A stretch of 57,915 nucleotides of DNA from a virus, in the IMG/VR virus record IMGVR_UViG_3300005264_000019, positions 1-57,915 of that record. One strand, written 5' to 3'. The notes under the pieces were generated by a model. The model was not told the DNA's origin. It saw only the letters and a list, made by a program, of their open reading frames with translations, and did not search any database. Position numbers and translations under genes: made by a program. Positions 1-57,915 of the stretch are shown piece after piece. Positions within the stretch are counted from its first letter, which is position 1, and each line of letters starts with the position of its first letter.

Positions 1-524
1 TTCCGATTAGAGTAATTAAAGCCTTGACTGTCTGCACCTGCACCTACAGGTATCCAGTCTGCCCCATTAGAAAACTCTAAATTGGAACCAGCATCATCAA
101 GTTTAACTGTACCAACACCACGGGTAGCGGCACTATCAGTAGAAGTGTTTACTTTGATAGTTTTAAAATTAGAATCGAATTTTCCACTTTGCAATACATC
201 ATTACTTGTATATGTTCCGAAATTATTTCCGGAAATATATAAATCCATTGCTGCATATGTAGTATTTATTATTTTAAGTTTAAAATAAACTATTTTTTCA
301 GACCCCGCTGCTTCTTTAGTCGTGTAAAATCGTTCCCGTGTTAACTCATAAGCTGAGTCTGGAATTATTGTAACTTGATCATCTTCATACAAAACTATAT
401 CTGCCATAAGATAATGCAAACTATCTTCTCCGAGACTTATAAAGTCTTCAACATTTAAAGCATACTGCCCAATCGCTTGCTTTGTTATTTCTTCCCAGCT
501 ATTAAATACATAATCAAGTGCCAT
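1..524 (-). CDS. Tail-associated protein, C-terminus beyond the window
   Basis: The reading frame is open from an ATG at 524 to the left edge, 174 codons without a stop. The N-terminus reads MALDYVFNSWEEITKQAIGQ; later residues are Ser/Thr/Asn/Gly rich and beta-like (for example GVGTVKLDDAGSNLEFSNG), as in receptor-binding or fibre proteins. AGGAG lies 6 nt upstream of this ATG; a second ATG directly before it (527) sits too close. It follows the baseplate-like gene by a few bases, so it belongs to the distal tail operon. No specific family recognised; fibre or baseplate role is inferred from position. Confidence 0.75.
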   Translation of the reverse strand, partial: MALDYVFNSWEEITKQAIGQYALNVEDFISLGEDSLHYLMADIVLYEDDQVTIIPDSAYELTRERFYTTKEAAGSEKIVYFKLKIINTTYAAMDLYISGNNFGTYTSNDVLQSGKFDSNFKTIKVNTSTDSAATRGVGTVKLDDAGSNLEFSNGADWIPVGAGADSQGFNYSNR

Positions 525-533
525 CATTTTCTC

Positions 534-2360
534 CTATACTGTAGTGGATCCTGCCATAAAATTTCCTGATGCATATTCACCGGCAGCAAACCCCTGGTCA
601 TAGCGTACAAGTACTGCAGGATTAACATCACTTATATCATAGCCCATAATTTTAGTTTGCTCTGCTTCAAAATCGTAAGATACTGAAGATACCTTTATTA
701 TCCGAGTACCATAATATTCCCGAATAACATTATTATCATCATCGTATAATGATGTATTGATGCAAATTACATCATATACTTCAGTAGGAATTATACAATT
801 TTCTATACATACTAATTGATCCCTAGCCTTTGAATAATCTAAAGCTATTCGCACTGCTTTATTTTCTGCATCCGATTGAGAAATTAAACAAGAATCATAT
901 TTCAATGATTTTACAACTCGATATTCATCAAATGTAGCATCTTTGTAATCGGTATTGATTGTATATGAACTGGTTTTATCTGTAATATCAAACCCATAAT
1001 TAACCCGAACGGATGTAGCATATTGAGTAAAATCCCGCGTTCCCGGGCGGGTTTGTGAAATATTATCTATTTCCATTATGGTACGAGAAATTACACGATG
1101 TATATTATCAACTTTTAAAGTAAATTTCCCCTCTGCATTTACACGAAGTTTAAACCCGTAGTCAGAAGCATTTTGCATACATTCTATATATTCAAAAAGC
1201 TCCTTTGTTTCATCCATATAAAAATAAATATCTGCAAGATATGCTGCTTCAGCATCCCACTGTGGAATATCAAAATAATCTGTAGTATACCGTTTATTCA
1301 AATACCGTAGGATCATATCTACAAGAATATCCCCAGGACTATCCAGGTCCCGAAGCCGGGCATTTACCTTTACTTTCAAAGCCTTACCGTTTGACTGGCG
1401 GCCATCCCCTGAAGATAAAGTGAATGTACAAGTAACCGGATCCAATGCCGTAGGGACAACAGAAACCCATTCTTTATCCACTTCTGCATATACTGTCCCA
1501 AGAGTAGTGCCATCTGTGGCATACTTATAAGTTACATCCCCAGATTTAATAGTACCATTAGTACAAATAGCAGGAATTCCTATTAAATTTCCATAACCTT
1601 CTGGAATTACTGTACCTATGACTTTATCTTCTGCATCGGGGTAACTAACTACATCAAATAATATTTCTGGTACTGATACATTTAGATGCTCTCGCTTATC
1701 CACCATCCCTACAGTATACGAATCCAGTGTAATATCATCAGATTCTACATATCCCGTATAAATTGGAACCAGTGTATTTTTACCTATGAGTAAATCATCA
1801 GTACTGATATATAAAATATTTACATCTGATCCAGGGGTAGGATTTTCTATATACTGATCGAATTCTCCGTCTGAATTATTGTATTTAAGTGTAGTACTTT
1901 CAAAGGACATTTTATCATATACAAGCCTATCTGCAGATTCTTCAATATTCTGAGCATTCTTCTGATAAGGCAAAAATTCCACGCCGTTAGAATCATAAAA
2001 TACATCATCAGAACAGTAACCCACAGTTTTCTGACCATCAAATTGAGAAGAGGCTATTCGTGTAGTATGAATAGCATGCACATATATAAATTGTGCATCA
2101 AAATCAAAATAAGCGGTTTGTTCTGTAGCCAAGCATAGTGCCTCAGACGACACCAAATCATAAGGAATGCTATCAATATACACTTGTGAGATTTCAATCT
2201 GATTTACATTTAAAACCGGCTGAGTAAAATCAAAACTAGAATCATATCCAGAAGGCTGAATATATCCTTGAAAAGAGATTTGTGCACGAGATACATACGG
2301 AGCATACGGAGCAAATTTAGTTTGAATTGTTAACGGTTTTCGTAATTTTGATACAATCAT
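534..2360 (-). CDS. Baseplate / tail hub-like protein (Tal-like position)
   Basis: A 608-residue protein with many beta-type segments and no recognised enzymatic motif. It is the first large protein after the tape measure, the distal-tail-like protein and a fibre-like protein, the place where siphoviruses encode the tail-associated hub. The C-terminal part contains repeated phrases about indices and coordinates typical of large tail proteins (for example TRIIKVSSVSYDFEAEQTK). It ends in TAG, 9 nt before the next ATG. Function is inferred from synteny and composition only. Confidence 0.7.
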   Translation of the reverse strand: MIVSKLRKPLTIQTKFAPYAPYVSRAQISFQGYIQPSGYDSSFDFTQPVLNVNQIEISQVYIDSIPYDLVSSEALCLATEQTAYFDFDAQFIYVHAIHTTRIASSQFDGQKTVGYCSDDVFYDSNGVEFLPYQKNAQNIEESADRLVYDKMSFESTTLKYNNSDGEFDQYIENPTPGSDVNILYISTDDLLIGKNTLVPIYTGYVESDDITLDSYTVGMVDKREHLNVSVPEILFDVVSYPDAEDKVIGTVIPEGYGNLIGIPAICTNGTIKSGDVTYKYATDGTTLGTVYAEVDKEWVSVVPTALDPVTCTFTLSSGDGRQSNGKALKVKVNARLRDLDSPGDILVDMILRYLNKRYTTDYFDIPQWDAEAAYLADIYFYMDETKELFEYIECMQNASDYGFKLRVNAEGKFTLKVDNIHRVISRTIMEIDNISQTRPGTRDFTQYATSVRVNYGFDITDKTSSYTINTDYKDATFDEYRVVKSLKYDSCLISQSDAENKAVRIALDYSKARDQLVCIENCIIPTEVYDVICINTSLYDDDNNVIREYYGTRIIKVSSVSYDFEAEQTKIMGYDISDVNPAVLVRYDQGFAAGEYASGNFMAGSTTV

Positions 2361-2369
2361 AAAATTATC

Positions 2370-3329
2370 CTATTCTACATATGTAATTAAAACATAACCA
2401 CGGTTAATTGTCGTGGAATCATACTCAGTAGTGTCAAAGAGTCCTCCTGTTACACGTTCTAACCAAATAGTAGAACCTAATGCATAACAACGTCCACCTA
2501 AAGTTCCATTATATTTAGTACCCTCTAAGGGACCAAATCTATAATTTAGTGTCGTATCATTCCGAACAATTGCAGTTACACTACGAATTTTACTTTGACT
2601 AAGCCCATGGGCTATGGAGGTATAATAATTCGCATCCATATTCCAAGTACCAATAGATAATATTTTTTGTTTTAAATACGTATTATCTGTACGAATACTA
2701 TTAAATCGAACATTACTATTGTGTTTAACGGGCTGATCCATACCGTATACTTCAGTTTCTCCAGGTCCTGTATTTATTTTATTGCATGTAAGTACAGACC
2801 CAATATTGGCTTCTCCGGATACAGATAAATTTCCATTTATAGCTATATTTTCAGAAGTCAATGCATTTACTAATATATGCCCATCAGCAAGAAGTACTCC
2901 ACCGGAGATTGCATTATCTAAAATTATACCTCGTTGATATGATATTCCAGATACATAAATACATGCTTTTATGATCAGGATATTTCCGTTATACAACCCG
3001 TTATATACAGGATTCCAGGTATATCCGGATAAACTTGTTATCCACGCTGCGGTTAAAATCGTTCCGGATGCTGTAAGTGCAACATAATTTATTCCGGTAG
3101 CGGGAGAACCACTAATATTTTCATTTGAACCATCAACAGAATACATATTTCCAGAATGGTAAATATATGTACCTTGTTTTATATCCGGAATAGCTGCGGT
3201 ACTCTTCCAATCTGTAAGAATTTCATTACTTTGTGACATTACAGCATTTATCAGCAGATTTTGCTGTGTATAATCGTCATTACCTATGGGAACAATAGTT
3301 CCAGGTTGTGTTATTTTATTTATTGCCAT
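2370..3329 (-). CDS. Tail fibre-like structural protein
   Basis: 319 residues. Around residues 190-220 the segment MDQPVKHNSNVRFNSI resembles the recurrent phage fibre phrase in which a D-Q-x-V stretch is followed by F-x-S-I and a beta strand; the C-terminus ends in INRGYVLITYVE, a typical terminal strand. The ATG overlaps the TAA stop of the preceding distal-tail gene, so translation is coupled. The gene lies between the Dit-like and hub-like genes. Receptor binding is plausible but not shown. Confidence 0.65.
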   Translation of the reverse strand: MAINKITQPGTIVPIGNDDYTQQNLLINAVMSQSNEILTDWKSTAAIPDIKQGTYIYHSGNMYSVDGSNENISGSPATGINYVALTASGTILTAAWITSLSGYTWNPVYNGLYNGNILIIKACIYVSGISYQRGIILDNAISGGVLLADGHILVNALTSENIAINGNLSVSGEANIGSVLTCNKINTGPGETEVYGMDQPVKHNSNVRFNSIRTDNTYLKQKILSIGTWNMDANYYTSIAHGLSQSKIRSVTAIVRNDTTLNYRFGPLEGTKYNGTLGGRCYALGSTIWLERVTGGLFDTTEYDSTTINRGYVLITYVE

Positions 3330-3922
3330 TATCGTGCTTCCTCCGCTTTAATGTTCATTGTATATAATCCTGTTTTACTTTCACGGGATAACCCTCCATA
3401 GGAATCTAAAGTAGCGTACATTGGTTTTTCTACATCATGATTATTTTCATATAAATCAAAATATACCGTTCCTACAACTCCTACAGTTTCAATCATCTGC
3501 ATAATTTCTTTCCGCTTTGATTCTGAAAGCGAAATTACCCGACATGACGTTTTCCGTAATGCCTTATAGTTACGACCAAGTACTTGCCCACCATTTGTCT
3601 TATCAATATTACCACGAGGGTCCTTATCCAAATCAGGATTAACTTGGTGGTATTGGAATATAAGTGGATCTCCAATAAATAACCCTCCCAAATACAATAC
3701 ATCCATGGATGTAAGAATTATTAAAACTTTTCTACAAGTTACTGCAGGAATATATAAGGTATTCACATAATCGCTTACTGATAAAATACCAGATGTGATT
3801 AAAACATCTGCAGAATCATATACTTCATAAGTGGCACTATCCGCATTTGTAAATCCTATAGATATTGAACTTACAACCTTATCTATAAAAAATTCTGTAG
3901 AAATAACCCGTAGCATTTGCAA
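3329..3922 (-). CDS. Distal tail (Dit-like) protein
   Basis: 197 residues directly downstream of the tape measure gene, the position of Dit in siphoviruses. The N-terminal half is beta-rich. The C-terminal half (SLSESKRKEIMQMIETVGVV onward, then a YATLDSYGG strand) looks like the small domain of baseplate proteins that cap the tail tube. The call rests on synteny plus fold impression, not on a diagnostic motif. Confidence 0.55.
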   Translation of the reverse strand: MQMLRVISTEFFIDKVVSSISIGFTNADSATYEVYDSADVLITSGILSVSDYVNTLYIPAVTCRKVLIILTSMDVLYLGGLFIGDPLIFQYHQVNPDLDKDPRGNIDKTNGGQVLGRNYKALRKTSCRVISLSESKRKEIMQMIETVGVVGTVYFDLYENNHDVEKPMYATLDSYGGLSRESKTGLYTMNIKAEEAR

Positions 3923-3943
3923 GATAATTATCCCATGAAATTT

Positions 3944-6229
3944 TCACCGTGTGCCTCTTTTTATGTTAATGGGGTATATTCCTTTATTTACAAAATCATC
4001 TACAACTCCCTGAGCAACTTCTTTACCGTCCCAATACATTAAGAATGTAGCGTTAATTCGCTGATTAGATGCCCCGGAAGCCCTTGTACCTTTAGCAATA
4101 TTATACAATTCAGTCTGTTGCTCTTTATTTAAGAGTAATTCTCCTGAGTTAACATTCGCGGAAACTTTATCGCCTACAAAAGAGGTTCCAGGAACTATAC
4201 CACCATCTGCAAAGGAGGGTGCTATTGGTTTCTGTGCCTTAACCGTAGCGATTTGTACCCCCGCTAAACCTGTGGCTAATGCTCCTGCCGCTATGCCCGC
4301 AGGAATAAATGGCTGAGTTGCAAATCCATTTACAATTGCCAATGCCCCAGAAGCAATTGCGGATAATTTTTTATATTCCCAGGCTTTCTTTTCACCATCA
4401 TATTCAAGTTTAGCTTTTTTCTTTTCATACTCAGCTTCAATTTTCGCTTTTTTAAGTTTATTTTCAGCGAGTAATACTGCGTCTTTATCTCCTGTTTCTT
4501 TTGCAAGAATAAGTGCTTTTTCTGCTTGCTCAACATTAGAAAGCTCTTGCACCCCTGCAGCTTCCAAAGCTGCCTGTAATTCAGTATCCAGGGCTTCCAA
4601 TTCTCTATCTGTTTGTGCGGAAACAAGGGAAGCCATCCCAGAATATAGGGAAGATGCTCCTGACAAAATACCCTGATACAAATTTGCATAGGCTTCTTCT
4701 TTTGCAGCTATTTCTTCATCTTCATGTTCTTGCTGTTCTTCTGCTAATTCTTGCCGACGTTCTTCCCTTTCATTTAAAGCCTCTGCATATATTTCAGTAA
4801 GATCTTCTTCCCCGGTTGCTATTAACTCTGCCTTACGATCAAGAGAATCAATTAACTGCTGATCCCCAACATCCAACTGGTTTTTACTATCGGCAAGACC
4901 ATCGTACCCCAGCTGAACAAGAGATTCCTGAAAAGTCTGTTCTGCTTTTAATTTAGCATCTGTATAATCAGCGTAATCAATAACTCCTGTTGAGTATAAT
5001 GCTTCAGCAGCACTGATTTCATCTTCATATGTATTTGTAATAGCTTTCCGTTGCTTAATTAAAGTGGCTAATTTTTCAGCTTTAGTAGCTTCCAATGCAT
5101 TTAAAACTTCCTGTTGAGAAGCTTCTTCATTTTTCGCAGCATTAACCGCAGTCTGACTTTGTAATTTTAATCGAAGGATCTTCAAAGATTCGCGAGAACC
5201 ATTTATTTCAGTATCTAATTGGCTTAATTGGCCAATTTTCATATCAATAAGTTCTTGTTCAGTCTCTTTTTTAAACCCCTGCGTTCTAAGAAAATTAAGT
5301 TCAGCATTATAGAATGCCTCACTCAACGATAACTGCTCTTCTTGTAATAAGATTTCATCTTCCAGGGTAGATGTTCCCGCGTCATCTGCAGCTTGGGCTT
5401 CTTTAAGGCGATTCCGTTCTTCAATAAATTCGGCAACTTTCTGAGTTAATCCCGCGAATACGGATATCGAGTTAGTAGCAATTGGCAGTAAATTATCACC
5501 GATAGCTACTTTCAAATCATCCACAGCAGCTGCGGCAATTCTCTGCTGGTTTGCAAAAGAATCAGAGGACCTAGCGAAGTCTCCAATTGAATTCTGAGAC
5601 TGTTTTAAAGCTAATTCCATGGTTAAATGAGCCTTGGTTTGACGGTCCAGTTCCCCAACAATGCCTTTATCTTCTGCTAATTGCTGAATATCAGACTGTA
5701 GAATAGCAATACCCAAAGCCTTCATCGAATCGGTTTCGCCTAAAAGCCCTTTTGTAAGTGCAGCACTAGCTCCAGCAGCTCCTCCACTGAAGTTCGTGAA
5801 TGACGCAAGATCGACTGCTAATTCATTTACCTGAGTGGACAAATCCAAGGCTGCTGATTGCGTAAATCCAAAACCTGATAGAAGATCCCCTGTATCCGCA
5901 AGTAAGCCCTTGGCGGCTGTTTTTGATAGTCCAAAATTAGCAGCCATACTCTGTGCGGTCTGTTCAGCGGCCCCTTGAATATCCCGAAAGGTAACATTGA
6001 ATTTCTGGCTTGTTTCTTCTGCATTAGATGCAGCAAGGATCATTTCTTTTGAAACATTAGCGACACCCACAACAATAGCTGCAGCAAAGCTGGCCTTTAC
6101 AAGTTTTCCAACTTTTGCAAGGGATTTACCCAATCCCTGAGCATCCTTATTAGTCTTTTTAGCACCTTTTTCAAAATCAGTGGTATCTGCACGGATGCGC
6201 CAAAATAAATCACCAAGTAATCCAGCCAT
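3944..6229 (-). CDS. Tail tape measure protein
   Basis: About 761 residues. The N-terminal region contains the tape-measure signature of Ala/Ser/Gly-rich helices (SNAEETSQKFNVTF, then TAAKGLLADTGDLLSGFGFT and FTNFSGGAAGASAALTKGLL), followed by long coiled coils rich in Glu, Gln and Lys (residues about 280-640) and an Ala/Gly hydrophobic segment (AIASGALAIVNGFATQP) that could insert in membrane. I place the start at ATG 6229, with GAGAGG four bases upstream, rather than the TTG twelve bases earlier. It sets tail length and follows the G/GT chaperone genes as usual. Confidence 0.93.
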   Translation of the reverse strand: MAGLLGDLFWRIRADTTDFEKGAKKTNKDAQGLGKSLAKVGKLVKASFAAAIVVGVANVSKEMILAASNAEETSQKFNVTFRDIQGAAEQTAQSMAANFGLSKTAAKGLLADTGDLLSGFGFTQSAALDLSTQVNELAVDLASFTNFSGGAAGASAALTKGLLGETDSMKALGIAILQSDIQQLAEDKGIVGELDRQTKAHLTMELALKQSQNSIGDFARSSDSFANQQRIAAAAVDDLKVAIGDNLLPIATNSISVFAGLTQKVAEFIEERNRLKEAQAADDAGTSTLEDEILLQEEQLSLSEAFYNAELNFLRTQGFKKETEQELIDMKIGQLSQLDTEINGSRESLKILRLKLQSQTAVNAAKNEEASQQEVLNALEATKAEKLATLIKQRKAITNTYEDEISAAEALYSTGVIDYADYTDAKLKAEQTFQESLVQLGYDGLADSKNQLDVGDQQLIDSLDRKAELIATGEEDLTEIYAEALNEREERRQELAEEQQEHEDEEIAAKEEAYANLYQGILSGASSLYSGMASLVSAQTDRELEALDTELQAALEAAGVQELSNVEQAEKALILAKETGDKDAVLLAENKLKKAKIEAEYEKKKAKLEYDGEKKAWEYKKLSAIASGALAIVNGFATQPFIPAGIAAGALATGLAGVQIATVKAQKPIAPSFADGGIVPGTSFVGDKVSANVNSGELLLNKEQQTELYNIAKGTRASGASNQRINATFLMYWDGKEVAQGVVDDFVNKGIYPINIKRGTR

Positions 6230-6237
6230 GGTACCTC

Positions 6238-6480
6238 TCAAACTCCCCGTGGGGCAGTTTTCTTCTTATATTGGATATACCGATCTATAAACTCGGCATC
6301 TTCTTTCTTTTTCCATATCAAATCTACTAGCGACTCCGGCATTCCTGCTAATCCACAAGCATTCCGGACATCTATCAAATCCATTTTTTTAAAATATTCA
6401 TCCCGGTTTCTGATACATCCGTATTTTTTTAAAGCCATGATCAGAAGCTCTTCATCAAAATTTACTTCACTTTTTTTTTT
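6238..6480 (-). CDS. Tail assembly chaperone, frameshifted T domain (GT)
   Basis: This frame carries no good start of its own and is entered by -1 slippage at the ten-A run (minus strand) at 6471-6480 near the end of the G gene. After the lysines the protein continues SEVNFDEELLIMALKKYGC and ends 9 nt before the tape measure start. Fused to G it gives about 233 residues. This is the lambda G/GT arrangement: G and GT coat the tape measure protein during tail assembly. The A10 run, the overlapping frames and the position immediately before the tape measure gene make the call firm. Confidence 0.88.
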   Translation of the reverse strand, partial: KKKSEVNFDEELLIMALKKYGCIRNRDEYFKKMDLIDVRNACGLAGMPESLVDLIWKKKEDAEFIDRYIQYKKKTAPRGV

Positions 6481-6938
6481 GCCATACCACCACTGGTATC
6501 TTTTACTACAGCAACTGCAAGGAATTCCCATGCTACAGAGGATTCTGTCTGTTTATTCCAAAAATTAAATGAATACAAATCTTTATCAGTAATTTTATTA
6601 TCTTCCAGGATAATTACAATCAGAGCTACACGATCTTTTAATACTTGTGAAGTATTCCGACTTTTTATTTCTGTTTTCAATCGGACCATTTCAGTTTTTA
6701 ATGGGAGTGATTGTAAACGACGTTCTTTTAACGATAGCTTATGATTAACAATAACCTCAGCTAATTCCTCAGCACAGGTTTGAACTTCTAAATGCAAATC
6801 ATAAATTTCTTGCATCTGTTCTGCCAAAGTATTGTACCGGGACAATACATCATTACTAATAAAATCAATTTTAATTTTCTTTTTAAGTTCTTCCCCTTTG
6901 TTGTTATAGGGAATTTCTAATACTATTACTTTCCTCAC
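6462..6938 (-). CDS. Tail assembly chaperone G
   Basis: About 158 residues, charged and helical (NHKLSLKERRLQSLPLKTEM), ending MAKKKVK just after the slippery A10 run. I use the GTG at 6938: TGGAGG lies seven bases upstream, and it falls after the terminator hairpin at 6950-6984, whereas a longer reading would translate through that hairpin. It partners with the frameshifted extension at 6238-6480. Confidence 0.88.
   Translation of the reverse strand: MRKVIVLEIPYNNKGEELKKKIKIDFISNDVLSRYNTLAEQMQEIYDLHLEVQTCAEELAEVIVNHKLSLKERRLQSLPLKTEMVRLKTEIKSRNTSQVLKDRVALIVIILEDNKITDKDLYSFNFWNKQTESSVAWEFLAVAVVKDTSGGMAKKKVK
6471..6480 (-). promoter_or_regulatory. -1 programmed frameshift slippery site (A10)
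   Basis: Ten adenines on the coding strand preceded by GGC. The zero frame reads GCA AAA AAA AAA GTG AAG TAA; the -1 frame reads GGC AAA AAA AAA AGT and stays open for 76 more codons up to the tape measure gene. Confidence 0.85.
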
Positions 6939-6949
6939 AATTAACCTCC

Positions 6950-6984
6950 AAAAAGGGGTAGGTGAAGGAGGCAACACCTACCCC
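6950..6984 (-). terminator. Intrinsic terminator after tail tube gene
   Basis: On the minus strand a perfect 10-bp stem (GGGGTAGGTG with CACCTACCCC) and 10-nt loop is followed by five T. It lies between the major tail protein stop and the G gene, so it probably lowers chaperone expression relative to the tube protein. Confidence 0.85.
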
Positions 6985-6994
6985 AAAATTACTA

Positions 6995-7816
6995 TTATGC
7001 GGCTGCCTTTTCATAGATACGGAATAGCTGGCGCCCGTCAGCGTTGCCACTCTCAATCTCAGCAGTCATAGCCACAGTCCATTCGTCCAGAGTATTTCCA
7101 GACAGGGCTCCACCCTTTGTCATTACAATTGCACCGGCATCAGGCCGAACACGATAAAAAATTACTTCATAATCGTATTCAATAAATGCGTCATCAGTGT
7201 AATGGCGTAGTCTAACCATGAAATAATCCAGTACTTTAGAACTGGTACCGGCATACAGATAAGAACCTGCTGCGGGGGTATAATCATAGTCAATTGTTAT
7301 GTCTTGAGCTTCCGTAGCGAAATTTGTTCCATCTTTTGGAACAACCATCCAACCACCGGTACCCTTGACTACATCATAATCATCAGCGGCACCTGCACCA
7401 TCTACAGATCCAGTTACACTGTTGATTGTAGGTACAGTACTATCACTATTCTGTCCTTCCAGGGAAATTCCTTCCTGAAAACTCCAATTACCTTCTGTGG
7501 TAATTTGTGTAGCCCCAGATACCAGAGTTCCCGGAACAGCTTCCCGGGACATTAACCCGGCACTGATTTTTTCCATGACATTGGAATCCCAGGTCCTAAG
7601 TGCAGATGGTGTAATTGCAACCGACAGGTTCTTAGCCTGAGCATCCGGATTTGCAGCATTCCCATTTTCTACTTCAGACAAATCATAGTTAAATGTCCAT
7701 CCGACTCCATCAGCCAATACTCCGGCATCTTCCCAAGAAGATCCTGCGTCAATGGAAATATCCATCCGCAAACCGTCAGGGTAGCTGTAGCTTTCTTTCG
7801 ATGTTTGATTAGGCAT
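6995..7816 (-). CDS. Major tail (tube) protein
   Basis: 273 residues, beta-rich with an acidic N-terminus (RMDISIDAGSSWEDAGVLAD) and a C-terminal WTVAMTAEIESGNADGRQLF segment typical of tube proteins. The gene is followed by a strong terminator and then by the G/GT chaperone pair, the standard siphovirus order. A central insert (residues about 110-170, Gly/Asp/Val rich) may be an extra surface domain. Confidence 0.8.
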   Translation of the reverse strand: MPNQTSKESYSYPDGLRMDISIDAGSSWEDAGVLADGVGWTFNYDLSEVENGNAANPDAQAKNLSVAITPSALRTWDSNVMEKISAGLMSREAVPGTLVSGATQITTEGNWSFQEGISLEGQNSDSTVPTINSVTGSVDGAGAADDYDVVKGTGGWMVVPKDGTNFATEAQDITIDYDYTPAAGSYLYAGTSSKVLDYFMVRLRHYTDDAFIEYDYEVIFYRVRPDAGAIVMTKGGALSGNTLDEWTVAMTAEIESGNADGRQLFRIYEKAAA

Positions 7817-8214
7817 TATTCTAACTCCTTTACGGCCTTAATAGTGACCGCCACAGGTAAATTATATGAATCTGATTCATCCTGCGGAGGGATTACAAAT
7901 CCCAGTACACAATAGTACCTTCCACCAGTGGGAATCGATTTCCTATTTAATGCTGCAACCACTGTTACAGCTAAAATCTCAACTTCCCTTTCTTTAGGGG
8001 CCCTACAATTAACGGTATAGGTCATTTCCAGGTGTTCTTCCCGGTAATCTCTACCTGTAGGTGTATAAATCAACACTGTAGTATCCGTAGACTTCCAGGA
8101 TCGTGGAGCAACCCGGTTGGATGAAATACAAGGACGGGTCCCTTTATAGTTTACCAGTGCCTGAATAGTAGGGTTTAATCTTATAGCATTGTATAAAGTT
8201 TTTTTCCCATTCAT
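7816..8214 (-). CDS. Tail terminator / completion protein-like
   Basis: 132 residues immediately upstream of the tube gene. Features are an N-terminal helix (KKTLYNAIRLNPTIQALVNY), strands with a YTVNCRAPKEREVE segment and a C-terminal VAVTIKAVKELE strand, compatible with the gpU/minor tail terminator fold that caps the tail at the neck. Assigned from position and predicted fold. Confidence 0.55.
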   Translation of the reverse strand: MNGKKTLYNAIRLNPTIQALVNYKGTRPCISSNRVAPRSWKSTDTTVLIYTPTGRDYREEHLEMTYTVNCRAPKEREVEILAVTVVAALNRKSIPTGGRYYCVLGFVIPPQDESDSYNLPVAVTIKAVKELE

Positions 8215-8549
8215 TTTTGTACCTTCATTCCGATTAAAAAAACTTCACCCTGCGCCGCTACATCAGTAATCCCTTCAATAGCATACTCCAAACCATTGAA
8301 TATAAGAAAATCATTCCCAGTGGCTCCATTGATGTTATCTGTAACGAATACATCTGTTACCTCTGCAGCCCAGGTAGATTCAAAGTACCGTTCTGCTAAA
8401 GCACGATTATATTTAACACCATACAAAGGGCCAATATCAGTAATCGTTTCATCCGCTTCCCAGTCGCCATCTGCCGGATCATCATTAGCAATTTTACTGC
8501 GAAGGGTAACTTGAATCTGTTCTTCCGTGAAGCCATCAAGCCAACTCAT
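8211..8549 (-). CDS. Head-tail joining / head closure-like protein
   Basis: 112 residues, small beta-type protein (VFVTDNINGATGNDFLIFNG, then FLIGMKVQK) located between the HK97 gp10-like gene and the tail terminator-like gene. The position matches head-completion or stopper proteins. ATG overlaps the upstream stop by four bases, so the neck genes are translationally coupled. Confidence 0.5.
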   Translation of the reverse strand: MSWLDGFTEEQIQVTLRSKIANDDPADGDWEADETITDIGPLYGVKYNRALAERYFESTWAAEVTDVFVTDNINGATGNDFLIFNGLEYAIEGITDVAAQGEVFLIGMKVQK

Positions 8550-8962
8550 ACTGTGGGTACCTTCTGTTCTACAGATTCTTTCATAGCTTTTTTTACTGCA
8601 GCCATATAGGACATCCCATTAACTACTACACTGATTGCAGGACGTAACCAAGGGTGTGCTGCCATTCTAAGGGTTCCGAATTCCTGATAAATGCCATGTA
8701 CTACTGCAGAACCTACAATCCCTTCCAGGAATTGAGTTACTTTTTCTTTTAAAGGAGGTCCTTTTTTTAAACCCCCGTGAGAATCACGAGTTTTCCACAT
8801 AATGGAATTCCGTAGTTCCCCAGTGTCAATTGGCGCAAATGCTTTTGCAGCCCCTGCAATTTTAATCAAAAGGATGACAATTGATTTTTGACTACCGTTC
8901 TGAACACCGTCGATAGCTTGAGAAACATAACTTTTGATTTTAACAGTACTATCTTCAACCAT
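8546..8962 (-). CDS. HK97 gp10-like neck protein
   Basis: 138 residues with the hallmark motifs of the HK97 gp10 family: APIDTGELRNSI around residue 40-52 and EFGTLRMAAHPWLRPAI in the C-terminal third. Family members join head and tail. It overlaps the neighbouring neck genes by 1-4 bases. Confidence 0.85.
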   Translation of the reverse strand: MVEDSTVKIKSYVSQAIDGVQNGSQKSIVILLIKIAGAAKAFAPIDTGELRNSIMWKTRDSHGGLKKGPPLKEKVTQFLEGIVGSAVVHGIYQEFGTLRMAAHPWLRPAISVVVNGMSYMAAVKKAMKESVEQKVPTV

Positions 8963-9465
8963 TACCGCAATCTCCTCCGTTGTTCGGATAATTTTATATA
9001 TGATACCAATAATCCCATGGCACTTTTAAACTGAGGCTGTCCCGCAGCAATACTACTATTAAAACTGTAACTAATAGGCCCCAACGATTTACTTTTTATT
9101 CCGGATAACTGTACGGCGTCCAGGCTTTTTCCAATAATTTCATACTGAGCCAGGAATGCCTGCGCAGCAATCACATCTTTAGGAACGGTATTTCCCACAT
9201 CTATACCATTTTTATCCCAGATCTTATTACGGGGAAATTCCAGCGCCTGAGTTTCATTTACAATTACACCATCATATATGAAAGAATATCCCATCCACAT
9301 TGCTGCATTATTCAAAACAACTTTTACTTTATCATCAGGATATCCAGCAACTTCAGAATAATCTTTTCCTTTGTTTTCCCAAAACTGACGAAAATCTTCA
9401 ATACTTATATACGAAGTAGCAGTGCTTAATCCGGATCCAGTTTCTACTACAAATTCAATCGCCAT
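8962..9465 (-). CDS. Head-tail connector (DnaT-like family)
   Basis: 167 residues. The N-terminus ETGSGLSTATSYISIEDF and the later LEFPRNKIWDKNGI match the pattern of phage connector proteins annotated as DnaT-like (E-T-G-x-G-x-x-x-A-x-S-Y with a later PR motif). A helical middle (KVKVVLNNAAMWMGYSF) fits adaptor proteins that dock on the portal. Confidence 0.7.
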   Translation of the reverse strand: MAIEFVVETGSGLSTATSYISIEDFRQFWENKGKDYSEVAGYPDDKVKVVLNNAAMWMGYSFIYDGVIVNETQALEFPRNKIWDKNGIDVGNTVPKDVIAAQAFLAQYEIIGKSLDAVQLSGIKSKSLGPISYSFNSSIAAGQPQFKSAMGLLVSYIKLSEQRRRLR

Positions 9466-9467
9466 AC

Positions 9468-10025
9468 TTATACCTCAAACCAATCCAACTGCAGAGAAAT
9501 ATCAACTGATTCTCCTGAATTATTTGTAAATTTTATTAGATTTTTCTTATCTGTTTCCATTACAAAGATATTAGAACCAATATTAGTACCTCCACCGGAA
9601 TTCTGATTTGTAGAGTTACTTCCAAGGGAATATTTCAAAGGAGGATTTGACCCCTCATCTACCCCAGAAGGATTCTCATAAATACCAAATACATGAGCAG
9701 GAATATCTACTAAACCATATCTGTTCACAGCAGGAAGGGCATCCCCATCATCCGATGTGGTAATATCAATAATAATTTCCATAACAACAGTACCCGCAGA
9801 TACTCCCACTCGGAACGGTTCTAAAATAGTGTCATGCGGTAATGTAGTAGGATCAATTATCAATTCTTTTACAGCATTATTTGCAACAGTGAATACCTGG
9901 CGTAAAGAATAGGCCTGTTTTTTCATTACAGCATCTTGTTTATATGGAGTAATAATTGTACCAGTCCCGGCATTTGATCGAATTTCATTCGGGAATCCTA
10001 GAACAATACCTTTATCCTTTGCCAT
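9468..10025 (-). CDS. Hypothetical head-module structural protein
   Basis: 185 residues, beta-rich with a Gly/Ser/Asn loop (NSTNQNSGGGTNIGSN) near residue 140. It lies between a terminator and the connector genes. Could be a head decoration or neck protein; no family recognised. Confidence 0.6.
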   Translation of the reverse strand: MAKDKGIVLGFPNEIRSNAGTGTIITPYKQDAVMKKQAYSLRQVFTVANNAVKELIIDPTTLPHDTILEPFRVGVSAGTVVMEIIIDITTSDDGDALPAVNRYGLVDIPAHVFGIYENPSGVDEGSNPPLKYSLGSNSTNQNSGGGTNIGSNIFVMETDKKNLIKFTNNSGESVDISLQLDWFEV

Positions 10026-10045
10026 AACTATCCTCCAACCTACTT

Positions 10046-10072
10046 AAAAAAGAAAGGGGCTTTTCAGCCCCC
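10046..10072 (-). terminator. Intrinsic terminator between head genes
   Basis: Minus-strand GGGGC/GCCCC stem with an AT-rich loop, followed by TTTCTTTTTT. It separates the gene at 10079-10444 from the next. Confidence 0.75.
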
Positions 10073-10078
10073 ATTGCA

Positions 10079-10444
10079 TTAACGAGGCACTACCTCAATC
10101 AAAACTTTTGCTCTGTCAGCAGCTGCATGAGTAACCAACTGCAAAGCCCCACCCTTATGAATGCTGGCATAAGTCAGATCTATACTGGTTTCCCGATCCA
10201 CCCCATCTAGGGTCGCAATGCTCAACGCATCAGAAATATCATTCGTACCATCAGTCAATTTAACCGTTGCCGAAGCACTGGCTGCCGTACTAATGGCCTT
10301 CACACCCACAACCGTCAAGGCTTCCGGAACATTGAAGTCCAGTCCTGAAGTAGCATCTGCAACGATATCCACTTCAATAACAGAAACTGTCTTTTTCCAT
10401 TTGCCTTTCAAACTATGAGACCGATTATCTCTTAATTTTCCCAT
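10079..10444 (-). CDS. Probable head decoration protein
   Basis: 121 residues with a basic N-terminus and then a beta-sandwich-like body of short strands (TVVGVKAISTAASASATVKL). Located two genes after the major capsid gene and before a terminator, which suggests an abundant capsid-associated product. No diagnostic motif. Confidence 0.55.
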   Translation of the reverse strand: MGKLRDNRSHSLKGKWKKTVSVIEVDIVADATSGLDFNVPEALTVVGVKAISTAASASATVKLTDGTNDISDALSIATLDGVDRETSIDLTYASIHKGGALQLVTHAAADRAKVLIEVVPR

Positions 10445-10453
10445 GATATTCTC

Positions 10454-10819
10454 CTATTCAGCAGATGCAGAATCCTTATTAACAGATACTTCCGTATTAG
10501 CTTCAAAATCGTGCATGGGAATAATCCCTTGTTCAGTATCATCTGAACCTACAACGGCGTCTCTATCAGCATTCTCTACGGGTATATCCATGCTTTCTTC
10601 CAAGTCTTCCAATGTGGGTAGAATTACAGGCTTCTTTCCTGCTTCTGCCACAAGTAGCATCTGCTTTTCAAGTAAATGCACCCGTTTGGATTGCAGTTTC
10701 AATAAATCTAATACAGTAACATAGGCTTCCTGAAGATCTCTGAAAGCCTTTGCCTGTCGCTTGGCCTGCTTAATTGCACGTTCATGTGCAATAGCAGACG
10801 TATCCATACCAAAACCCAT
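10454..10819 (-). CDS. Hypothetical coiled-coil protein of head module
   Basis: 121 residues: a basic helical N-terminal half (KQAKRQAKAFRDLQEAYVTV, then a leucine-rich heptad stretch) and an acidic disordered tail. Lies directly after the major capsid gene. May be a head accessory or fibre-like decoration; unassigned. Confidence 0.6.
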   Translation of the reverse strand: MGFGMDTSAIAHERAIKQAKRQAKAFRDLQEAYVTVLDLLKLQSKRVHLLEKQMLLVAEAGKKPVILPTLEDLEESMDIPVENADRDAVVGSDDTEQGIIPMHDFEANTEVSVNKDSASAE

Positions 10820-10842
10820 TGTAGCCTCCTTATGAGTGTTAA

Positions 10843-11826
10843 TCAGCCCGCAGTCTTCAGAACAGCAAACCCGGTATTCTTTACACTGGAAACAGAACGA
10901 GTCCAGTTAGCAGCGAGTTTTAATTCTGCATCAGTGGGGAATGTAGCGGCAGGCGCGGCATCATCAGACCATGCATATCCAAAGGGATGTGCAGCAAAAA
11001 CACGTCTGGTATACAGGATTTCCTGGCCACCAGAAATTTCAGGTTTTCTTTCAACTTCAGTAGGTTCATAATTGCCAGATTCCATATCATCTGCAAAACC
11101 AAATGCACCTGGTTTGAAAACAACATTCCAATAAGCCCCACCAACAACCAGGGAATCATCAACAATGATAGTCTTACCGAGATAAGTACCAAATCCAATG
11201 TTCTGTTCATTGTCAGGACGAAAGTCAATCAGATTCAGTTTCTGTAAGGTAGAATAGGGTTTACTGGCCATAGCAATGGCAGCAATGTCTTCATTCATAT
11301 CACCGAACAGGGCGAAAGTATCAATCACATCGTCGGAGTTAATCAGGTTATCACCCTCAGAGGTAATATCTTTTACCATATCGCCGGAATGATTGGCAAC
11401 AGAATCTGCAATTACACCCTGAACAGAAGCAAACATTGCATTCTGGTAGTTCCGGTTCCAGAACTGTTCAATCAGGCCTTCAATTGCTTCAATAGGCTTC
11501 TCACCTGCAAGTACTGCAGCGACGTCATTCTGACCAAATGCCTTTTCACGGAAATGTCGGCGGGCAATCATTTTACCAACGTCAATTTTAGCCGCAGCGA
11601 TAGTGGCATCTTCATTTACCGGGGTAGCATCTGCACCAATTACGGTATTGGATTTCCAGAAGGGGGTATTGAAAGAATCAGCTCCACCCAACAGGTTCTG
11701 TTTTAACAGAGGATCCAGAGTAGCAATACCAGACTGCATAAAAGCAGACTTGTAAACACTCGCCTCTCTAAAATAATCATTGTATACTTCAGGTTCTACA
11801 ATATCAGAAATTTTTGTTACTCCCAT
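10843..11826 (-). CDS. Major capsid protein
   Basis: About 327 residues. N-terminal segment VTKISDIVEPEVYNDYFREA and the later MIARRHFREKAFGQNDVAA and FGTYLGKTIIVDDSL phrases are typical of HK97-fold coat proteins of this type. It is preceded by a scaffold gene and followed by decoration and connector genes. Start set at ATG 11826, six bases after GAGAGG; an earlier ATG at 11841 has no ribosome site. Confidence 0.88.
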   Translation of the reverse strand: MGVTKISDIVEPEVYNDYFREASVYKSAFMQSGIATLDPLLKQNLLGGADSFNTPFWKSNTVIGADATPVNEDATIAAAKIDVGKMIARRHFREKAFGQNDVAAVLAGEKPIEAIEGLIEQFWNRNYQNAMFASVQGVIADSVANHSGDMVKDITSEGDNLINSDDVIDTFALFGDMNEDIAAIAMASKPYSTLQKLNLIDFRPDNEQNIGFGTYLGKTIIVDDSLVVGGAYWNVVFKPGAFGFADDMESGNYEPTEVERKPEISGGQEILYTRRVFAAHPFGYAWSDDAAPAATFPTDAELKLAANWTRSVSSVKNTGFAVLKTAG

Positions 11827-11892
11827 GTTATCCTCTCTCATAGCAAAATTTTATTTCTATGCAGGGAGGATCACTTCATGGCTCCCTACAAA

Positions 11893-12765
11893 TTAACCAT
11901 TAGCTACTTTTAGCTTATCGTAAGCTATACGGTCCTTTCTAAAAAGGTCCATTTTTTCAGCCTGTGACATATCTTTCCAAGATTTGGAACTAATGGGATT
12001 CCCTGATCCCCCAGCCCCACCACCGCTATTGATTTTACCGGGCTTAAATACAATGCCCTCTTCAGTAGTGGCCCAATATTTAACCCATTCTTCAATACTA
12101 CGGTTGTCTTCAGTGATCGCAGACCACTTATTTGTATCTTTAGTTTCATCGTAGCTGACTTGAGCGCCGCTCTTAGCTACTAAGGAAGGAAGTATGTTAT
12201 CAATTATTACACCCGCGTAACCTTCTTTTCCCAGTGCCGCTCGCATAGCATTACTGATTAGTAGGTCGTGTATATACACATCACGAGTGTCAATCTCAGT
12301 ATGAAGATCCTGCATTTGAGAATCACGCAAAGCAACTTCTTTCGACTTCATATCCAGGTCCCGTTGGACACCCTTCAATTGCCGCTGTGCTTCAATGATT
12401 TCCGCAGGAGTAGCCCCAGCACCAGGATCGGACTTCCCTGAACGGAGGTCCCTAAGAACCTCTTCCACTTTAGAATAATCCAGCTTTCCATCACTGTCAA
12501 CTCCAATATTGTAATCTTCCAGGAGATTCAGGTACCGGGTAGTTCCAGACAGTTGCTCTTCTACAGTCTTTTTAGTGTCTTTCGACTTGCGGATTTCCTC
12601 CAAAAGTTCATCTCGCTTAGATAACAAAGGCTTCTTTGCTTCATCCACCAAAGCAGTTATAGTAACAGGACTTATGTATCCTGAAATGTTATCCCCAGGA
12701 ACTCCTTCAAACCATACCTTACCGTCATCTGTAGCTATAAAAGCCTGAAATTCTTCATTTGTCAT
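11893..12765 (-). CDS. Capsid scaffolding protein
   Basis: 290 residues, dominated by charged coiled coil (residues about 45-175), with a Gly-rich linker (NSGGGAGGSGNP) and a basic C-terminal helix ending KDRIAYDKLKVANG. This composition, immediately before the major capsid gene, is that of a scaffold that directs procapsid assembly. No protease domain seen. Confidence 0.75.
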   Translation of the reverse strand: MTNEEFQAFIATDDGKVWFEGVPGDNISGYISPVTITALVDEAKKPLLSKRDELLEEIRKSKDTKKTVEEQLSGTTRYLNLLEDYNIGVDSDGKLDYSKVEEVLRDLRSGKSDPGAGATPAEIIEAQRQLKGVQRDLDMKSKEVALRDSQMQDLHTEIDTRDVYIHDLLISNAMRAALGKEGYAGVIIDNILPSLVAKSGAQVSYDETKDTNKWSAITEDNRSIEEWVKYWATTEEGIVFKPGKINSGGGAGGSGNPISSKSWKDMSQAEKMDLFRKDRIAYDKLKVANG

Positions 12766-12801
12766 ATTTGCCTCCTAACAGCAATCCCTATAATACACTA
12801 T

Positions 12802-13905
12802 TTATTTTGACTGGACAAGTTTTCCTGATTTTGACCACTTTAAATTATTAACTTTTCTCCAATCTTCAAAACTTGTAAACGAAAATACCTCTGATTGCCC
12901 GGTTACAGGGTTCAATCTGCGGCGCCCTTCCGGGGCAATCCCATCAATAATACTAATAACAGTCTCCCTATCATTTGTATCATATTCAGGATACCCCGTA
13001 TTTCCAGGGTATAACGATGTAGCACCATTTGGATAATGGAAAGGTTCATCTACCTCAACCTGTTGCCCATCCATTTCGCCACTTTGCTGGCGGGTCCTTA
13101 AGTCTATAGTGGATAACAACTGCCGTTTCATCGGGAGGTCATAAACTTCTGTGGCATATCGGTCATATGCGTATGCCCCGGCATTCAATACTCTATTCCC
13201 TTCTGTTCTCACAATGGTAACAGCACTTGATTTTGCTCCTGATAATTTAACGCGACCATCCCCAGGAATTTCTTTACCAATAATTTTAGCTACATCTGCA
13301 GCTACTTGAGAATAAGGTTTTCCCAGGAGTAATCCCTGAGTAATCTTTTTACGAATAGCCGCTAATTCCTGTGTGCGATTATCTATTAACAACTGCGTAA
13401 GAGAACCAGCTTTTGGGGCATAAATAGACAAACTACCATAGGAATTTTCAATCTTTTCCCGTGCGGTCTTTTTAATATTTTCCCATACTTTCTGAGTACC
13501 AAATACTCCGGCCTCAATTACAGCGGGATTGATAAACGAAAACGCCATGTCATACCCAGCTACTCCACCAAACCATTGCTGAATATATTGTTCCCGGTAA
13601 AACCTATTTGAAATAGCCATTTTAGAAGATTCTTTTGTAATATTCCCCGCAGACAGTGATTCTACAGTGTAGATCTCTGCAATTGCCTTCTGCATATTTT
13701 CCAATCGATTATATTGGATCATGGCATTATAATAACCACCATCTTTCGGACTAATCCCTTCCAAATATGTCCACCAATATGCTAATTCCTTTGTAATCTC
13801 TTTCTGAGCATCCCGATAAGCCTGTAATACCAGGGCTTTATTCCGGTTAATTTCAGCAAGAGTAAATGCATCTGCTTGTTTCTGCCCCCCCTGATATGTA
13901 GCCAT
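12802..13905 (-). CDS. MuF-like head morphogenesis protein
   Basis: About 367 residues. The C-terminal third carries the Mu gpF/SPP1 gp7 signature: RTEGNRVLNAGAYAYDRY, then STIDLRTRQQSGEMDGQQVE and a YPNG turn. This family is a minor head protein packaged with or near the portal. Start is the ATG at 13905, which shares one base with the TAA of the preceding gene (TAATG), indicating coupled translation; a GTG fifteen bases earlier is less likely. Confidence 0.85.
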   Translation of the reverse strand: MATYQGGQKQADAFTLAEINRNKALVLQAYRDAQKEITKELAYWWTYLEGISPKDGGYYNAMIQYNRLENMQKAIAEIYTVESLSAGNITKESSKMAISNRFYREQYIQQWFGGVAGYDMAFSFINPAVIEAGVFGTQKVWENIKKTAREKIENSYGSLSIYAPKAGSLTQLLIDNRTQELAAIRKKITQGLLLGKPYSQVAADVAKIIGKEIPGDGRVKLSGAKSSAVTIVRTEGNRVLNAGAYAYDRYATEVYDLPMKRQLLSTIDLRTRQQSGEMDGQQVEVDEPFHYPNGATSLYPGNTGYPEYDTNDRETVISIIDGIAPEGRRRLNPVTGQSEVFSFTSFEDWRKVNNLKWSKSGKLVQSK

Positions 13906-14234
13906 TATATACTCTGCCACCCTTTACCGGAAACCGGAATTGCTGTATTTCTACGTATAGGAAGTGTCACATCCCGTACAGCAGATATAGCAGATGCAGG
14001 TGCAACAGGTGCAGGGCTATTTGGTATAGGGTTCCGTGGAGTAGACTCCGGGAGCTTCTTTTTAGATAAGTTCTGTAAGATTTTATTCTCAGCAGCTCTC
14101 TCTGTTGCCATGTGCTTAAGTTCAATACTCGCACGTTGCATCCTACCATGGTCATTCTTTAGTTCTTCAGCGCGAATCAGTGTACGGGCGTCATCCTCAG
14201 CCTGCCACCGTTGCTCATCGGTTAATTTACTCAT
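13905..14234 (-). CDS. Hypothetical protein between portal and MuF gene
   Basis: 109 residues: a charged helical N-terminal half and a Pro/Ala-rich C-terminal half (NPIPNSPAPVAPASAISA). Overlaps the portal stop by four bases and the MuF start by one. No family recognised; genuine because it is tightly packed within the head operon. Confidence 0.65.
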   Translation of the reverse strand: MSKLTDEQRWQAEDDARTLIRAEELKNDHGRMQRASIELKHMATERAAENKILQNLSKKKLPESTPRNPIPNSPAPVAPASAISAVRDVTLPIRRNTAIPVSGKGWQSI

Positions 14235-15805
14235 ACAAGTTCCCCACTATCATTATTCAAAATAACATTACCGGTATTGATTACTTCACCAGTACCAATA
14301 GCACCCACTTCATTACTTTGTAACCATTTTTGAGTTTCCAGGATTTTTACTTTTTCCTGTTCCAAAGACCAGTTTTTACTATACACATTCCGCTTATTCA
14401 AAAGATTGTAATAGGTTTCTAAAGATCCACCACCACTCTGTAACCATCCAAAAGCACTGATTAAATCAGGAATGTTGATTTCATTTTCCCAAAAATCAGT
14501 ATTAAGCTCTGTAGATACTTCAAATATGTCTTCCCCAAAATCCCACTGCATTTTAAATTTCAACATATCGCTAAAATCATCAGAAATAATATTTGCCATA
14601 TCACCAAGAATAGACTCTTCACTTGCTGCCTGAATCCTAGCGGTTTCAGCAGTAATTCTTGAATCACTGGTCCCGAGTACACGAGCGCCTAAGTAGGCCA
14701 TTCGTTTTTCTTTACTCGCCATTTCTTCTGCCAAGGGGGACGGACTGGTAGATTCCAGGATGTAAGGTTTTGCTTCAACAAAAGCAGTTTCCAGAACTCC
14801 TCCCATGGAAAGATTTTTACTATCCTCTGCAAGACCTCCAGGGATAACCGGGGTTTTAATTGACGTACGATGAATTTCATTTTCATAATCAGCAGAATTC
14901 CGGAAATGCCCTTTGTTAATTTCAGTTATTCCATCCAGAAGGGAAGGCTTTACAGTTCCCAGGGACTCCTGACCTGCACGATTAAACAGCCAGAAAGGAA
15001 TCTGTTCCATAGGAATTCCATCGTTTAATGGAGTTACATCCAGGATCAATTCAAACTGATGTTTTTTAGCATCGGAACTCTCTGTAATATCTTTAAATAC
15101 ACGTTGCCGATATGCATACCCAGAAGCAGTTAACTCTGAAGATTCCATTGTAAGTACACGATACTGAAAAGTACCTTGAGTACTGTATGACTGCATATTA
15201 AAATTATCAAGCCTTTCTTTTAAAACCAAAATAGTTAACTGCTTTTTATGGTTAATAGTCTGAACAAACCAATTTACAATACTTTCTGCTTTATACTGCA
15301 AAGCATTACTGAATACTTTCTGCTCTAATTGCTCTGCGCGGGATATCTGAGCATCTTCCAAAGAAAGAACGGGGTAATCCAAAAGTATCCCAAACCTATT
15401 TACAGTAATTACTTCATCAGTAATTTCCCGCAGCAGCTCCGTAGCAGACATTCCATCATCTGTAATGGAATTTAAATAATCCGCATACAATTCAGACGCC
15501 TGAGTCCCGTTTATTGAATAAACAGGATCTTTCTTATATATCAGACCACCCCATGCGTCAGCAGTTTCCTGTGCAGCTTGGTATAAAATTGCCTGTTCCA
15601 AATAAACAGCATACGATTCTTTACTCTGTTCTTCATCAATTTTCGGAAGAACCCCTTCTTGCAGTTTACGGACTTCTTGAGATCCTGCACGGAAGGCCCG
15701 ATTCATTCGCCAATTATGTTGCCATTCAATTACTTCACTCCGGACTGCACTAATATTCGCATCAGTAATATCCCCGAGTTCCAAACTCTGTGTATCTTTC
15801 TCCAT
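14231..15805 (-). CDS. Portal protein (DUF4055-like)
   Basis: 524 residues. Follows TerL and precedes the MuF-like protein. The N-terminal part has EVIEWQHNWRMNRAFRAGSQ and AQETADAWGGLIYKKDPVY; this glycine/lysine/aspartate-proline pattern, together with the RFGILLDYP strand, matches phage portal proteins of the DUF4055 type. It forms the dodecameric ring through which DNA is packaged. Confidence 0.82.
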   Translation of the reverse strand: MEKDTQSLELGDITDANISAVRSEVIEWQHNWRMNRAFRAGSQEVRKLQEGVLPKIDEEQSKESYAVYLEQAILYQAAQETADAWGGLIYKKDPVYSINGTQASELYADYLNSITDDGMSATELLREITDEVITVNRFGILLDYPVLSLEDAQISRAEQLEQKVFSNALQYKAESIVNWFVQTINHKKQLTILVLKERLDNFNMQSYSTQGTFQYRVLTMESSELTASGYAYRQRVFKDITESSDAKKHQFELILDVTPLNDGIPMEQIPFWLFNRAGQESLGTVKPSLLDGITEINKGHFRNSADYENEIHRTSIKTPVIPGGLAEDSKNLSMGGVLETAFVEAKPYILESTSPSPLAEEMASKEKRMAYLGARVLGTSDSRITAETARIQAASEESILGDMANIISDDFSDMLKFKMQWDFGEDIFEVSTELNTDFWENEINIPDLISAFGWLQSGGGSLETYYNLLNKRNVYSKNWSLEQEKVKILETQKWLQSNEVGAIGTGEVINTGNVILNNDSGELV

Positions 15806-17331
15806 TATACTCTCCCATAAGCCACTTTACGACTTGCTATTTTAATTGCGAATTGTGCGTAGTGGAATCCCGCAGTAATATTATCCACCATTTCATCATG
15901 AGTTTTTCCGGAACCATCAAACCGTTGTATCCCAGATAACCAAACTTTATTCCAGGGGGCTCTCATTACATGAATATTTCCAGCTTCAAAGATAGGTTCC
16001 ACAGGTGTACACCGTTGTACTTTATCCCCTTTTGGGAACACTGCCTTAACTGAGTATATACCACTAAGCTGTTTTTTTAAATAATTATACCCATCTTTAG
16101 AATCAACTGAGCATTCTACAAGGATTTTTACAAGATCCCCATCTTTATTTGCAATCTCTCTAATTTTACGATCTCGCTCAACAGCGCCTTCCCTAAACTG
16201 ACTATAGTCCAGTATCCAGATCTTCCATGTGGGCATTCTAGTAGCTGGATTAAGCGCCCCTCTTTCAAAACCAATTAAAGTCCCCCCAGTATAGTCAGGA
16301 TCCGCTCCTGTACGTTCTTTTGACGTATGTGCATAATCCCACACCCTAAAATAAGGAATGCGTGGAAAATCGGCTAAATCATTATGCCATACAACCCCAT
16401 TAGTATTTAAAATTCCACCTTCCCGTGGTACCGGGTCACAATTTAATAATGCTGCAGCAGAATACGGAGACATACTTCCAAACAAGGATCTATAATGTTC
16501 TTCAGAAAACCGCTCTAAAAATAAGTATTCCCCAGGGTATTCCTTTGCTAATTCAGACTCAGCTGCATCCCTTTCTGCAGGAAAGCTAAGTGATTCAAAC
16601 TGAGGAAAATCAGGATTATAGTCAGGGTGGTCCAGATCATTCCTATTTTGAATACGACCATGAATATCATCAATATGCCACTGAGTAGCTAATACGATGG
16701 TAATAGATACCGGCGCTCTACGCATAAGGAAACTATCGGTAAATTCATTCCAGATCTTCTCTCGCGTAGTGGATGACTCGGCATCCGCACGACCGCTAAT
16801 ATAATCATCCAATATACCCAGGCTATATCCCTGGCCATTGATACCAGAAGTTAAACCGGATGCAAGTACTTGCCCTTGCTGGTGGACATAATCATCGATT
16901 ACTGGATTATATGTTTTTATATTCCAATTTCCCGCCGCACTTCTATCCAGACGTACATCTGGAAATAATTCGCGATATTGTTCTGATTGAACAAGATTCA
17001 TTCCAAATCTGGAAAAACTTTCTGCAAGATGCTTTGCATATGAAATATTCATTACACTGTCATCGGGAAACTCACCAATAAACCGGGCCGGTAGATACCT
17101 GGATACAAGATCAGATTTACCCGCACGAGGATGTACTTTAATTCGGAGGTATGTTGACTTCCCTTGTTTAAAATCTTCAACTGCCTGATCTATATATTCG
17201 CATATCTTCCGGGTATGTAGTCCCACAATGAATGGATCTTTCATTTGCCAACAATGTTGCATAAAATTTAAATGATGCTTCTTGGCTTGAATTACCGTCA
17301 TGCGTTTTCGTATTTCAGGATAATTTGACAT
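15805..17331 (-). CDS. terL: Terminase large subunit
   Basis: About 508 residues. ATPase domain with a Walker A-like VHPRAGKSDL near residue 85 and a Walker B at YSLGILDDY; nuclease domain with acidic residues at RVWDYAHTSKE followed by DPDYTGG, and further acidic residues near the C-terminus. Cuts and translocates DNA into the prohead through the portal. Start ATG 17331 follows GGAGG by five bases; a longer reading would run into the terminator upstream. Confidence 0.93.
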   Translation of the reverse strand: MSNYPEIRKRMTVIQAKKHHLNFMQHCWQMKDPFIVGLHTRKICEYIDQAVEDFKQGKSTYLRIKVHPRAGKSDLVSRYLPARFIGEFPDDSVMNISYAKHLAESFSRFGMNLVQSEQYRELFPDVRLDRSAAGNWNIKTYNPVIDDYVHQQGQVLASGLTSGINGQGYSLGILDDYISGRADAESSTTREKIWNEFTDSFLMRRAPVSITIVLATQWHIDDIHGRIQNRNDLDHPDYNPDFPQFESLSFPAERDAAESELAKEYPGEYLFLERFSEEHYRSLFGSMSPYSAAALLNCDPVPREGGILNTNGVVWHNDLADFPRIPYFRVWDYAHTSKERTGADPDYTGGTLIGFERGALNPATRMPTWKIWILDYSQFREGAVERDRKIREIANKDGDLVKILVECSVDSKDGYNYLKKQLSGIYSVKAVFPKGDKVQRCTPVEPIFEAGNIHVMRAPWNKVWLSGIQRFDGSGKTHDEMVDNITAGFHYAQFAIKIASRKVAYGRV

Positions 17332-17352
17332 AGTGCCTCCAACCAAATCAAA

Positions 17353-17373
17353 TAAAACCCGGATTTCTCCGGG
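17353..17373 (-). terminator. Intrinsic terminator upstream of terL
   Basis: Minus-strand CCCGGA/TCCGGG stem with a GAAA-like loop, followed by TTTTATTTG, just before the terL ribosome site. Confidence 0.75.
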
Positions 17374-17393
17374 CCTCATAATTTAAAGTAATA

Positions 17394-17681
17394 TTACTGT
17401 AAATCTGTAGTCGATGTCCGGGGTATAGTTAATGCCCCTTCCGGAACTCTATCCGATATCCACATATATAATTCCAGAAATTTCTTAACTGGCATTATAT
17501 GCACTGTGGAATCTTCACAAGATTCTGCATCGTAATATTTAATTACTAATGATCCCTCAGTATCCCAGTAACTTTTGTTTTCCGCTAGTTTAATTACTAC
17601 ATGATCCACAATCGCTGTGCTATATTGCGTGTGCCAATATCCGGGATGTAGTTCAATTTCAATACTCGGGTGTTTCTTCAT
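17394..17681 (-). CDS. Hypothetical protein
   Basis: 95 residues, mixed alpha/beta, no known motif. It overlaps the end of the upstream small gene by 23 bases and ends before the terminator that precedes terL. Confidence 0.6.
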   Translation of the reverse strand: MKKHPSIEIELHPGYWHTQYSTAIVDHVVIKLAENKSYWDTEGSLVIKYYDAESCEDSTVHIMPVKKFLELYMWISDRVPEGALTIPRTSTTDLQ

Positions 17682-17970
17682 TTACTACTACCTCTGCCAA
17701 TCCGAATGCTGCTTGGAAATACCCAACGTTTGAAGTATATTCGTAAGGCCCATAATTAAACCGCTGTGCAATCTTCTCAGATCTTTGAGCCATTGTATGG
17801 TCCTGTTTTTCACGAGTACATTCTTTCATACGTCCCGTCTTCCGATTTATTCTGGCAAGGATACATGGGTGATCCCCTTCCAGAATTATACGGTGCATAT
17901 CAAACTGATTCTTAATTACTGTCAACATGGCCTCAGAACGAGTTACCATCTCCGCATTTGTTATTCTCAT
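17659..17970 (-). CDS. Hypothetical protein
   Basis: 103 residues; a basic segment RINRKTGRMKECTREKQDH in the middle and a hydrophobic/acidic C-terminus. Start follows TTTGGAGG closely. Unassigned. Confidence 0.6.
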   Translation of the reverse strand: MRITNAEMVTRSEAMLTVIKNQFDMHRIILEGDHPCILARINRKTGRMKECTREKQDHTMAQRSEKIAQRFNYGPYEYTSNVGYFQAAFGLAEVVVNEETPEY

Positions 17971-17979
17971 AATGCCTCC

Positions 17980-18014
17980 AAAAAAATAACCTCATAAGGG
18001 ATATAATATCCCTT
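17980..18014 (-). terminator. Hairpin terminator upstream of 17970 gene
   Basis: Minus-strand AAGGGATAT/ATATCCCTT palindrome followed after nine bases by seven T. The segment between it and 18100 (AT-rich, with a direct AAGTACTT duplication) holds no gene. Confidence 0.55.
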
Positions 18015-18100
18015 ACAAGGCTCTTTGTCACTGAATAAAGTACTTTAGAAGTACTTTTAAAGTCCATATGAATTACTTCTGATTTCAAATATTCGACTTT

Positions 18101-18739
18101 TCAAATAACTTTCTTAAATGAAAAGCCACGTTTAGTAGTCGCACCAGTACTTGAATGTTTTCCTACAGTTAATTCAGATACCCCGGCAATGTCTGAAGCT
18201 CCTGGCATATCTGTAATAACAATCTGTTTTCCATTTTGCCATACTTCATACCGCGTTCTTGTAGGGGCTACCCTTAAACGGGCTACAAAACTCCTGGGAA
18301 TTTCATCCAGAGGAACATGTACGAAAGAATACCCTTGTTTACATACACCTCCATGGGATACACGGTATTGTAAAGTCCCATAAGGAACCTCCAATTTATC
18401 ACAGGCTTCTTTCATATACATCCGACCAACAAATTCAACTCCATCTTTATAACAATCAACCATCCTGGCCTGCCCTTTTGCATACGGGTTCTGTTCTTCT
18501 GCGGGAAGATTTTTATCATCCTCCCGCATAGCCTTTGCTCCACTCCAGGAAGTTCCAGGTTTTGATTCTATTTGAGATACTTTGTTAATTCGGATATGCA
18601 AGGGAATATGCCTTAAATCATATACCGCCATAGTGGGTTTTACAGCAATAGCCCTCTCTACAGTAGCTGTGGTCCCTAGAACCCCCTTTCCAGGGGTTAA
18701 TGTACGCAAACTCCCACTACCCAAAGATAACCTACCCAA
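18101..18739 (-). CDS. Predicted DNA-binding protein with two NUMOD-like repeats
   Basis: 212 residues. Two C-terminal units share a helix-turn-helix-like pattern that ends in G-[YF]-S-F: one around CDKLEVPYGTLQYRVSHG ending GYSF, the other around SDIAGVSELTVGKHSS ending GFSF. This resembles the modular NUMOD1-type DNA-binding repeats of homing endonucleases, but no HNH or GIY-YIG domain is seen. Start is a TTG with AGGAG eight bases upstream, overlapping the preceding stop. Confidence 0.6.
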   Translation of the reverse strand: MGRLSLGSGSLRTLTPGKGVLGTTATVERAIAVKPTMAVYDLRHIPLHIRINKVSQIESKPGTSWSGAKAMREDDKNLPAEEQNPYAKGQARMVDCYKDGVEFVGRMYMKEACDKLEVPYGTLQYRVSHGGVCKQGYSFVHVPLDEIPRSFVARLRVAPTRTRYEVWQNGKQIVITDMPGASDIAGVSELTVGKHSSTGATTKRGFSFKKVI

Positions 18740-18953
18740 GACGATTGCTCCTATATGGATTCACTCGGATTCCCAGCCGGATTGTATTGTCTTCCTGACG
18801 AAGGGGAACACAAATAAACGGAGCTTTGTAGGAATGGTCATCCAATCGCTGCTTTACACTTTTCTGTAACCTCTCCGTAAATGTCAGTGAAGTTCCTATT
18901 AAGGATACTCCCAACTCCCTTGCACTTTTCGCATTTCCTAAACCTTTATCCAT
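18732..18953 (-). CDS. Hypothetical small protein
   Basis: 73 residues; helical N-terminal half (GNAKSARELGVSLIGTSL) that could be a helix-turn-helix, then a beta segment. ATG at 18953 is six bases after GGAG. Sits between the methyltransferase and the repeat-containing DNA-binding protein. Function unknown. Confidence 0.6.
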   Translation of the reverse strand: MDKGLGNAKSARELGVSLIGTSLTFTERLQKSVKQRLDDHSYKAPFICVPLRQEDNTIRLGIRVNPYRSNRLG

Positions 18954-18962
18954 AAACTTCTC

Positions 18963-20573
18963 CTATATTTCTGTACAATCGCTTAATAAGTGTACATTAC
19001 TTCCAAGCAATTGTGCATTTGATTTGAAATATTTCTGTGCCTTTGCGATTTCCAAATTCAACTCTACTGCAGCTTCTCTGGGAGTTCGCAACCATCCTTT
19101 CAATCTACCGGCTTCTACATTTAACTTCTGCATAAAGTCCATATCAAACTTAAAATGCATATTACCATTCTTATGGGCCTTCACTTCCATAAATACCTTA
19201 TCATCATGCTTGAATATTTGCTTCTTCCCGGATACCCATTCCAACTTTGTAGAATCACCAACCACATTGAATCCCAGGTTAATCCCTACAGCCTTCACGT
19301 CGCTGAGTAGAGTATGCACGTCCTGATACAATCCCCCCGGATACTGATAAGAATCCCATGAACTACCTCCAATGGCCCTGAATCCTTCATTCACTATCCG
19401 GTAGTCTAATTTGTAATGGGATGCCCTAGCTTTGAAATTCCAGCAAGTTTCATACCTGCTCGGTTTCTCTACAAGGTGGGAATTAGAAACATAATTGATT
19501 ATATTTTCGTACTTTGTAAATTCATCGTATAAATCCAGAACTTGCTGATCAAAATATTTATTAGCATTCTTTACAGCCCAAATTACAACAGAATAAATAT
19601 TGGATAATGTAAAATCCACTGACGTATTTTCCCGGAGCTTTGTGAGTAACTTCTCTCTACTCTTTGAAGTTAAACGCCGAATTATTGCATCCAGTCTATT
19701 AAAAAGTTCTTGCCAGTATATATTTTTCAAACCAACAATCTTTTCCCGTAAACCTTTCTTCAATCCTTCTACATTAACTCCTAGCTCCTTCAGAATAATG
19801 TTATCCAAAACCTCTACCGCTTTATAGTTATTCAGAAGTATTTCAAAATCCTGGCTATAATTCTGCGTCAGATTCTTTATGATATCCTTATCAACCAATG
19901 CTTTTAATCGAGAGGATGCGGATGCCTGTTGTGTATATCCAGGAACTGGCTGCTTATCTGCCTTTATTTTGAAATGAGTATCAAACCATAAATCAAACGG
20001 ATCCACTTTTAATTGATTTGCCCGATAATTCATACTTCCTAAAGAAATACGAAGTATATCTACGTTTGCTCGGGCTTTCCGGAACTCTGAATCCATAAAA
20101 GAGAAATTCCCCAAATTAAATACAGTACCATCCCGCTTCTGAATCGCTGAGGATATTCCCTGATGGCTTTTCCACCTATCAGGGATGATAAGGTATATAC
20201 AAGGACAATTAGCTTCCAGGATAAGCTTTTCTGCCCATTCAGCATATTCAGTATATGGCGGGTTACAAAATATAGTATCCATTGTCTTATCTACAAATGA
20301 TTGCTGATGGAATTCTGTACCCACAACGAATACATCTGCTGGCATCGCATTTATTAACAATTGTGACTTTTCTATTGCAAACTTCTCATAATGCTTATCT
20401 GGATCCAGTTCCTGCAAGAGAGTGAAGAAACTTCCGTTCCCAGCTCCCACGTCCATTATCTTTGTATACCGAGGATCCATATTACTATGTATAGTCTGAA
20501 CCATTTGCCGAGTAGTAGGATACCACTCATAATCCTGCCCTGCTGCTTTAACATCTACCAGAAGATCATTCAT
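18963..20573 (-). CDS. N6-adenine-type DNA methyltransferase, DUF4942-type C-terminus
   Basis: About 536 residues. The N-terminal domain has the SAM-binding motif MDVGAGNGSFF and catalytic IFCNPPYTEY (NPPY, gamma-type amino-methyltransferase). The C-terminal part ends with NGNMHFKFDMDFMQKLN, the pattern of the DUF4942 domain found fused to phage and prophage methylases. No restriction partner is nearby, so it likely protects phage DNA or marks it for packaging. Start ATG 20573 overlaps the preceding TGA (ATGA); the ATG twelve bases earlier is less suited. Confidence 0.82.
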   Translation of the reverse strand: MNDLLVDVKAAGQDYEWYPTTRQMVQTIHSNMDPRYTKIMDVGAGNGSFFTLLQELDPDKHYEKFAIEKSQLLINAMPADVFVVGTEFHQQSFVDKTMDTIFCNPPYTEYAEWAEKLILEANCPCIYLIIPDRWKSHQGISSAIQKRDGTVFNLGNFSFMDSEFRKARANVDILRISLGSMNYRANQLKVDPFDLWFDTHFKIKADKQPVPGYTQQASASSRLKALVDKDIIKNLTQNYSQDFEILLNNYKAVEVLDNIILKELGVNVEGLKKGLREKIVGLKNIYWQELFNRLDAIIRRLTSKSREKLLTKLRENTSVDFTLSNIYSVVIWAVKNANKYFDQQVLDLYDEFTKYENIINYVSNSHLVEKPSRYETCWNFKARASHYKLDYRIVNEGFRAIGGSSWDSYQYPGGLYQDVHTLLSDVKAVGINLGFNVVGDSTKLEWVSGKKQIFKHDDKVFMEVKAHKNGNMHFKFDMDFMQKLNVEAGRLKGWLRTPREAAVELNLEIAKAQKYFKSNAQLLGSNVHLLSDCTEI

Positions 20574-20836
20574 AATGTATCCCATTCTTCAGTACTGGAA
20601 TTCCAATATGCTATATCAGTACAACCATCGTTCGGTTTCCCAAAATTATCCAAGGGTTCAAACCCCTCTTCAGTATCCGTATACCGAAGATCGGCAACAC
20701 CTTCATAATATACCTGACCATCGGCATCACTTAATTGAAACTGTTGGTGATAATCTAATGCAGGAATTCCATCACGGCTATAAATACCCACATGTTCACC
20801 AGCTGCAATAAAATCTTTCGTAATAACCCATTTCAT
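20570..20836 (-). CDS. Hypothetical protein, first gene after early promoter 1
   Basis: 88 residues, acidic, beta-type (KWVITKDFIAAGEHVGIYS, later YEGVADLRYTDTEEGF). It directly follows an early promoter repeat with an AAGGGG ribosome site and is translationally coupled to the methyltransferase by ATGA. Unassigned. Confidence 0.65.
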   Translation of the reverse strand: MKWVITKDFIAAGEHVGIYSRDGIPALDYHQQFQLSDADGQVYYEGVADLRYTDTEEGFEPLDNFGKPNDGCTDIAYWNSSTEEWDTL

Positions 20837-20847
20837 ACTAATCCCCT

Positions 20848-20900
20848 TGTAATCTTTTGATACTTTACTTTATGATTATATGGTATATATGTCAATAGTT
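20848..20900 (-). promoter_or_regulatory. Early promoter repeat 1
   Basis: Minus strand: -35 TTGACA at 20895-20890, 17-bp spacer, -10 TAAAGT at 20872-20867, followed by conserved AAAGTATCAAAAGATTAC. Same element occurs six times in the window. Confidence 0.8.
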
Positions 20901-20914
20901 AGAATAAAAAAATA

Positions 20915-21103
20915 TTATTCGTTACTAAATATTTCTTCACCAGTTTCAATCATATACCCAATCTTTCTACAATTAGCACATTCCAATGTCTTCAAAAGCG
21001 TACCTTGTGGCCTAACACAGATCTCTCTGGAAAGGCATTTCAAACAAATAACTTCTGATACTTTATGAGGAAGTCCCTCTTCAATATCAATCACTTTTGC
21101 CAT
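20915..21103 (-). CDS. Small zinc-ribbon protein
   Basis: 62 residues with two CxxC pairs (ICLKCLSRE and ECANCRK) spaced about 18 residues apart, a zinc-ribbon arrangement. No transmembrane segment. Start overlaps the end of the upstream gene. Possible nucleic-acid binding or host-takeover role; only the zinc site is visible. Confidence 0.65.
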   Translation of the reverse strand: MAKVIDIEEGLPHKVSEVICLKCLSREICVRPQGTLLKTLECANCRKIGYMIETGEEIFSNE

Positions 21104-21380
21104 GTTCTACTGCCTTCAATGTTGCTTTCGCCTTAATATGTTTCCGGATCAATCCCCAGGGAAGAAACCACCGAACCCATTTAAAGCACATATACTTACG
21201 AATCTCCTCAGTAGTTAAATAAACCCCTAAATGCTTCATTGACTCACGTTCCATATAAAGAGCCTTGGTTATACTACCTACAACATCCTCTGGGGTTATT
21301 CCTACCCTTACCATAGATTCAGATGCCCCATTAATCTGCTTATCAGCCTCCGGAGATACCCTCCAGGGATTACTTTTCAT
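21087..21380 (-). CDS. Hypothetical protein
   Basis: About 97 residues, helical and basic at the C-terminus (KWVRWFLPWGLIRKHIKAKA). ATG 21380 has AGAGGAG five bases upstream. The aromatic/basic amphipathic segment could touch membrane. Unassigned. Confidence 0.6.
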   Translation of the reverse strand: MKSNPWRVSPEADKQINGASESMVRVGITPEDVVGSITKALYMERESMKHLGVYLTTEEIRKYMCFKWVRWFLPWGLIRKHIKAKATLKAVEHGKSD

Positions 21381-21418
21381 TACGACTCCTCTATACATAA
21401 ATGAAGGCCCATGACTTC

Positions 21419-21462
21419 AATATCCGGTAGTAATATGAAAGTATCACAAATACTTACCGGAT
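21419..21462 (-). promoter_or_regulatory. Structured leader of the 21380 gene
   Basis: Minus strand ATCCGGTA pairs with TACCGGAT and encloses a second AAGTAT/ATACTT stem. The hairpin has no U-run and lies 40-80 bases before the start, so it may be a leader structure or processing site. Confidence 0.4.
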
Positions 21463-21474
21463 GTTCCCTAAATA

Positions 21475-21864
21475 CTAATAAGCAGCCTGTGCTTTAATTT
21501 GCTTTTCTGTAATATACAATGCCATACTCCAATCTACTGGGGCTTCTAGCAATTTATCATTATCAATATAACTATCCAAAGTATAGCTCCCACCTTCACA
21601 CCATTCAATCATAGCTGTCAATGTGATTGTCGCATGATCTTCCACATACGGAAGTAAATCAAACAAAGCTGTGACTTGTTTATTGATTGTATATACGATC
21701 ATATTGTGATCAGTTCCCCATTCCTCAACTGCACGACTTTTAATCGAGTCATACGCCCCAGGGATTTTATCTTTCAACATATTTGCATCTGAGTTTAAAC
21801 CTTCAGCAAAACCAATCCCATACACGGATAGAAATACTATCAATACCAACAATATCTTTTTCAT
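21475..21864 (-). CDS. Predicted exported protein
   Basis: 129 residues. N-terminal Lys-Lys followed by a hydrophobic core and FAEG gives a standard type I signal peptide (cleavage near residue 20-21). The mature part is acidic with helices (DYSIK-like and ITEKQIKAQAAY) and no cysteine pairs. Expected in the periplasm; role unknown. Confidence 0.65.
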   Translation of the reverse strand: MKKILLVLIVFLSVYGIGFAEGLNSDANMLKDKIPGAYDSIKSRAVEEWGTDHNMIVYTINKQVTALFDLLPYVEDHATITLTAMIEWCEGGSYTLDSYIDNDKLLEAPVDWSMALYITEKQIKAQAAY

Positions 21865-21891
21865 AAACCACTCCTTGTGTGTTTATATACT

Positions 21892-22521
21892 TTACAAGGT
21901 TATTTTATCTGTTGACAGAAAATCCTGATAAGCCGTATATCGTGCGGAAAGATCAAACATCACCTCTTCTCGTTTAGAAGCCGGGATATTATCCAGGAAT
22001 TTCTTAAAATACCCGCAGTTACTAAACGCTTCTGGGCAACCCCCTTGATGAATACAGTTTGGTACACAATATTTAGCCAACTCCGGTTCTGTTATACCTA
22101 ATCCATGAATAATCTTTCCCCATACCTCATGAGTTTCTTTTGTTACACATCCCACACACAACCGTTTATTGGAAATATTAAGAATAGCCTCTGCATTTAA
22201 GTTCACTTTCAAATCTGTCAGGTCATCCATAGATTGCTCAGACCGCTTCCGTTGTCCACGGTCTGTCCTCCAGGTCCCCATCTTCCAATTAACTCCTTGT
22301 GAGTGCCTAACAAGCTGATCTGCAACAAATCTCGGGACATTCTCTATCCGGATACTAAACAACAGGTCCCGGATAGGACTATGCCTTGCCAATAGAATAT
22401 CTTTCTTCCAGGAAGACTTGATTGATCCTCCTGCTGATTTTTTATGAATTGTAACCAGAGCTGAATCCTTTACTTCAGACCATTCTGTCAATCTTTTAAT
22501 TGTAACTTGTAATTCCTGCAT
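21892..22521 (-). CDS. ThyX-like (flavin-dependent thymidylate synthase family) protein
   Basis: About 209 residues. The core ENVPRFVADQLVRHSQGVNW followed by WRTDR and a later RLCVGCV stretch aligns in pattern with the RHR-x-x-S/QRY ThyX motif, though the second Arg of RHR is Ser here (RHS). A Cys/His-rich end (NCIHQGGCPEAFSNCGYF) is shared with phage ThyX relatives. It would supply dTMP or modify a pyrimidine nucleotide for phage DNA; the altered motif leaves catalysis uncertain. Start ATG 22521 has GGAGG five bases upstream. Confidence 0.6.
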   Translation of the reverse strand: MQELQVTIKRLTEWSEVKDSALVTIHKKSAGGSIKSSWKKDILLARHSPIRDLLFSIRIENVPRFVADQLVRHSQGVNWKMGTWRTDRGQRKRSEQSMDDLTDLKVNLNAEAILNISNKRLCVGCVTKETHEVWGKIIHGLGITEPELAKYCVPNCIHQGGCPEAFSNCGYFKKFLDNIPASKREEVMFDLSARYTAYQDFLSTDKITL

Positions 22522-22532
22522 ACTGCCTCCAT

Positions 22533-22566
22533 ATAAAAATACCGATAAGAGATCCCCCCTACCGGT
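22533..22566 (-). terminator. Hairpin terminator upstream of ThyX-like gene
   Basis: Minus-strand imperfect TACCG...CGGTA stem followed by five T, immediately before the ribosome site of the 22521 gene. Confidence 0.5.
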
Positions 22567-22635
22567 AAATTGAAACACATAATTCAATTATATAAAATGA
22601 ATAGGACTTAATAACGAATATGTATAATATCTTTT

Positions 22636-22671
22636 ATTACCCGCCGAGAGGTAACACCTTATGCGGGTAAA
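22636..22671 (-). repeat. Hairpin in the 22.6-22.98 kb non-coding stretch
   Basis: TACCCGC...GCGGGTA inverted repeat with an inner AGGT/ACCT stem. No U-run on either side. The 390-bp stretch between 22587 and 22980 otherwise contains a tiny CxxC ORF and terminator hairpins. Confidence 0.5.
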
Positions 22672-22749
22672 TTATCAGCCAGTTAACAACATGACTGTTA
22701 ATTCCTATCTTTCCGGAAAGCAAACTTACGTAATGACCAACTACTCAAT

Positions 22750-22830
22750 TCATCCTGTAGCATCTTCCAGGTAAACACCACATCCACAGCAAAGTAATCC
22801 AGACAACATACCATCTGCAATTTCACCCAT
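22750..22830 (-). CDS. Tiny zinc-finger remnant or small protein
   Basis: 26 residues beginning MGEIADGMLSGLLCCGCGVY, with a GGAG site 11 bases upstream. The start matches the N-terminus of a widespread small phage protein (M-G-E-I-A-D...C-x-x-C-G) whose full form continues with a second Cys pair; here a TGA stops it after LEDATG. Either a truncated relic or a minimal gene. Confidence 0.4.
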   Translation of the reverse strand: MGEIADGMLSGLLCCGCGVYLEDATG

Positions 22831-22877
22831 ATTTCTTTTACTCCATATCCTATACAAGAATTTCAAAACAAATGGTA

Positions 22878-22903
22878 TAAAAAGACCGGTATCTCTACCG
22901 GCC
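22878..22903 (-). terminator. Intrinsic terminator
   Basis: Minus-strand CCGGTA/TACCGG stem with a GAGA loop followed by TCTTTTTAT, downstream of the exported protein gene at 22980-23525. Confidence 0.7.
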
Positions 22904-22959
22904 CGAAATATAAATCTATACCACTATTGATATAAGCAATCCCATACGGGACTACTGCA

Positions 22960-22982
22960 ATAAAAGGAGTCCAGGCCTTTTA
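22960..22982 (-). terminator. Hairpin at the stop of the 23525 gene
   Basis: AAAAGG/CCTTTT stem straddling the TAA of the upstream gene, with a T-rich end. Weaker than the one at 22878-22903. Confidence 0.45.
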
Positions 22983-23525
22983 TTTATTTACATTATCCAC
23001 ACATATCCGGGCAGGAAGTGGGAATGGAGTAACTGTCAACAGTGGCTCCATATATACAGGTTTTGGTTCATTTGTATCTGGATCAATCAGCATCAGCCAG
23101 ATTGCCGATAAACCATCTGGCATATATAAACCATTTGGATCCGCTTGTGGAATTACATATTCATCTGCATCGACATCTTGTATTTTAGACGGATTCGTAT
23201 ACTGCACTGAATATGGTAATCCATATCCCATACATTTACCAATGAAATTATACTGACAGGTCATTTCAGAATAACTATAGGCATAACAGATTAGATCTGT
23301 ACGATCCCTAAGCTCAAATATCATCTTGGCCAACTTCCTTTCCTGCCAATTGATTATCGTAGGCATTCCAGTCTGAGCATACATTTCAGACATACTTTGT
23401 TCAGTAGCACGCTTCATTTTTCTCTCAGCCCCAGGTTCCATCTGCCCTTCACCGTGGACTACAAAAGCAGTTCCTGTCATTAAAACAATAATTAAAACAG
23501 TCATAATAAATAACTTTCTTTCCAT
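22980..23525 (-). CDS. Predicted exported or membrane-anchored protein
   Basis: 181 residues. N-terminus MERKLFIMTVLIIVLMTGTA forms a signal peptide or signal anchor ending near VHGEG. The mature part has five cysteines in the middle and end (CYAYSYSEMTCQ, GKCMGYG, RICVDN), compatible with disulfides in the periplasm. Unassigned. Confidence 0.6.
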   Translation of the reverse strand: MERKLFIMTVLIIVLMTGTAFVVHGEGQMEPGAERKMKRATEQSMSEMYAQTGMPTIINWQERKLAKMIFELRDRTDLICYAYSYSEMTCQYNFIGKCMGYGLPYSVQYTNPSKIQDVDADEYVIPQADPNGLYMPDGLSAIWLMLIDPDTNEPKPVYMEPLLTVTPFPLPARICVDNVNK

Positions 23526-23527
23526 AC

Positions 23528-23844
23528 TTAAAATCCTCCGTATTTAATTTCATGTAGGAATTCCTGTAACTCAGGTTCCAATTTACTTTCATCATAATCC
23601 GCAAACATCATGCGAATAGCCGAAGCTATTGCGGCACGGGTATCGTCATCCCCCTGCATATACTGTAGCCGATATCTGATAAGATCCTGTTCTTTACCTT
23701 CATTGTACGACTTAGTTTCTTCAAAGGTTTTCCTACGCCCCTCTTCAGATACCCCTCACGTAATTTCCAGGTCCAGGTAATGAACTCAGAACAACTAGTA
23801 GAAAGAAACAAAACCACTGATAACAAAATCAGTAACTTCTTCAT
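23528..23844 (-). pseudogene. Lipoprotein gene split by a -1 frameshift
   Basis: Frame 1 starts at ATG 23844 with a signal and lipobox (LFLSTSC, cysteine near residue 18), and would end at 23626 after 72 residues with a low-quality tail. In the -1 frame, from just after a TGA at 23756-23758, an unbroken stretch runs to TAA at 23528: EEGRRKTFEETKSYNEGKEQ continuing through RYRLQYMQGDDDTRAAIASA to HEIKYGG. That stretch reads like a conserved phage protein family and has no start codon of its own. So one gene appears split by a one-base slip, either an indel, an assembly error or programmed frameshifting. Confidence 0.55.
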
Positions 23845-23871
23845 AAATACCCCCGCGTAATATACAGGAAT

Positions 23872-24225
23872 CTAAAAATAGATAACAGATTTATTTTCCC
23901 AAAAATACTTTTCCAGATATCTACAAGCGGCGGCATCTCCATTGAATCCAGATATCACTGAAGGTCCGTTTCCAGAGTTAATTACACATTGTGTTGCTAC
24001 CCCATAAGGCGTACGAATCTCCCAGGAAGTTCCGGGGACCAGTACCGAAGATACATAAACCCGAGGACGGATTGCGCGGGAATACGGATCAGGTGAATTC
24101 GTACTTTTATTATTTTCTAAAGATTTCTTTAAAGATTTCCATTGTTTTATGTACTGATACAATGTGAATCCAAGTACACAGTATAGTATTGGCCAAATTA
24201 CCAGCAAAATAAGCTCCCAGTCCAT
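23872..24225 (-). CDS. Membrane-anchored hypothetical protein
   Basis: 117 residues. One N-terminal transmembrane segment (LILLVIWPILYCVLGFTLY), then a basic helix and a soluble C-terminal domain (PGTSWEIRTPYGVATQCVI). No signal cleavage site. Unassigned. Confidence 0.6.
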   Translation of the reverse strand: MDWELILLVIWPILYCVLGFTLYQYIKQWKSLKKSLENNKSTNSPDPYSRAIRPRVYVSSVLVPGTSWEIRTPYGVATQCVINSGNGPSVISGFNGDAAACRYLEKYFWENKSVIYF

Positions 24226-24300
24226 TCTATACCTCCATATGGTATATTGGTATCATTTAAACATTACGGCTTCTCTGTGGTAATATTTAAAACTTATATA

Positions 24301-24480
24301 TTATGACTTCCAATCTTCCGGAAGATTCAATTTACGAATACTTTCCCGAAATGTACCTATATGAGAAAACTGATATACCTTCCTACAATTTGGGCATTGT
24401 CCCACATCGGCTAATTCACTAATTAGCTGTACTGGAATCCCACACATAGGACAATCCATCAATACTTTAGTTTTAATCAC
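24301..24480 (-). CDS. Small zinc-ribbon protein (CPMCG...CPNC)
   Basis: 59 residues. Two CxxC pairs (DCPMCGIPV and QCPNCRKVY) about 17 residues apart make a zinc ribbon; the end reads LNLPEDWKS. The GTG start at 24480 overlaps the stop of the preceding 36-residue gene as GTGA, the coupling used elsewhere in this phage; an ATG at 24459 is an alternative. Confidence 0.6.
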   Translation of the reverse strand: MIKTKVLMDCPMCGIPVQLISELADVGQCPNCRKVYQFSHIGTFRESIRKLNLPEDWKS

Positions 24481-24587
24481 TTACCTATACCCAAAACCTT
24501 CTTAATGTATACCAATCCATGAGATCCAGTGTACCCATTAGCCTGAACATTTCTCTCAGTTGCTTCTCTCTTTGTTATTTTATTCAT
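24477..24587 (-). CDS. Very small protein
   Basis: 36 residues, basic, MNKITKREATERNVQANGYT... ending KKVLGIGK. Its ATG overlaps the end of the 24879 gene and its TGA overlaps the next GTG (GTGA); the upstream GGGGGG run serves as ribosome site. The coupling on both sides is the main evidence that it is real. Confidence 0.5.
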   Translation of the reverse strand: MNKITKREATERNVQANGYTGSHGLVYIKKVLGIGK

Positions 24588-24879
24588 TGTACCCCCCGCC
24601 TCTCCTACATGATTTAGCTTCTACTAATATCTTCATAGTAAGCCTATGAGCCTTTTGTCTATTATGCAGAGTATCAATAAAGATCAGATCATCCACAGGC
24701 GTTCTAAAGAGCTTCCCTGTGGTTCTGGTAGAGAGTATCACGGTATCCCCAACCAAACTATCCAATACAAATTGCATAGCAGGATGGTTCTGCCACGTTG
24801 TATGGTAATTACACCCCGGAATAATCCGATAACCAGAACTATTCTTTAAAGGCGGTGAATATCTTCCACTTGCAACCAT
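24580..24879 (-). CDS. Hypothetical protein
   Basis: About 99 residues. ATG 24879 has GGGGGA five bases upstream. Segment GDTVILSTRTTGKLFRTPVD looks like a small beta barrel (SH3/KOW-like), consistent with regulatory or structural RNA/DNA contact. Unassigned. Confidence 0.6.
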   Translation of the reverse strand: MVASGRYSPPLKNSSGYRIIPGCNYHTTWQNHPAMQFVLDSLVGDTVILSTRTTGKLFRTPVDDLIFIDTLHNRQKAHRLTMKILVEAKSCRRGGGYNE

Positions 24880-24966
24880 AATTCCCCCAGTAACTTTTAA
24901 ATAATGCCAAACCGGAATTCCAACGTACAACTTTCCTATACCAATCCCGATTTGACATCTTATAGA

Positions 24967-25353
24967 CTATACAGAATCTACAGACTTGATGACGGAATCT
25001 TTCTTAGATTCATACCATGCCATCAAAGCATCCAGAAAATAAGCAGATATGTGAGCCCGGAATTCTGACTCTTTCCTATCTACCCACATTTCCCGGAATA
25101 TATTATCCAATACATGCTAGGCCTCATGAAAGATTAACTGACGATCCAAGGTACGAAGCCATACAATACTTCCCCAGGCCTGACCATCCAGGGTCCCAGG
25201 GGTATCAAATTCAGACATATCCTTTCCGCAATCTTTAAAATACTAAACATAAGAATTCCACCCTTCCAGGCCGTAATGAATATCCACAGTTATATCAATC
25301 AAGGGAATCGTAATTATATGTGGACCCATTGAACTATCTGTCAATGTTTTCAT
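24967..25353 (-). CDS. HEXXH-type protein with two in-frame amber codons
   Basis: From ATG 25353 (GGGGGA ten bases upstream, overlapping the end of the small terminase gene) the frame runs 128 codons to a TAG at 24967, broken only by two TAG codons (25240-25242 and 25117-25119). The coding quality is continuous across both: before the first, TIPLIDITVDIHYGLEGW; between, FDTPGTLDGQAWGSIVWLRT; after the second, HVLDNIFREMW then EFRAHISAYFLDALMAWYE. The second amber sits inside the zinc-protease motif (H-E-A-amber-H), with a downstream Glu-rich EFRAHISAYF helix that could carry the third ligand. Either amber read-through/recoding or a two-hit nonsense relic. Confidence 0.55.
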
Positions 25354-25888
25354 GAGATTTCTGTCCCCCAGAAGCTGCACCGATTACTTCTGCCAACGCA
25401 TCCTTTTCAGCATCACTTATATCCGGATTATCCAGGATTGTAAGTGCTGCGGCAATCACACTATCCGGAAGAGACTCCAACGGATCTTTTTCAGGCATCG
25501 CAACCAACCCAATAGGCCTTAATGGATCCCCTACAAGACTCGTTTCTTTACCCCACCTCTTCTTATATCTCCGTTCCAAAAATTGTACCGTTGCAGTAGA
25601 GTTATCATAAGTCATTGACTTCAAGGAAGTTACAGCGTCCACCTCACATTTTGCATCAGCCCTCTGTACTGACTCAAAAAATAAAAGGTATAACTTCTCA
25701 CCTTGGTTTAATCTACGCTTTTGTTTCAATCTTTCTTCATATAGTAACTTACCTCTCTTCATATAGTTATAGTAAGTCTGTTCTGATATACCTTCTGATA
25801 GGCATACGACATTTGCATAATTACCGTTACGTATCTTTAATGCTATGCTTTTGATCTGATCTTCAGTTATCATAGGTCCTCTAGCCAC
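25334..25888 (-). CDS. terS: Probable terminase small subunit
   Basis: 184 residues. The N-terminal helix-turn-helix region (ITEDQIKSIALKIRNGNYA, then GISEQTYYNYMKRGKLLY) is the DNA-recognition type seen in phage small terminases, followed by a helical oligomerisation stretch and RYKKRWGKE. It lies 8 kb away from terL, which is unusual. A regulatory DNA-binding protein is the alternative. Confidence 0.65.
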   Translation of the reverse strand: MARGPMITEDQIKSIALKIRNGNYANVVCLSEGISEQTYYNYMKRGKLLYEERLKQKRRLNQGEKLYLLFFESVQRADAKCEVDAVTSLKSMTYDNSTATVQFLERRYKKRWGKETSLVGDPLRPIGLVAMPEKDPLESLPDSVIAAALTILDNPDISDAEKDALAEVIGAASGGQKSHENIDR

Positions 25889-25931
25889 TTTTTATACCTC
25901 CCGTATACATCTTTTGTTCTTAAAATATAGG

Positions 25932-26666
25932 TTATACTGCCCGATCTACCTTTACCCAGGCGCCATATTTGTTTCTAAGGTACTGTCTGGTGTGCCTTAT
26001 TCGTTCTGTGGAGCGGTATTGAGTCTGACCCCCGTCTCCTGCATTTATGGGAATAAGAGGGTCCATAGCGATACGTTGATCCCGCCAGACGATTCCTCTT
26101 TTGAACTGTTCCATATATACAACGTCCACGTCCTCTGCGAGCATAATATTTGTATCGAAACGGAGACGGTGGTCCAGGATGCACATAGCACCTCCCAGGA
26201 TAGAAGTGTTAATACTTATAGGCTTCATGCGGTTGGTAAACTTAGGGCCTTTTGAATAATCCAGGGAAAATACTTTTGCTTGGAATTCCATACATAGTTC
26301 AGTATCTTCCAAAAGCACATTCATAAAATCCTGCGGAGATATTGTTACAAACTTCGGTCCAAATACCCACATGAATTTCCTTACATCATCATCCATCGTA
26401 AACATAGCTGTGTAATCTTCTGTAAACAAGTTTTCCAGGATCCAATTCAACTTTCTCTGTTTACCCAAAATGCTATCAGGAATCCCATGTATGATTGCTT
26501 CCGGAACCGCCTTTTCATAAGATTCCACTTCTGATTCAAATACCACTACATGTATAGGAAAATACTTCGAATATTCTAATACTACAGATTTCCGTATTAC
26601 ATCCTCTCTTCCCATACTGGGGACCACAAATAGAATATCCCGCAAGACTAATTCATTTTTCATCAT
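25932..26666 (-). CDS. GT-A-fold glycosyltransferase-like protein (paralogue 2)
   Basis: About 244 residues. N-terminal VVPSMGREDVIRKS (nucleotide-binding turn of TET-associated phage glycosyltransferases), an acidic triad FTMDDDV (DxD-type metal site), and later LAEDVDVVYMEQ. Closely resembles the next upstream gene in order and motifs, so the two are paralogues. Likely substrates are modified bases in phage DNA; inferred from the family type. Start ATG 26666 follows GGGAG by five bases. Confidence 0.7.
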   Translation of the reverse strand: MMKNELVLRDILFVVPSMGREDVIRKSVVLEYSKYFPIHVVVFESEVESYEKAVPEAIIHGIPDSILGKQRKLNWILENLFTEDYTAMFTMDDDVRKFMWVFGPKFVTISPQDFMNVLLEDTELCMEFQAKVFSLDYSKGPKFTNRMKPISINTSILGGAMCILDHRLRFDTNIMLAEDVDVVYMEQFKRGIVWRDQRIAMDPLIPINAGDGGQTQYRSTERIRHTRQYLRNKYGAWVKVDRAV

Positions 26667-27384
26667 ATACACTCCCTGCCGATATATATCTTTTTACATA
26701 TGGCCCGAATTTACTTATCAGATATCGTAATCCCCGCTGCAAACTGGCTGCGGTACGATGTTTGTTTATTCCTCCCTGCACAGTTCCCATCTTCCCGCCC
26801 AACTGCTCCATCAAATACCGGCCATCCGATACACAAAGACCATGGTGAAAGAGACACCACATAGATAATTCAAAATCATCCAAAACATCCATTTCAGGAT
26901 CAAACCTTATTTTAGGATCTGAAAATACAATCAGACAATTCACTACCCTGCCTTTCATATGAATAGGAGCCGGACGGCGTACCCTGTTTATTCCCCCAGG
27001 GAATGCACGAAATGAAAAGAAAGGAACCCCGATTACTGCCGCCAGTTCCATATCCTCACGAATAGCCTGCATAACATCTTCAGGAGTCAATTTTACTGAC
27101 TTTCGCCATAACCCCCACAATACATTTTTTATATCATCATCCATCATCATAAGCTCATTGGATTCAGGCCACAGATTTTCCAAAGCCCAATTACGAGTAC
27201 GGGGTAAATTCTTTTCAGGACATTCCACAATATGAACTTTAGGATGTTCCATATATTTCTTATATTCGAGAGCTTCCCCAGGGGTTACAACTACATACAT
27301 ATCCTCCAGGAAAGGCAATAATCGCCATGCCATTGTTTTAGGAATAAATTCCGGCCTCCCCATACTCGGAATTACCAGCCTCAT
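26653..27384 (-). CDS. GT-A-fold glycosyltransferase-like protein (paralogue 1)
   Basis: 243 residues. VIPSMGRPEFIPKTM at the N-terminus, MMMDDDIKN acidic metal site, GGINRVRRPAPIHMKGR and a late DFELSMW. The pattern matches TAGT-like phage glycosyltransferases and its downstream neighbour. Both follow a ParB-like gene, a combination reported for DNA hypermodification loci. Activity and sugar are unknown. Confidence 0.7.
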   Translation of the reverse strand: MRLVIPSMGRPEFIPKTMAWRLLPFLEDMYVVVTPGEALEYKKYMEHPKVHIVECPEKNLPRTRNWALENLWPESNELMMMDDDIKNVLWGLWRKSVKLTPEDVMQAIREDMELAAVIGVPFFSFRAFPGGINRVRRPAPIHMKGRVVNCLIVFSDPKIRFDPEMDVLDDFELSMWCLFHHGLCVSDGRYLMEQLGGKMGTVQGGINKHRTAASLQRGLRYLISKFGPYVKRYISAGSVYDEK

Positions 27385-27998
27385 TTTTTATCCCTTGCAG
27401 CAAGCCAGGCATCACCATCCACAGCGCGGCATTCCCCTTTACTACCATTATACCGATCAATCTTCCTCTCTACCCCAAACATATCCTTGGCAGCAGCCAT
27501 ATTTATAGGATCTTTAAATACCAAGATGATATAATCCGTTTCCAAAAGCATTTCAGGCATCAATTCAAACTCGGCATGTTCCCGTTCTGTTTTCTGTTCT
27601 TTTGTTTTCTCATATTTCAACTTCAAATCTTTAGTAAGCTGTTCCTGCTTAAATGCAATATCAGATACCAACTTAGAATAAGCCTCAGTATCCATAGCAG
27701 CTCCATTGGATACCTGATCCAACAAGGCCAATATTTTATGTTCCTCTTCCAGAGAAACATCCACAACCAGAGCTTCGATAGTTTCCGCTCCCATTGCCTT
27801 GGTTTCTGTATACCGCAACTCACCATCAATCAGGTTCCCTGTGCGTTTATTCCAGATAATAGGAGTGATATACCCAACCTCTGCCAAAGATTCCTGAAAC
27901 ATTCGCCGCTGCGCCCGGTCATGCTTCCTCCAATTTTTACTGTTTACTTTAATGTCCTTAACATCAATAATTTCCAATTTTTTATCTAAAACGTTCAA
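27381..27998 (-). CDS. ParB-like nuclease domain protein
   Basis: About 205 residues. The N-terminal half has the ParB/Srx nuclease core: NWRKHDRAQRRMFQESLAEV, VGYITPIIWNK, then LIDGELRYTE (the GELR signature). The C-terminal half is charged helix and a VFKDPINMAAAKDMFG segment. Phage ParB-like proteins act in DNA modification or as nuclease/CTPases. Start set to TTG 27998, seven bases after GGAGG, since the longer reading runs through the terminator hairpin. Confidence 0.75.
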   Translation of the reverse strand: MNVLDKKLEIIDVKDIKVNSKNWRKHDRAQRRMFQESLAEVGYITPIIWNKRTGNLIDGELRYTETKAMGAETIEALVVDVSLEEEHKILALLDQVSNGAAMDTEAYSKLVSDIAFKQEQLTKDLKLKYEKTKEQKTEREHAEFELMPEMLLETDYIILVFKDPINMAAAKDMFGVERKIDRYNGSKGECRAVDGDAWLAARDKK

Positions 27999-28016
27999 TT
28001 TGTACCTCCAAGCACT

Positions 28017-28050
28017 AAAAAGGGCTGTTATCTGTTTAGAATAACAGCCC
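28017..28050 (-). terminator. Intrinsic terminator upstream of ParB-like gene
   Basis: Minus strand GGGCTGTTA/TAACAGCCC stem with an 8-10 nt loop followed by five T. Ends the transcript of the 28750 gene and marks the true start of the ParB-like gene. Confidence 0.85.
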
Positions 28051-28075
28051 CGGTAGGACAAATCAAGTATTACAA

Positions 28076-28750
28076 TTATATCTCAGGATTAAACACAATT
28101 GGTACCTTTGATTCAGTTAAAAACTTACGTCTCCTCAGATAAGTATTTAACCCAGGAACCTCATTTTCTACAATTGAAGAAACTGTATACCAGAATTCAT
28201 CCCCGTCTTTATCCCATCCACGACCCATCCGCTTCCCACGAAGGGTATGTGCATCCAATGCCGCATCAGGAATTTCCTTAGTTCTCTCTTCCCGGAGGGC
28301 TACATTTATGAAATCATCGCCAATCCTGCACTTCGGTTCTCTGCAAAGGAATAAAATAGTATTGGCAACAACCAAAAACCGTTCTTTCGCTTTAGTTTCT
28401 CGTAACTGATAATATTGTTCCTTATAGGTATTAAGAATAACCGGGGCCATTGGATTTGCTATACCAATTTCCTCATGTACCATTACTGTAAGCCGTTTCC
28501 ACATATATTTATGATAATATGGCTCCAATTCCAATGCCCAATAAATTGCTTCCTCTTCTTTCCCCCGCCGAACCATCTTCTGAAGTGCTGAACTCACCTC
28601 ATAAAAATCATAATCACTCTCAGTAGACTGATTCCTCTGATACCCCATACGTTCCTCCATGTATAAACAAAATGGATCGCCACAAGAACACATCCCGGTC
28701 AATATATCAACCTCATGCCCTTCAGCTACCATAATTTTAAAAGCATTCAT
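28076..28750 (-). CDS. MgsA/RarA C-terminal domain-like protein
   Basis: 224 residues. VRRGKEEEAIYWALELEPYY and MWKRLTVMVHEEIGIANPMA match the pattern of the MgsA/RarA C-terminal region (R-R-G...A-x-Y-W, later EEIG-x-A). The AAA+ ATPase part is absent, so it is a stand-alone domain; the N-terminus has CSCGDPFC, a Cys cluster. Such stand-alone forms occur in phage accessory blocks. Role, possibly clamp or replisome contact, is inference. Confidence 0.65.
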   Translation of the reverse strand: MNAFKIMVAEGHEVDILTGMCSCGDPFCLYMEERMGYQRNQSTESDYDFYEVSSALQKMVRRGKEEEAIYWALELEPYYHKYMWKRLTVMVHEEIGIANPMAPVILNTYKEQYYQLRETKAKERFLVVANTILFLCREPKCRIGDDFINVALREERTKEIPDAALDAHTLRGKRMGRGWDKDGDEFWYTVSSIVENEVPGLNTYLRRRKFLTESKVPIVFNPEI

Positions 28751-28808
28751 ATTCCCCGTCCTAAAAACTGATACTACTATACTGCTGTAACATCATGAAT
28801 GACAGATT

Positions 28809-29255
28809 TTAATCAGAATATAAGCAATCCGGAACAACCACCCAATTGTCTTCCTCTTCATCCCAGTATGAAAACGTAGTCGTACAAGTATCATACTCTA
28901 CTTCAATACCGCCAATAGTTGCTTTTATATACCTGTGTTCCCGCCAGGTCTTCCAATCTTCAGGAAGTATCCCTTGCTGGAAACTACGAACAATTCCAAC
29001 AACATCAGTACGATGCTCATCATACAAATCCGTGAACTCTGTTAAAAATTGATCTGTGGATAACCGAGTATATATAACCGGAAATTCTTCCCCTGACATA
29101 CCCTTCAAAGCAGACATACCATCATCCAGGGATGTAGAACAATTTAAAATTTCATCTCCACAAACCACCAAATAGTCATCCATATGCTGAATATCCAGTT
29201 CTATAAGTTGCAAATTCTTTGCAGTAGCAATTACTGTACTATTTTTAATTTTCAA
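28809..29255 (-). CDS. Hypothetical protein
   Basis: 148 residues, acidic, with a C-terminal Trp/Tyr-rich segment (TTTFSYWDEEEDNWVVV). Overlaps the end of the upstream gene by 11 bases. No family recognised. Confidence 0.6.
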   Translation of the reverse strand: MKIKNSTVIATAKNLQLIELDIQHMDDYLVVCGDEILNCSTSLDDGMSALKGMSGEEFPVIYTRLSTDQFLTEFTDLYDEHRTDVVGIVRSFQQGILPEDWKTWREHRYIKATIGGIEVEYDTCTTTFSYWDEEEDNWVVVPDCLYSD

Positions 29256-29724
29256 TATGATCCTCCCAGGCCTTCATAAACATCTGAACAAACTCACTAG
29301 GAGTCAACCCAGGGTCCAGAGAGACCTTACCATCATTATTCAAATGCCAACCCCGTGTAACTTTCATATATTTCATGAAACTTGCATCAGATTTACTCAC
29401 AATCACATATATATCCCCTTCACAATAAGTAATATGAGTACGAAGCTGCGGATTGACCCAATTCCCGTAATAAGAGGCATCCTGCCCAGTATCCATCTGC
29501 AACCACCGGTTCAAATCCAATTTAAAATCAAAAAAATAACGATCCTTCATAAAAAAAGACAGGAATTTTAATTGATCCAGATCCTCATAAATTGTACTAG
29601 CGTGCTCCATAAAAATATGAAGTATAGTTGAATCCATATCTTCATTACCGTTTATACCATGCTTAGTAAACTGAGCTATCAGTTCCTCCCTACATTCTAT
29701 TTCCTGAAAACTGACTTCTTTCAT
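29245..29724 (-). CDS. Hypothetical protein
   Basis: About 159 residues, acidic with aromatic-rich segments (KFLSFFMKDRYFFDFKL). ATG 29724 overlaps the TGA of the RadC-like gene (TGATG), so translation is coupled. Unassigned. Confidence 0.6.
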   Translation of the reverse strand: MKEVSFQEIECREELIAQFTKHGINGNEDMDSTILHIFMEHASTIYEDLDQLKFLSFFMKDRYFFDFKLDLNRWLQMDTGQDASYYGNWVNPQLRTHITYCEGDIYVIVSKSDASFMKYMKVTRGWHLNNDGKVSLDPGLTPSEFVQMFMKAWEDHIEN

Positions 29725-30152
29725 CAAAATGCCCCCTCTTCCAAAAACGAATAATAACCCCGTTGTGAGATAATCACATGATCTAATACAGGAATCCCTA
29801 TAAGCTCCCCGGATGCTTTCAATCTAGCCGTAATCTCACAATCTTCCGTAGATGGAGACAATTCCCCTGACGGATGATTATGGGCAATAATTATAGCTAC
29901 AGCATTGCTGTAAATTGCTGCTCGAAATACCTCTCGTGGATGAACTATAGTTTTATTTGCAATACCCTTTGTAATATTTTTCACTTTTATAACCCTATGA
30001 GCGCCATTAAGAATTACGACATCAAAATGCTCCTGCGACTTATTCCGTAAATGTGAAAGATGCCCGACAACATCCCGTGGATGTGTAATACACGAAGGAA
30101 TAGATTCTTTAACTTCATCCCATACAACATCGAATTTCTGCTTTATAGTCAT
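29724..30152 (-). CDS. RadC-type JAB domain protein
   Basis: About 142 residues. The metalloprotease-like JAMM/JAB signature is clear: HPREVFRAAIYSNA, then IIAHNHPSGELSPSTED (H-x-H and downstream D). RadC-family proteins occur in phage accessory and recombination blocks; despite the name, DNA repair is not proven. The start ATG 30152 lies seven bases after a run of ten G. Confidence 0.82.
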   Translation of the reverse strand: MTIKQKFDVVWDEVKESIPSCITHPRDVVGHLSHLRNKSQEHFDVVILNGAHRVIKVKNITKGIANKTIVHPREVFRAAIYSNAVAIIIAHNHPSGELSPSTEDCEITARLKASGELIGIPVLDHVIISQRGYYSFLEEGAF

Positions 30153-30159
30153 CAAAATA

Positions 30160-30169
30160 CCCCCCCCCC
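30160..30169 (-). repeat. Homopolymer G10 used as ribosome site
   Basis: Ten consecutive G on the minus strand precede the RadC-like start. Length variation would alter Shine-Dalgarno spacing and hence expression. Confidence 0.7.
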
Positions 30170-30208
30170 AAATTATTACAAAACGATTATTAAAATATTC
30201 CCGCATAT

Positions 30209-30538
30209 TTAACTCCATACAGAATCATGTTCTTGTATCCCCCGTAATTCAATATGCTCCGCAATTATTAACGGACCTTTCATGGAATCATTTGCCAACC
30301 GCCCAACTACCCGAATAGATTGACCAACCGGCAGATAACTACTACCTTTCTTAGCCAATCTCCCTTGAACTTTAATAAAAAAATCAGCCTTATCTATAAT
30401 AGTTTTCCCATCCCTTATATATTTCCGACAGGTAGCTATTTTAAGTTCCACAAACTCAACATTATTCTGTTCATTAGAACGGGCCATTCTTTCTATAATT
30501 ACGCCCTCTAAAATAATCGAATTTAAATCATTTACCAC
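30209..30538 (-). CDS. ssb: Single-stranded DNA-binding protein (SSB, OB-fold)
   Basis: 109 residues. N-terminal LNSIILEGVIIERMARS, the ADFFIKVQGRLAKKG strand pair and IRVVGRLANDSMKGPL followed by IIAEHIELRG reproduce the bacterial SSB OB-fold. The acidic C-terminal tail of host SSB is short. Different from the gp32-like SSB at 49970-50953. Confidence 0.75.
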   Translation of the reverse strand: MVNDLNSIILEGVIIERMARSNEQNNVEFVELKIATCRKYIRDGKTIIDKADFFIKVQGRLAKKGSSYLPVGQSIRVVGRLANDSMKGPLIIAEHIELRGIQEHDSVWS

Positions 30539-30548
30539 AGTAATCCCC

Positions 30549-30779
30549 CTAAAAAATAACTTTTATTTTAGCTATCGCTACAGCCTTCTGAATTTCAACT
30601 ACGGGATCCTTCCCGATCATTTTAAAAAATTCCGGACGGATTAAACATTCATACCCCCGAGACATCTGAGTACGCTCATCTTTTGTAATACCAATTCGCC
30701 AATCTTTTGTTACTTTCAAAAGAGCTTTGAAATTCCCGGACTTGTAATCCTTCCGGGCCTGTTCTGTTTTACTTACCAT
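30549..30779 (-). CDS. Conserved small phage protein
   Basis: 76 residues with the phrase KSGNFKALLKVTKDWRIGIT then RGYECLIRPEFF, a pattern seen in many tailed-phage small genes of unknown function. Located just before the SSB gene. Confidence 0.6.
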   Translation of the reverse strand: MVSKTEQARKDYKSGNFKALLKVTKDWRIGITKDERTQMSRGYECLIRPEFFKMIGKDPVVEIQKAVAIAKIKVIF

Positions 30780-30991
30780 CCCAAAACTCCATCTTTCAAG
30801 ATTCTTTCCTGCTTCTCAATCTGAGTAGTTAAAAACTCCCGTTCTGACATAAGTCCATGGATTATACTACCAGTCATTAAATGGAGATTACTATTTAATT
30901 TCTGATCAATAGCCAACTGACCATCGGCCATACGGGCGATATATCGCTGAATCTCTAAACGGTCTGAAGAATCAAGAAAAAAATGTTCCAT
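30773..30991 (-). CDS. Hypothetical protein, first gene after early promoter 2
   Basis: 72 residues, helical, MEHFFLDSSDRLEIQRYIAR. Directly downstream of a promoter repeat with a GGGGG ribosome site. Unassigned. Confidence 0.6.
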   Translation of the reverse strand: MEHFFLDSSDRLEIQRYIARMADGQLAIDQKLNSNLHLMTGSIIHGLMSEREFLTTQIEKQERILKDGVLGW

Positions 30992-31003
30992 TGGAACCCC
31001 CAG

Positions 31004-31055
31004 GTAATCTTTTGATACTTTACTTTAATATTAAGTAGCATATATGTCAATAGTT
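31004..31055 (-). promoter_or_regulatory. Early promoter repeat 2
   Basis: Minus strand: TTGACA at 31050-31045, 17-bp spacer, TAAAGT at 31027-31022, then the conserved leader AAAGTATCAAAAGATTAC. The spacer differs from copies 1, 3 and 4. Confidence 0.8.
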
Positions 31056-31088
31056 AGAATAAAAAAAGATTACTCTTTCCAGACATCT

Positions 31089-31667
31089 TCATACGTACCA
31101 GCTTCTGTAATAATCAGATTTACCATCCCACAACCATGCAGTTTCAACATCAGATATCCGAATACAATTCCCGACCAACCGTTTTGAAATTTCAGGAGAT
31201 ATTTCTAAGAACTGATCCTTCACCGGCATTATACGGTCACAATCTATTCCCCTTAAATCTTCACCTGTCTTGTAAACTGTCTTGTAACCAATCTCGCGAA
31301 TAACTACACTAACTTTCCCTTTACGAGCAACTACCTGGTAGGCATCCACGTTTGTTTGATCATACCCCCAGGAAGCTACAAATATATCGCCCACTTTAAT
31401 TCCAGCGGCGACTTCATCCCTGCGTTTCTTTTCAGCAACTTCCCGTTCCTTCTTTTCCAGAAGAGACTTTTCCTTATTCATTGCCCAGATACTTAAACAC
31501 TCTTCCATATGATTATTATTCATATACCTACTATGAAAATCAGGCTTTGTTTTCTTACAACTGAATCCCATAGCAGTATACTTTTTACGATCAATTATAA
31601 ATACCTCAGTATTCTCTGTTTTCCGGATCTCAACAGCCTGTTCTCGGTATATTTGTCGTTTATTCAT
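31089..31667 (-). CDS. Hypothetical protein (conserved phage family)
   Basis: 192 residues. Charged helical N-terminus, then VGDIFVASWGYDQTNVDAYQ, a phrase shared by many phage-encoded proteins of unknown role, and a SH3-like end. Sits under promoter repeat 3. Unassigned beyond that. Confidence 0.65.
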   Translation of the reverse strand: MNKRQIYREQAVEIRKTENTEVFIIDRKKYTAMGFSCKKTKPDFHSRYMNNNHMEECLSIWAMNKEKSLLEKKEREVAEKKRRDEVAAGIKVGDIFVASWGYDQTNVDAYQVVARKGKVSVVIREIGYKTVYKTGEDLRGIDCDRIMPVKDQFLEISPEISKRLVGNCIRISDVETAWLWDGKSDYYRSWYV

Positions 31668-31683
31668 TTAATCCCCCGATTAA

Positions 31684-31735
31684 GTAATCTTTTGATACTT
31701 TACTTTATGATTATATGGTATATATGTCAATAGTT
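31684..31735 (-). promoter_or_regulatory. Early promoter repeat 3
   Basis: Minus strand: TTGACA at 31730-31725, 17-bp spacer, TAAAGT at 31707-31702. Leader and GGGGGATTAAATG start region are the same as for copy 6. Confidence 0.82.
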
Positions 31736-31744
31736 AAAATAAAA

Positions 31745-31954
31745 TTATTCTATAGGAACCAATTCTAACTCAGAAACCATAATATACAATCCCCCCTGGT
31801 GGGTATGCATCTGAGGAAGGCCATACGGAAGACTTTTCCAGGAATCAATCAAAATACGAAACCGGCCCGCCAAACAACCAGTAACTCCTTCAGAGTCAAC
31901 CACTGTTCCCATACCATATTCAGTTTTCACTCTATCACCTGATTTCAATAGCAT
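31745..31954 (-). CDS. Small KOW/SH3-like protein
   Basis: About 69 residues; MLLKSGDRVKTEYGMGTVVD followed by a loop and VSELELVPIE gives an SH3/KOW-like small barrel. ATG 31954 is four bases after GGAGG. Unassigned function. Confidence 0.6.
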   Translation of the reverse strand: MLLKSGDRVKTEYGMGTVVDSEGVTGCLAGRFRILIDSWKSLPYGLPQMHTHQGGLYIMVSELELVPIE

Positions 31955-32264
31955 GTTCCCTCCGTAAATCAATTAACATTTTATCTACTGTCAAAATGAT
32001 CATATCCAGAAAATTACCTTCATCCCCAGCCTCACTACGAACCCGCTCCAACAACAATATCTTCTGGACCAACGAGTAGGAATTCCAGGATAACAACTGA
32101 TCAAGTTCATCATCCAGTTCACTACGTTCATCCTCCAACCGGCTACGGCTATAATCCAAATCAACTACATCAAACCCCCGCTTATGAGTATTCTGAAGCA
32201 ATTTTTCCAATCGTGCGGCCATCCCCGCCTGTTGCAATTCATCATAATCCCGAGTCATACGCAT
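31935..32264 (-). CDS. Coiled-coil protein
   Basis: 109 residues, almost all helical and charged (RSRLEDERSELDDELDQLLS). Overlaps both neighbours. Unassigned. Confidence 0.6.
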   Translation of the reverse strand: MRMTRDYDELQQAGMAARLEKLLQNTHKRGFDVVDLDYSRSRLEDERSELDDELDQLLSWNSYSLVQKILLLERVRSEAGDEGNFLDMIILTVDKMLIDLRREHAIEIR

Positions 32265-32647
32265 CTCTTTGCAATAAATATCATAACATCCTCAGCAGTT
32301 CCCCGATCTGGCATACTTATAGATAATTTCTGCCCGGACTCTAATACTACTGTAAGAACATAATCATATTTAGGATCCTCGCTGTATCCCGCAACAGGGA
32401 ATTCAGTAATATGCAAACCAGCAACTTCTCTGCTATAAACTACAGCATCCTGAAATACAATAACTGCACCAGAAGACTCTGAAGTCTCTACAGCTGCAGA
32501 AATACCACTATCTAAAACAACAGTTTCTGATTGAACCCTAGAAGCAATGGGAACCTCCTGTACACTCTGAGGGACTGTTAAAAAAATCAGTGTTGCCAAT
32601 AAAAAACCACTCCCAATAAATACAAAATCCCTTATCTCAAAATTCAT
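32255..32647 (-). CDS. Membrane-anchored small protein
   Basis: 130 residues with an N-terminal transmembrane segment (DFVFIGSGFLLATLIFLTV) and a soluble beta-type remainder. Unassigned. Confidence 0.6.
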   Translation of the reverse strand: MNFEIRDFVFIGSGFLLATLIFLTVPQSVQEVPIASRVQSETVVLDSGISAAVETSESSGAVIVFQDAVVYSREVAGLHITEFPVAGYSEDPKYDYVLTVVLESGQKLSISMPDRGTAEDVMIFIAKRCV

Positions 32648-33537
32648 ACTGCTCTCTCCCTTACCATTTGCATAATATAATCAGCATCCCCCTGAGCGGT
32701 TTCCCCAGGATCTTCAGGAGCATCTATCATAAGCACCTCAGCAAATGTTCCAAGTGCTTTCAAATCCATACATAATTCCTGAGCCTTGTGTTCTGCTTCA
32801 GGATCATACCAAACAAATACCTTATCAAACAAATCAGATAATAAAACAACCTGTGCCTGAGTATATCCAGTTCCAAAAGTACAACAACAATTATCCCCGA
32901 GCCTCCAAACATCAAAAACTCCTTCCACAACCAAACACCAATTTTCCTTACAATTATCCAGATTATACAAAATATTCTTATGATAAATTACTGCGGTATC
33001 CTTTGGACAATCCCTATACCTAATTTTCTGGAAATTTGTAGTATCCCTACTTTGAAAACTTACTATCCTTCCCTGATATTTTATAGGAACGATTACGCGA
33101 TAAGAATAATCACCATCATACCCTCCGCAGAGCGCCCCATATTTGCCCCGCAGTAAATCAATATTATATTTCCGATCAGATATATACTTAATGGTTCCGC
33201 GTTTAAAATCTGGACTCCCGGGAAGAAAGAAAGGCTTTTTCTCAACATGATCTTCCCCACGATATCCTGTACCAAACCCCCTAAAGAATTCTTCCAGAAT
33301 TTCTTGCACTTCCCCCCAGGGAACCCCAGTTAACTGTTTAATAGCATTTTTTGTAGATTGTTTACGGCTCCGGCCACATTTCCAACAGGACCATCCTCCG
33401 GACTGTAAATTAAATCCCCCGTGATAACCATGGTCCCCACAGAATGGGCAGTTAACTCCCACCCATCCCTTTCCGGTATTCTTACCATTTAATTCATGGG
33501 AAATTCCATACTTTTGAAGAAAACTAACTACATCCAT
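32644..33537 (-). CDS. DnaG-like primase (zinc finger plus TOPRIM)
   Basis: 297 residues. Zinc-binding N-terminus with CPFCGDHGYH and SCWKCGR (two CxxC pairs), a basic linker, and a TOPRIM core LVVEGVFDVWRLGD followed by VFVWYDPEAEHKA (E...DxD type). It lays RNA primers for the lagging strand and is adjacent to the sliding clamp. Shorter than bacterial DnaG; the helicase-binding C-terminus is not seen. Confidence 0.85.
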   Translation of the reverse strand: MDVVSFLQKYGISHELNGKNTGKGWVGVNCPFCGDHGYHGGFNLQSGGWSCWKCGRSRKQSTKNAIKQLTGVPWGEVQEILEEFFRGFGTGYRGEDHVEKKPFFLPGSPDFKRGTIKYISDRKYNIDLLRGKYGALCGGYDGDYSYRVIVPIKYQGRIVSFQSRDTTNFQKIRYRDCPKDTAVIYHKNILYNLDNCKENWCLVVEGVFDVWRLGDNCCCTFGTGYTQAQVVLLSDLFDKVFVWYDPEAEHKAQELCMDLKALGTFAEVLMIDAPEDPGETAQGDADYIMQMVRERAV

Positions 33538-33539
33538 TA

Positions 33540-34610
33540 TTATATTACCAGCGGCATAATTACGTGCATGATATCCTTACTTGGAATTTCAATTACCCAT
33601 GCCCTTTCGGGAACACTTTCATAAAGATCATAATTTTCTTTATAGCTAAAAGCATCTATTAAATAATCCATAGTAAATACAGCAACCGGAAATTCCTTTG
33701 GAAACGGGTTCTGTACTGTAACATCTATAGTATCAGAAATATTAAATTTTACCTCTAAACCTTCAAATGATACCCTATGTGCCGGCAAACGATTATAGTT
33801 GATTCCAAGTAAAGCCACTTCCTGTTTCACTTCTTTAAAAGCATTTAAAATATCAGGGCCATAAACTACCGTCGGTTTTCCAAATGTATCAGGAATAACA
33901 CGCGTATAATTCGGAAACTGACCTTCAATTGTAGGCAATGCAATTTCCCGAAACCCACTTTGAAATACTATCTGATTAGTACAAGCAGGAATATAGTAAT
34001 CCAGGTTATTTACTTTCCACCCTTTTAAAAACTGAATATTACCTACAATCAGATTAGGATACCCCCTACAAGAAGGATTCATATTCTGATTACTGGCACA
34101 TGCCATCCTACAACCGTCTGTTGCAACCAACTTCAAACCATCCTCAGAATGCTCAAAATACGTCCCTTGCATGAAATAACGGGAATCATCACCGGATTTA
34201 CATTTATCAATATACTGAAGAACTTTAAGATCTTTTAAAGTCCCTTGCATACTATTATCATCCAAAACATAAGGTGTATCAGGAAACCTATCTGCCGAAA
34301 TATTACTAAACTGAAATTCCCGTAACATTTCTTCCGTAATATATTTTTCAGGTCCCTGAAGAAATGCCTTAATTCCCAACAAACTAATTGTGCCTTCTGC
34401 AGAATAAGACCCTGTATGCTCCATTACAGTAGGAATATATGGAAAATATTCAGTGATCCATACTTTTAAATTAGTCCCTGATAACTTTAGTCCTCCAGGA
34501 GCAATCTCTACTTTCAAAGTACTAAGGATTGATAACTCAGAACCCTTAACTATTTTCCCAGCTAATATCAGGAAATCTTTAATCGGCTTTTTCTCTATTT
34601 CAAGCGACAT
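33540..34610 (-). CDS. dnaN: DNA polymerase III beta-type sliding clamp (first)
   Basis: 356 residues. N-terminal clamp domain (IEKKPIKDFLILAGKIVKG, LSGTNLKVW), central LVATDGCRMACASNQ (VATDG clamp signature), and C-terminal strand NLDYYIPAC. This matches DnaN in length and three-domain layout. It sits beside primase. A second, more divergent clamp-like gene lies at 39609-40640. Confidence 0.85.
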   Translation of the reverse strand: MSLEIEKKPIKDFLILAGKIVKGSELSILSTLKVEIAPGGLKLSGTNLKVWITEYFPYIPTVMEHTGSYSAEGTISLLGIKAFLQGPEKYITEEMLREFQFSNISADRFPDTPYVLDDNSMQGTLKDLKVLQYIDKCKSGDDSRYFMQGTYFEHSEDGLKLVATDGCRMACASNQNMNPSCRGYPNLIVGNIQFLKGWKVNNLDYYIPACTNQIVFQSGFREIALPTIEGQFPNYTRVIPDTFGKPTVVYGPDILNAFKEVKQEVALLGINYNRLPAHRVSFEGLEVKFNISDTIDVTVQNPFPKEFPVAVFTMDYLIDAFSYKENYDLYESVPERAWVIEIPSKDIMHVIMPLVI

Positions 34611-35052
34611 AATCCCTCCAAAATTCTCTTACTTCATTCAATGCCATCTCAGCCTTATATCTAGTCCACCCCTCTTCCTCTAATTGAATCCGGATGTGCC
34701 TCATAGAATGATAGCTACCCGCATCAATTGAACCTGTGGTTATTCGACGGACCAATTCATATGCATCACCGGATAATGATAATGAGCAATCCAGCATCAT
34801 TACAGAAGCTGATTCCCTATCATGGTATCCCCCGGCAACCCACTCCAAGGCATCCGACCGAGAATCCAAAACAGAACCTTGCTCCTTTACCGCGAAATCA
34901 AATGCTCGATGCTTTGCGGTAATAAACTTATATCCTTCAGACTTATCTGCATTTTCCAGCAAACAACAATCTACTTCCGATTTCAAATCTTCAAAAGGAA
35001 CATATTTAAAAGTCCTTTTTAAACTTCCCGCAATTAAATTAGAATCAACCAT
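34600..35052 (-). CDS. Hypothetical protein (possible sigma-like or HTH regulator)
   Basis: 150 residues, helical. The first half (KRTFKYVPFEDLKSEVDCCL, then EGYKFITAKHRAFDFAVKEQ) has an amphipathic pattern similar to region 2 of small phage sigma factors, and the C-terminus has RYKAEMALNEVREFW. The resemblance is weak and I assign only a tentative regulatory role. ATG directly follows promoter repeat 4. Confidence 0.45.
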   Translation of the reverse strand: MVDSNLIAGSLKRTFKYVPFEDLKSEVDCCLLENADKSEGYKFITAKHRAFDFAVKEQGSVLDSRSDALEWVAGGYHDRESASVMMLDCSLSLSGDAYELVRRITTGSIDAGSYHSMRHIRIQLEEEGWTRYKAEMALNEVREFWRDYVA

Positions 35053-35065
35053 TTTTTAGCCCCTT

Positions 35066-35117
35066 GTAATCTTTTGATACTTTACTTTATGATTATATGG
35101 TATATATGTCAATAGTT
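35066..35117 (-). promoter_or_regulatory. Early promoter repeat 4
   Basis: Minus strand: TTGACA at 35112-35107, 17-bp spacer, TAAAGT at 35089-35084, then the conserved AAAGTATCAAAAGATTAC segment. It begins at the stop codon of the methyltransferase gene upstream. Confidence 0.8.
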
Positions 35118-36049
35118 TATTTTCTATAATTTATCTGGATTTTCCCTTTAACTTCTTCAATATCAGAACGGAGATAAAATTGAGTTTTATCTCCAAAACT
35201 TATAGGTACTTTCCCATGCTCGTTAATCAAAACATGAAATCGCTGGCGGCTTACCCCCAGGCAATCAGCCGCTCGCTGACCACTACGGACATATTTTTTA
35301 ATATAACCTTCCAAAACCTTCCCGGTTTCATCAGTCAATCGCTGCCGAACCTGATCCATAAAACATTTGGCATACACTTTAACCTCAGACAACTTTAAAT
35401 CATAATTTTCAGCAATATCTTTCATATGAACCGGCATAATAGACTCCTTTCTAATTTCAATAAACGGACGTAATTCAGCAGCCTCACGAGGAACATCATT
35501 ATTTTTATGAGTAACCATAATTCCACAATCTAACAAATCCTTCCCCGCGTTAATAAACGTGTAACGAGGAAGAAAATAATATTTCTGATAGTTCAATACA
35601 GACGCTCTGTCTACCCCTTGGTAACAAAATACATTGTTAATCAAAAATACTAAAATTCCATCCGGGGCCAATAACGAATATAAATGATTCCAAATAGCCA
35701 ATGCGTCTTTTTCTTTCCATGGAGGATTACAAACAATAATATTAAACCCAGCCCCTGGCCGTACTACAGAAAGGGTGTCCCGTTCATCCACACGGGAATG
35801 TTTAGAAACAACATCAACCGAATACAATATGGAATTCCAATATAATGCTCCCTGCAAAGCAACTCCTAAAACCCCATCTCCCGCACATGCATCCAAAATA
35901 AGTGGATTAAACCCATCCAAATGAATAAAATGTGGCCGTAAATACTCCATAATCGCCTTAGCTACTACAGGATGAGTTTGTATATCCTGACGGCCTTCCC
36001 GTCCTGTCTGTGCTATTCCTCCACCTCTCCTACCCACATTATCCCCCAT
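35117..36049 (-). CDS. DNA methyltransferase with C-terminal HTH domain
   Basis: 310 residues. SAM-binding ILDACAGDGVLG and catalytic IIVCNPPWKEKD (NPPW) identify an amino-methyltransferase. The C-terminal 60 residues (GQRAADCLGVSRQRFHVLIN) are a helix-turn-helix that likely sets sequence recognition. Different from the DUF4942-type enzyme at 18963; no restriction gene nearby. It overlaps the clamp loader stop by 11 bases. Confidence 0.8.
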   Translation of the reverse strand: MGDNVGRRGGGIAQTGREGRQDIQTHPVVAKAIMEYLRPHFIHLDGFNPLILDACAGDGVLGVALQGALYWNSILYSVDVVSKHSRVDERDTLSVVRPGAGFNIIVCNPPWKEKDALAIWNHLYSLLAPDGILVFLINNVFCYQGVDRASVLNYQKYYFLPRYTFINAGKDLLDCGIMVTHKNNDVPREAAELRPFIEIRKESIMPVHMKDIAENYDLKLSEVKVYAKCFMDQVRQRLTDETGKVLEGYIKKYVRSGQRAADCLGVSRQRFHVLINEHGKVPISFGDKTQFYLRSDIEEVKGKIQINYRK

Positions 36050-36959
36050 AGATAGAATCTGTAATTGCGAATATCAACCCAGGCCATCCCTGATTATAGA
36101 AAGGATCCTTGAATGAATAAAAAACTTCATATGCACGCTGAAACTGAGGGTTAGTTGGTCCCTTTTCCATTAACATGGCCATATATCCCATAATTCCCCT
36201 ACGAATCTTCTCTTCTGCTCCAGGAGCTTTCTGGTCCTTTGCTGCAGCCATCGCTGATTTTATATCTTTTTTCAAAAGAGCCTGTGCTAAATTATGAGAC
36301 TCTGATTCCTGAACTGAATCCTGCAACAATCTATTACGATCATCAGGAGCAGCTTGTAATACCTTTCCAAGTAATTTTAAAGCATCCCGTGGAATACCTT
36401 CAGAATTCTCTACTATTTGAGATACCTGAATATCTTCAAGTTCCCAGTTATTATCAGCCATCAACTGTCGCACTTTTACGGATAAAGTTCTAAATGCTAA
36501 TGGTTCAAATAAGAATTCCTGGCACCGACTCCGGATAGTCTTTTTTAACTTCTGTGGGTCTGTAGTACAAAGAAAGAAATATGCCCAAGACGGAGGCTCT
36601 TCCAATGACTTCAAAAGAGCATTAGACCAGAAGTCATTTGCCATATGACATTCATCCAGAATATAAACCCGCTTACCTTCCAATGGAGGAAAATCTAAAC
36701 CGGCAATCAACGCTCTGGCATCATCAATATTACGCTGATCCGCAATATTGATTTCTTCAATATTTCCAGAATCAACCCCCAGTTCCTTTGCGCATGCCCG
36801 TGCTGTAGTCGTTTTACCGCATCCCCGGGTGCCATGAAATAAAAATGTCTGATCATGGTTTGCCTGTTTAAAAATATTCTGAAGCGTACGAATGCTCTCA
36901 GAATTCCCCCAAATCTCTCCCAACCTCTCAGGCCGATGTTCTACGTGTATGCCTCCCAT
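36039..36959 (-). CDS. DNA polymerase clamp-loader ATPase (DnaX-like)
   Basis: 306 residues. Walker A GTRGCGKTTTARA, Walker B VYILDECHMA, sensor SRC motif (RSRCQEFLFEPL). A shortened clamp loader consistent with the phage clamps. AGGAGG ribosome site directly before. Probably a homo-oligomer; separate delta subunits are not seen. Confidence 0.88.
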   Translation of the reverse strand: MGGIHVEHRPERLGEIWGNSESIRTLQNIFKQANHDQTFLFHGTRGCGKTTTARACAKELGVDSGNIEEINIADQRNIDDARALIAGLDFPPLEGKRVYILDECHMANDFWSNALLKSLEEPPSWAYFFLCTTDPQKLKKTIRSRCQEFLFEPLAFRTLSVKVRQLMADNNWELEDIQVSQIVENSEGIPRDALKLLGKVLQAAPDDRNRLLQDSVQESESHNLAQALLKKDIKSAMAAAKDQKAPGAEEKIRRGIMGYMAMLMEKGPTNPQFQRAYEVFYSFKDPFYNQGWPGLIFAITDSIYGG

Positions 36960-36967
36960 ACAACCTC

Positions 36968-39607
36968 CTATACTGCGTTAATTATTCCAACTTCATCCAC
37001 TGTGGACCATGATTCATCTACTCCCCCTACTGCCTTCTCAACATAAAAGGGAACAACTGCCCATGGACACATTTCAGGAATCCGTACATTTACTATCCAA
37101 GTCATCACTTTATCCAAATACTCTTCCTCTTCAGGATGTGCATCCAATACTAGACTATCGTGAATCTCACAGAAAACTTTTGATTTTGCTCCATCTTTCT
37201 TTAACTTATCGCTAAGAAGATTCATTGTCATCAATTTAACGTGTGCTGCAGTCCCTTGTATTGCAAAATTGGTAGCCTGCGTCTTAGCAAGATTTCCAAT
37301 TGCATAAAAACCAGTAAAATACCGAATCCTTCCGCTTTCCGTATACTTCTTCCAATTACGTTCACGCCATGCTCCCAAATCAGGGAATAAAATATTCCAG
37401 AAATAATTCTCTACTGATTTAATCCACTCCAACCATTCCTGATAAGACTCCATTCCAGTACGGCTACTAAAATCATCCCAATACTTGGAACCTTCTTCTG
37501 TTTTAAAAAATTCCCAAAAATAAGAAGCACTGGTATCCGCACTTGCACCGTATAACTGAGAAAATACAAACCCCGATTTCGTTTCTTGCCGAAAGGCCTT
37601 CGCTCCACCAGCATCAAACTTCGCAATCATGTCATCCCAGGAGTACTTCATAATATAAGCACCCATATCCCTATGCATGTCCTTACTAAGATTCCTGGCA
37701 TATTCCATCAAGACTTCATCTCGGGAATAACAGGCATACATGGATACTTCAAAAGCTCTGAAGTCATATTCCATAAACTGATGCCCCGGAGTAGGAATAA
37801 ACACATCCCGAAGTAGCTGTTTTACTTCCTTATCCCGCTTTGGAATATTCTGTAAATTTATTGAATTAGAACTGGTTCGATAAGTACTAACATTCCCCAG
37901 CCCAAAAAAACAATGAAGCGTCCCATCAACAACTTCTCTTTTTATACCAACAACATATTCAAGAACTTTAGACCATTTCCTGTATTTCTGAATATGCCCG
38001 TATACTGCAGATTTCCCCTGCTTTGCCAAATCTTCCAAAACTGACTTATCTGTAGACGGCTCCCCACCCTTCGTCTTCTTTTTAACCTTTTCTCCCATAT
38101 ATGCATAAATAAAATCTTTCAAATCATCTGTGGACCCCTGATCAAACAAATGGCCATTTATCTCCCGCCATTTTGCTACATCAGGATCGTTTTGAATTGC
38201 CTCATTTGCTTCAGAAATATAATTAAGAACATCTTTCTCAGCCTGCATCAATCCCGAAGTAGAAATATTTACACCATTCCGTTCCATTCCAACATATGTA
38301 CTAGAAGACTTCATAAATAAATCAAAACCTTTCCGGCGATGACCATCCATGTGAGCTATTTGATTATCTGCTATTTTATATGTAAGATGGCTATCTTCTG
38401 CGCAATAAAGACAAACTTCATCTATTGGTGCGTATTCCATCATATTGATTCTATTAGCTGAATCGGAATCATCCCCAGGACGAGTATATTCTATATATGG
38501 ATCCAGCCGATTATCATACCCCATATTTCCATAGTGGACATATGAGAGAAATTTCAATCCAGTAATTCCAGGACGGTTATCCATAATATGCTGGGCCACA
38601 TAGGGATCAAAATACCAATTTGCTACTTTATATCCCAACAATACTTCGGTCCAGGTTTCCTCATACTTATGATTATGAGCAACCTTCTGAATCTTTTTAT
38701 TCTGTAATAATTGTGCTAATTCATACCGAAATTCCCGACTGGCATACATTTCAAAACCAAATGACATAATACCATTTGAAATTGATACACAAATAATCTT
38801 ATGCCCTTTCTTATCCGGTTTCAAACCCGTAGTCTCATAATCAAAAGCAACCCGTTTGGCTTTCTGGCAAGTCTTAATCCAAGAAATAGCTTCCTGTTCA
38901 TTATCCAGATACCCACATTCTGAACTGTAATCATATTTATGAAATGTTTTATGATCTTTTAAAGCATCCCGTATCAACTTACGAGAAGACTTATCCAAAA
39001 CAAAACTTTTCATCCACCGAACGACTACAGGATCAAACACTGGATAAACCATCGCTTTCAATTCCTGGTCAGGGATCTGCCAACCCGCCCAGCATACAAT
39101 ATCCCCGGTTTTCACTCTGGAACTTGCGCGATGCTCCAATATTGCAGCAACCGGGTCCTTCCCGACCAGTATAATCTTCTCAGGCTTCAACTTCCTGATA
39201 GTTCGGAATAACTGATATCTACAATTATTCCGCATACCATCTTTCACTTTATCAACGGGATAACGTACAGCCCATGACATCCAGCAATCCCGGTCCAAAT
39301 CCACTCCGGACTTGTAAAATTCTTCTTTTAAAAATTCATACTGTTCCCCGGAACGATAATTTTTAGTTACTATAGAACTAAGCTCCGGGGAATCACAAAC
39401 TACAAGGATTTTCTTATGTCCACTACCAATATACATTGCTTCAGTATTCTTCTCTTGGCATTGCACCTTCAAAGAACACTTATCACATTTATTCCGCAAA
39501 CATTTTCTATCTTCACCATCCTGAATCTTTTTATCAATATCCGATAATGCACGTTCAATATCAGTCTGTGCTTGTGAAACGTCTATAAATTCCCCGAATA
39601 ACCCCAT
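36968..39607 (-). CDS. DNA polymerase I with N-terminal UDG-like domain
   Basis: 879 residues. N-terminal UDG-type domain with a 4-Cys cluster (C36, C41, C44, C50), then a 3'-5' exonuclease with AFDYETTGLKPDK, HNHKYEETW and YCAEDSHLTYK, then family A polymerase motifs: EYDFRAFEVS (motif A), RQETKSGFVFSQLYG (motif B) and IHDSLVLD (motif C). This domain fusion is known from SPO1-like phages with modified DNA; here it may read deaminated or modified bases. It is the main replicative polymerase. Confidence 0.9.
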   Translation of the reverse strand: MGLFGEFIDVSQAQTDIERALSDIDKKIQDGEDRKCLRNKCDKCSLKVQCQEKNTEAMYIGSGHKKILVVCDSPELSSIVTKNYRSGEQYEFLKEEFYKSGVDLDRDCWMSWAVRYPVDKVKDGMRNNCRYQLFRTIRKLKPEKIILVGKDPVAAILEHRASSRVKTGDIVCWAGWQIPDQELKAMVYPVFDPVVVRWMKSFVLDKSSRKLIRDALKDHKTFHKYDYSSECGYLDNEQEAISWIKTCQKAKRVAFDYETTGLKPDKKGHKIICVSISNGIMSFGFEMYASREFRYELAQLLQNKKIQKVAHNHKYEETWTEVLLGYKVANWYFDPYVAQHIMDNRPGITGLKFLSYVHYGNMGYDNRLDPYIEYTRPGDDSDSANRINMMEYAPIDEVCLYCAEDSHLTYKIADNQIAHMDGHRRKGFDLFMKSSSTYVGMERNGVNISTSGLMQAEKDVLNYISEANEAIQNDPDVAKWREINGHLFDQGSTDDLKDFIYAYMGEKVKKKTKGGEPSTDKSVLEDLAKQGKSAVYGHIQKYRKWSKVLEYVVGIKREVVDGTLHCFFGLGNVSTYRTSSNSINLQNIPKRDKEVKQLLRDVFIPTPGHQFMEYDFRAFEVSMYACYSRDEVLMEYARNLSKDMHRDMGAYIMKYSWDDMIAKFDAGGAKAFRQETKSGFVFSQLYGASADTSASYFWEFFKTEEGSKYWDDFSSRTGMESYQEWLEWIKSVENYFWNILFPDLGAWRERNWKKYTESGRIRYFTGFYAIGNLAKTQATNFAIQGTAAHVKLMTMNLLSDKLKKDGAKSKVFCEIHDSLVLDAHPEEEEYLDKVMTWIVNVRIPEMCPWAVVPFYVEKAVGGVDESWSTVDEVGIINAV

Positions 39608-39608
39608 A

Positions 39609-40640
39609 CTAACCTTTCTTCCCTGTTCCGATGTACTGTAATCCTTTTTCAGTATCCTCAGACACCATTAAATAATACCCTTTCAAATCAGGCCTTTCCA
39701 AAAGAGTAAACGATTTTCCGATAAGGGACCGAAGAACTGATACAGAGGCTGATAGAGAAATATCCACGTCTCCCGTATATTCCATATCTACAGTCTCTTC
39801 AAAAGAACCAGTCATATTCTCACCAGAAAGACATACTGTTGAAGTAGTATGATCAAAAGATATAATTACACTCTTGCCGGATTCCTGATCATCTTCTCCA
39901 AAACTGGAAACATGCTTTAAAACACTAGCCATTGTATCCGGAAGAATTTGTGAAAAAATAGGAATAGCTTTCTTCAACATCTGAGTTTGAAACTTTTCAA
40001 TCCCTTCAACAGTTACTCCAGAAGGAACACGCCCCCTGCGGCATTCAACATAAGTAGTTAAATCAGTGAACCGGACTACATTATCAGTAATCTGAATCCT
40101 GGCATCTGTCCCCATACCCATATGAGTAAGAATTCCTACTTGATCCGCATTCAAATAAAAAGGATCTGTACTGATATCCATAATTAACATTTCAGGATTA
40201 GTTTTATTAACTGCAACATCTCCCAGAAACTGAATACCTTTATTACCAGTCCCATCAAAAATACACATTTCGAGAATTTCCCAAAACCGCTCTGAAAGAT
40301 TTGTCATGTCATCATAATCCATGCTTATCACACGATCATCAGAAATATCTTTCTTTTTCAAAGTACCTTTCCGAACCCCATCAGATATTTTAATCTGACT
40401 TTTCATATCCCGGATATCCAGATCACCTGCTCCCATATCCCGCAGAATATTATCCAACGTCTTTGCGGATACTACCGCATCAATGTTCAATCCAGGCATT
40501 AAAACATCAATATCCATTACATGGGACCGTACTGAAATACGATCAGCTGAAAAATGAATAAGATCATCCCCACCAGATAACTTCGCCACTGTTGCAAATG
40601 CTAATACTACACCAGCAATTTCCGACTTCTTTACTTTCAT
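39609..40640 (-). CDS. Second sliding-clamp-like protein
   Basis: 343 residues directly after the DNA polymerase gene. Beta-strand/helix repeats of clamp type (DIDVLMPGLNIDAVVSAKTL and the C-terminal VSVLRSLIGKSFTLLERPD) but without the VATDG-like signature of DnaN. Length and position suggest a divergent clamp, processivity factor or inactive duplicate. Confidence is for a clamp-like fold, not activity. Confidence 0.55.
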   Translation of the reverse strand: MKVKKSEIAGVVLAFATVAKLSGGDDLIHFSADRISVRSHVMDIDVLMPGLNIDAVVSAKTLDNILRDMGAGDLDIRDMKSQIKISDGVRKGTLKKKDISDDRVISMDYDDMTNLSERFWEILEMCIFDGTGNKGIQFLGDVAVNKTNPEMLIMDISTDPFYLNADQVGILTHMGMGTDARIQITDNVVRFTDLTTYVECRRGRVPSGVTVEGIEKFQTQMLKKAIPIFSQILPDTMASVLKHVSSFGEDDQESGKSVIISFDHTTSTVCLSGENMTGSFEETVDMEYTGDVDISLSASVSVLRSLIGKSFTLLERPDLKGYYLMVSEDTEKGLQYIGTGKKG

Positions 40641-40649
40641 AAGAGCCTC

Positions 40650-41288
40650 CTATATATCTATCTTATCCCGGAATTTCCGGGCTTTCGCCTTCATTTCTTT
40701 AGGACCGCATACGGCACTGGTAGCCCCCTGGGAAGTTTGCAGTAACCCCTGCTGTATGAATAATGTCCGGTATGCGCTGACCCGAACTACTGACACATTA
40801 CTCCATTCTGAAATCCTCTGCACTCCCGGCAATTTCCCCTGGCCACCTTTTAACATTGCATCTATTACACGGTCCATTTCTTCTAAAACCACATCTTTTT
40901 TAGGAACTATATGCTTTACTGATTTTGGAACTATCTTCTCAGGATCCATTAACATTATGATTCCTATTTCTACTCCGGACAAAAGAACCATTAAAAAGAT
41001 CCCTAAAAATTTCTCAGCATCCACCTGTAACAATTGAGCTACCCGGGTAAACTCTGCTGAAGCAACCGACCCATAGGATATCCCTGCAATATCCCGTAGA
41101 ACTTGCTGTTCCCCTTCCAGTCGGTTAATAGTTGAAATGGCATGTTCTCTCTGAAGAGCGAAAATAACCCGGTGCTGCGTCAATTCTGAACGCTCTTGTG
41201 ATCTAATAGTAATCGTAGTGGAAAGCCTATCTGACGCCGTTATCCATCCAGATTCAAGGATATCAATCTGATCTATTTTTTCATCCAC
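40650..41288 (-). CDS. Membrane-anchored protein with C-terminal winged-helix-like domain
   Basis: 212 residues: coiled-coil N-terminus (residues about 1-75), one transmembrane helix (LGIFLMVLLSGVEIGIIMLM, about 95-115), then a DNA-binding-like segment ending YRTLFIQQGLLQTSQGA. Such an arrangement could tether phage DNA to the membrane. Start GTG 41288 in an open frame that follows a TAG. Role inferred from topology. Confidence 0.55.
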   Translation of the reverse strand: MDEKIDQIDILESGWITASDRLSTTITIRSQERSELTQHRVIFALQREHAISTINRLEGEQQVLRDIAGISYGSVASAEFTRVAQLLQVDAEKFLGIFLMVLLSGVEIGIIMLMDPEKIVPKSVKHIVPKKDVVLEEMDRVIDAMLKGGQGKLPGVQRISEWSNVSVVRVSAYRTLFIQQGLLQTSQGATSAVCGPKEMKAKARKFRDKIDI

Positions 41289-41316
41289 CTCTGCGGATAT
41301 TTCCTGTAATCGATCT

Positions 41317-41550
41317 TCATACTATCCTCCATCCAGTACTCCAAATCTTATGTTTACGATAAAATTTCTTTACTTCCAGGATCTGCCATACTTTCAAAAG
41401 ATCATAAGAAATACCAATTACTCCCATTACAATCTTGCCAAATAAAGTCCCTGCCAACGATACTAAAAATATCACAGTAATCGTAATTGAAATAAGTTCC
41501 AGTATGGAACCTCCGGGACTCCGCTTAATCTGATCTATAATATGCCTCAT
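41317..41550 (-). CDS. Small membrane protein
   Basis: 77 residues with one central transmembrane helix (LISITITVIFLVSLAGTLFG) and possibly a second hydrophobic stretch. Not a clear holin. Unassigned. Confidence 0.6.
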   Translation of the reverse strand: MRHIIDQIKRSPGGSILELISITITVIFLVSLAGTLFGKIVMGVIGISYDLLKVWQILEVKKFYRKHKIWSTGWRIV

Positions 41551-41560
41551 AATATTCCCC

Positions 41561-41998
41561 TTAATCCCAGCAATTGGACCAGCATTTTCTATAAAGAATC
41601 ATGCCATGATGAACTACAGTTTCAATATAACCACCAACCTTATTTACAGCATCCTTTTCAGCATTCTCTGCATCCGATTCATAAAAATAAAAAGAACCTT
41701 TACCGGGAATAAAAACATGAGGATAATCTATAAACTTATTCCCATTATATCCGGGAATACTTTTCGGAATTTGCTCCCAAATCGTTTCTTTATTTATATT
41801 TTCAGAGCTACAAATAAACGTAGTGTATTGTTCTCTATGAGTGATATAAAACCAACGTTCAAATCTATGAATTGCATACCGTAAAGTAAAACCATCAGAT
41901 TTCCATTTCCGGCATACTGCTAAAACATCTTCAGCAGTTACTGATTCCATGCCCTCTAAAACCTGGTCAACTTTAAAATCTACAAATCGTTTTCTCAT
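41561..41998 (-). CDS. Hypothetical protein, first gene after early promoter 5
   Basis: 145 residues, mixed, basic N-terminus (MRKRFVDFKVDQVLEGMESV) and Cys/Trp at the end. ATG is reached from promoter repeat 5. Unassigned. Confidence 0.6.
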   Translation of the reverse strand: MRKRFVDFKVDQVLEGMESVTAEDVLAVCRKWKSDGFTLRYAIHRFERWFYITHREQYTTFICSSENINKETIWEQIPKSIPGYNGNKFIDYPHVFIPGKGSFYFYESDAENAEKDAVNKVGGYIETVVHHGMILYRKCWSNCWD

Positions 41999-42009
41999 AG
42001 TATCCCCCG

Positions 42010-42061
42010 GTAATCTTTTGATAATTCACTTTATTCCAATATAGCGAATATGTCAATAGTT
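42010..42061 (-). promoter_or_regulatory. Early promoter repeat 5 (divergent copy)
   Basis: Minus strand: TTGACA at 42056-42051, 17-bp spacer of different sequence, TAAAGT at 42033-42028, conserved ATCAAAAGATTAC leader. Confirms that the boxes and leader, not the spacer, are conserved. Confidence 0.75.
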
Positions 42062-43460
42062 AAAAAGCAACTTTAGATGAAATTTGTGAATCTAAATATG
42101 CCTGCCCAATTGAATGGCTATAAGTAATTACAGCATCCCTGGCACCCCGCTTAGAATGCCTACTTTTCAATGGAGATACCCGCATTACTCCTTTACCCTC
42201 ATCATTTTTTGCAGTCCATAGAGCAAATAATTCTGACATGTGAGAAGAAATTACTTTTGCTTCTGGAATACTTGTAAGGTCTGGTCGTTGCCCTGGCCGT
42301 AACTTATCACTAGTAACCTGAAGAGCCCCCATGATTGCAATGTTCATTTCACTGGCCATTTGTTTCAAATCAATCCAGGTTTGTTCAATCCGAACACGGC
42401 GTTCATCCCTTCCAGAATTATCCATAATTGCCGGATAATCAATTAAAATTAACCGGGGCTGAAAACCTTCCCGCTGATTTGCCCGAATTAAATCATTCTG
42501 CAATCCGGACATCCGTAAAGTATTCGTAGGATATGACCAAACCTTTGCCTGAGTGCCTTGCCATAAATACTGAAGCCCTTTCTGTTGCTGAATAATATGA
42601 TCCTTTTCCAATGGTTTTGCTTCAATTTCCCGGTGCCGAATATGATATAAACCATCCATATACTCGAATTCCGGAATATCTACCATAGGTTCAGAATCAT
42701 GAATCGCACGCCTTCTAAGTTGCGCCTGCCAAATTCTTTTCAACATATCAATTTCAGACATTTCCAAGGATAACAACAAAGTAGGAATTCCTTGAGAAAC
42801 TGCCTGTAAAAACGTAAATACCATCCACCATGTTTTTCCCAAACCAGTTTTAGCCATAAATCCAGTAACTTCAGAAGGGTATAATCCAGAAACAATCTGC
42901 CCTAATGCTCCCGGATATTTCAAAATATACGGATCCCCTACAGCAAATGCTTGCTTAATAGGATCAACATCCCATAACAGGTCTATACCAACTCCGACAC
43001 CCCTCTCAGGCATACTATATCGGGCAATTAAAGCATCTGCAGCTCCCAGGTCCCCCGCCTTCATATGCAAAGACAACCTATCCTGAAAATCCTTTATAGA
43101 TTGTTCCTGCAAATATTTTTCAGCTGTATTCACCTCATACGGAAGATTAAACCCATCTGGTTCCTGGTCCAACTGTGCTGAAATAGACTGCAGGAATCTT
43201 CCTACAGCCTCTACGTCATCCTTTTCCATTGCAGAACGATAATTTAAAAACAACCGTTCTATATTTTTACCAGGAGCAGTTCCATAATCCCGGAAAAAAT
43301 CCCTACACCATTTCCCAACCAATTTGGCATACGGAGTTTGAAATTTCATAGGGTATTCAATAAACTCCCTCAAAAAATCTTCCTGCGTCAACATATTCAG
43401 AATTATTTTTCTTTCCGGACTTATATCTACTTCCGAAAATTTAATTTTATTATGATCCAA
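42060..43460 (-). CDS. Replicative DNA helicase (DnaB-like)
   Basis: About 466 residues. RecA-fold with Walker A MAKTGLGKTWW, DnaB-like EMSEIDMLKRIWQ, Walker B LILIDYPAIM, and a later KVISSHMSELFALW. It unwinds the fork with the primase. Start taken at TTG 43460 with AAGGAAGG six bases upstream; earlier reading from 43487 has no ribosome site. Overlaps the SNF2 gene by 11 bases. Confidence 0.85.
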   Translation of the reverse strand: MDHNKIKFSEVDISPERKIILNMLTQEDFLREFIEYPMKFQTPYAKLVGKWCRDFFRDYGTAPGKNIERLFLNYRSAMEKDDVEAVGRFLQSISAQLDQEPDGFNLPYEVNTAEKYLQEQSIKDFQDRLSLHMKAGDLGAADALIARYSMPERGVGVGIDLLWDVDPIKQAFAVGDPYILKYPGALGQIVSGLYPSEVTGFMAKTGLGKTWWMVFTFLQAVSQGIPTLLLSLEMSEIDMLKRIWQAQLRRRAIHDSEPMVDIPEFEYMDGLYHIRHREIEAKPLEKDHIIQQQKGLQYLWQGTQAKVWSYPTNTLRMSGLQNDLIRANQREGFQPRLILIDYPAIMDNSGRDERRVRIEQTWIDLKQMASEMNIAIMGALQVTSDKLRPGQRPDLTSIPEAKVISSHMSELFALWTAKNDEGKGVMRVSPLKSRHSKRGARDAVITYSHSIGQAYLDSQISSKVAF

Positions 43461-45054
43461 CACGAACCTTCCTTTGTGATTTTTCAAGTCTATTCATAAG
43501 CATATTAAACATAGGAGTTTCCGCTGCCTCAGTACCATCCATAGTGGCATCCACTATTTTCTGTTTTGCATTTATGATTTCCAAAAGATCAGTATCAATT
43601 GAACCCTCTGCAATCAAATAATAAGCAAATACTGCATCTGCTGTTTGACCCAACCGGTGTACTCGGTCTTCCCCTTGAGTATGTGCCGTGGGACTCCATG
43701 CGAATTCCAAATGAGCCGTCGCGTTTGCTGCAGTTAAAGTTAACCCAACGCCTGCAGCTTGAAGATTTCCTACTAACAACCGAATCTTTGGATCCTCTTG
43801 AAAAGCATCCACTGCAGCCTGCCGACCCTTTCCGGTAACACTGCCATCAATCTTAACAGCCATTCCAGGAAATGCGGTCATTAAACTTGTTACTGTTTCC
43901 CTATGAGTCCCAAATACTACCAACTTACCGTTATTCTCCAAATAATCTGTAATCCACTTTATTACAGCTTTCATCTTCATCTTGACAGATAATTGTTTTA
44001 ATTGTTCGATAACAGACAAAATATTCATCGTATCTTTACCGGTACGTTTCCGAACTGCGGAATTTAATAATTTTTCTACCTCAGAATACTCTTTCCGGTA
44101 TTTCGCTTCGACGTCCATAGGAATGGGAATTCTCTGTTTCGGAGGCAATTCCGTTAAAACGTCTTCTTTTTTCCTACGAATCATAATACTACGGAGTAGT
44201 GCATTTAATTCCCCTAAATTCGTAGCACCTTTATATTCCATATACCCTGAAAACCTATTCCGTTCCGGTGCGCAAAATCGGGAACCAAATCTATGTGGAG
44301 ATGGAAACATATCTGAACGTAAAATATTCAGAATATTAAAAAACTCATATGGTCGGTTTTCAATAGGAGTTCCTGATAATGCAATCAACGGCCTATTCCG
44401 ACAAACCGCTCTGAAGGCCCGTGTTCGCTTTGCTTCAGACCCCTGAGTTCTCTTTATATACTGAACTTCATCTGCAATGATCTGAACCGGATTCATACGA
44501 ATAATGGTATCTTTCCAAAACGTTAGAATATCATAATTGATAATCCAAACATCCCCACCAGCCAAATACGGAGTTCTACCGGATAAAATAGTCACTGATT
44601 TTTCACCATTACACCACATATGATATTCACGTTCCCAATTCAATTTTACAGAAGCTGGACATACTATCAACAAAGGATACGTTTTCCGAAGGGAAACATA
44701 AGATAAAGCCTGGCAAGATTTTCCAAGCCCCATATCATCCCCCAGGAGAATGGATCCGGAATACCTATCAGCAAACCGAACACCAGTCTTCTGGTAATCC
44801 CGTAAACGATGAGATACCCCGGGAAGTTCTGAGTTATCTTCTAATTCAGATATTGAAAAATTCAGGGACTTCAATACAGTGCGATTCCGATCACTATCTG
44901 CAACCCACCAAAACCATCTACCATCTATATGCTCCGACTCTGCCCCATATAAAGACTTCACATACCCAAGAACCTTAAAAAACTCGGACCGGACTGTATT
45001 AAATTCGGTCCGAATTCTACCATGGATTATTTCAGCATTTCTAAAATATCCCAT
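43450..45054 (-). CDS. SNF2-family DNA helicase/translocase
   Basis: 534 residues. Motif I GDDMGLGKSCQAL, motif II ADEVQYIK, motif III ALSGTPIENRPYE, motifs V-VI (VGLTLTAANATAHLEFAWSP, QGEDRVHRLGQT). Full two-lobe SF2 core without accessory domains, typical of phage SNF2 proteins that act in replication fork or recombination work. ATG is coupled to the previous stop (TAATG). Confidence 0.9.
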   Translation of the reverse strand: MGYFRNAEIIHGRIRTEFNTVRSEFFKVLGYVKSLYGAESEHIDGRWFWWVADSDRNRTVLKSLNFSISELEDNSELPGVSHRLRDYQKTGVRFADRYSGSILLGDDMGLGKSCQALSYVSLRKTYPLLIVCPASVKLNWEREYHMWCNGEKSVTILSGRTPYLAGGDVWIINYDILTFWKDTIIRMNPVQIIADEVQYIKRTQGSEAKRTRAFRAVCRNRPLIALSGTPIENRPYEFFNILNILRSDMFPSPHRFGSRFCAPERNRFSGYMEYKGATNLGELNALLRSIMIRRKKEDVLTELPPKQRIPIPMDVEAKYRKEYSEVEKLLNSAVRKRTGKDTMNILSVIEQLKQLSVKMKMKAVIKWITDYLENNGKLVVFGTHRETVTSLMTAFPGMAVKIDGSVTGKGRQAAVDAFQEDPKIRLLVGNLQAAGVGLTLTAANATAHLEFAWSPTAHTQGEDRVHRLGQTADAVFAYYLIAEGSIDTDLLEIINAKQKIVDATMDGTEAAETPMFNMLMNRLEKSQRKVRVGS

Positions 45055-45650
45055 TAAGCTACCAATACTACTGTTTTTCCATTAGTCATTTTAACTTTAA
45101 AAACACGATCCGCAATTTCTTCCAAATCCGCATTATGAGTAACCATAATAAATTGTAAATCCAATTGACTAGACAATTCCCTCATCATTTCCCCAGCTTT
45201 CGGTTGCAATTCCCGGCTAAGATATCGAAACGGTTCATCCAATACAATAGTATTGTCAGTCATACCAATCGCCCATAATGCCACCCTAAGAGCAAATGCG
45301 GCAACATCAACCGCACCTCCTCCAGAAGCGGTAGCTGGACTAATAGCATCCCCCTCCCGTAAGAATTGAAGAACCGCCTCAGTCTGTCCCCGTTTTAATT
45401 CAAATTGAATCCGGAACTTATATGGTTCCGGAAATACCGCCTCCAATGCCTTTGTAACAAGATCTTCAATATGGAACTTCAATTGTTCCTGAGTATTCTT
45501 TGCTACAACCTGTATAACAACCTGGGCATTCTCAATAACAATATGATTTTTCTGTGCTTGTGACAAATCAGAAGAATAATTATCCCCCTGAGTCTGAAGT
45601 ACAGACCGCTCGCCTACTTTCCTTTCATAAAATTTCCGGAATTCATTCAC
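45054..45650 (-). CDS. Rad50/SbcC C-terminal ATPase half (split gene)
   Basis: 198 residues. Contains the C-lobe signature ASGGGAVDVAAFALRVALW, Walker B IVLDEPFRYLS and H-loop VTHN. The N-lobe with Walker A is encoded separately at 46764-47975. Together with the Mre11-like nuclease between them these form one DNA end-processing complex. GTG start overlaps the preceding TGA (GTGA). Confidence 0.8.
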   Translation of the reverse strand: MNEFRKFYERKVGERSVLQTQGDNYSSDLSQAQKNHIVIENAQVVIQVVAKNTQEQLKFHIEDLVTKALEAVFPEPYKFRIQFELKRGQTEAVLQFLREGDAISPATASGGGAVDVAAFALRVALWAIGMTDNTIVLDEPFRYLSRELQPKAGEMMRELSSQLDLQFIMVTHNADLEEIADRVFKVKMTNGKTVVLVA

Positions 45651-45892
45651 AGGTTTAACTGCGCCATTTTAATTTTAATATTACCTTCCATTGCAGTAAT
45701 CTGCTCTTCCTGAACTGCAACGTCCTTCTGCATTGTAGATATTTTAGACTCTGCCAATTCAACAGTATCGCAATCAAATGTGGTTTTCAAAGTAAGCTGC
45801 ATCCCCTCCAATTTTCCCTTTGCCATAGTAAGTTCGTCCTGTTTCTGTTTAATCTTGCTCTGCATTACCTGAAATTCTCTTTCGCTTATCAC
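45647..45892 (-). CDS. Small coiled-coil protein in the Rad50/Mre11 operon
   Basis: 81 residues, wholly helical, with heptad repeats (MQSKIKQKQDELTMAKGKLE). Lies between the Mre11-like gene and the Rad50 C-half and couples both through GTGA overlaps; it may add coiled coil to the split Rad50. Confidence 0.6.
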   Translation of the reverse strand: MISEREFQVMQSKIKQKQDELTMAKGKLEGMQLTLKTTFDCDTVELAESKISTMQKDVAVQEEQITAMEGNIKIKMAQLNL

Positions 45893-46767
45893 TGAATGAC
45901 CTCCATAACCATATCTTTTACATTTTGAGGAACTTCATCCCCGATTTTCGCTCTTTCCAAATACTCTGCTTCCAGATTTTCCTCAAAAGATAAACCTATT
46001 CCAGAATTATTTTTTACCTTTGAAACAAAAGACTGAATTCTTTCATCACGTTCTTTTTCATCCAAAAGATAATCACTAACTACCATATCTACAGGATCCG
46101 GAACGGGAATGACAGAAATTTCTTCAGTTTCTGTATCCACAAAATAAATAACCGGCTGATATTCACGCTGAGAAGCTGACTGCCGCATCAAAGATCCAGG
46201 ATTAACCAAATACCTACCATCTTTTTCATGTACAAAATTTTCATGATAATCACCAGTAAAAATCCATTTTGCATCCGGATACATATCTAATATTTCATCT
46301 GCAGTATTCCACCCGGACCCCATATTAAACCCAGGATCCTTCGGGAGAATTAAACGGTGAATTGATATAATTGACTGCCCTGCAGCTGCCTCAGTGGTAT
46401 CTGTACCAAATGGAAACAACTTTCCCCCGGCAATATTCTCACAAAATACTTGTGATTTCTGAAGTATCCCATAAGCTGACTTTTCTATATTTTCCAAATT
46501 GTGATACAGCAAATCATGATTGCCAGGAATAGCCAATATTTCAGGATCCACCCACTGTAATTCAGATAATACAAAATTGACTAATTCAATAGACGATTTT
46601 GCACGATCAAACAAATCCCCGGAGATTAACAAAGAGGCATGTCGTTTTGATGCTTCAGCCACACAAAATTGGATAACTTTCCGCTGTGCTTCCAACCAAT
46701 TATCATCAATCCGACACCGTGGCCTATCAGTACGTAAATGCCAATCCGCAGTTACTATTAACTTCAT
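45889..46767 (-). CDS. Mre11/SbcD-like nuclease
   Basis: About 292 residues. Metallophosphatase motifs TADWHLRTD (DxH), ISGDLFDRA (GD), IPGNHDLLY (GNHD), FTGDYHENF (GDxH). C-terminus lacks the long arm of bacterial SbcD. Start ATG 46767 overlaps the TGA of the Rad50 N-half (ATGA), with GGGAGG upstream. Confidence 0.87.
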   Translation of the reverse strand: MKLIVTADWHLRTDRPRCRIDDNWLEAQRKVIQFCVAEASKRHASLLISGDLFDRAKSSIELVNFVLSELQWVDPEILAIPGNHDLLYHNLENIEKSAYGILQKSQVFCENIAGGKLFPFGTDTTEAAAGQSIISIHRLILPKDPGFNMGSGWNTADEILDMYPDAKWIFTGDYHENFVHEKDGRYLVNPGSLMRQSASQREYQPVIYFVDTETEEISVIPVPDPVDMVVSDYLLDEKERDERIQSFVSKVKNNSGIGLSFEENLEAEYLERAKIGDEVPQNVKDMVMEVIQ

Positions 46768-47975
46768 CTGTCCTCCCGTAAAACAGTCCCACAAGTAGGA
46801 CAAACATCAGGCGTCTGAGTTTCCAATTCATGTAACTCTTCTGAAATTGACTCAATCTCAATTGTAAGGGTTAGTATTTTTGTTAGCATTTCCTGAAGAT
46901 TATTAACGATATCTAAATAATTGATATACAAATCCCGAGCAACTGAATAATCAATAATATCCAACCCTAAAGCAACAATAGATCTTTCATTACCCAAATC
47001 AATACCAATTTTACTATAAGCAGATACCCATGAAATAAGCCCTGTAAGCTCTTCTTTCTTACAAATGGTGTCCTTATATACCTTTTCCATACTGGCAAGC
47101 TCAGTAGCCAGATTTCCTACCTTAGAATCAACGTCTATCTTACGGGTAGTCTTCTGAATATCATATACCAAAGTAACGAGCTCATTTAAAAAAGATTTCG
47201 TATTATAGTAAACGGCAGTAGAATCATGATAATCCATCAAAAGATCCTCAACAGCTACCAATAAAACAGGATTCATTTCATATATCTGAACTTTCAAATC
47301 ACGGATACTGTATACAGATGCCCGCATACCCTCCAACATTAATACTCGCTTATCTCTTAGAACTATTTCATCCTCATATGTTTGAAGATTCTTACCAAAT
47401 TCTTCTAAGCCAGCATACCGCTTCAATGCCTCCTGAATTTCTTCCTTCTGACGAGTAAGTTGGTCAATGTTTTTTTTACTTGCACGTTTCTTAGAATCAA
47501 TTCCGGATAATGCCCGATCAATAACATCCAATTTAACTACACGATTCAAAATCCGAGCTACTTCTCCAGGAGTTTCAAACAGAAGAAATGGACGGTCATG
47601 TTGAGACTGGATATTTACATCAGTCATATTGAAAAAATCTTGTACCTGCTCTGGAACATCAGACCGAACTGCATTAAATTCCTCTTCATTCAGAATATAT
47701 CTGTTACCCGCACGATCCCGTTCCCGAGTAACCTGACCAACTTCTTTCGATACCACAGCATAACAAGAATCTACCTGATTCCCTTTCTTGTTCTTTGCCC
47801 AATGGGACACAAACTGTCCTCCAGAAGGTGAATTAGAACGCACCCAACTAAATGCCCGGAGAATTGCTGACTTACCATTATCAGATGACCCTACTAATAC
47901 ATTTACTCCAGGATGAAATTCCAACTCAGATTCCGGATGACTTTGGAAATTCTTTAAACTTAATTTCTTTATCAT
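46764..47975 (-). CDS. Rad50/SbcC N-terminal half with zinc hook
   Basis: 403 residues. Walker A NVLVGSSDNGKSAILRAF, a Q-loop region, and long coiled coil that ends in a C-terminal zinc hook CPTCG. The protein stops right after the hook, so the C-lobe must come from the 45054-45650 gene. Operates with the Mre11-like nuclease on DNA ends. Confidence 0.82.
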   Translation of the reverse strand: MIKKLSLKNFQSHPESELEFHPGVNVLVGSSDNGKSAILRAFSWVRSNSPSGGQFVSHWAKNKKGNQVDSCYAVVSKEVGQVTRERDRAGNRYILNEEEFNAVRSDVPEQVQDFFNMTDVNIQSQHDRPFLLFETPGEVARILNRVVKLDVIDRALSGIDSKKRASKKNIDQLTRQKEEIQEALKRYAGLEEFGKNLQTYEDEIVLRDKRVLMLEGMRASVYSIRDLKVQIYEMNPVLLVAVEDLLMDYHDSTAVYYNTKSFLNELVTLVYDIQKTTRKIDVDSKVGNLATELASMEKVYKDTICKKEELTGLISWVSAYSKIGIDLGNERSIVALGLDIIDYSVARDLYINYLDIVNNLQEMLTKILTLTIEIESISEELHELETQTPDVCPTCGTVLREDR

Positions 47976-48004
47976 ATAAACCTCAATTACTTTACGGATA
48001 TTTA

Positions 48005-48598
48005 TTAAGATTCAACAGAATATTTTTCAATTAAAAACTGCTGAAAAGTAAGGGCAACCCCAAGAGCTGCCCATACATCTTTTGACACCCCGTATAATGG
48101 CCCCGGTTCTTTTTTACTACCTATCTGTGGAATCCTCCCACCACCAATACTGGGGTACAAATCAATTATAGCCGCACGAACATTAGAATCATTTGCACGG
48201 TTATTCTTACAAAGTGCCATAGATACTGCCTGAACTCCCTCTTCTGAAGACCGTTTCCGATATACTCTCCAAGGCCCGGATCCCACTAGAGGATCACACT
48301 GCCAACCTGTAAAATCAGAAGGAAGTCCTATAAAAAATTCCTCAAAATGCCCTACAATTGCACAAGTATTAAAAACTGATGCCCCTACAGCCATACCATA
48401 AGATGCAGGCATTTCAATTGCAGGGTATACAACAGAATGATTCCCAATATGTTCCCCAAAAAAACCTATAATCTTTTCCTTTATTACTTTTTCAGAAAGT
48501 TTCCCAAACCGTAATAACTTACCAGGATAAGAATCTGTCTGAATAATCACATAAGCGGATTCAGTGGGTCCTGGATCAATACCGATAATATAATTCAT
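48005..48598 (-). CDS. RuvC-like Holliday junction resolvase
   Basis: 197 residues. RNase H-fold motifs: IGIDPGPTESAYV (first Asp), AIEMPASYGMAVG (Glu) and a C-terminal KDVWAALGVALTF (Asp). Resolves recombination branches before packaging. GGGGGAAGT ribosome site. Confidence 0.8.
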   Translation of the reverse strand: MNYIIGIDPGPTESAYVIIQTDSYPGKLLRFGKLSEKVIKEKIIGFFGEHIGNHSVVYPAIEMPASYGMAVGASVFNTCAIVGHFEEFFIGLPSDFTGWQCDPLVGSGPWRVYRKRSSEEGVQAVSMALCKNNRANDSNVRAAIIDLYPSIGGGRIPQIGSKKEPGPLYGVSKDVWAALGVALTFQQFLIEKYSVES

Positions 48599-48849
48599 AC
48601 TTCCCCCTTAAATAACATGAGTTGTGTAGTAACATCAGGGGAATTCAAAACCGCTCGGCGACTATCTATAATCCCTCGATGAATAAAAAACCGACACCAA
48701 GAAGGAATAGAAACTAAATATTCCTCTAACAATGTATCTGTAGCTACTCCCTGATGCTTTTCAGATAATTCCATATCTGTAAATTCAGTAATCTTATTTA
48801 CTACTTCTTTGGGTGTAACTTCAAAATAATCAAAAGCACTTGTTTTCAT
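48595..48849 (-). CDS. Hypothetical protein between RecA-like and RuvC-like genes
   Basis: 84 residues. Helical, acidic N-terminus, then SIPSWCRFFIHRGIIDSRR. ATGA coupling with recA-like stop. Unassigned. Confidence 0.6.
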   Translation of the reverse strand: MKTSAFDYFEVTPKEVVNKITEFTDMELSEKHQGVATDTLLEEYLVSIPSWCRFFIHRGIIDSRRAVLNSPDVTTQLMLFKGEV

Positions 48850-49973
48850 GAATACTTCCTTCTACGAGTGGATGCTACAGATACTTCAACCTTTTCCCAT
48901 ACTTCTTGTGCCATTTTCCGCAATTCCAAATCTACTTTAGGATCCTCTTCAGCCATTCTAATGAGCTTCTGACGAGTAACTGTTTCATCTTTCCAGATAA
49001 CTTTAGCCATCTTTTCACCACCCTTAACCTGACCCCACTGCATCTTTTGGCCTACATCTGCACGTAATCCATAGATATAATCTATATTGGTTTCAATTTC
49101 CTGAAGTCCGTTCCCGGTCCAGTAGGTATAATACATATGGCGTTCAGGACGGGGGGTTCTTGTCTTTTCCAGGAAGGCTCTTACAACAGAACCAACAACA
49201 CGATCTTCCCCAAATATATCATCTTTCCGCGTAAGCTCCTGAGCTCGCCATAAATCAATTCGAGTATCTGGATAGAAAATAGCAGCATTTCCACCAGAAG
49301 GCTTCTTACCTGCATTCGGCATAGCCGGATTATCTCTAAGTTGTGAAATAAACATAAATAATGCATTCTTTTTAGTCTCAGAAGTACTATTCAAATACTT
49401 AGAGATCATTGGAAAATATGTGGACGACATATAAGTAGGGACTTCCGCTCTAAGCTGTCCTGGAACCTTCTTTTTACTGGTACCTTCATGTACTGCGATT
49501 TCAATTGCTAATTTTTCCAATTGCTGATCGCCAAGAAAACCATCCAGGGAATCCATTGCGGCAATCCCGTATTCATCATCTTTCAACTCACGATAAAACT
49601 TATCAATTGCATAATATGACTCCCGGGGGGTATTTGAAGTAATAATATTCTCAGGCTTAATTGGTAATCCCCACAAATCCATTGCATTCCAGAAAGAAAA
49701 ACCACCTTCAACACAATCAAGAACCCATTTAAACTTATCACCCCATTTATGATAACAGGCGGCAATAGTTTCCATCACCAAATAAGTTTTACCAACTTTA
49801 CTGGGACCTACAATCCGAACAATATCCCCTGCAAGATGTCCCTGGCGAAGTCCCCCACCAATAAAACTATCCATAAGAGCAAGTCCAGAAGGAAATACTA
49901 CCACTTCCCCCTGGACTTCTGCCCGGGAATTCTCTGCTTTTACTGCGTCAACTGTTTCCCGGATTTTACTCAT
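48846..49973 (-). CDS. RecA/UvsX-like recombinase
   Basis: 375 residues. Walker A VGPSKVGKTYL, Walker B GIAAMDSLDG, the ALFMFISQLRDNP segment matching RecA loop strands, and an extended C-terminus. Central to homologous recombination and recombination-dependent replication. ATGA coupling with the SSB gene upstream. Confidence 0.85.
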   Translation of the reverse strand: MSKIRETVDAVKAENSRAEVQGEVVVFPSGLALMDSFIGGGLRQGHLAGDIVRIVGPSKVGKTYLVMETIAACYHKWGDKFKWVLDCVEGGFSFWNAMDLWGLPIKPENIITSNTPRESYYAIDKFYRELKDDEYGIAAMDSLDGFLGDQQLEKLAIEIAVHEGTSKKKVPGQLRAEVPTYMSSTYFPMISKYLNSTSETKKNALFMFISQLRDNPAMPNAGKKPSGGNAAIFYPDTRIDLWRAQELTRKDDIFGEDRVVGSVVRAFLEKTRTPRPERHMYYTYWTGNGLQEIETNIDYIYGLRADVGQKMQWGQVKGGEKMAKVIWKDETVTRQKLIRMAEEDPKVDLELRKMAQEVWEKVEVSVASTRRRKYS

Positions 49974-50953
49974 TTAACTTTTACTCCTGCAGTATTCGCA
50001 CATTCTTTCCATTCGGCTTCATCGCATTTATTACACTCATCATGTTTCATACAATGATCTTTATTTCCGAAAGGAAATCCCATAGAACACTTGCGTTCTT
50101 CAGAAGTGGGTGCCTCTGTAATCATTCGCCTAGGAGGAAGTTCAGGCTCTACGGTAGCTTCAACTGCCGGAGATTCAGTAGTAGCAGATTCCCTCGGGGA
50201 CTCCCTTTCAACCGGATTCCGAGAAGGTGTTTCCTGGCGGGGACTACTATCATTGGAAACTGTAGGGTGATTCCCATCAACTGCATCAAGCAACTGAATA
50301 TTTTCAAAAGCATGAATGTAGGAATGAAGATCCAATGCCATATCATATTCAGCATCCGTAATCGCACTGGGACTTCCAAAACCAACTGCCCCAGGTTCCA
50401 ACCATTTCATTCCATTTTTATTAACTTCCTTTGCAGTAAAGGCAACATTACAACCGGCATCTGGATCCATAAAAAAAGTAGTGATCTTTTCACCAGTGTC
50501 TGCATTCGTTGTTTCTGCTGCCTTACAAAGTGCTTGGTATGCAGGAGAATTCAGTTCTATCAATTTATGAACGAACCCCGTACGGGTTTTATGAAGAACA
50601 TTGAAAAAATACCGATTACTGGCATTTTTATCCAATTCCTCACAAAGTGCGCATTTCTGCCCGATATATGCCCGGCAAAGATAATCTCTACCATTCTGAG
50701 GGGGACCCACATACTTATGAACTTTTGCTTCCAAATACCATTTAGGCTTTCGTTCATCCTCATTTTCCAGCCATGGGAGAAACCTAAGGGTATACTGTTC
50801 ACCTTCCTTCAGACGGAGCCATTCCTTCTGAGGAAGTCCCACGAATATCCCATAACTTCCCGCGCCACTATGAGCATTTTCCAAATCACTTTGAAAACTA
50901 TTTGCCATAACCTCACTATTAAATCCTCTACGCCCTGCGCCTCTTCCTGCCAT
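49970..50953 (-). CDS. gp32-like single-stranded DNA-binding protein
   Basis: 327 residues. N-terminal basic segment, OB-type core with LKEGEQYTLRFLPWLEN and a CRAYIGQKCALCEEL zinc site, Ser/Glu-rich linker and a C-terminal Cys/His/Asp-rich tail (CSMGFPFGNKDHCMKHDECN). Matches T4 gp32-like SSBs with zinc rather than the OB-only SSB at 30209. Partner of RecA-like protein. Confidence 0.72.
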   Translation of the reverse strand: MAGRGAGRRGFNSEVMANSFQSDLENAHSGAGSYGIFVGLPQKEWLRLKEGEQYTLRFLPWLENEDERKPKWYLEAKVHKYVGPPQNGRDYLCRAYIGQKCALCEELDKNASNRYFFNVLHKTRTGFVHKLIELNSPAYQALCKAAETTNADTGEKITTFFMDPDAGCNVAFTAKEVNKNGMKWLEPGAVGFGSPSAITDAEYDMALDLHSYIHAFENIQLLDAVDGNHPTVSNDSSPRQETPSRNPVERESPRESATTESPAVEATVEPELPPRRMITEAPTSEERKCSMGFPFGNKDHCMKHDECNKCDEAEWKECANTAGVKVK

Positions 50954-50961
50954 ATTTACTC

Positions 50962-51162
50962 CTATATCGGTGATTTTTTAGGACTAGAATCCTTTTCAGG
51001 TTTTTCCAATCCCAAATAATTTACTGCAAGTTCCTGAAGCTGGTCCAGGACTTCCATAGCATCTTCATTCGGATTAACATCTGCTTCCAAATGAACACTT
51101 TCAGTCTCATAATTACCAAGATTTTTATTAGTTTCATAGTGAACCTTTGTAATCTGTCCCAT
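50962..51162 (-). CDS. Conserved small phage protein
   Basis: 66 residues; NYETESVHLEADVNPNEDAM resembles short proteins encoded beside phage SSB/recombination genes. Unassigned. Confidence 0.6.
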   Translation of the reverse strand: MGQITKVHYETNKNLGNYETESVHLEADVNPNEDAMEVLDQLQELAVNYLGLEKPEKDSSPKKSPI

Positions 51163-51163
51163 A

Positions 51164-51652
51164 TTACCCTCTCATTGACCCACGAAGATGATCTTCAGTA
51201 TTGTCCTGAAACCGTTCTTTCTGGCCTTTGCCGTTAGGATCCCCATAATACCCCATAACTTCCCGCTCAACTGACTTAGCAAGCATTGTTTTCCGCTGTT
51301 GAAAAGATTCAACCACACCATTCAAAATACGAGCGTCATGTTTAGCCAAATTTATTGCCCCAACTGCTTCCATCATCGGAGGTTCTCCAGCAATAATTTT
51401 ACTTACACCGGTATCAGTCATAGGCTTACCAGTTTTAACATCAGGAATAGATTTTAACCTAATGAAGGTTTCAGCCTCAGTAACCTTCAATTTCTGTTCC
51501 AATTTGCGAACTTCTGCATCAGCTGCAGCACTAAGTTCAACTGCCCAGATATAACGAGAAGGCTGAGTATCCAGCATTTCAGTCATCCGGGAGCGATCTA
51601 CATGCAGTAGAGATTCATACTCTGATTTATATTCTGACTTATAGTCTTCCAT
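51164..51652 (-). CDS. Coiled-coil protein in recombination operon
   Basis: 162 residues, helical with RYIWAVELSAAADAEVRKLE and a QQRKTMLAKSVE end. A similar gene often sits before SSB/RecA genes in phages; a recombination accessory role is plausible but unproven. Confidence 0.6.
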   Translation of the reverse strand: MEDYKSEYKSEYESLLHVDRSRMTEMLDTQPSRYIWAVELSAAADAEVRKLEQKLKVTEAETFIRLKSIPDVKTGKPMTDTGVSKIIAGEPPMMEAVGAINLAKHDARILNGVVESFQQRKTMLAKSVEREVMGYYGDPNGKGQKERFQDNTEDHLRGSMRG

Positions 51653-51718
51653 AGAATTCCTCCAATAATTTGATTTACTAATATACTGATTTATTAAGAC
51701 TGATGACGGAAATAAAAT

Positions 51719-51757
51719 AAAAAAATCCCCTTCCTGCTAATTAAAGCTGAAAGGGGA
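51719..51757 (-). terminator. Intrinsic terminator of the structured RNA locus
   Basis: Minus-strand TCCCCTTTC with GGAAGGGGA, followed by seven T. Ends the tRNA/structured RNA transcript before the recombination operon. Confidence 0.8.
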
Positions 51758-51828
51758 CTTAGGGATTATATAACTGAGGCCGCAACACCCAATCCGGATT
51801 ATCTTATCATGCACCCGGTCGCATTCCC

Positions 51829-51846
51829 CTTCTGATCGATCAGAAG
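51829..51846. repeat. Perfect 18-bp palindrome
   Basis: CTTCTGATCGATCAGAAG reads the same on both strands. Within the structured RNA region, so a stem in RNA or a protein-binding site in DNA. Confidence 0.6.
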
Positions 51847-51952
51847 TACAAAATGCTTAATCAACCCCGATGGCCTTACTTCGGGACAAATATCCTTTAA
51901 ATACTTGTCGGTATTCTTACCGACTGGCAGATGCTACCAGCAAATTGATCTA

Positions 51953-52030
51953 TGGGACTGGAAGGAATTGAACCCCCGACCGCCACTCTGTTGAATTACA
52001 AAGCCAGCTCTACGACTGAGCTACAGTCCC
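51953..52030 (-). tRNA. tRNA with aberrant anticodon arm (Thr-TGT-like)
   Basis: Minus strand gives a 7-bp acceptor (GGGACTG with CAGTCCC), D arm GCTC-loop-GAGC and T arm GGGGG-TTCAATT-CCTTC, so the L-shaped body is clear. The anticodon region is not standard: TTTGTAA recalls tRNA-Thr(TGT), but stem bases do not pair around it; a CTTTG/CAGAG stem would give an 8-base loop and a long variable arm. CCA is not encoded. Real tRNA body, identity uncertain. Confidence 0.6.
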
Positions 52031-52081
52031 GTATATGGTTTTCAGGAACGGCACGGGGAAGCATCGTTCCTAGGGATAACC

Positions 52082-52110
52082 AAAAACCCTCCCCGGGCAT
52101 CACCCCAGGG
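52082..52110 (-). terminator. Strong GC hairpin followed by T5
   Basis: CCCTGGGG...CCCGGGGAGGG type stem with TTTTTGG downstream, between the two tRNA-like units. Possibly a terminator or an internal RNA domain. Confidence 0.55.
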
Positions 52111-52118
52111 ATCAAAAG

Positions 52119-52481
52119 TTACCTGTGCTTCCAGAAGGAAGCGAAAGGATATCCAGTACAAGGAATCGAACCTTGCCTATAATTCATCACTGAATTCCAA
52201 CTGAATAAAAAAGAGCCAGTACCCGTGGCTCTTTCATAAAATATAATAATACAAACTATATCAAAACTGTCAAGGACCCATTTTCCTACGTTTCGATAGG
52301 ATACCGTTTGATCCAGAATTACATCAGATCTTATAGACTTCTTTTCCCGCCACTTGTGGATAAGGATCCAAATACCGACACATGGTAAAACAATGGCTTG
52401 CGTGATAAGAAAATCTACCGACGGAATATTTGCAGCGATTCCAGCCGTTGAAATGATTCCAATAATAGCCCAGATCGTCAT
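52119..52481 (-). CDS. Small membrane protein (3' part doubtful)
   Basis: ORF of 120 residues. The N-terminal half has two hydrophobic segments (WAIIGIISTAGIAANIPSV and AIVLPCVGIWILIH) followed by a basic turn, a plausible small membrane protein. The C-terminal half overlaps a promoter, a hairpin and a tRNA-like element, so the real gene may end earlier or the ORF be partly accidental. Confidence 0.35.
   Translation of the reverse strand: MTIWAIIGIISTAGIAANIPSVDFLITQAIVLPCVGIWILIHKWREKKSIRSDVILDQTVSYRNVGKWVLDSFDIVCIIIFYERATGTGSFLFSWNSVMNYRQGSIPCTGYPFASFWKHR
52152..52205 (-). ncRNA. tRNA-like element lacking a D arm
   Basis: 54 nt. A 6-bp acceptor (TTCAGT with ACTGGA), a 5-bp AATTC/GAATT stem with a 6-base AGTGAT loop, and a perfect T arm (CAAGG-TTCGATT-CCTTG). 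No D arm and no CCA. Either a decayed tRNA or an RNA mimicking one; it lies directly after the promoter. Confidence 0.4.
52206..52234 (-). terminator. Hairpin with U-run just after the 52.27-kb promoter
   Basis: AAAGAGCCA/TGGCTCTTT stem followed by T6 on the minus strand, only about 10 bases after the -10 box. Could be an attenuator or a 5' protective stem for the RNA. Confidence 0.6.
52246..52273 (-). promoter_or_regulatory. Strong sigma70-like promoter for the structured RNA
   Basis: TTGACA (52273-52268), 16-bp spacer, TATTAT (52251-52246). Closest downstream features are the hairpin and the tRNA-like units. Confidence 0.65.
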
Positions 52482-52581
52482 TTCATCTCATACCCCCGTT
52501 TTAATTTACAACATCAATTTTAATTACCTGCAGTGTTGTTTCACAGTATACGCCGTTTATAGCCTATGTGACAGAATTTTA

Positions 52582-54048
52582 TTAAAAAATCTTTGCATAT
52601 TCATCGGGACTAAAATACCAATCTTGATTAGTACCCCTAGCGTAATCCCGAATAAACCCGAGGGACCACTTACTGCCACCTTTCACAATATCCAGGGAAA
52701 TTTCCCCCGCCCCTTTATCCCACAGGAATTTCAAATATTCATCAATCCAAAATACAGCGTCATTCAAAACAGGCCCCCATAAACTACGAAGGTCTTCTTC
52801 AGAAATACTATTCTTTCTCGCAGCATCCTGTACCCGTGGTTGCATCCATAACCACCACTGGGTAAATGTATCCATTATTTCTGTAGCAGGGCGTCCTGCG
52901 AACATATCGGAGGAATCCTGCAACAATTGCTTTGCATCATCGGATAAATTTATTTCCGCAGTTTGATAACTACGGTCCCCTGTAAGATATTTCTCCAAAC
53001 ATTCCACAAACCGACTTTTCTTTGTTTTAGGATGAAACACCCAAGTATTAAAATTAGTAGTCAATGACTTTTTATCTGCTGGCCAATTACCTTCTACAAA
53101 ATAATCCACGTACACTTCCAAGGCACCCTCAATATATCCAGTATCCAAAACTACTCCGGAAGTAAGCAACTTATAGGCATGAGGAAACTTTGATTTTGCA
53201 TCTGATTTTTGAATCTGATAATTATTAAAGAATTCCCCCCGAAGCATAATCTCAACGAAATGAACCGCATTCTGTAATGTTTTAGTCAGGTCCGGATATA
53301 TACTGGGGACCCCTGGAACATCCATTTCAAACTGTTTTGGAAATTTCATCCGGGACATATTCTTAAAACGATCATTCATCCGGAAAATAAACGGAGAATA
53401 CTCCTGCCAGCCGCGGCGGGTAACTATCTCCTGTTTATTTGATTCAGATGTATTAGATTGTTTTAAATTTAAAGTGGATCTTCTACTGGTATGACGGGTT
53501 TCACCAGAAACCCTTTGAGATACTTTAGTATCTCTCTTACTCTCTGTACTTGTAGTCTCTGTATTTGTATCACTATTTTTCGTGATAGGGGTATCACTAT
53601 TTTTCGTGATAGGGTCCCCCGAAAGTGAAAAAATCTGATCAATATTAGGCTCTATAAAAAGTACATTATTTGCTATTCTGAATGTATCTCCTATAGGATA
53701 CTCTACTGTCCGGAATTCTAACGTAATCATTTTTAAATCTTCCAAGAAATGAAAAGCATCGGATATTTGCCGTTTTGTCAGCCCGTATAACTCCGTGAAT
53801 GACTGATAACTACGTTGTAACTTATCTGCTTTAAAACGTTTCCGGATTTCAATTACATGCCCAGTACTTTCACTACGAATAATTTCTGGACGATACCAAT
53901 AAATTACATCTGCCAATAAAACTATTGCAACTAAATTTGGTTTCCCTTTTTCATTTACAATAGTTTTAAACCATGTATGATCAATAATATTTCCATTTAA
54001 TTTTAAGTGTTCTAATCGATCAACAGCTTGTGTGGTATTCCTTTTCAT
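52582..54048 (-). CDS. Replication initiator-like winged-helix protein
   Basis: 488 residues. N-terminal winged-helix region (QSFTELYGLTKRQISDAFHF, LEFRTVEYPIGDTF), a Ser/Thr/Arg-rich linker encoding two 8-residue repeats (PITKNSDT twice), and a C-terminal helical domain. Layout resembles phage replication initiators with an internal origin, such as lambda O. It is alone on its transcript, behind a structured leader with U-run. Confidence 0.6.
   Translation of the reverse strand: MKRNTTQAVDRLEHLKLNGNIIDHTWFKTIVNEKGKPNLVAIVLLADVIYWYRPEIIRSESTGHVIEIRKRFKADKLQRSYQSFTELYGLTKRQISDAFHFLEDLKMITLEFRTVEYPIGDTFRIANNVLFIEPNIDQIFSLSGDPITKNSDTPITKNSDTNTETTSTESKRDTKVSQRVSGETRHTSRRSTLNLKQSNTSESNKQEIVTRRGWQEYSPFIFRMNDRFKNMSRMKFPKQFEMDVPGVPSIYPDLTKTLQNAVHFVEIMLRGEFFNNYQIQKSDAKSKFPHAYKLLTSGVVLDTGYIEGALEVYVDYFVEGNWPADKKSLTTNFNTWVFHPKTKKSRFVECLEKYLTGDRSYQTAEINLSDDAKQLLQDSSDMFAGRPATEIMDTFTQWWLWMQPRVQDAARKNSISEEDLRSLWGPVLNDAVFWIDEYLKFLWDKGAGEISLDIVKGGSKWSLGFIRDYARGTNQDWYFSPDEYAKIF
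53567..53614 (-). repeat. Two tandem 24-bp iteron-like repeats inside the initiator gene
   Basis: Plus strand GTATCACTATTTTTCGTGATAGGG is repeated exactly in tandem at 53567-53590 and 53591-53614. Each unit contains the inverted TATCAC/GTGATA arms and equals eight codons, so the reading frame is kept. Candidate initiator binding sites or origin. Confidence 0.7.
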
Positions 54049-54063
54049 ATTTTCTCCTTAAAC

Positions 54064-54157
54064 GAAAAAAGACCAATTATCGGGCAAAGGAAGTTGACAG
54101 CTTCCGCATCTTCCCGCCTCAAAGCTAAACAGGAAAATACACCCGATAAATGGTCTT
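54064..54157 (-). promoter_or_regulatory. Structured leader/terminator before the initiator gene
   Basis: Minus strand: a 15-bp closing stem (AAGACCA and TTATCGGG with CCCGATAA and TGGTCTT, one T-T mismatch) encloses a TTTCCTG/CGGGAA arm and a GGAAG/CTTCC hairpin, then six T. It resembles a terminator built on a multi-branched fold; it may end the upstream transcript and act as an attenuator for the initiator gene. Confidence 0.55.
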
Positions 54158-54260
54158 AATAACGCTTTGATTTATTCCTAGATGTCATTCCAGGATAGGC
54201 AAACTGCCTATGTTTAAAATAATATACCGGCCCTTATTTGTAAAGACCAATATATTTCCA

Positions 54261-54551
54261 TTATGCCTTCTTACATTTAGAACAACATTCCTGTTGCTGT
54301 TTATGCCGCCAAATATCCAACTGATTATCTCTAGTTCCGCAATAAATAACATCTTCCAAATGTCCACATTTTCGTAAAATTACGAACGTTCCATATAGTG
54401 AATTATCTGCCATTGAATGACTCCTTATGAAAAAAAAATATTTATTATCCAGATATTCTGAAAGTCCCCGAGTAACCACCGGAGTGAAATTCCAATCCCG
54501 TTGCTTCTTACGGGGACGATCTATTGCAAGTAATTCAATAATAGTTTTCAT
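54261..54551 (-). CDS. Small Cys-containing protein
   Basis: About 96 residues; ends HKQQQECCSKCKKA with a Cys cluster and a HLEDVIYCGTRDN segment. ATG 54551 overlaps the upstream stop as ATGA. A zinc-ribbon-like tail; otherwise unassigned. Confidence 0.6.
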   Translation of the reverse strand: MKTIIELLAIDRPRKKQRDWNFTPVVTRGLSEYLDNKYFFFIRSHSMADNSLYGTFVILRKCGHLEDVIYCGTRDNQLDIWRHKQQQECCSKCKKA

Positions 54552-54865
54552 GAATAACAATTTTCCTTTACTATTTTAACTATGAATTTTAACTGATCTT
54601 CTTCCATAGTCAGGGTAATGTTACAAGAAATATTCCACCCCAAAAGCACCATCCAATATACTGGCCCTTTTGGGGTAATATCAGCGGATACTTTATTTGT
54701 CATATGTAACTTAGTATCTGATCCCATAACCAGCATTTCAGATAACGTTTCCATTAAACGTAAACCGTTTTGATCTACTCCGGATCCAGCGTTTTCCAGT
54801 TGCTGAAAACATTCAATAACCCCGATAATAAAACCTTTTTTCTCTTTAAAACTAATCTTTTTCAT
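54548..54865 (-). CDS. Hypothetical protein
   Basis: About 105 residues. ATG 54865 has GGGGAG upstream. Helical with VYWMVLLGWNISCNITLTME. Unassigned. Confidence 0.6.
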   Translation of the reverse strand: MKKISFKEKKGFIIGVIECFQQLENAGSGVDQNGLRLMETLSEMLVMGSDTKLHMTNKVSADITPKGPVYWMVLLGWNISCNITLTMEEDQLKFIVKIVKENCYS

Positions 54866-54898
54866 CCCTTTACTCCCCTGGCCCCGTAGGTCCATTTA

Positions 54899-55054
54899 TT
54901 ATTTAATCCGGATAATATCTGTGTTACCTTTTAAATACTTGTTAATATGTGCCATACCCAACCATGTATGAGATTCTGCATTTCCATTAACAATGAATCC
55001 TGTAAAGGTATCACCCATCTTATTCTGAACTGCTATTTCTTCTTTAACTTTCAT
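54899..55054 (-). CDS. Small protein, first gene after early promoter 6
   Basis: 51 residues, KVKEEIAVQNKMGDTFTGFI near the start, ending NKYLKGNTDIIRIK. GGGGGATTAA ribosome leader identical to that of the 31667 gene. Directly downstream of a strong repeat promoter. Unassigned. Confidence 0.65.
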   Translation of the reverse strand: MKVKEEIAVQNKMGDTFTGFIVNGNAESHTWLGMAHINKYLKGNTDIIRIK

Positions 55055-55070
55055 TTAATCCCCCGATTAA

Positions 55071-55122
55071 GTAATCTTTTGATACTTTACTTTAATATTA
55101 AGTAGCATATATGTCAATAGTT
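55071..55122 (-). promoter_or_regulatory. Early promoter repeat 6
   Basis: Minus strand: TTGACA at 55117-55112, 17-bp spacer (same as copy 2), TAAAGT at 55094-55089, conserved leader, GGGGGATTAAATG start. Confidence 0.82.
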
Positions 55123-55199
55123 AAAAAAGTAAAATAGAAGTAAATTTGAAGTAAAAACTTAGTAATTTAAAGTAGTTTAGCAGGATTTTATACATAAAT

Positions 55200-55226
55200 A
55201 AAAAGAGCCCGGAAGTAGTTCCGGAC
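55200..55226 (-). terminator. Intrinsic terminator after the lysis block
   Basis: Minus-strand CCGGAA/TTCCGG stem with a four-base loop plus further G-C pairs, then six T. Ends the spanin transcript. Confidence 0.85.
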
Positions 55227-55233
55227 TTTATGA

Positions 55234-55524
55234 TTAGTCTAACAAAGTAGTTTCGGGTTCGTGAATAACTGCTCCACTTTCCCGAATTATCTTTTTCATA
55301 TCGAAAATATACAATTCCAGATCAATACTATATTGATCATAATAGGCTATGACCTCCAATGCTTCCTGGTACACCATAGGAGACTCAGGTTGTACGTATA
55401 CAGGTTCCCCTGGGAAAATATATTCTGGAGTAGGGCAGGGCTTATTCCCGCAGTTTTTTAAGCTCTGACACCCGGTCAGCCCGGCTACCAAGCATAGTAT
55501 CAATAATAGATTTTGCTTCCTCAT
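55234..55524 (-). CDS. Rz1-like outer-membrane spanin lipoprotein
   Basis: About 96 residues. From ATG 55524: Lys/Arg start, hydrophobic core and LTGCQS lipobox; mature part Pro-rich with four Cys and a helical end. Encoded largely within the Rz-like frame in another frame (overlap 55442-55524), the usual overlap of Rz and Rz1. Disrupts the outer membrane at lysis. Confidence 0.7.
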   Translation of the reverse strand: MRKQNLLLILCLVAGLTGCQSLKNCGNKPCPTPEYIFPGEPVYVQPESPMVYQEALEVIAYYDQYSIDLELYIFDMKKIIRESGAVIHEPETTLLD

Positions 55525-55777
55525 TACTTTTGGCCTCCACAATTTGTTTCTGGTATGTTTTATATTGCCGATGATTCCGCAGGATTTTACTATGATGCTC
55601 TTCAATCAACTCAGCATTTCTCAACTGATCTTTTACCCGATCTTCTGCAGTACGGGTTTTTAACTTTTCATAATCCAACTTCTTCTTGTAATAGGATCTT
55701 ATCTTTAGGATTCCCCAGAGAACTACTATAATAAGCCCTCCTACAATCATCCACTGAAAACTAGATAATATGTTCAT
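55442..55777 (-). CDS. Rz-like inner-membrane spanin
   Basis: 111 residues: N-terminal transmembrane segment (WMIVGGLIIVVLWGILKI) and periplasmic charged coiled coil (DYEKLKTRTAEDRVKDQLRN). Overlaps the lipoprotein gene in another frame. Inner-membrane partner of the lipoprotein. Confidence 0.72.
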   Translation of the reverse strand: MNILSSFQWMIVGGLIIVVLWGILKIRSYYKKKLDYEKLKTRTAEDRVKDQLRNAELIEEHHSKILRNHRQYKTYQKQIVEAKSNEEAKSIIDTMLGSRADRVSELKKLRE

Positions 55778-55778
55778 C

Positions 55779-56225
55779 CTATGCCCCTGGCCCTATAGAG
55801 GCCTTGTTTAATACTTCTCCGTCTATATTAGAAATATGAGTTCCTTCCGAAGCGGTCTTTGCTTTCTCTGTGGTTACAAATGTGGCCGTAGTTAATGCTG
55901 ACATCAGAAGCAGTTCACCCAGGGGTAGGGTCCCCTTTACCGGCTGGTAATAATATTGTAAAAACAATCCTTCAAACGACAGGATCAAAGCAGCCATAGT
56001 GATCCACTGCAGCTTCATTCGGTTTCCATTGAACTTGGTACCCACTTTCATTTCCTGAGTCTTCCTGATAGCCGCTAACTGGTCAATTCCGGTATATCCG
56101 GATAGGATCACTCCCAGTCCAGTAATTACCAATGTAAAATCTACAAAGTTTGTTGCTGCTTGAACAGGCAGCAAGGCAGCAAACAACAAAATAAAAAACC
56201 ACACAAATACACTTCCCTTAATCAT
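55779..56225 (-). CDS. Holin-like membrane protein
   Basis: 148 residues with about three to four hydrophobic segments (FVWFFILLFAALLPVQA; FTLVITGLGVILSGYTG; WITMAALILSFEGLFLQYYY; LLLMSALTTATFV). Between the spanins and a membrane-anchored helical protein, just after the endolysin gene. Best holin candidate by position; no family signature. Confidence 0.55.
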   Translation of the reverse strand: MIKGSVFVWFFILLFAALLPVQAATNFVDFTLVITGLGVILSGYTGIDQLAAIRKTQEMKVGTKFNGNRMKLQWITMAALILSFEGLFLQYYYQPVKGTLPLGELLLMSALTTATFVTTEKAKTASEGTHISNIDGEVLNKASIGPGA

Positions 56226-56953
56226 ACACCTTCCTCCGTTACAGTTGACATTGTATCATTCAACTCTTTTACTAATTTTTTCTTAGCACGTGAAATATCC
56301 CTGGCTTTATAGAAAAATTCCCGTATAAGCTCATGTGCGGCAACAGAGGGAACCAGTATATTATGGTCATATAACTTTTCCCTGCTAATTTCAAATACCG
56401 CAGAGGAATACCGTTGGTTTAATATTTCAGTGATAAAATCATCAATATACTTAATCTTACCATCTACATAAATACGGAATTCTTCTTCTGATCTTTCAAT
56501 AAAATGATTTTCTTTCATCCACCTACGGAACTTTCCAAGTACTTCTGTTTCCATATTATCCAGGATTTCAACATAATGCTGAACATCTTTTAAATCAGCT
56601 AAACCGTCTTTCTGTCCACCCCGGAACTCTTTTACCATGGTTAAATATGCTGATTTCATAATCTTTTTCATTTCCATAAGATATACTTCAGCGGCATTCA
56701 TCTGTTCCCGAAGGGTATCACGTTCTTCTATTTGAATTCGTCTAGCTACAGTATTAACTGCTTTGTCTACAATTCGTAATAAATTCTGTTCATTACTACA
56801 CCCCGCATGAGGATTACCACTTTTGGTTTTTTTTAAAACTGGTAATTTAATAATGCCCTTATACACTCCAACCAAAGCAATTATGGTATACAGTATAGCA
56901 ATTTCAGGATCCATCGTTTGTATAAATGCTAATAACTTTAGTATTGCTACCAT
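56222..56953 (-). CDS. Membrane-anchored helical protein in the lysis block
   Basis: 243 residues. N-terminal hydrophobic segment (AILYTIIALVGVYKGIIKL), then all-helical charged region (RIQIEERDTLREQMNAAEVY). May be antiholin or lysis regulator. Overlaps the holin-like gene as ATGA-type junction. Function unknown. Confidence 0.55.
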   Translation of the reverse strand: MVAILKLLAFIQTMDPEIAILYTIIALVGVYKGIIKLPVLKKTKSGNPHAGCSNEQNLLRIVDKAVNTVARRIQIEERDTLREQMNAAEVYLMEMKKIMKSAYLTMVKEFRGGQKDGLADLKDVQHYVEILDNMETEVLGKFRRWMKENHFIERSEEEFRIYVDGKIKYIDDFITEILNQRYSSAVFEISREKLYDHNILVPSVAAHELIREFFYKARDISRAKKKLVKELNDTMSTVTEEGV

Positions 56954-57444
56954 TAGTATCCTCTACAAAGCTGAAAGTGCATTCCGTCCGGAGTATTCCA
57001 GTCTCTACCATTTTCAAATCCTAATTTTTCGCCAATTACGATAATTGGATCCGGAATAACACTAAGCCTTCCATACGGACCTAAGTGGTCCAGGTAATCA
57101 AACGCGATCCCCCAGGAATGTACTGATAAATCTTTACCACCCCGTTTAGCACGAAATTGATAACAACCTCCCCAGATATCCAGATCCTGTATACGGAGTT
57201 CTTCATAACCCCCATAATATTTAGTAACTTCTTCAAAGAATTTACAAATAAGTGGAGTTACCAATTTATGGCCATACACATTGTAAGAACGTAGTGAATG
57301 ATCCCAACTTAATCGTAACGGAAAAGGCAACCGCGTCTTTACAAGATTTTCCTGAACAAAATCTGCATCTACAGTAAAATCCCGATCCCTGTCAGGGTCC
57401 CCGTATACTTTGCGAATTTCAGTTAAACCATTCGGTATATTCAT
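56953..57444 (-). CDS. M15-type peptidase endolysin
   Basis: About 163 residues. Zinc-peptidase motif SVHSWGIAFDYLD (S-x-H-x-x-G-x-A-x-D) and a terminal MHFQL with the last His; the usual following Glu is Gln here. Cuts peptide cross-links in peptidoglycan. Start ATG 57444 is seven bases after AAAGGGAGG; the longer reading lacks a ribosome site. Confidence 0.82.
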   Translation of the reverse strand: MNIPNGLTEIRKVYGDPDRDRDFTVDADFVQENLVKTRLPFPLRLSWDHSLRSYNVYGHKLVTPLICKFFEEVTKYYGGYEELRIQDLDIWGGCYQFRAKRGGKDLSVHSWGIAFDYLDHLGPYGRLSVIPDPIIVIGEKLGFENGRDWNTPDGMHFQLCRGY

Positions 57445-57603
57445 TATTTTCCTCCCTTTGCTTTTATAACCCTGTCTTGTTTTAAGGTTAAATTCCTTGC
57501 TTTTGTTTTCCGGAAACACTTTTACAGGCATAATAATATTTGGTTCCAGAAGCTCCCTAACGGTAAAAACATCCTAAAATACCCTTTCCATTATTTATTA
57601 GCA

Positions 57604-57915
57604 TTATAATTCCTCCTTCAATCCTTTAATACCAAACTGCTTTAAAGCAGGATACCGTAGGTGATCCGTGAATGGATGAAACCCCTTCCCTTTAATCTTC
57701 TTAATCGTTCCATAATTCCTGCGGATCAACCAGAACAATCGGGGGACAATATCCCATCCATAAACATAATTAACGGTTCGGGGGCCGGTTTTCGGTTTCC
57801 AAAGGAACGTTTGAAAAGCACCATATGTCTCAACCGGCTTCTGCGTCATCAGGCCCAACCAGAGGGCCACAGCTCCTCCTAGCGAGTGTCCCGATATAAA
57901 TCCTACCCTTGACCA
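57604..57915 (-). CDS. Lipase class 3-like hydrolase, N-terminus beyond the window
   Basis: The last 103 residues of a protein. It begins in frame at the right edge with GFISGHSLGGAVALWLG: the GHSLGG nucleophile elbow of class 3 lipases. Then GWDIVPRLF (Asp) and FTDHLRYPAL (His, followed by L-x-Y) complete the usual Ser-Asp-His set. A short internal GTG would start after the Ser and is not the real start. Could help break the outer membrane, or act at entry; both are inference. Confidence 0.78.
   Translation of the reverse strand, partial: WSRVGFISGHSLGGAVALWLGLMTQKPVETYGAFQTFLWKPKTGPRTVNYVYGWDIVPRLFWLIRRNYGTIKKIKGKGFHPFTDHLRYPALKQFGIKGLKEEL

Follow-up and report, generated by a model that had tools for sequence, protein, structure and literature searches.

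The window analysed here, i.e. the whole stretch of 57,915 nucleotides of IMG/VR virus record IMGVR_UViG_3300005264_000019, carries on its minus strand a broken gene of the HEXXH type, which overlaps the end of the small terminase subunit gene (coordinates are collected in Table 1). Its frame comprises 128 codons from the ATG to a terminal TAG and is interrupted by two further TAG codons, the translation being MKTLTDSSMGPHIITIPLIDITVDIHYGLEGWNSYV, TAG, YFKDCGKDMSEFDTPGTLDGQAWGSIVWLRTLDRQLIFHEA, TAG, HVLDNIFREMWVDRKESEFRAHISAYFLDALMAWYESKKDSVIKSVDSV and the final TAG. There is no TAA, TGA or frameshift in this frame, and both coordinates and lesions are exactly those given in the preliminary description, which had also correctly placed the second amber within the zinc-binding motif. 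This motif reads H-E-A-TAG-H, and hence is not intact in the product; its H, E and H residues, as well as a later E, are kept.

Table 1. Features of the HEXXH locus and related elements in the window.
Feature	Position	Strand	Basis or remark
PHROG 1365/882-like HEXXH gene, broken by TAG codons 37 and 79	24967-25353	-	frame, codon usage, profile matches
In-frame TAG no. 1, codon 37	25243-25245	-	within predicted helix 28-41 of a low-confidence model
In-frame TAG no. 2, codon 79	25117-25119	-	position 4 within HEXXH (residues 76-80)
Codon 90, TGG (Trp)	25084-25086	-	homologue alignment; Gly in most relatives, after the HEXXH helix
Terminal TAG of the HEXXH gene	24967-24969	-	coding signal gone beyond; C-terminal length agrees with homologues
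Small terminase subunit gene (TerS)	25334-25888	-	phrog_4102; overlaps the HEXXH start; own stop is TAG
Large terminase subunit gene (TerL)	15805-17379	-	phrog_38; about 8 kb from the HEXXH gene here, adjoins it in relative G001
Sole tRNA-like gene	51953-52030	-	Rfam, 42.5 bits

The codon usage of all three segments is that of the real genes of this phage. Codon log-odds per codon are 0.11, 0.29 and 0.34 for segments 1 to 3, compared with a mean of 0.29 for real genes and of -0.32 for wrong frames (95th percentile 0.03); in all their other frames the segments score below zero, so the preliminary description was right in calling the flanking coding intact. In non-coding frames, 34 of 18,162 overlapping 128-codon windows show at least two TAG without TAA or TGA. 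No second HEXXH gene able to substitute for the broken one was found in the window.

Concerning the surroundings, two adjacent genes upstream (25932-26672 and 26653-27384, minus strand) resemble TET-associated glycosyltransferases (PF20691), and are in turn preceded upstream by an apparent ParB-like gene (visual inspection) and one resembling ATPases (phrog_33349), an ensemble that suggests DNA hypermodification. Between TerS and TerL, the largest uncalled gap (22588-22979) contains one partly coding-looking frame with stops; an sroB-like RNA match at 22876-22958 is sub-threshold (32.8 bits against a cut-off of 44).

Family assignment is based mainly on profile-profile comparison. Using hhalign, the read-through protein matched a three-member family profile with E = 3.7e-10 over residues 12-113, spanning both ambers, and a nine-member profile with E = 2.5e-10. 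Direct hmmscan hits were weak (phrog_882 E = 0.009-0.018, phrog_1365 E = 0.08-0.24); at genome level phrog_882 matched with E = 6.9e-4, running through the second TAG, and phrog_1365 gave no match to the whole genome. The match across both ambers argues for descent from a single uninterrupted gene of the small phage HEXXH family. Judged from this domain-wide homology, the locus is a member of the PHROG 1365/882 family, both ambers lying inside a former single domain.

Proteins of this family, such as those of Acinetobacter phage DMU1 (QOI69790.1), Eggerthella phage PMBT5 (gp03) and several IMG/VR contigs, share with the present one their length and the HEXXH motif followed by E-x-x-A, and phrog_1365 members also the W-L-x-x-L-D stretch ahead of the motif. 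Scanning viral contigs with the motif as a pattern yielded L054, L055 and L056, with phrog_1365 matches of E = 1.1e-9, 2.9e-9 and 3e-4, respectively; L054 and L055, together with L006, are intact full-length homologues, relative to which both ambers are premature stops, as in nonsense pseudogenes. The full-length homologues hold all three segments, so that the loss of a segment in relatives, which the preliminary description thought would undo its reading, does not occur among them. Identity to relatives is mostly 24-29%, and the present copy is set apart by its two in-frame TAGs and by codon 90, which encodes Trp where Gly is common. This change at a single largely conserved site may, from the alignment, hint at relaxed selection or a further decay mutation.

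Gene order provides a second line of comparison, since a position beside terminase or head genes is frequent in the family, if not defining alone. Among relatives on long contigs the best is G001 (68 kb), whose major capsid protein (MCP) is 47% identical; it has an intact HEXXH copy (phrog_1365 match, 4.6e-6) in the order TerS-like ORF, 107-aa ORF, HEXXH, TerL, portal, where the terminase labels derive from position and sequence reading and the portal from tblastn. In PMBT5 the order is TerL-HEXXH-portal. G001 is the only relative found through MCP with the gene beside the terminases: the eleven other MCP-related records, three of which measure 39-42 kb, show no PHROG 882 match and one PHROG 1365 match, within the limited sensitivity of the search and with most records being fragments. 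Due to this near absence, the gene seems dispensable. In relative G009, an apparent lesion flagged as '1 TAA' was discarded, the TAA being simply the stop of a 146-aa ORF that is intact.

No close relatives were retrieved from IMG/VR by HEXXH, TerS, TerL or DNA polymerase searches, nor any MCP relative among genome contigs; searches of phage and plasmid DNA gave no match, and a PDB profile search nothing significant. Two anomalies were observed in other records. In L036 (Acba_16, OQ101258.1; at about locus 507) about 127 bases, duplicated exactly in tandem, split the HEXXH gene, which is otherwise identical to an intact phage copy; this length equals a common assembly k-mer and the duplication is hence probably an assembly artefact. 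In a related metagenome contig (L003:1023-1962) the major capsid gene is frameshifted near 1760, probably a sequence error.

The alignment suggested in the preliminary description does place residues at both ambers, but reveals none common to the homologues at either. Amber 1 is aligned with K (L054), Q (L055) and L (L006), a placement uncertain by one or two residues at 24-29% identity, and amber 2 with S, L, F, N (L056) and, in further homologues, V, Y, W and T. Gln thus occurs once only, at amber 1 in L055, and recoding at a conserved residue is not observed. Since both sites are variable, the homologues name no decoded residue, and by the same token an inserted residue need not damage the protein. 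The AlphaFold model is weak (pLDDT 63, pTM 0.46) and fold searches with it gave no meaningful match; it places amber 1 within a helix and amber 2 within the HEXXH helix, which would leave a truncated product without the active site.

Elsewhere in the window TAG acts as a true stop, as had been proposed: it ends 15 of the 82 listed ORFs, including DNA polymerase and TerS. Six of these stops precede GAG (534-536, 10454-10456, 18963-18965, 36968-36970, 40650-40652 and 50962-50964 (-)), so that TAGGAG doubles as the ribosome-binding site for the gene that follows, an arrangement that fits true stops. This habit of overlapping stop and Shine-Dalgarno sequence imitates in-frame read-through. For several TAG-ended ORFs another long ORF follows in frame; the apparent fusions at 534, 2370, 10454, 18963, 23872 and 40650 were rejected as recoding, all being gene junctions, four with the TAG in TAGGAG upstream of the next ATG and those at 2370 and 23872 with other spacers. 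An all-frame scan of the window for stops flanked by coding sequence revealed no other gene with an internal in-frame stop, its remaining top hits being gene junctions or stops followed by non-coding sequence. An in-frame TGA at 18101 was likewise dismissed, since the sequence after it reads as non-coding and intergenic, and a terminator-like hairpin followed by a run of T was seen there by eye. In this phage, TAG is not sense generally.

Hence, a genome-wide reassignment of TAG (code 15 type) confined to late genes is scarcely credible. Several ORF pairs would indeed fuse if TAG were sense, but these are the junctions just described; moreover, MCP, portal and TerL contain no in-frame TAG, and coding density under table 11, the standard code, reaches 93%, compared with a median coding capacity of about 67-69% for recoded phages (PMC11210395). 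Code-15 phages (crAss-like, phAss-1, Lak), in which TAG usually means glutamine, do resemble our locus in that TAG interrupts the frame of a gene that is otherwise intact. However, they have numerous genes interrupted in this way, TerL and structural ones among them (41 ORFs in phAss-1), often possess CUA suppressor tRNAs and place the recoded Gln at conserved Gln sites (PMC10607447), whereas here a single gene is affected, without conserved-Gln sites and without an amber suppressor tRNA, which is frequent in such phages if not universal.

Under gene-specific read-through, a suppressor tRNA of the host, or leaky termination, would place an amino acid at each TAG, so that a certain amount of full-length HEXXH protein arises. 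This is the reading that the preliminary description favoured; nothing found supports recoding, and we regard such read-through as quite unlikely. In its favour, coding quality and family residues are kept in all three segments, many residues are tolerated at both amber positions, and TAG is the only lesion type. Against it, TAG is a common stop that no other gene uses as sense, and two successive events would give a very low yield. In E. coli, a following U makes for strong termination, and amber 1 has this context; no known read-through motif was spotted by eye around either TAG. No tRNA with a CUA anticodon was found in the window, even with relaxed searches, in agreement with the earlier failure to find one. 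The unusual tRNA-like gene, which had been left as a candidate suppressor, was rejected because no reading of it yields CUA: ARAGORN finds no tRNA in the window with default settings and calls this one, with anticodon UCA, under the intron option, and Rfam shows no further tRNA up to E = 5. Its anticodon stem (CUUUG/CAGAG) closes an abnormal 8-base loop, UAAUUCAA, three bases separate D stem and anticodon stem, and CCA is not encoded, so it is possibly degenerate or of frameshift type. The contig is perhaps incomplete, and an amber suppressor tRNA may lie elsewhere in the phage or in the host. A related idea, that a standard-code phage uses both ambers as deliberate throttles and thereby restricts active metalloprotease to amber-suppressor hosts, seems highly unlikely. 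If read-through were true, it would be a rare case of gene-specific double amber suppression in a phage. It is also unlikely that sequence or assembly error created one or both TAGs. The record is an IMG/VR-type virus contig, and such records can be faulty, as illustrated by the frameshifted capsid gene of L003; however, that a gene of 128 codons should have been hit by two errors independently is improbable when other ORFs have no internal stops, and frameshift, the commoner kind of error, is absent.

Most probably, in our judgement, a small HEXXH metalloprotease-like phage gene, whose proper place is next to the terminase genes, has recently been inactivated here by nonsense mutations; this is the possibility that the preliminary description had left open and that is now the best supported. 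Two base changes would have produced TAG at codons 37 and 79. Given that TAG stops translation elsewhere in this genome, synthesis from the ATG would end after 36 residues, without any HEXXH site; the read-through product would then be absent and the gene presumably dispensable to the phage. The intact copy between TerS and TerL in G001 supports this, as do the normal use of TAG as a stop, the restriction of internal stops to this gene, the lack of a CUA tRNA and the varied residues at the amber sites. The coincidence of two ambers and no other lesion, formerly read as a sign of recoding, is weak evidence: about 44-49% of the nonsense paths from the sense codons of the gene lead to TAG, therefore two random nonsense hits would both be TAG with probability 0.19-0.24.

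On the other side, frameshifts are absent, codon usage is normal and the motif's H, E, H and later E are kept. Only about 4.4% of random substitutions in the gene are nonsense, and therefore two neutral nonsense hits would usually bring tens of other changes together with some indels. Since the locus drew attention precisely by looking odd, this argument from missing damage loses weight. Like nonsense pseudogenes, the gene is cut short by early stops while its frame retains clear homology to intact genes; unlike them, it has no frameshift or deletion yet, and hence, if it is a relic, is a young one. The inactivated gene would then imply that an HEXXH gene of the packaging neighbourhood can be lost, and the locus would serve as a cautionary case, where TAGGAG-overlapping stops together with one amber-only pseudogene can mimic recoding.

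Follow-up and report, generated by a model that had tools for sequence, protein, structure and literature searches.

What kind of RNA, if any, is produced from a non-coding stretch of about 500 bases that lies between a promoter (52273–52246) and a terminator (51760–51723) on the minus strand of a phage genome? The stretch was found in IMGVR_UViG_3300005264_000019, a linear virus record of 57.9 kb, which was analysed over its whole length of 57,915 nt (the window) and in which the minus strand carries practically all genes. On the upstream side, the locus is flanked by a small open frame (52481–52119) and, further upstream, by a replication-initiation-like gene (52582–54048). On the other side lies a block encoding p162, p66, SSB, UvsX, RuvC, SbcC/D, an ATPase and a helicase. 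According to the original prediction, positions 51719–52273, bounded by a promoter and a terminator, form a structured locus that is non-coding and combines a deviant tRNA with a tRNA-like element. These coordinates are correct, the strand is minus, both bounding signals are present, and the description is supported by a match to the tRNA model RF00005, by the folds and by codon usage. In minus-strand order, the locus contains the following parts:

52246–52273, minus strand: promoter-like site TTGACA-16-TATTAT, 11/12 consensus, the sole such near-consensus sigma-70 match on both strands of the 57.9-kb window
52205–52235, minus strand: 10-bp hairpin with a U run behind it; z −4.9, mean pair probability 0.94
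52150–52207, minus strand: D-armless tRNA-like unit with an 8-bp acceptor, a 6-bp arm and a 6-bp T arm with the loop UUCGAUU
52036–52148, minus strand: spacer RNA with three hairpins (52142–52127, 52111–52090, 52082–52036); z −2.9 for 52145–52031, main-stem pair probabilities 0.67–1.00
51953–52030, minus strand: deviant tRNA, from the RF00005 match (42.5 bits) and the fold
51859–51950, minus strand: five-way junction RNA of 92 nt with a 7-bp closing stem and four hairpins (8, 5, 10 and 5 bp); pair probabilities 0.92–0.97, z −3.3 for 51952–51862
51821–51856, minus strand: hairpin tipped by the perfect palindrome CTTCTGATCGATCAGAAG; z −2.1, pair probability 0.92–0.96
51773–51818, minus strand: two weaker hairpins ahead of the terminator, from pair probabilities
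51716–51760, minus strand: intrinsic terminator, a 12+3 bp stem followed by U7; z −5.6 for the hairpin 51760–51723

The hairpin at 52205–52235 starts a few bases past the expected transcript start and is either a 5' protective hairpin of the locus RNA or the terminator of the upstream gene. Positions 51815–51765 alone were no more stable than shuffled sequences.

The folding energy of the locus lies beyond all 100 of 100 shuffles, with z −4.9 on the minus strand and −4.2 on the plus strand. Among the 117 tiles of the window, the locus has the lowest raw energy and the lowest mean z over five tiles (600 nt), and its single-tile z ranks 8 of 117. Since single tiles elsewhere in the phage score equally well or better, global stability alone is weak evidence; the folding is unusual relative to shuffles and only partly so relative to the rest of the phage. 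Measured against shuffles, the strongest fold among the 490-nt tiles of the window is that of 17909–18398 (z −5.4). In addition, two 120-nt tiles fold strongly (z −3.7 and −3.3) in the gap at 54049–54315, upstream of the replication-initiation-like gene; this gap is possibly regulatory or an origin.

The locus is non-coding. In each of the six frames, codon-usage scores stay near zero or negative, versus a median of 0.22 for the phage genes, and 3–10 stops occur per frame. No signal of a conserved open frame running through the region, the finding that the original prediction had named as its refutation, was obtained from codon usage and stops in the six frames. The open frame 52481–52119, which overlaps the D-armless unit, has a negative codon-usage score in both of its parts and is therefore a doubtful gene.

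The deviant tRNA (52030–51953) scored 42.5 bits with RF00005 against a gathering score of 29; ARAGORN called no tRNA on the stretch. Its acceptor is perfectly paired over 7 bp, and the 4-bp D stem and the 5-bp T arm with the loop UUCAAUU are normal. The anticodon arm consists of a 7-bp stem and a 6-nt loop (GCUUUGU AAUUCA ACAGAGU) in place of the 5-bp stem, 7-nt loop and U33 of a tRNA, the D loop AGUCGUA has CG in place of G18G19, and CCA is not encoded. Neither the anticodon arm nor the D loop fits a decoding tRNA. The 5' half of this tRNA (52030–52007) is identical to Balneolota tRNA-Phe genes minus one G, which gives a weak hint to the host group. A search of viral contigs for the exact 28-nt tRNA half gave no match. 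One viral contig (L233), with a tRNA 5' half one base off, carries an ordinary tRNA-Met and was set aside.

The second unit (52207–52150) lacks a D arm and has 24 nt between the acceptor and the T arm. It is of the predicted kind and measures 58 nt, not 54. RF00005 does not match it. Its chance level was estimated by scanning for T arms of 5 bp with a TTCRANN loop that are followed, after at most one base, by an acceptor strand pairing with an upstream strand. Phage strands totalling 4.46 Mb yielded 44 units, of which many are real tRNAs, and shuffled DNA 1.27. With the gap limited to 28 nt, the count was 10, against an expectation of 0.47 from the same 4.46 Mb after shuffling; among the 10, a few are weak, are duplicates or belong to an ordinary tRNA. 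For a short-gap T arm with a 7-bp acceptor, the chance expectation in 490 nt is about 5e-5; 5 of 20,000 shuffles of the locus contained any such T-arm/acceptor unit, and the chance of two tRNA-grade units inside 260 nt is about 1e-4 or less. Elsewhere, D-armless units occur between genes (contigs L022 and L046) or within a tRNA cluster (L081); sequence alignment of the units fails to line up their acceptor strands. Acceptor/T-arm units of 46–54 nt occupy tight intergenic gaps at L046:3415–3461, L111:3464–3517 and L022:5115–5160, and two of these overlap the preceding stop codon.

Among known systems, the locus closely resembles in kind, as far as the sequence allows such a comparison, the clusters of tRNAs and stable RNAs of phages T5 and T4, in miniature. 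This is a descriptive class that has no curated model. Like its members, the window locus is a non-coding block with its own putative promoter beside or among tRNA genes, and it includes a T arm and acceptor with an abnormal middle (52207–52150). In the T5 annotation, RNA1 and RNA2 are "tRNA-like stable RNA with unknown functions" and RNA3 is a "putative tRNA-like RNA"; more stable RNAs lie between the tRNAs, and promoters are annotated among these genes. The T5 clusters compared were tRNA-His, RNAIII, RNAI and RNA1; RNAIV and RNA2; and RNA3. The same kind of scan revealed a T arm and acceptor in RNA1 and RNA2, with gaps of 53 and 89 nt. RNA1 adjoins the multi-branched RNAI, RNAIII and tRNA-His, and this block of 439 nt folds with z −3.5, against −4.9 for the window locus. 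T5 has blocks of about 440 nt that mix tRNA, T-arm/acceptor RNA with an abnormal middle and stem-closed multi-branched RNAs of about 100 nt. In contrast to the locus, with its single deviant tRNA and 24-nt gap, T5 carries a full tRNA set and longer gaps, and no sequence similarity between the locus and the T5 clusters was found. In T4, the species 1 and 2 RNAs (RNAC and RNAD) are stable RNAs beside tRNA genes and are real transcripts whose roles are unknown (PMC9697503, PMC3014915). In the same scan, the rnaC product (species 1) has a T arm and acceptor at its end, with 60 nt as the gap between them. Unlike the window locus, species 1 and 2 (139 and 119 nt) adjoin eight normal tRNAs.

All these characteristics make it rather probable that we are dealing with a stable-RNA operon of the kind known from phages T5 and T4, in which tRNA-like modules serve as punctuation and the products do not decode. 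Judging from the sites in the sequence, one precursor RNA would start near 52240 and end near 51720, and the D-armless minihelix and the deviant tRNA would alternate in it with compact multi-branched RNAs. In tRNAs and in minimal substrates, the stack of T arm and acceptor is the main part recognized by bacterial RNase P and the 3'-trimming enzymes, and for this reason the modules are most likely punctuation. Host tRNA-processing enzymes would cut them out and free the RNAs between them. Because a normal anticodon loop is absent, and the D arm too in one unit, the tRNA-like products are probably non-decoding. They could be stable ligands of tRNA-binding proteins or mere stabilizing ends, as must be assumed for T5 RNA1 and RNA2 and for T4 RNAC and RNAD. 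The reading as a stable-RNA operon is drawn from the two T-arm/acceptor units within 260 nt, the sole near-consensus promoter at the head and the strong terminator at the tail, together with the missing coding signal, the fold (z −4.9), the parallels with T4 rnaC and T5 RNA1/RNA2 and the units beside uvsX in three distant relatives (L111, L106 and L127). Against it stand the location of the D-armless unit inside the open frame 52481–52119, albeit with non-coding codon usage, and the odd position of a terminator-like hairpin right behind the promoter.

The search for relatives bears on the same reading. No DNA relatives were found in phage and plasmid records, and no close protein relatives of p162, UvsX or the helicase in viral contigs. 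Relatives at roughly 30–50% were reached by alignments alone. The one of UvsX led to phages at about 25–50% protein identity that keep parts of the order p162-p66-SSB-UvsX-SbcC/D-ATPase; the locus RNA aligned in none of these distant relatives. That the collections searched yielded no alignable relative of the locus, and that eight relatives gave zero RNA-family matches at gathering score in the region around uvsX, counts against a stable-RNA operon. RF00005 was over the cut-off in 12 of 50 relatives, and in those compared, L127 excepted, the match was far from uvsX.

In L111, L106 and L127, a tRNA-like RNA lies between uvsX and a common downstream gene. The L111 unit is a D-armless RNA of 54 nt that folds into an acceptor, an arm and a T arm, and the L106 unit has a 9-bp acceptor stem with UUCAAAA in the T-loop position (z −4.6). 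In L127, the non-coding interval measures 429 nt (z −4.1) and includes two Rfam tRNA matches, the first scoring 40.2 bits and the second, at 24.3 bits, falling short of the gathering score. In the second tRNA-like RNA (L127:9152–9309), the full 7-bp acceptor ACGGGTG/CACCCGT closes over a 127-nt gap, the 5-bp anticodon arm (loop CAGTTAA) looks normal, a T arm is present and about 100 nt replace the D arm. The units of the window, of these contigs and of L022, L046 and L081 appear alike in kind, a likeness from which a common origin of all of them does not follow. After the first unit, the three contigs have in common the non-coding motif GGGGTnnCCAGTT (L106:2790–3115, L111:3510–3600, L127:8985–9040), possibly a small new RNA family; the motif was not seen in the window locus. 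A viral scan with the gene that follows the RNA in L111, L106 and L127 added one further, uninformative locus, and the gaps upstream of p162 in L109 and L158 showed no special structure.

The main rival explanation is a decaying tRNA cluster, in which once-ordinary tRNA genes drift without selection and the hairpins are remnants. The change of G18 to C in the D loop, the deformed anticodon arm, the second unit without a D arm and the tRNA 5' half one G short of Balneolota tRNA-Phe are what such drift could leave behind. Several observations speak against decay, which we consider unlikely: the acceptor and T arms of both units pair completely, the fold of the region is better than that of shuffles, a strong promoter and terminator have been kept, and other phages repeatedly carry similar D-armless units (10 with a short gap versus 0.47 expected, a few of the 10 being weak, duplicated or normal-tRNA parts).

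Kinship with GOLLD and ROOL, which the original prediction had proposed, was not borne out. Of the covariance models that it named, tRNA matched (42.5 bits), whereas GOLLD and ROOL did not, neither at gathering score nor down to E = 10; besides RF00005, no other Rfam family was found at the locus. The likeness consists of a phage-borne, structured RNA near or containing tRNA. Both giant RNAs also occur close to tRNA islands, and GOLLD linkers at times hold tRNAs (PMC12286853); about 490 nt with many hairpins and a tRNA inside could suggest a giant ornate, cage-like RNA of a new family. However, the locus is predicted to fold as a chain of independent short modules; a long-range closing helix is limited to one 4-bp helix of probability 0.31. 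We regard a giant RNA as very unlikely, and T5 and T4, neither of which had been named, are the closer precedent. A tmRNA was found neither by Rfam nor by ARAGORN: the D-armless unit shares with tmRNA the T arm and acceptor without a normal D arm, but its 24 nt between acceptor and T arm are too little for a tag frame.

About as improbable is a tRNA that decodes or suppresses with an unusual anticodon loop and is accompanied by an unrelated leader. The RF00005 score is above gathering, and if the anticodon arm were read with a loop of 8 nt, UCA would follow a U. Nevertheless, the GG of the D loop is lost, a 7-nt loop is absent, and the genes are read normally, standard stop codons closing the long open frames. 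Finally, an attP-type host tRNA fragment is most improbable: integration into tRNA genes is a common source of tRNA gene fragments (PMC9897764), but no tyrosine integrase was found in the window, and the 5' acceptor strand, dispensable for an att fragment, is retained in both units.

The T4 and T5 stable RNAs have been known for decades and their function is still missing. A compact counterpart in an unrelated phage, together with D-armless units recurring in several phage contigs, suggests a general phage feature. It also provides a small testable set in which the T-arm/acceptor stack is common and the rest is variable or missing, pointing to processing enzymes or tRNA-binding proteins rather than to decoding. 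A bolder and rather doubtful proposal is that minimal D-armless acceptor/T-arm units (46–58 nt) are widespread intergenic processing signals of phages, a mitochondria-like "tRNA punctuation" by host RNase P. If this were true, L046, L111 and L022 would be simple cases directly after, or over, the stop codon, and the window locus an elaborate one.

Elsewhere in the window, a TET-associated glycosyltransferase (PF20691) and a DUF4942/methyltransferase protein are encoded at 26653–27384 and 18963–20585, and these predicted proteins suggest that the phage may have modified DNA bases.
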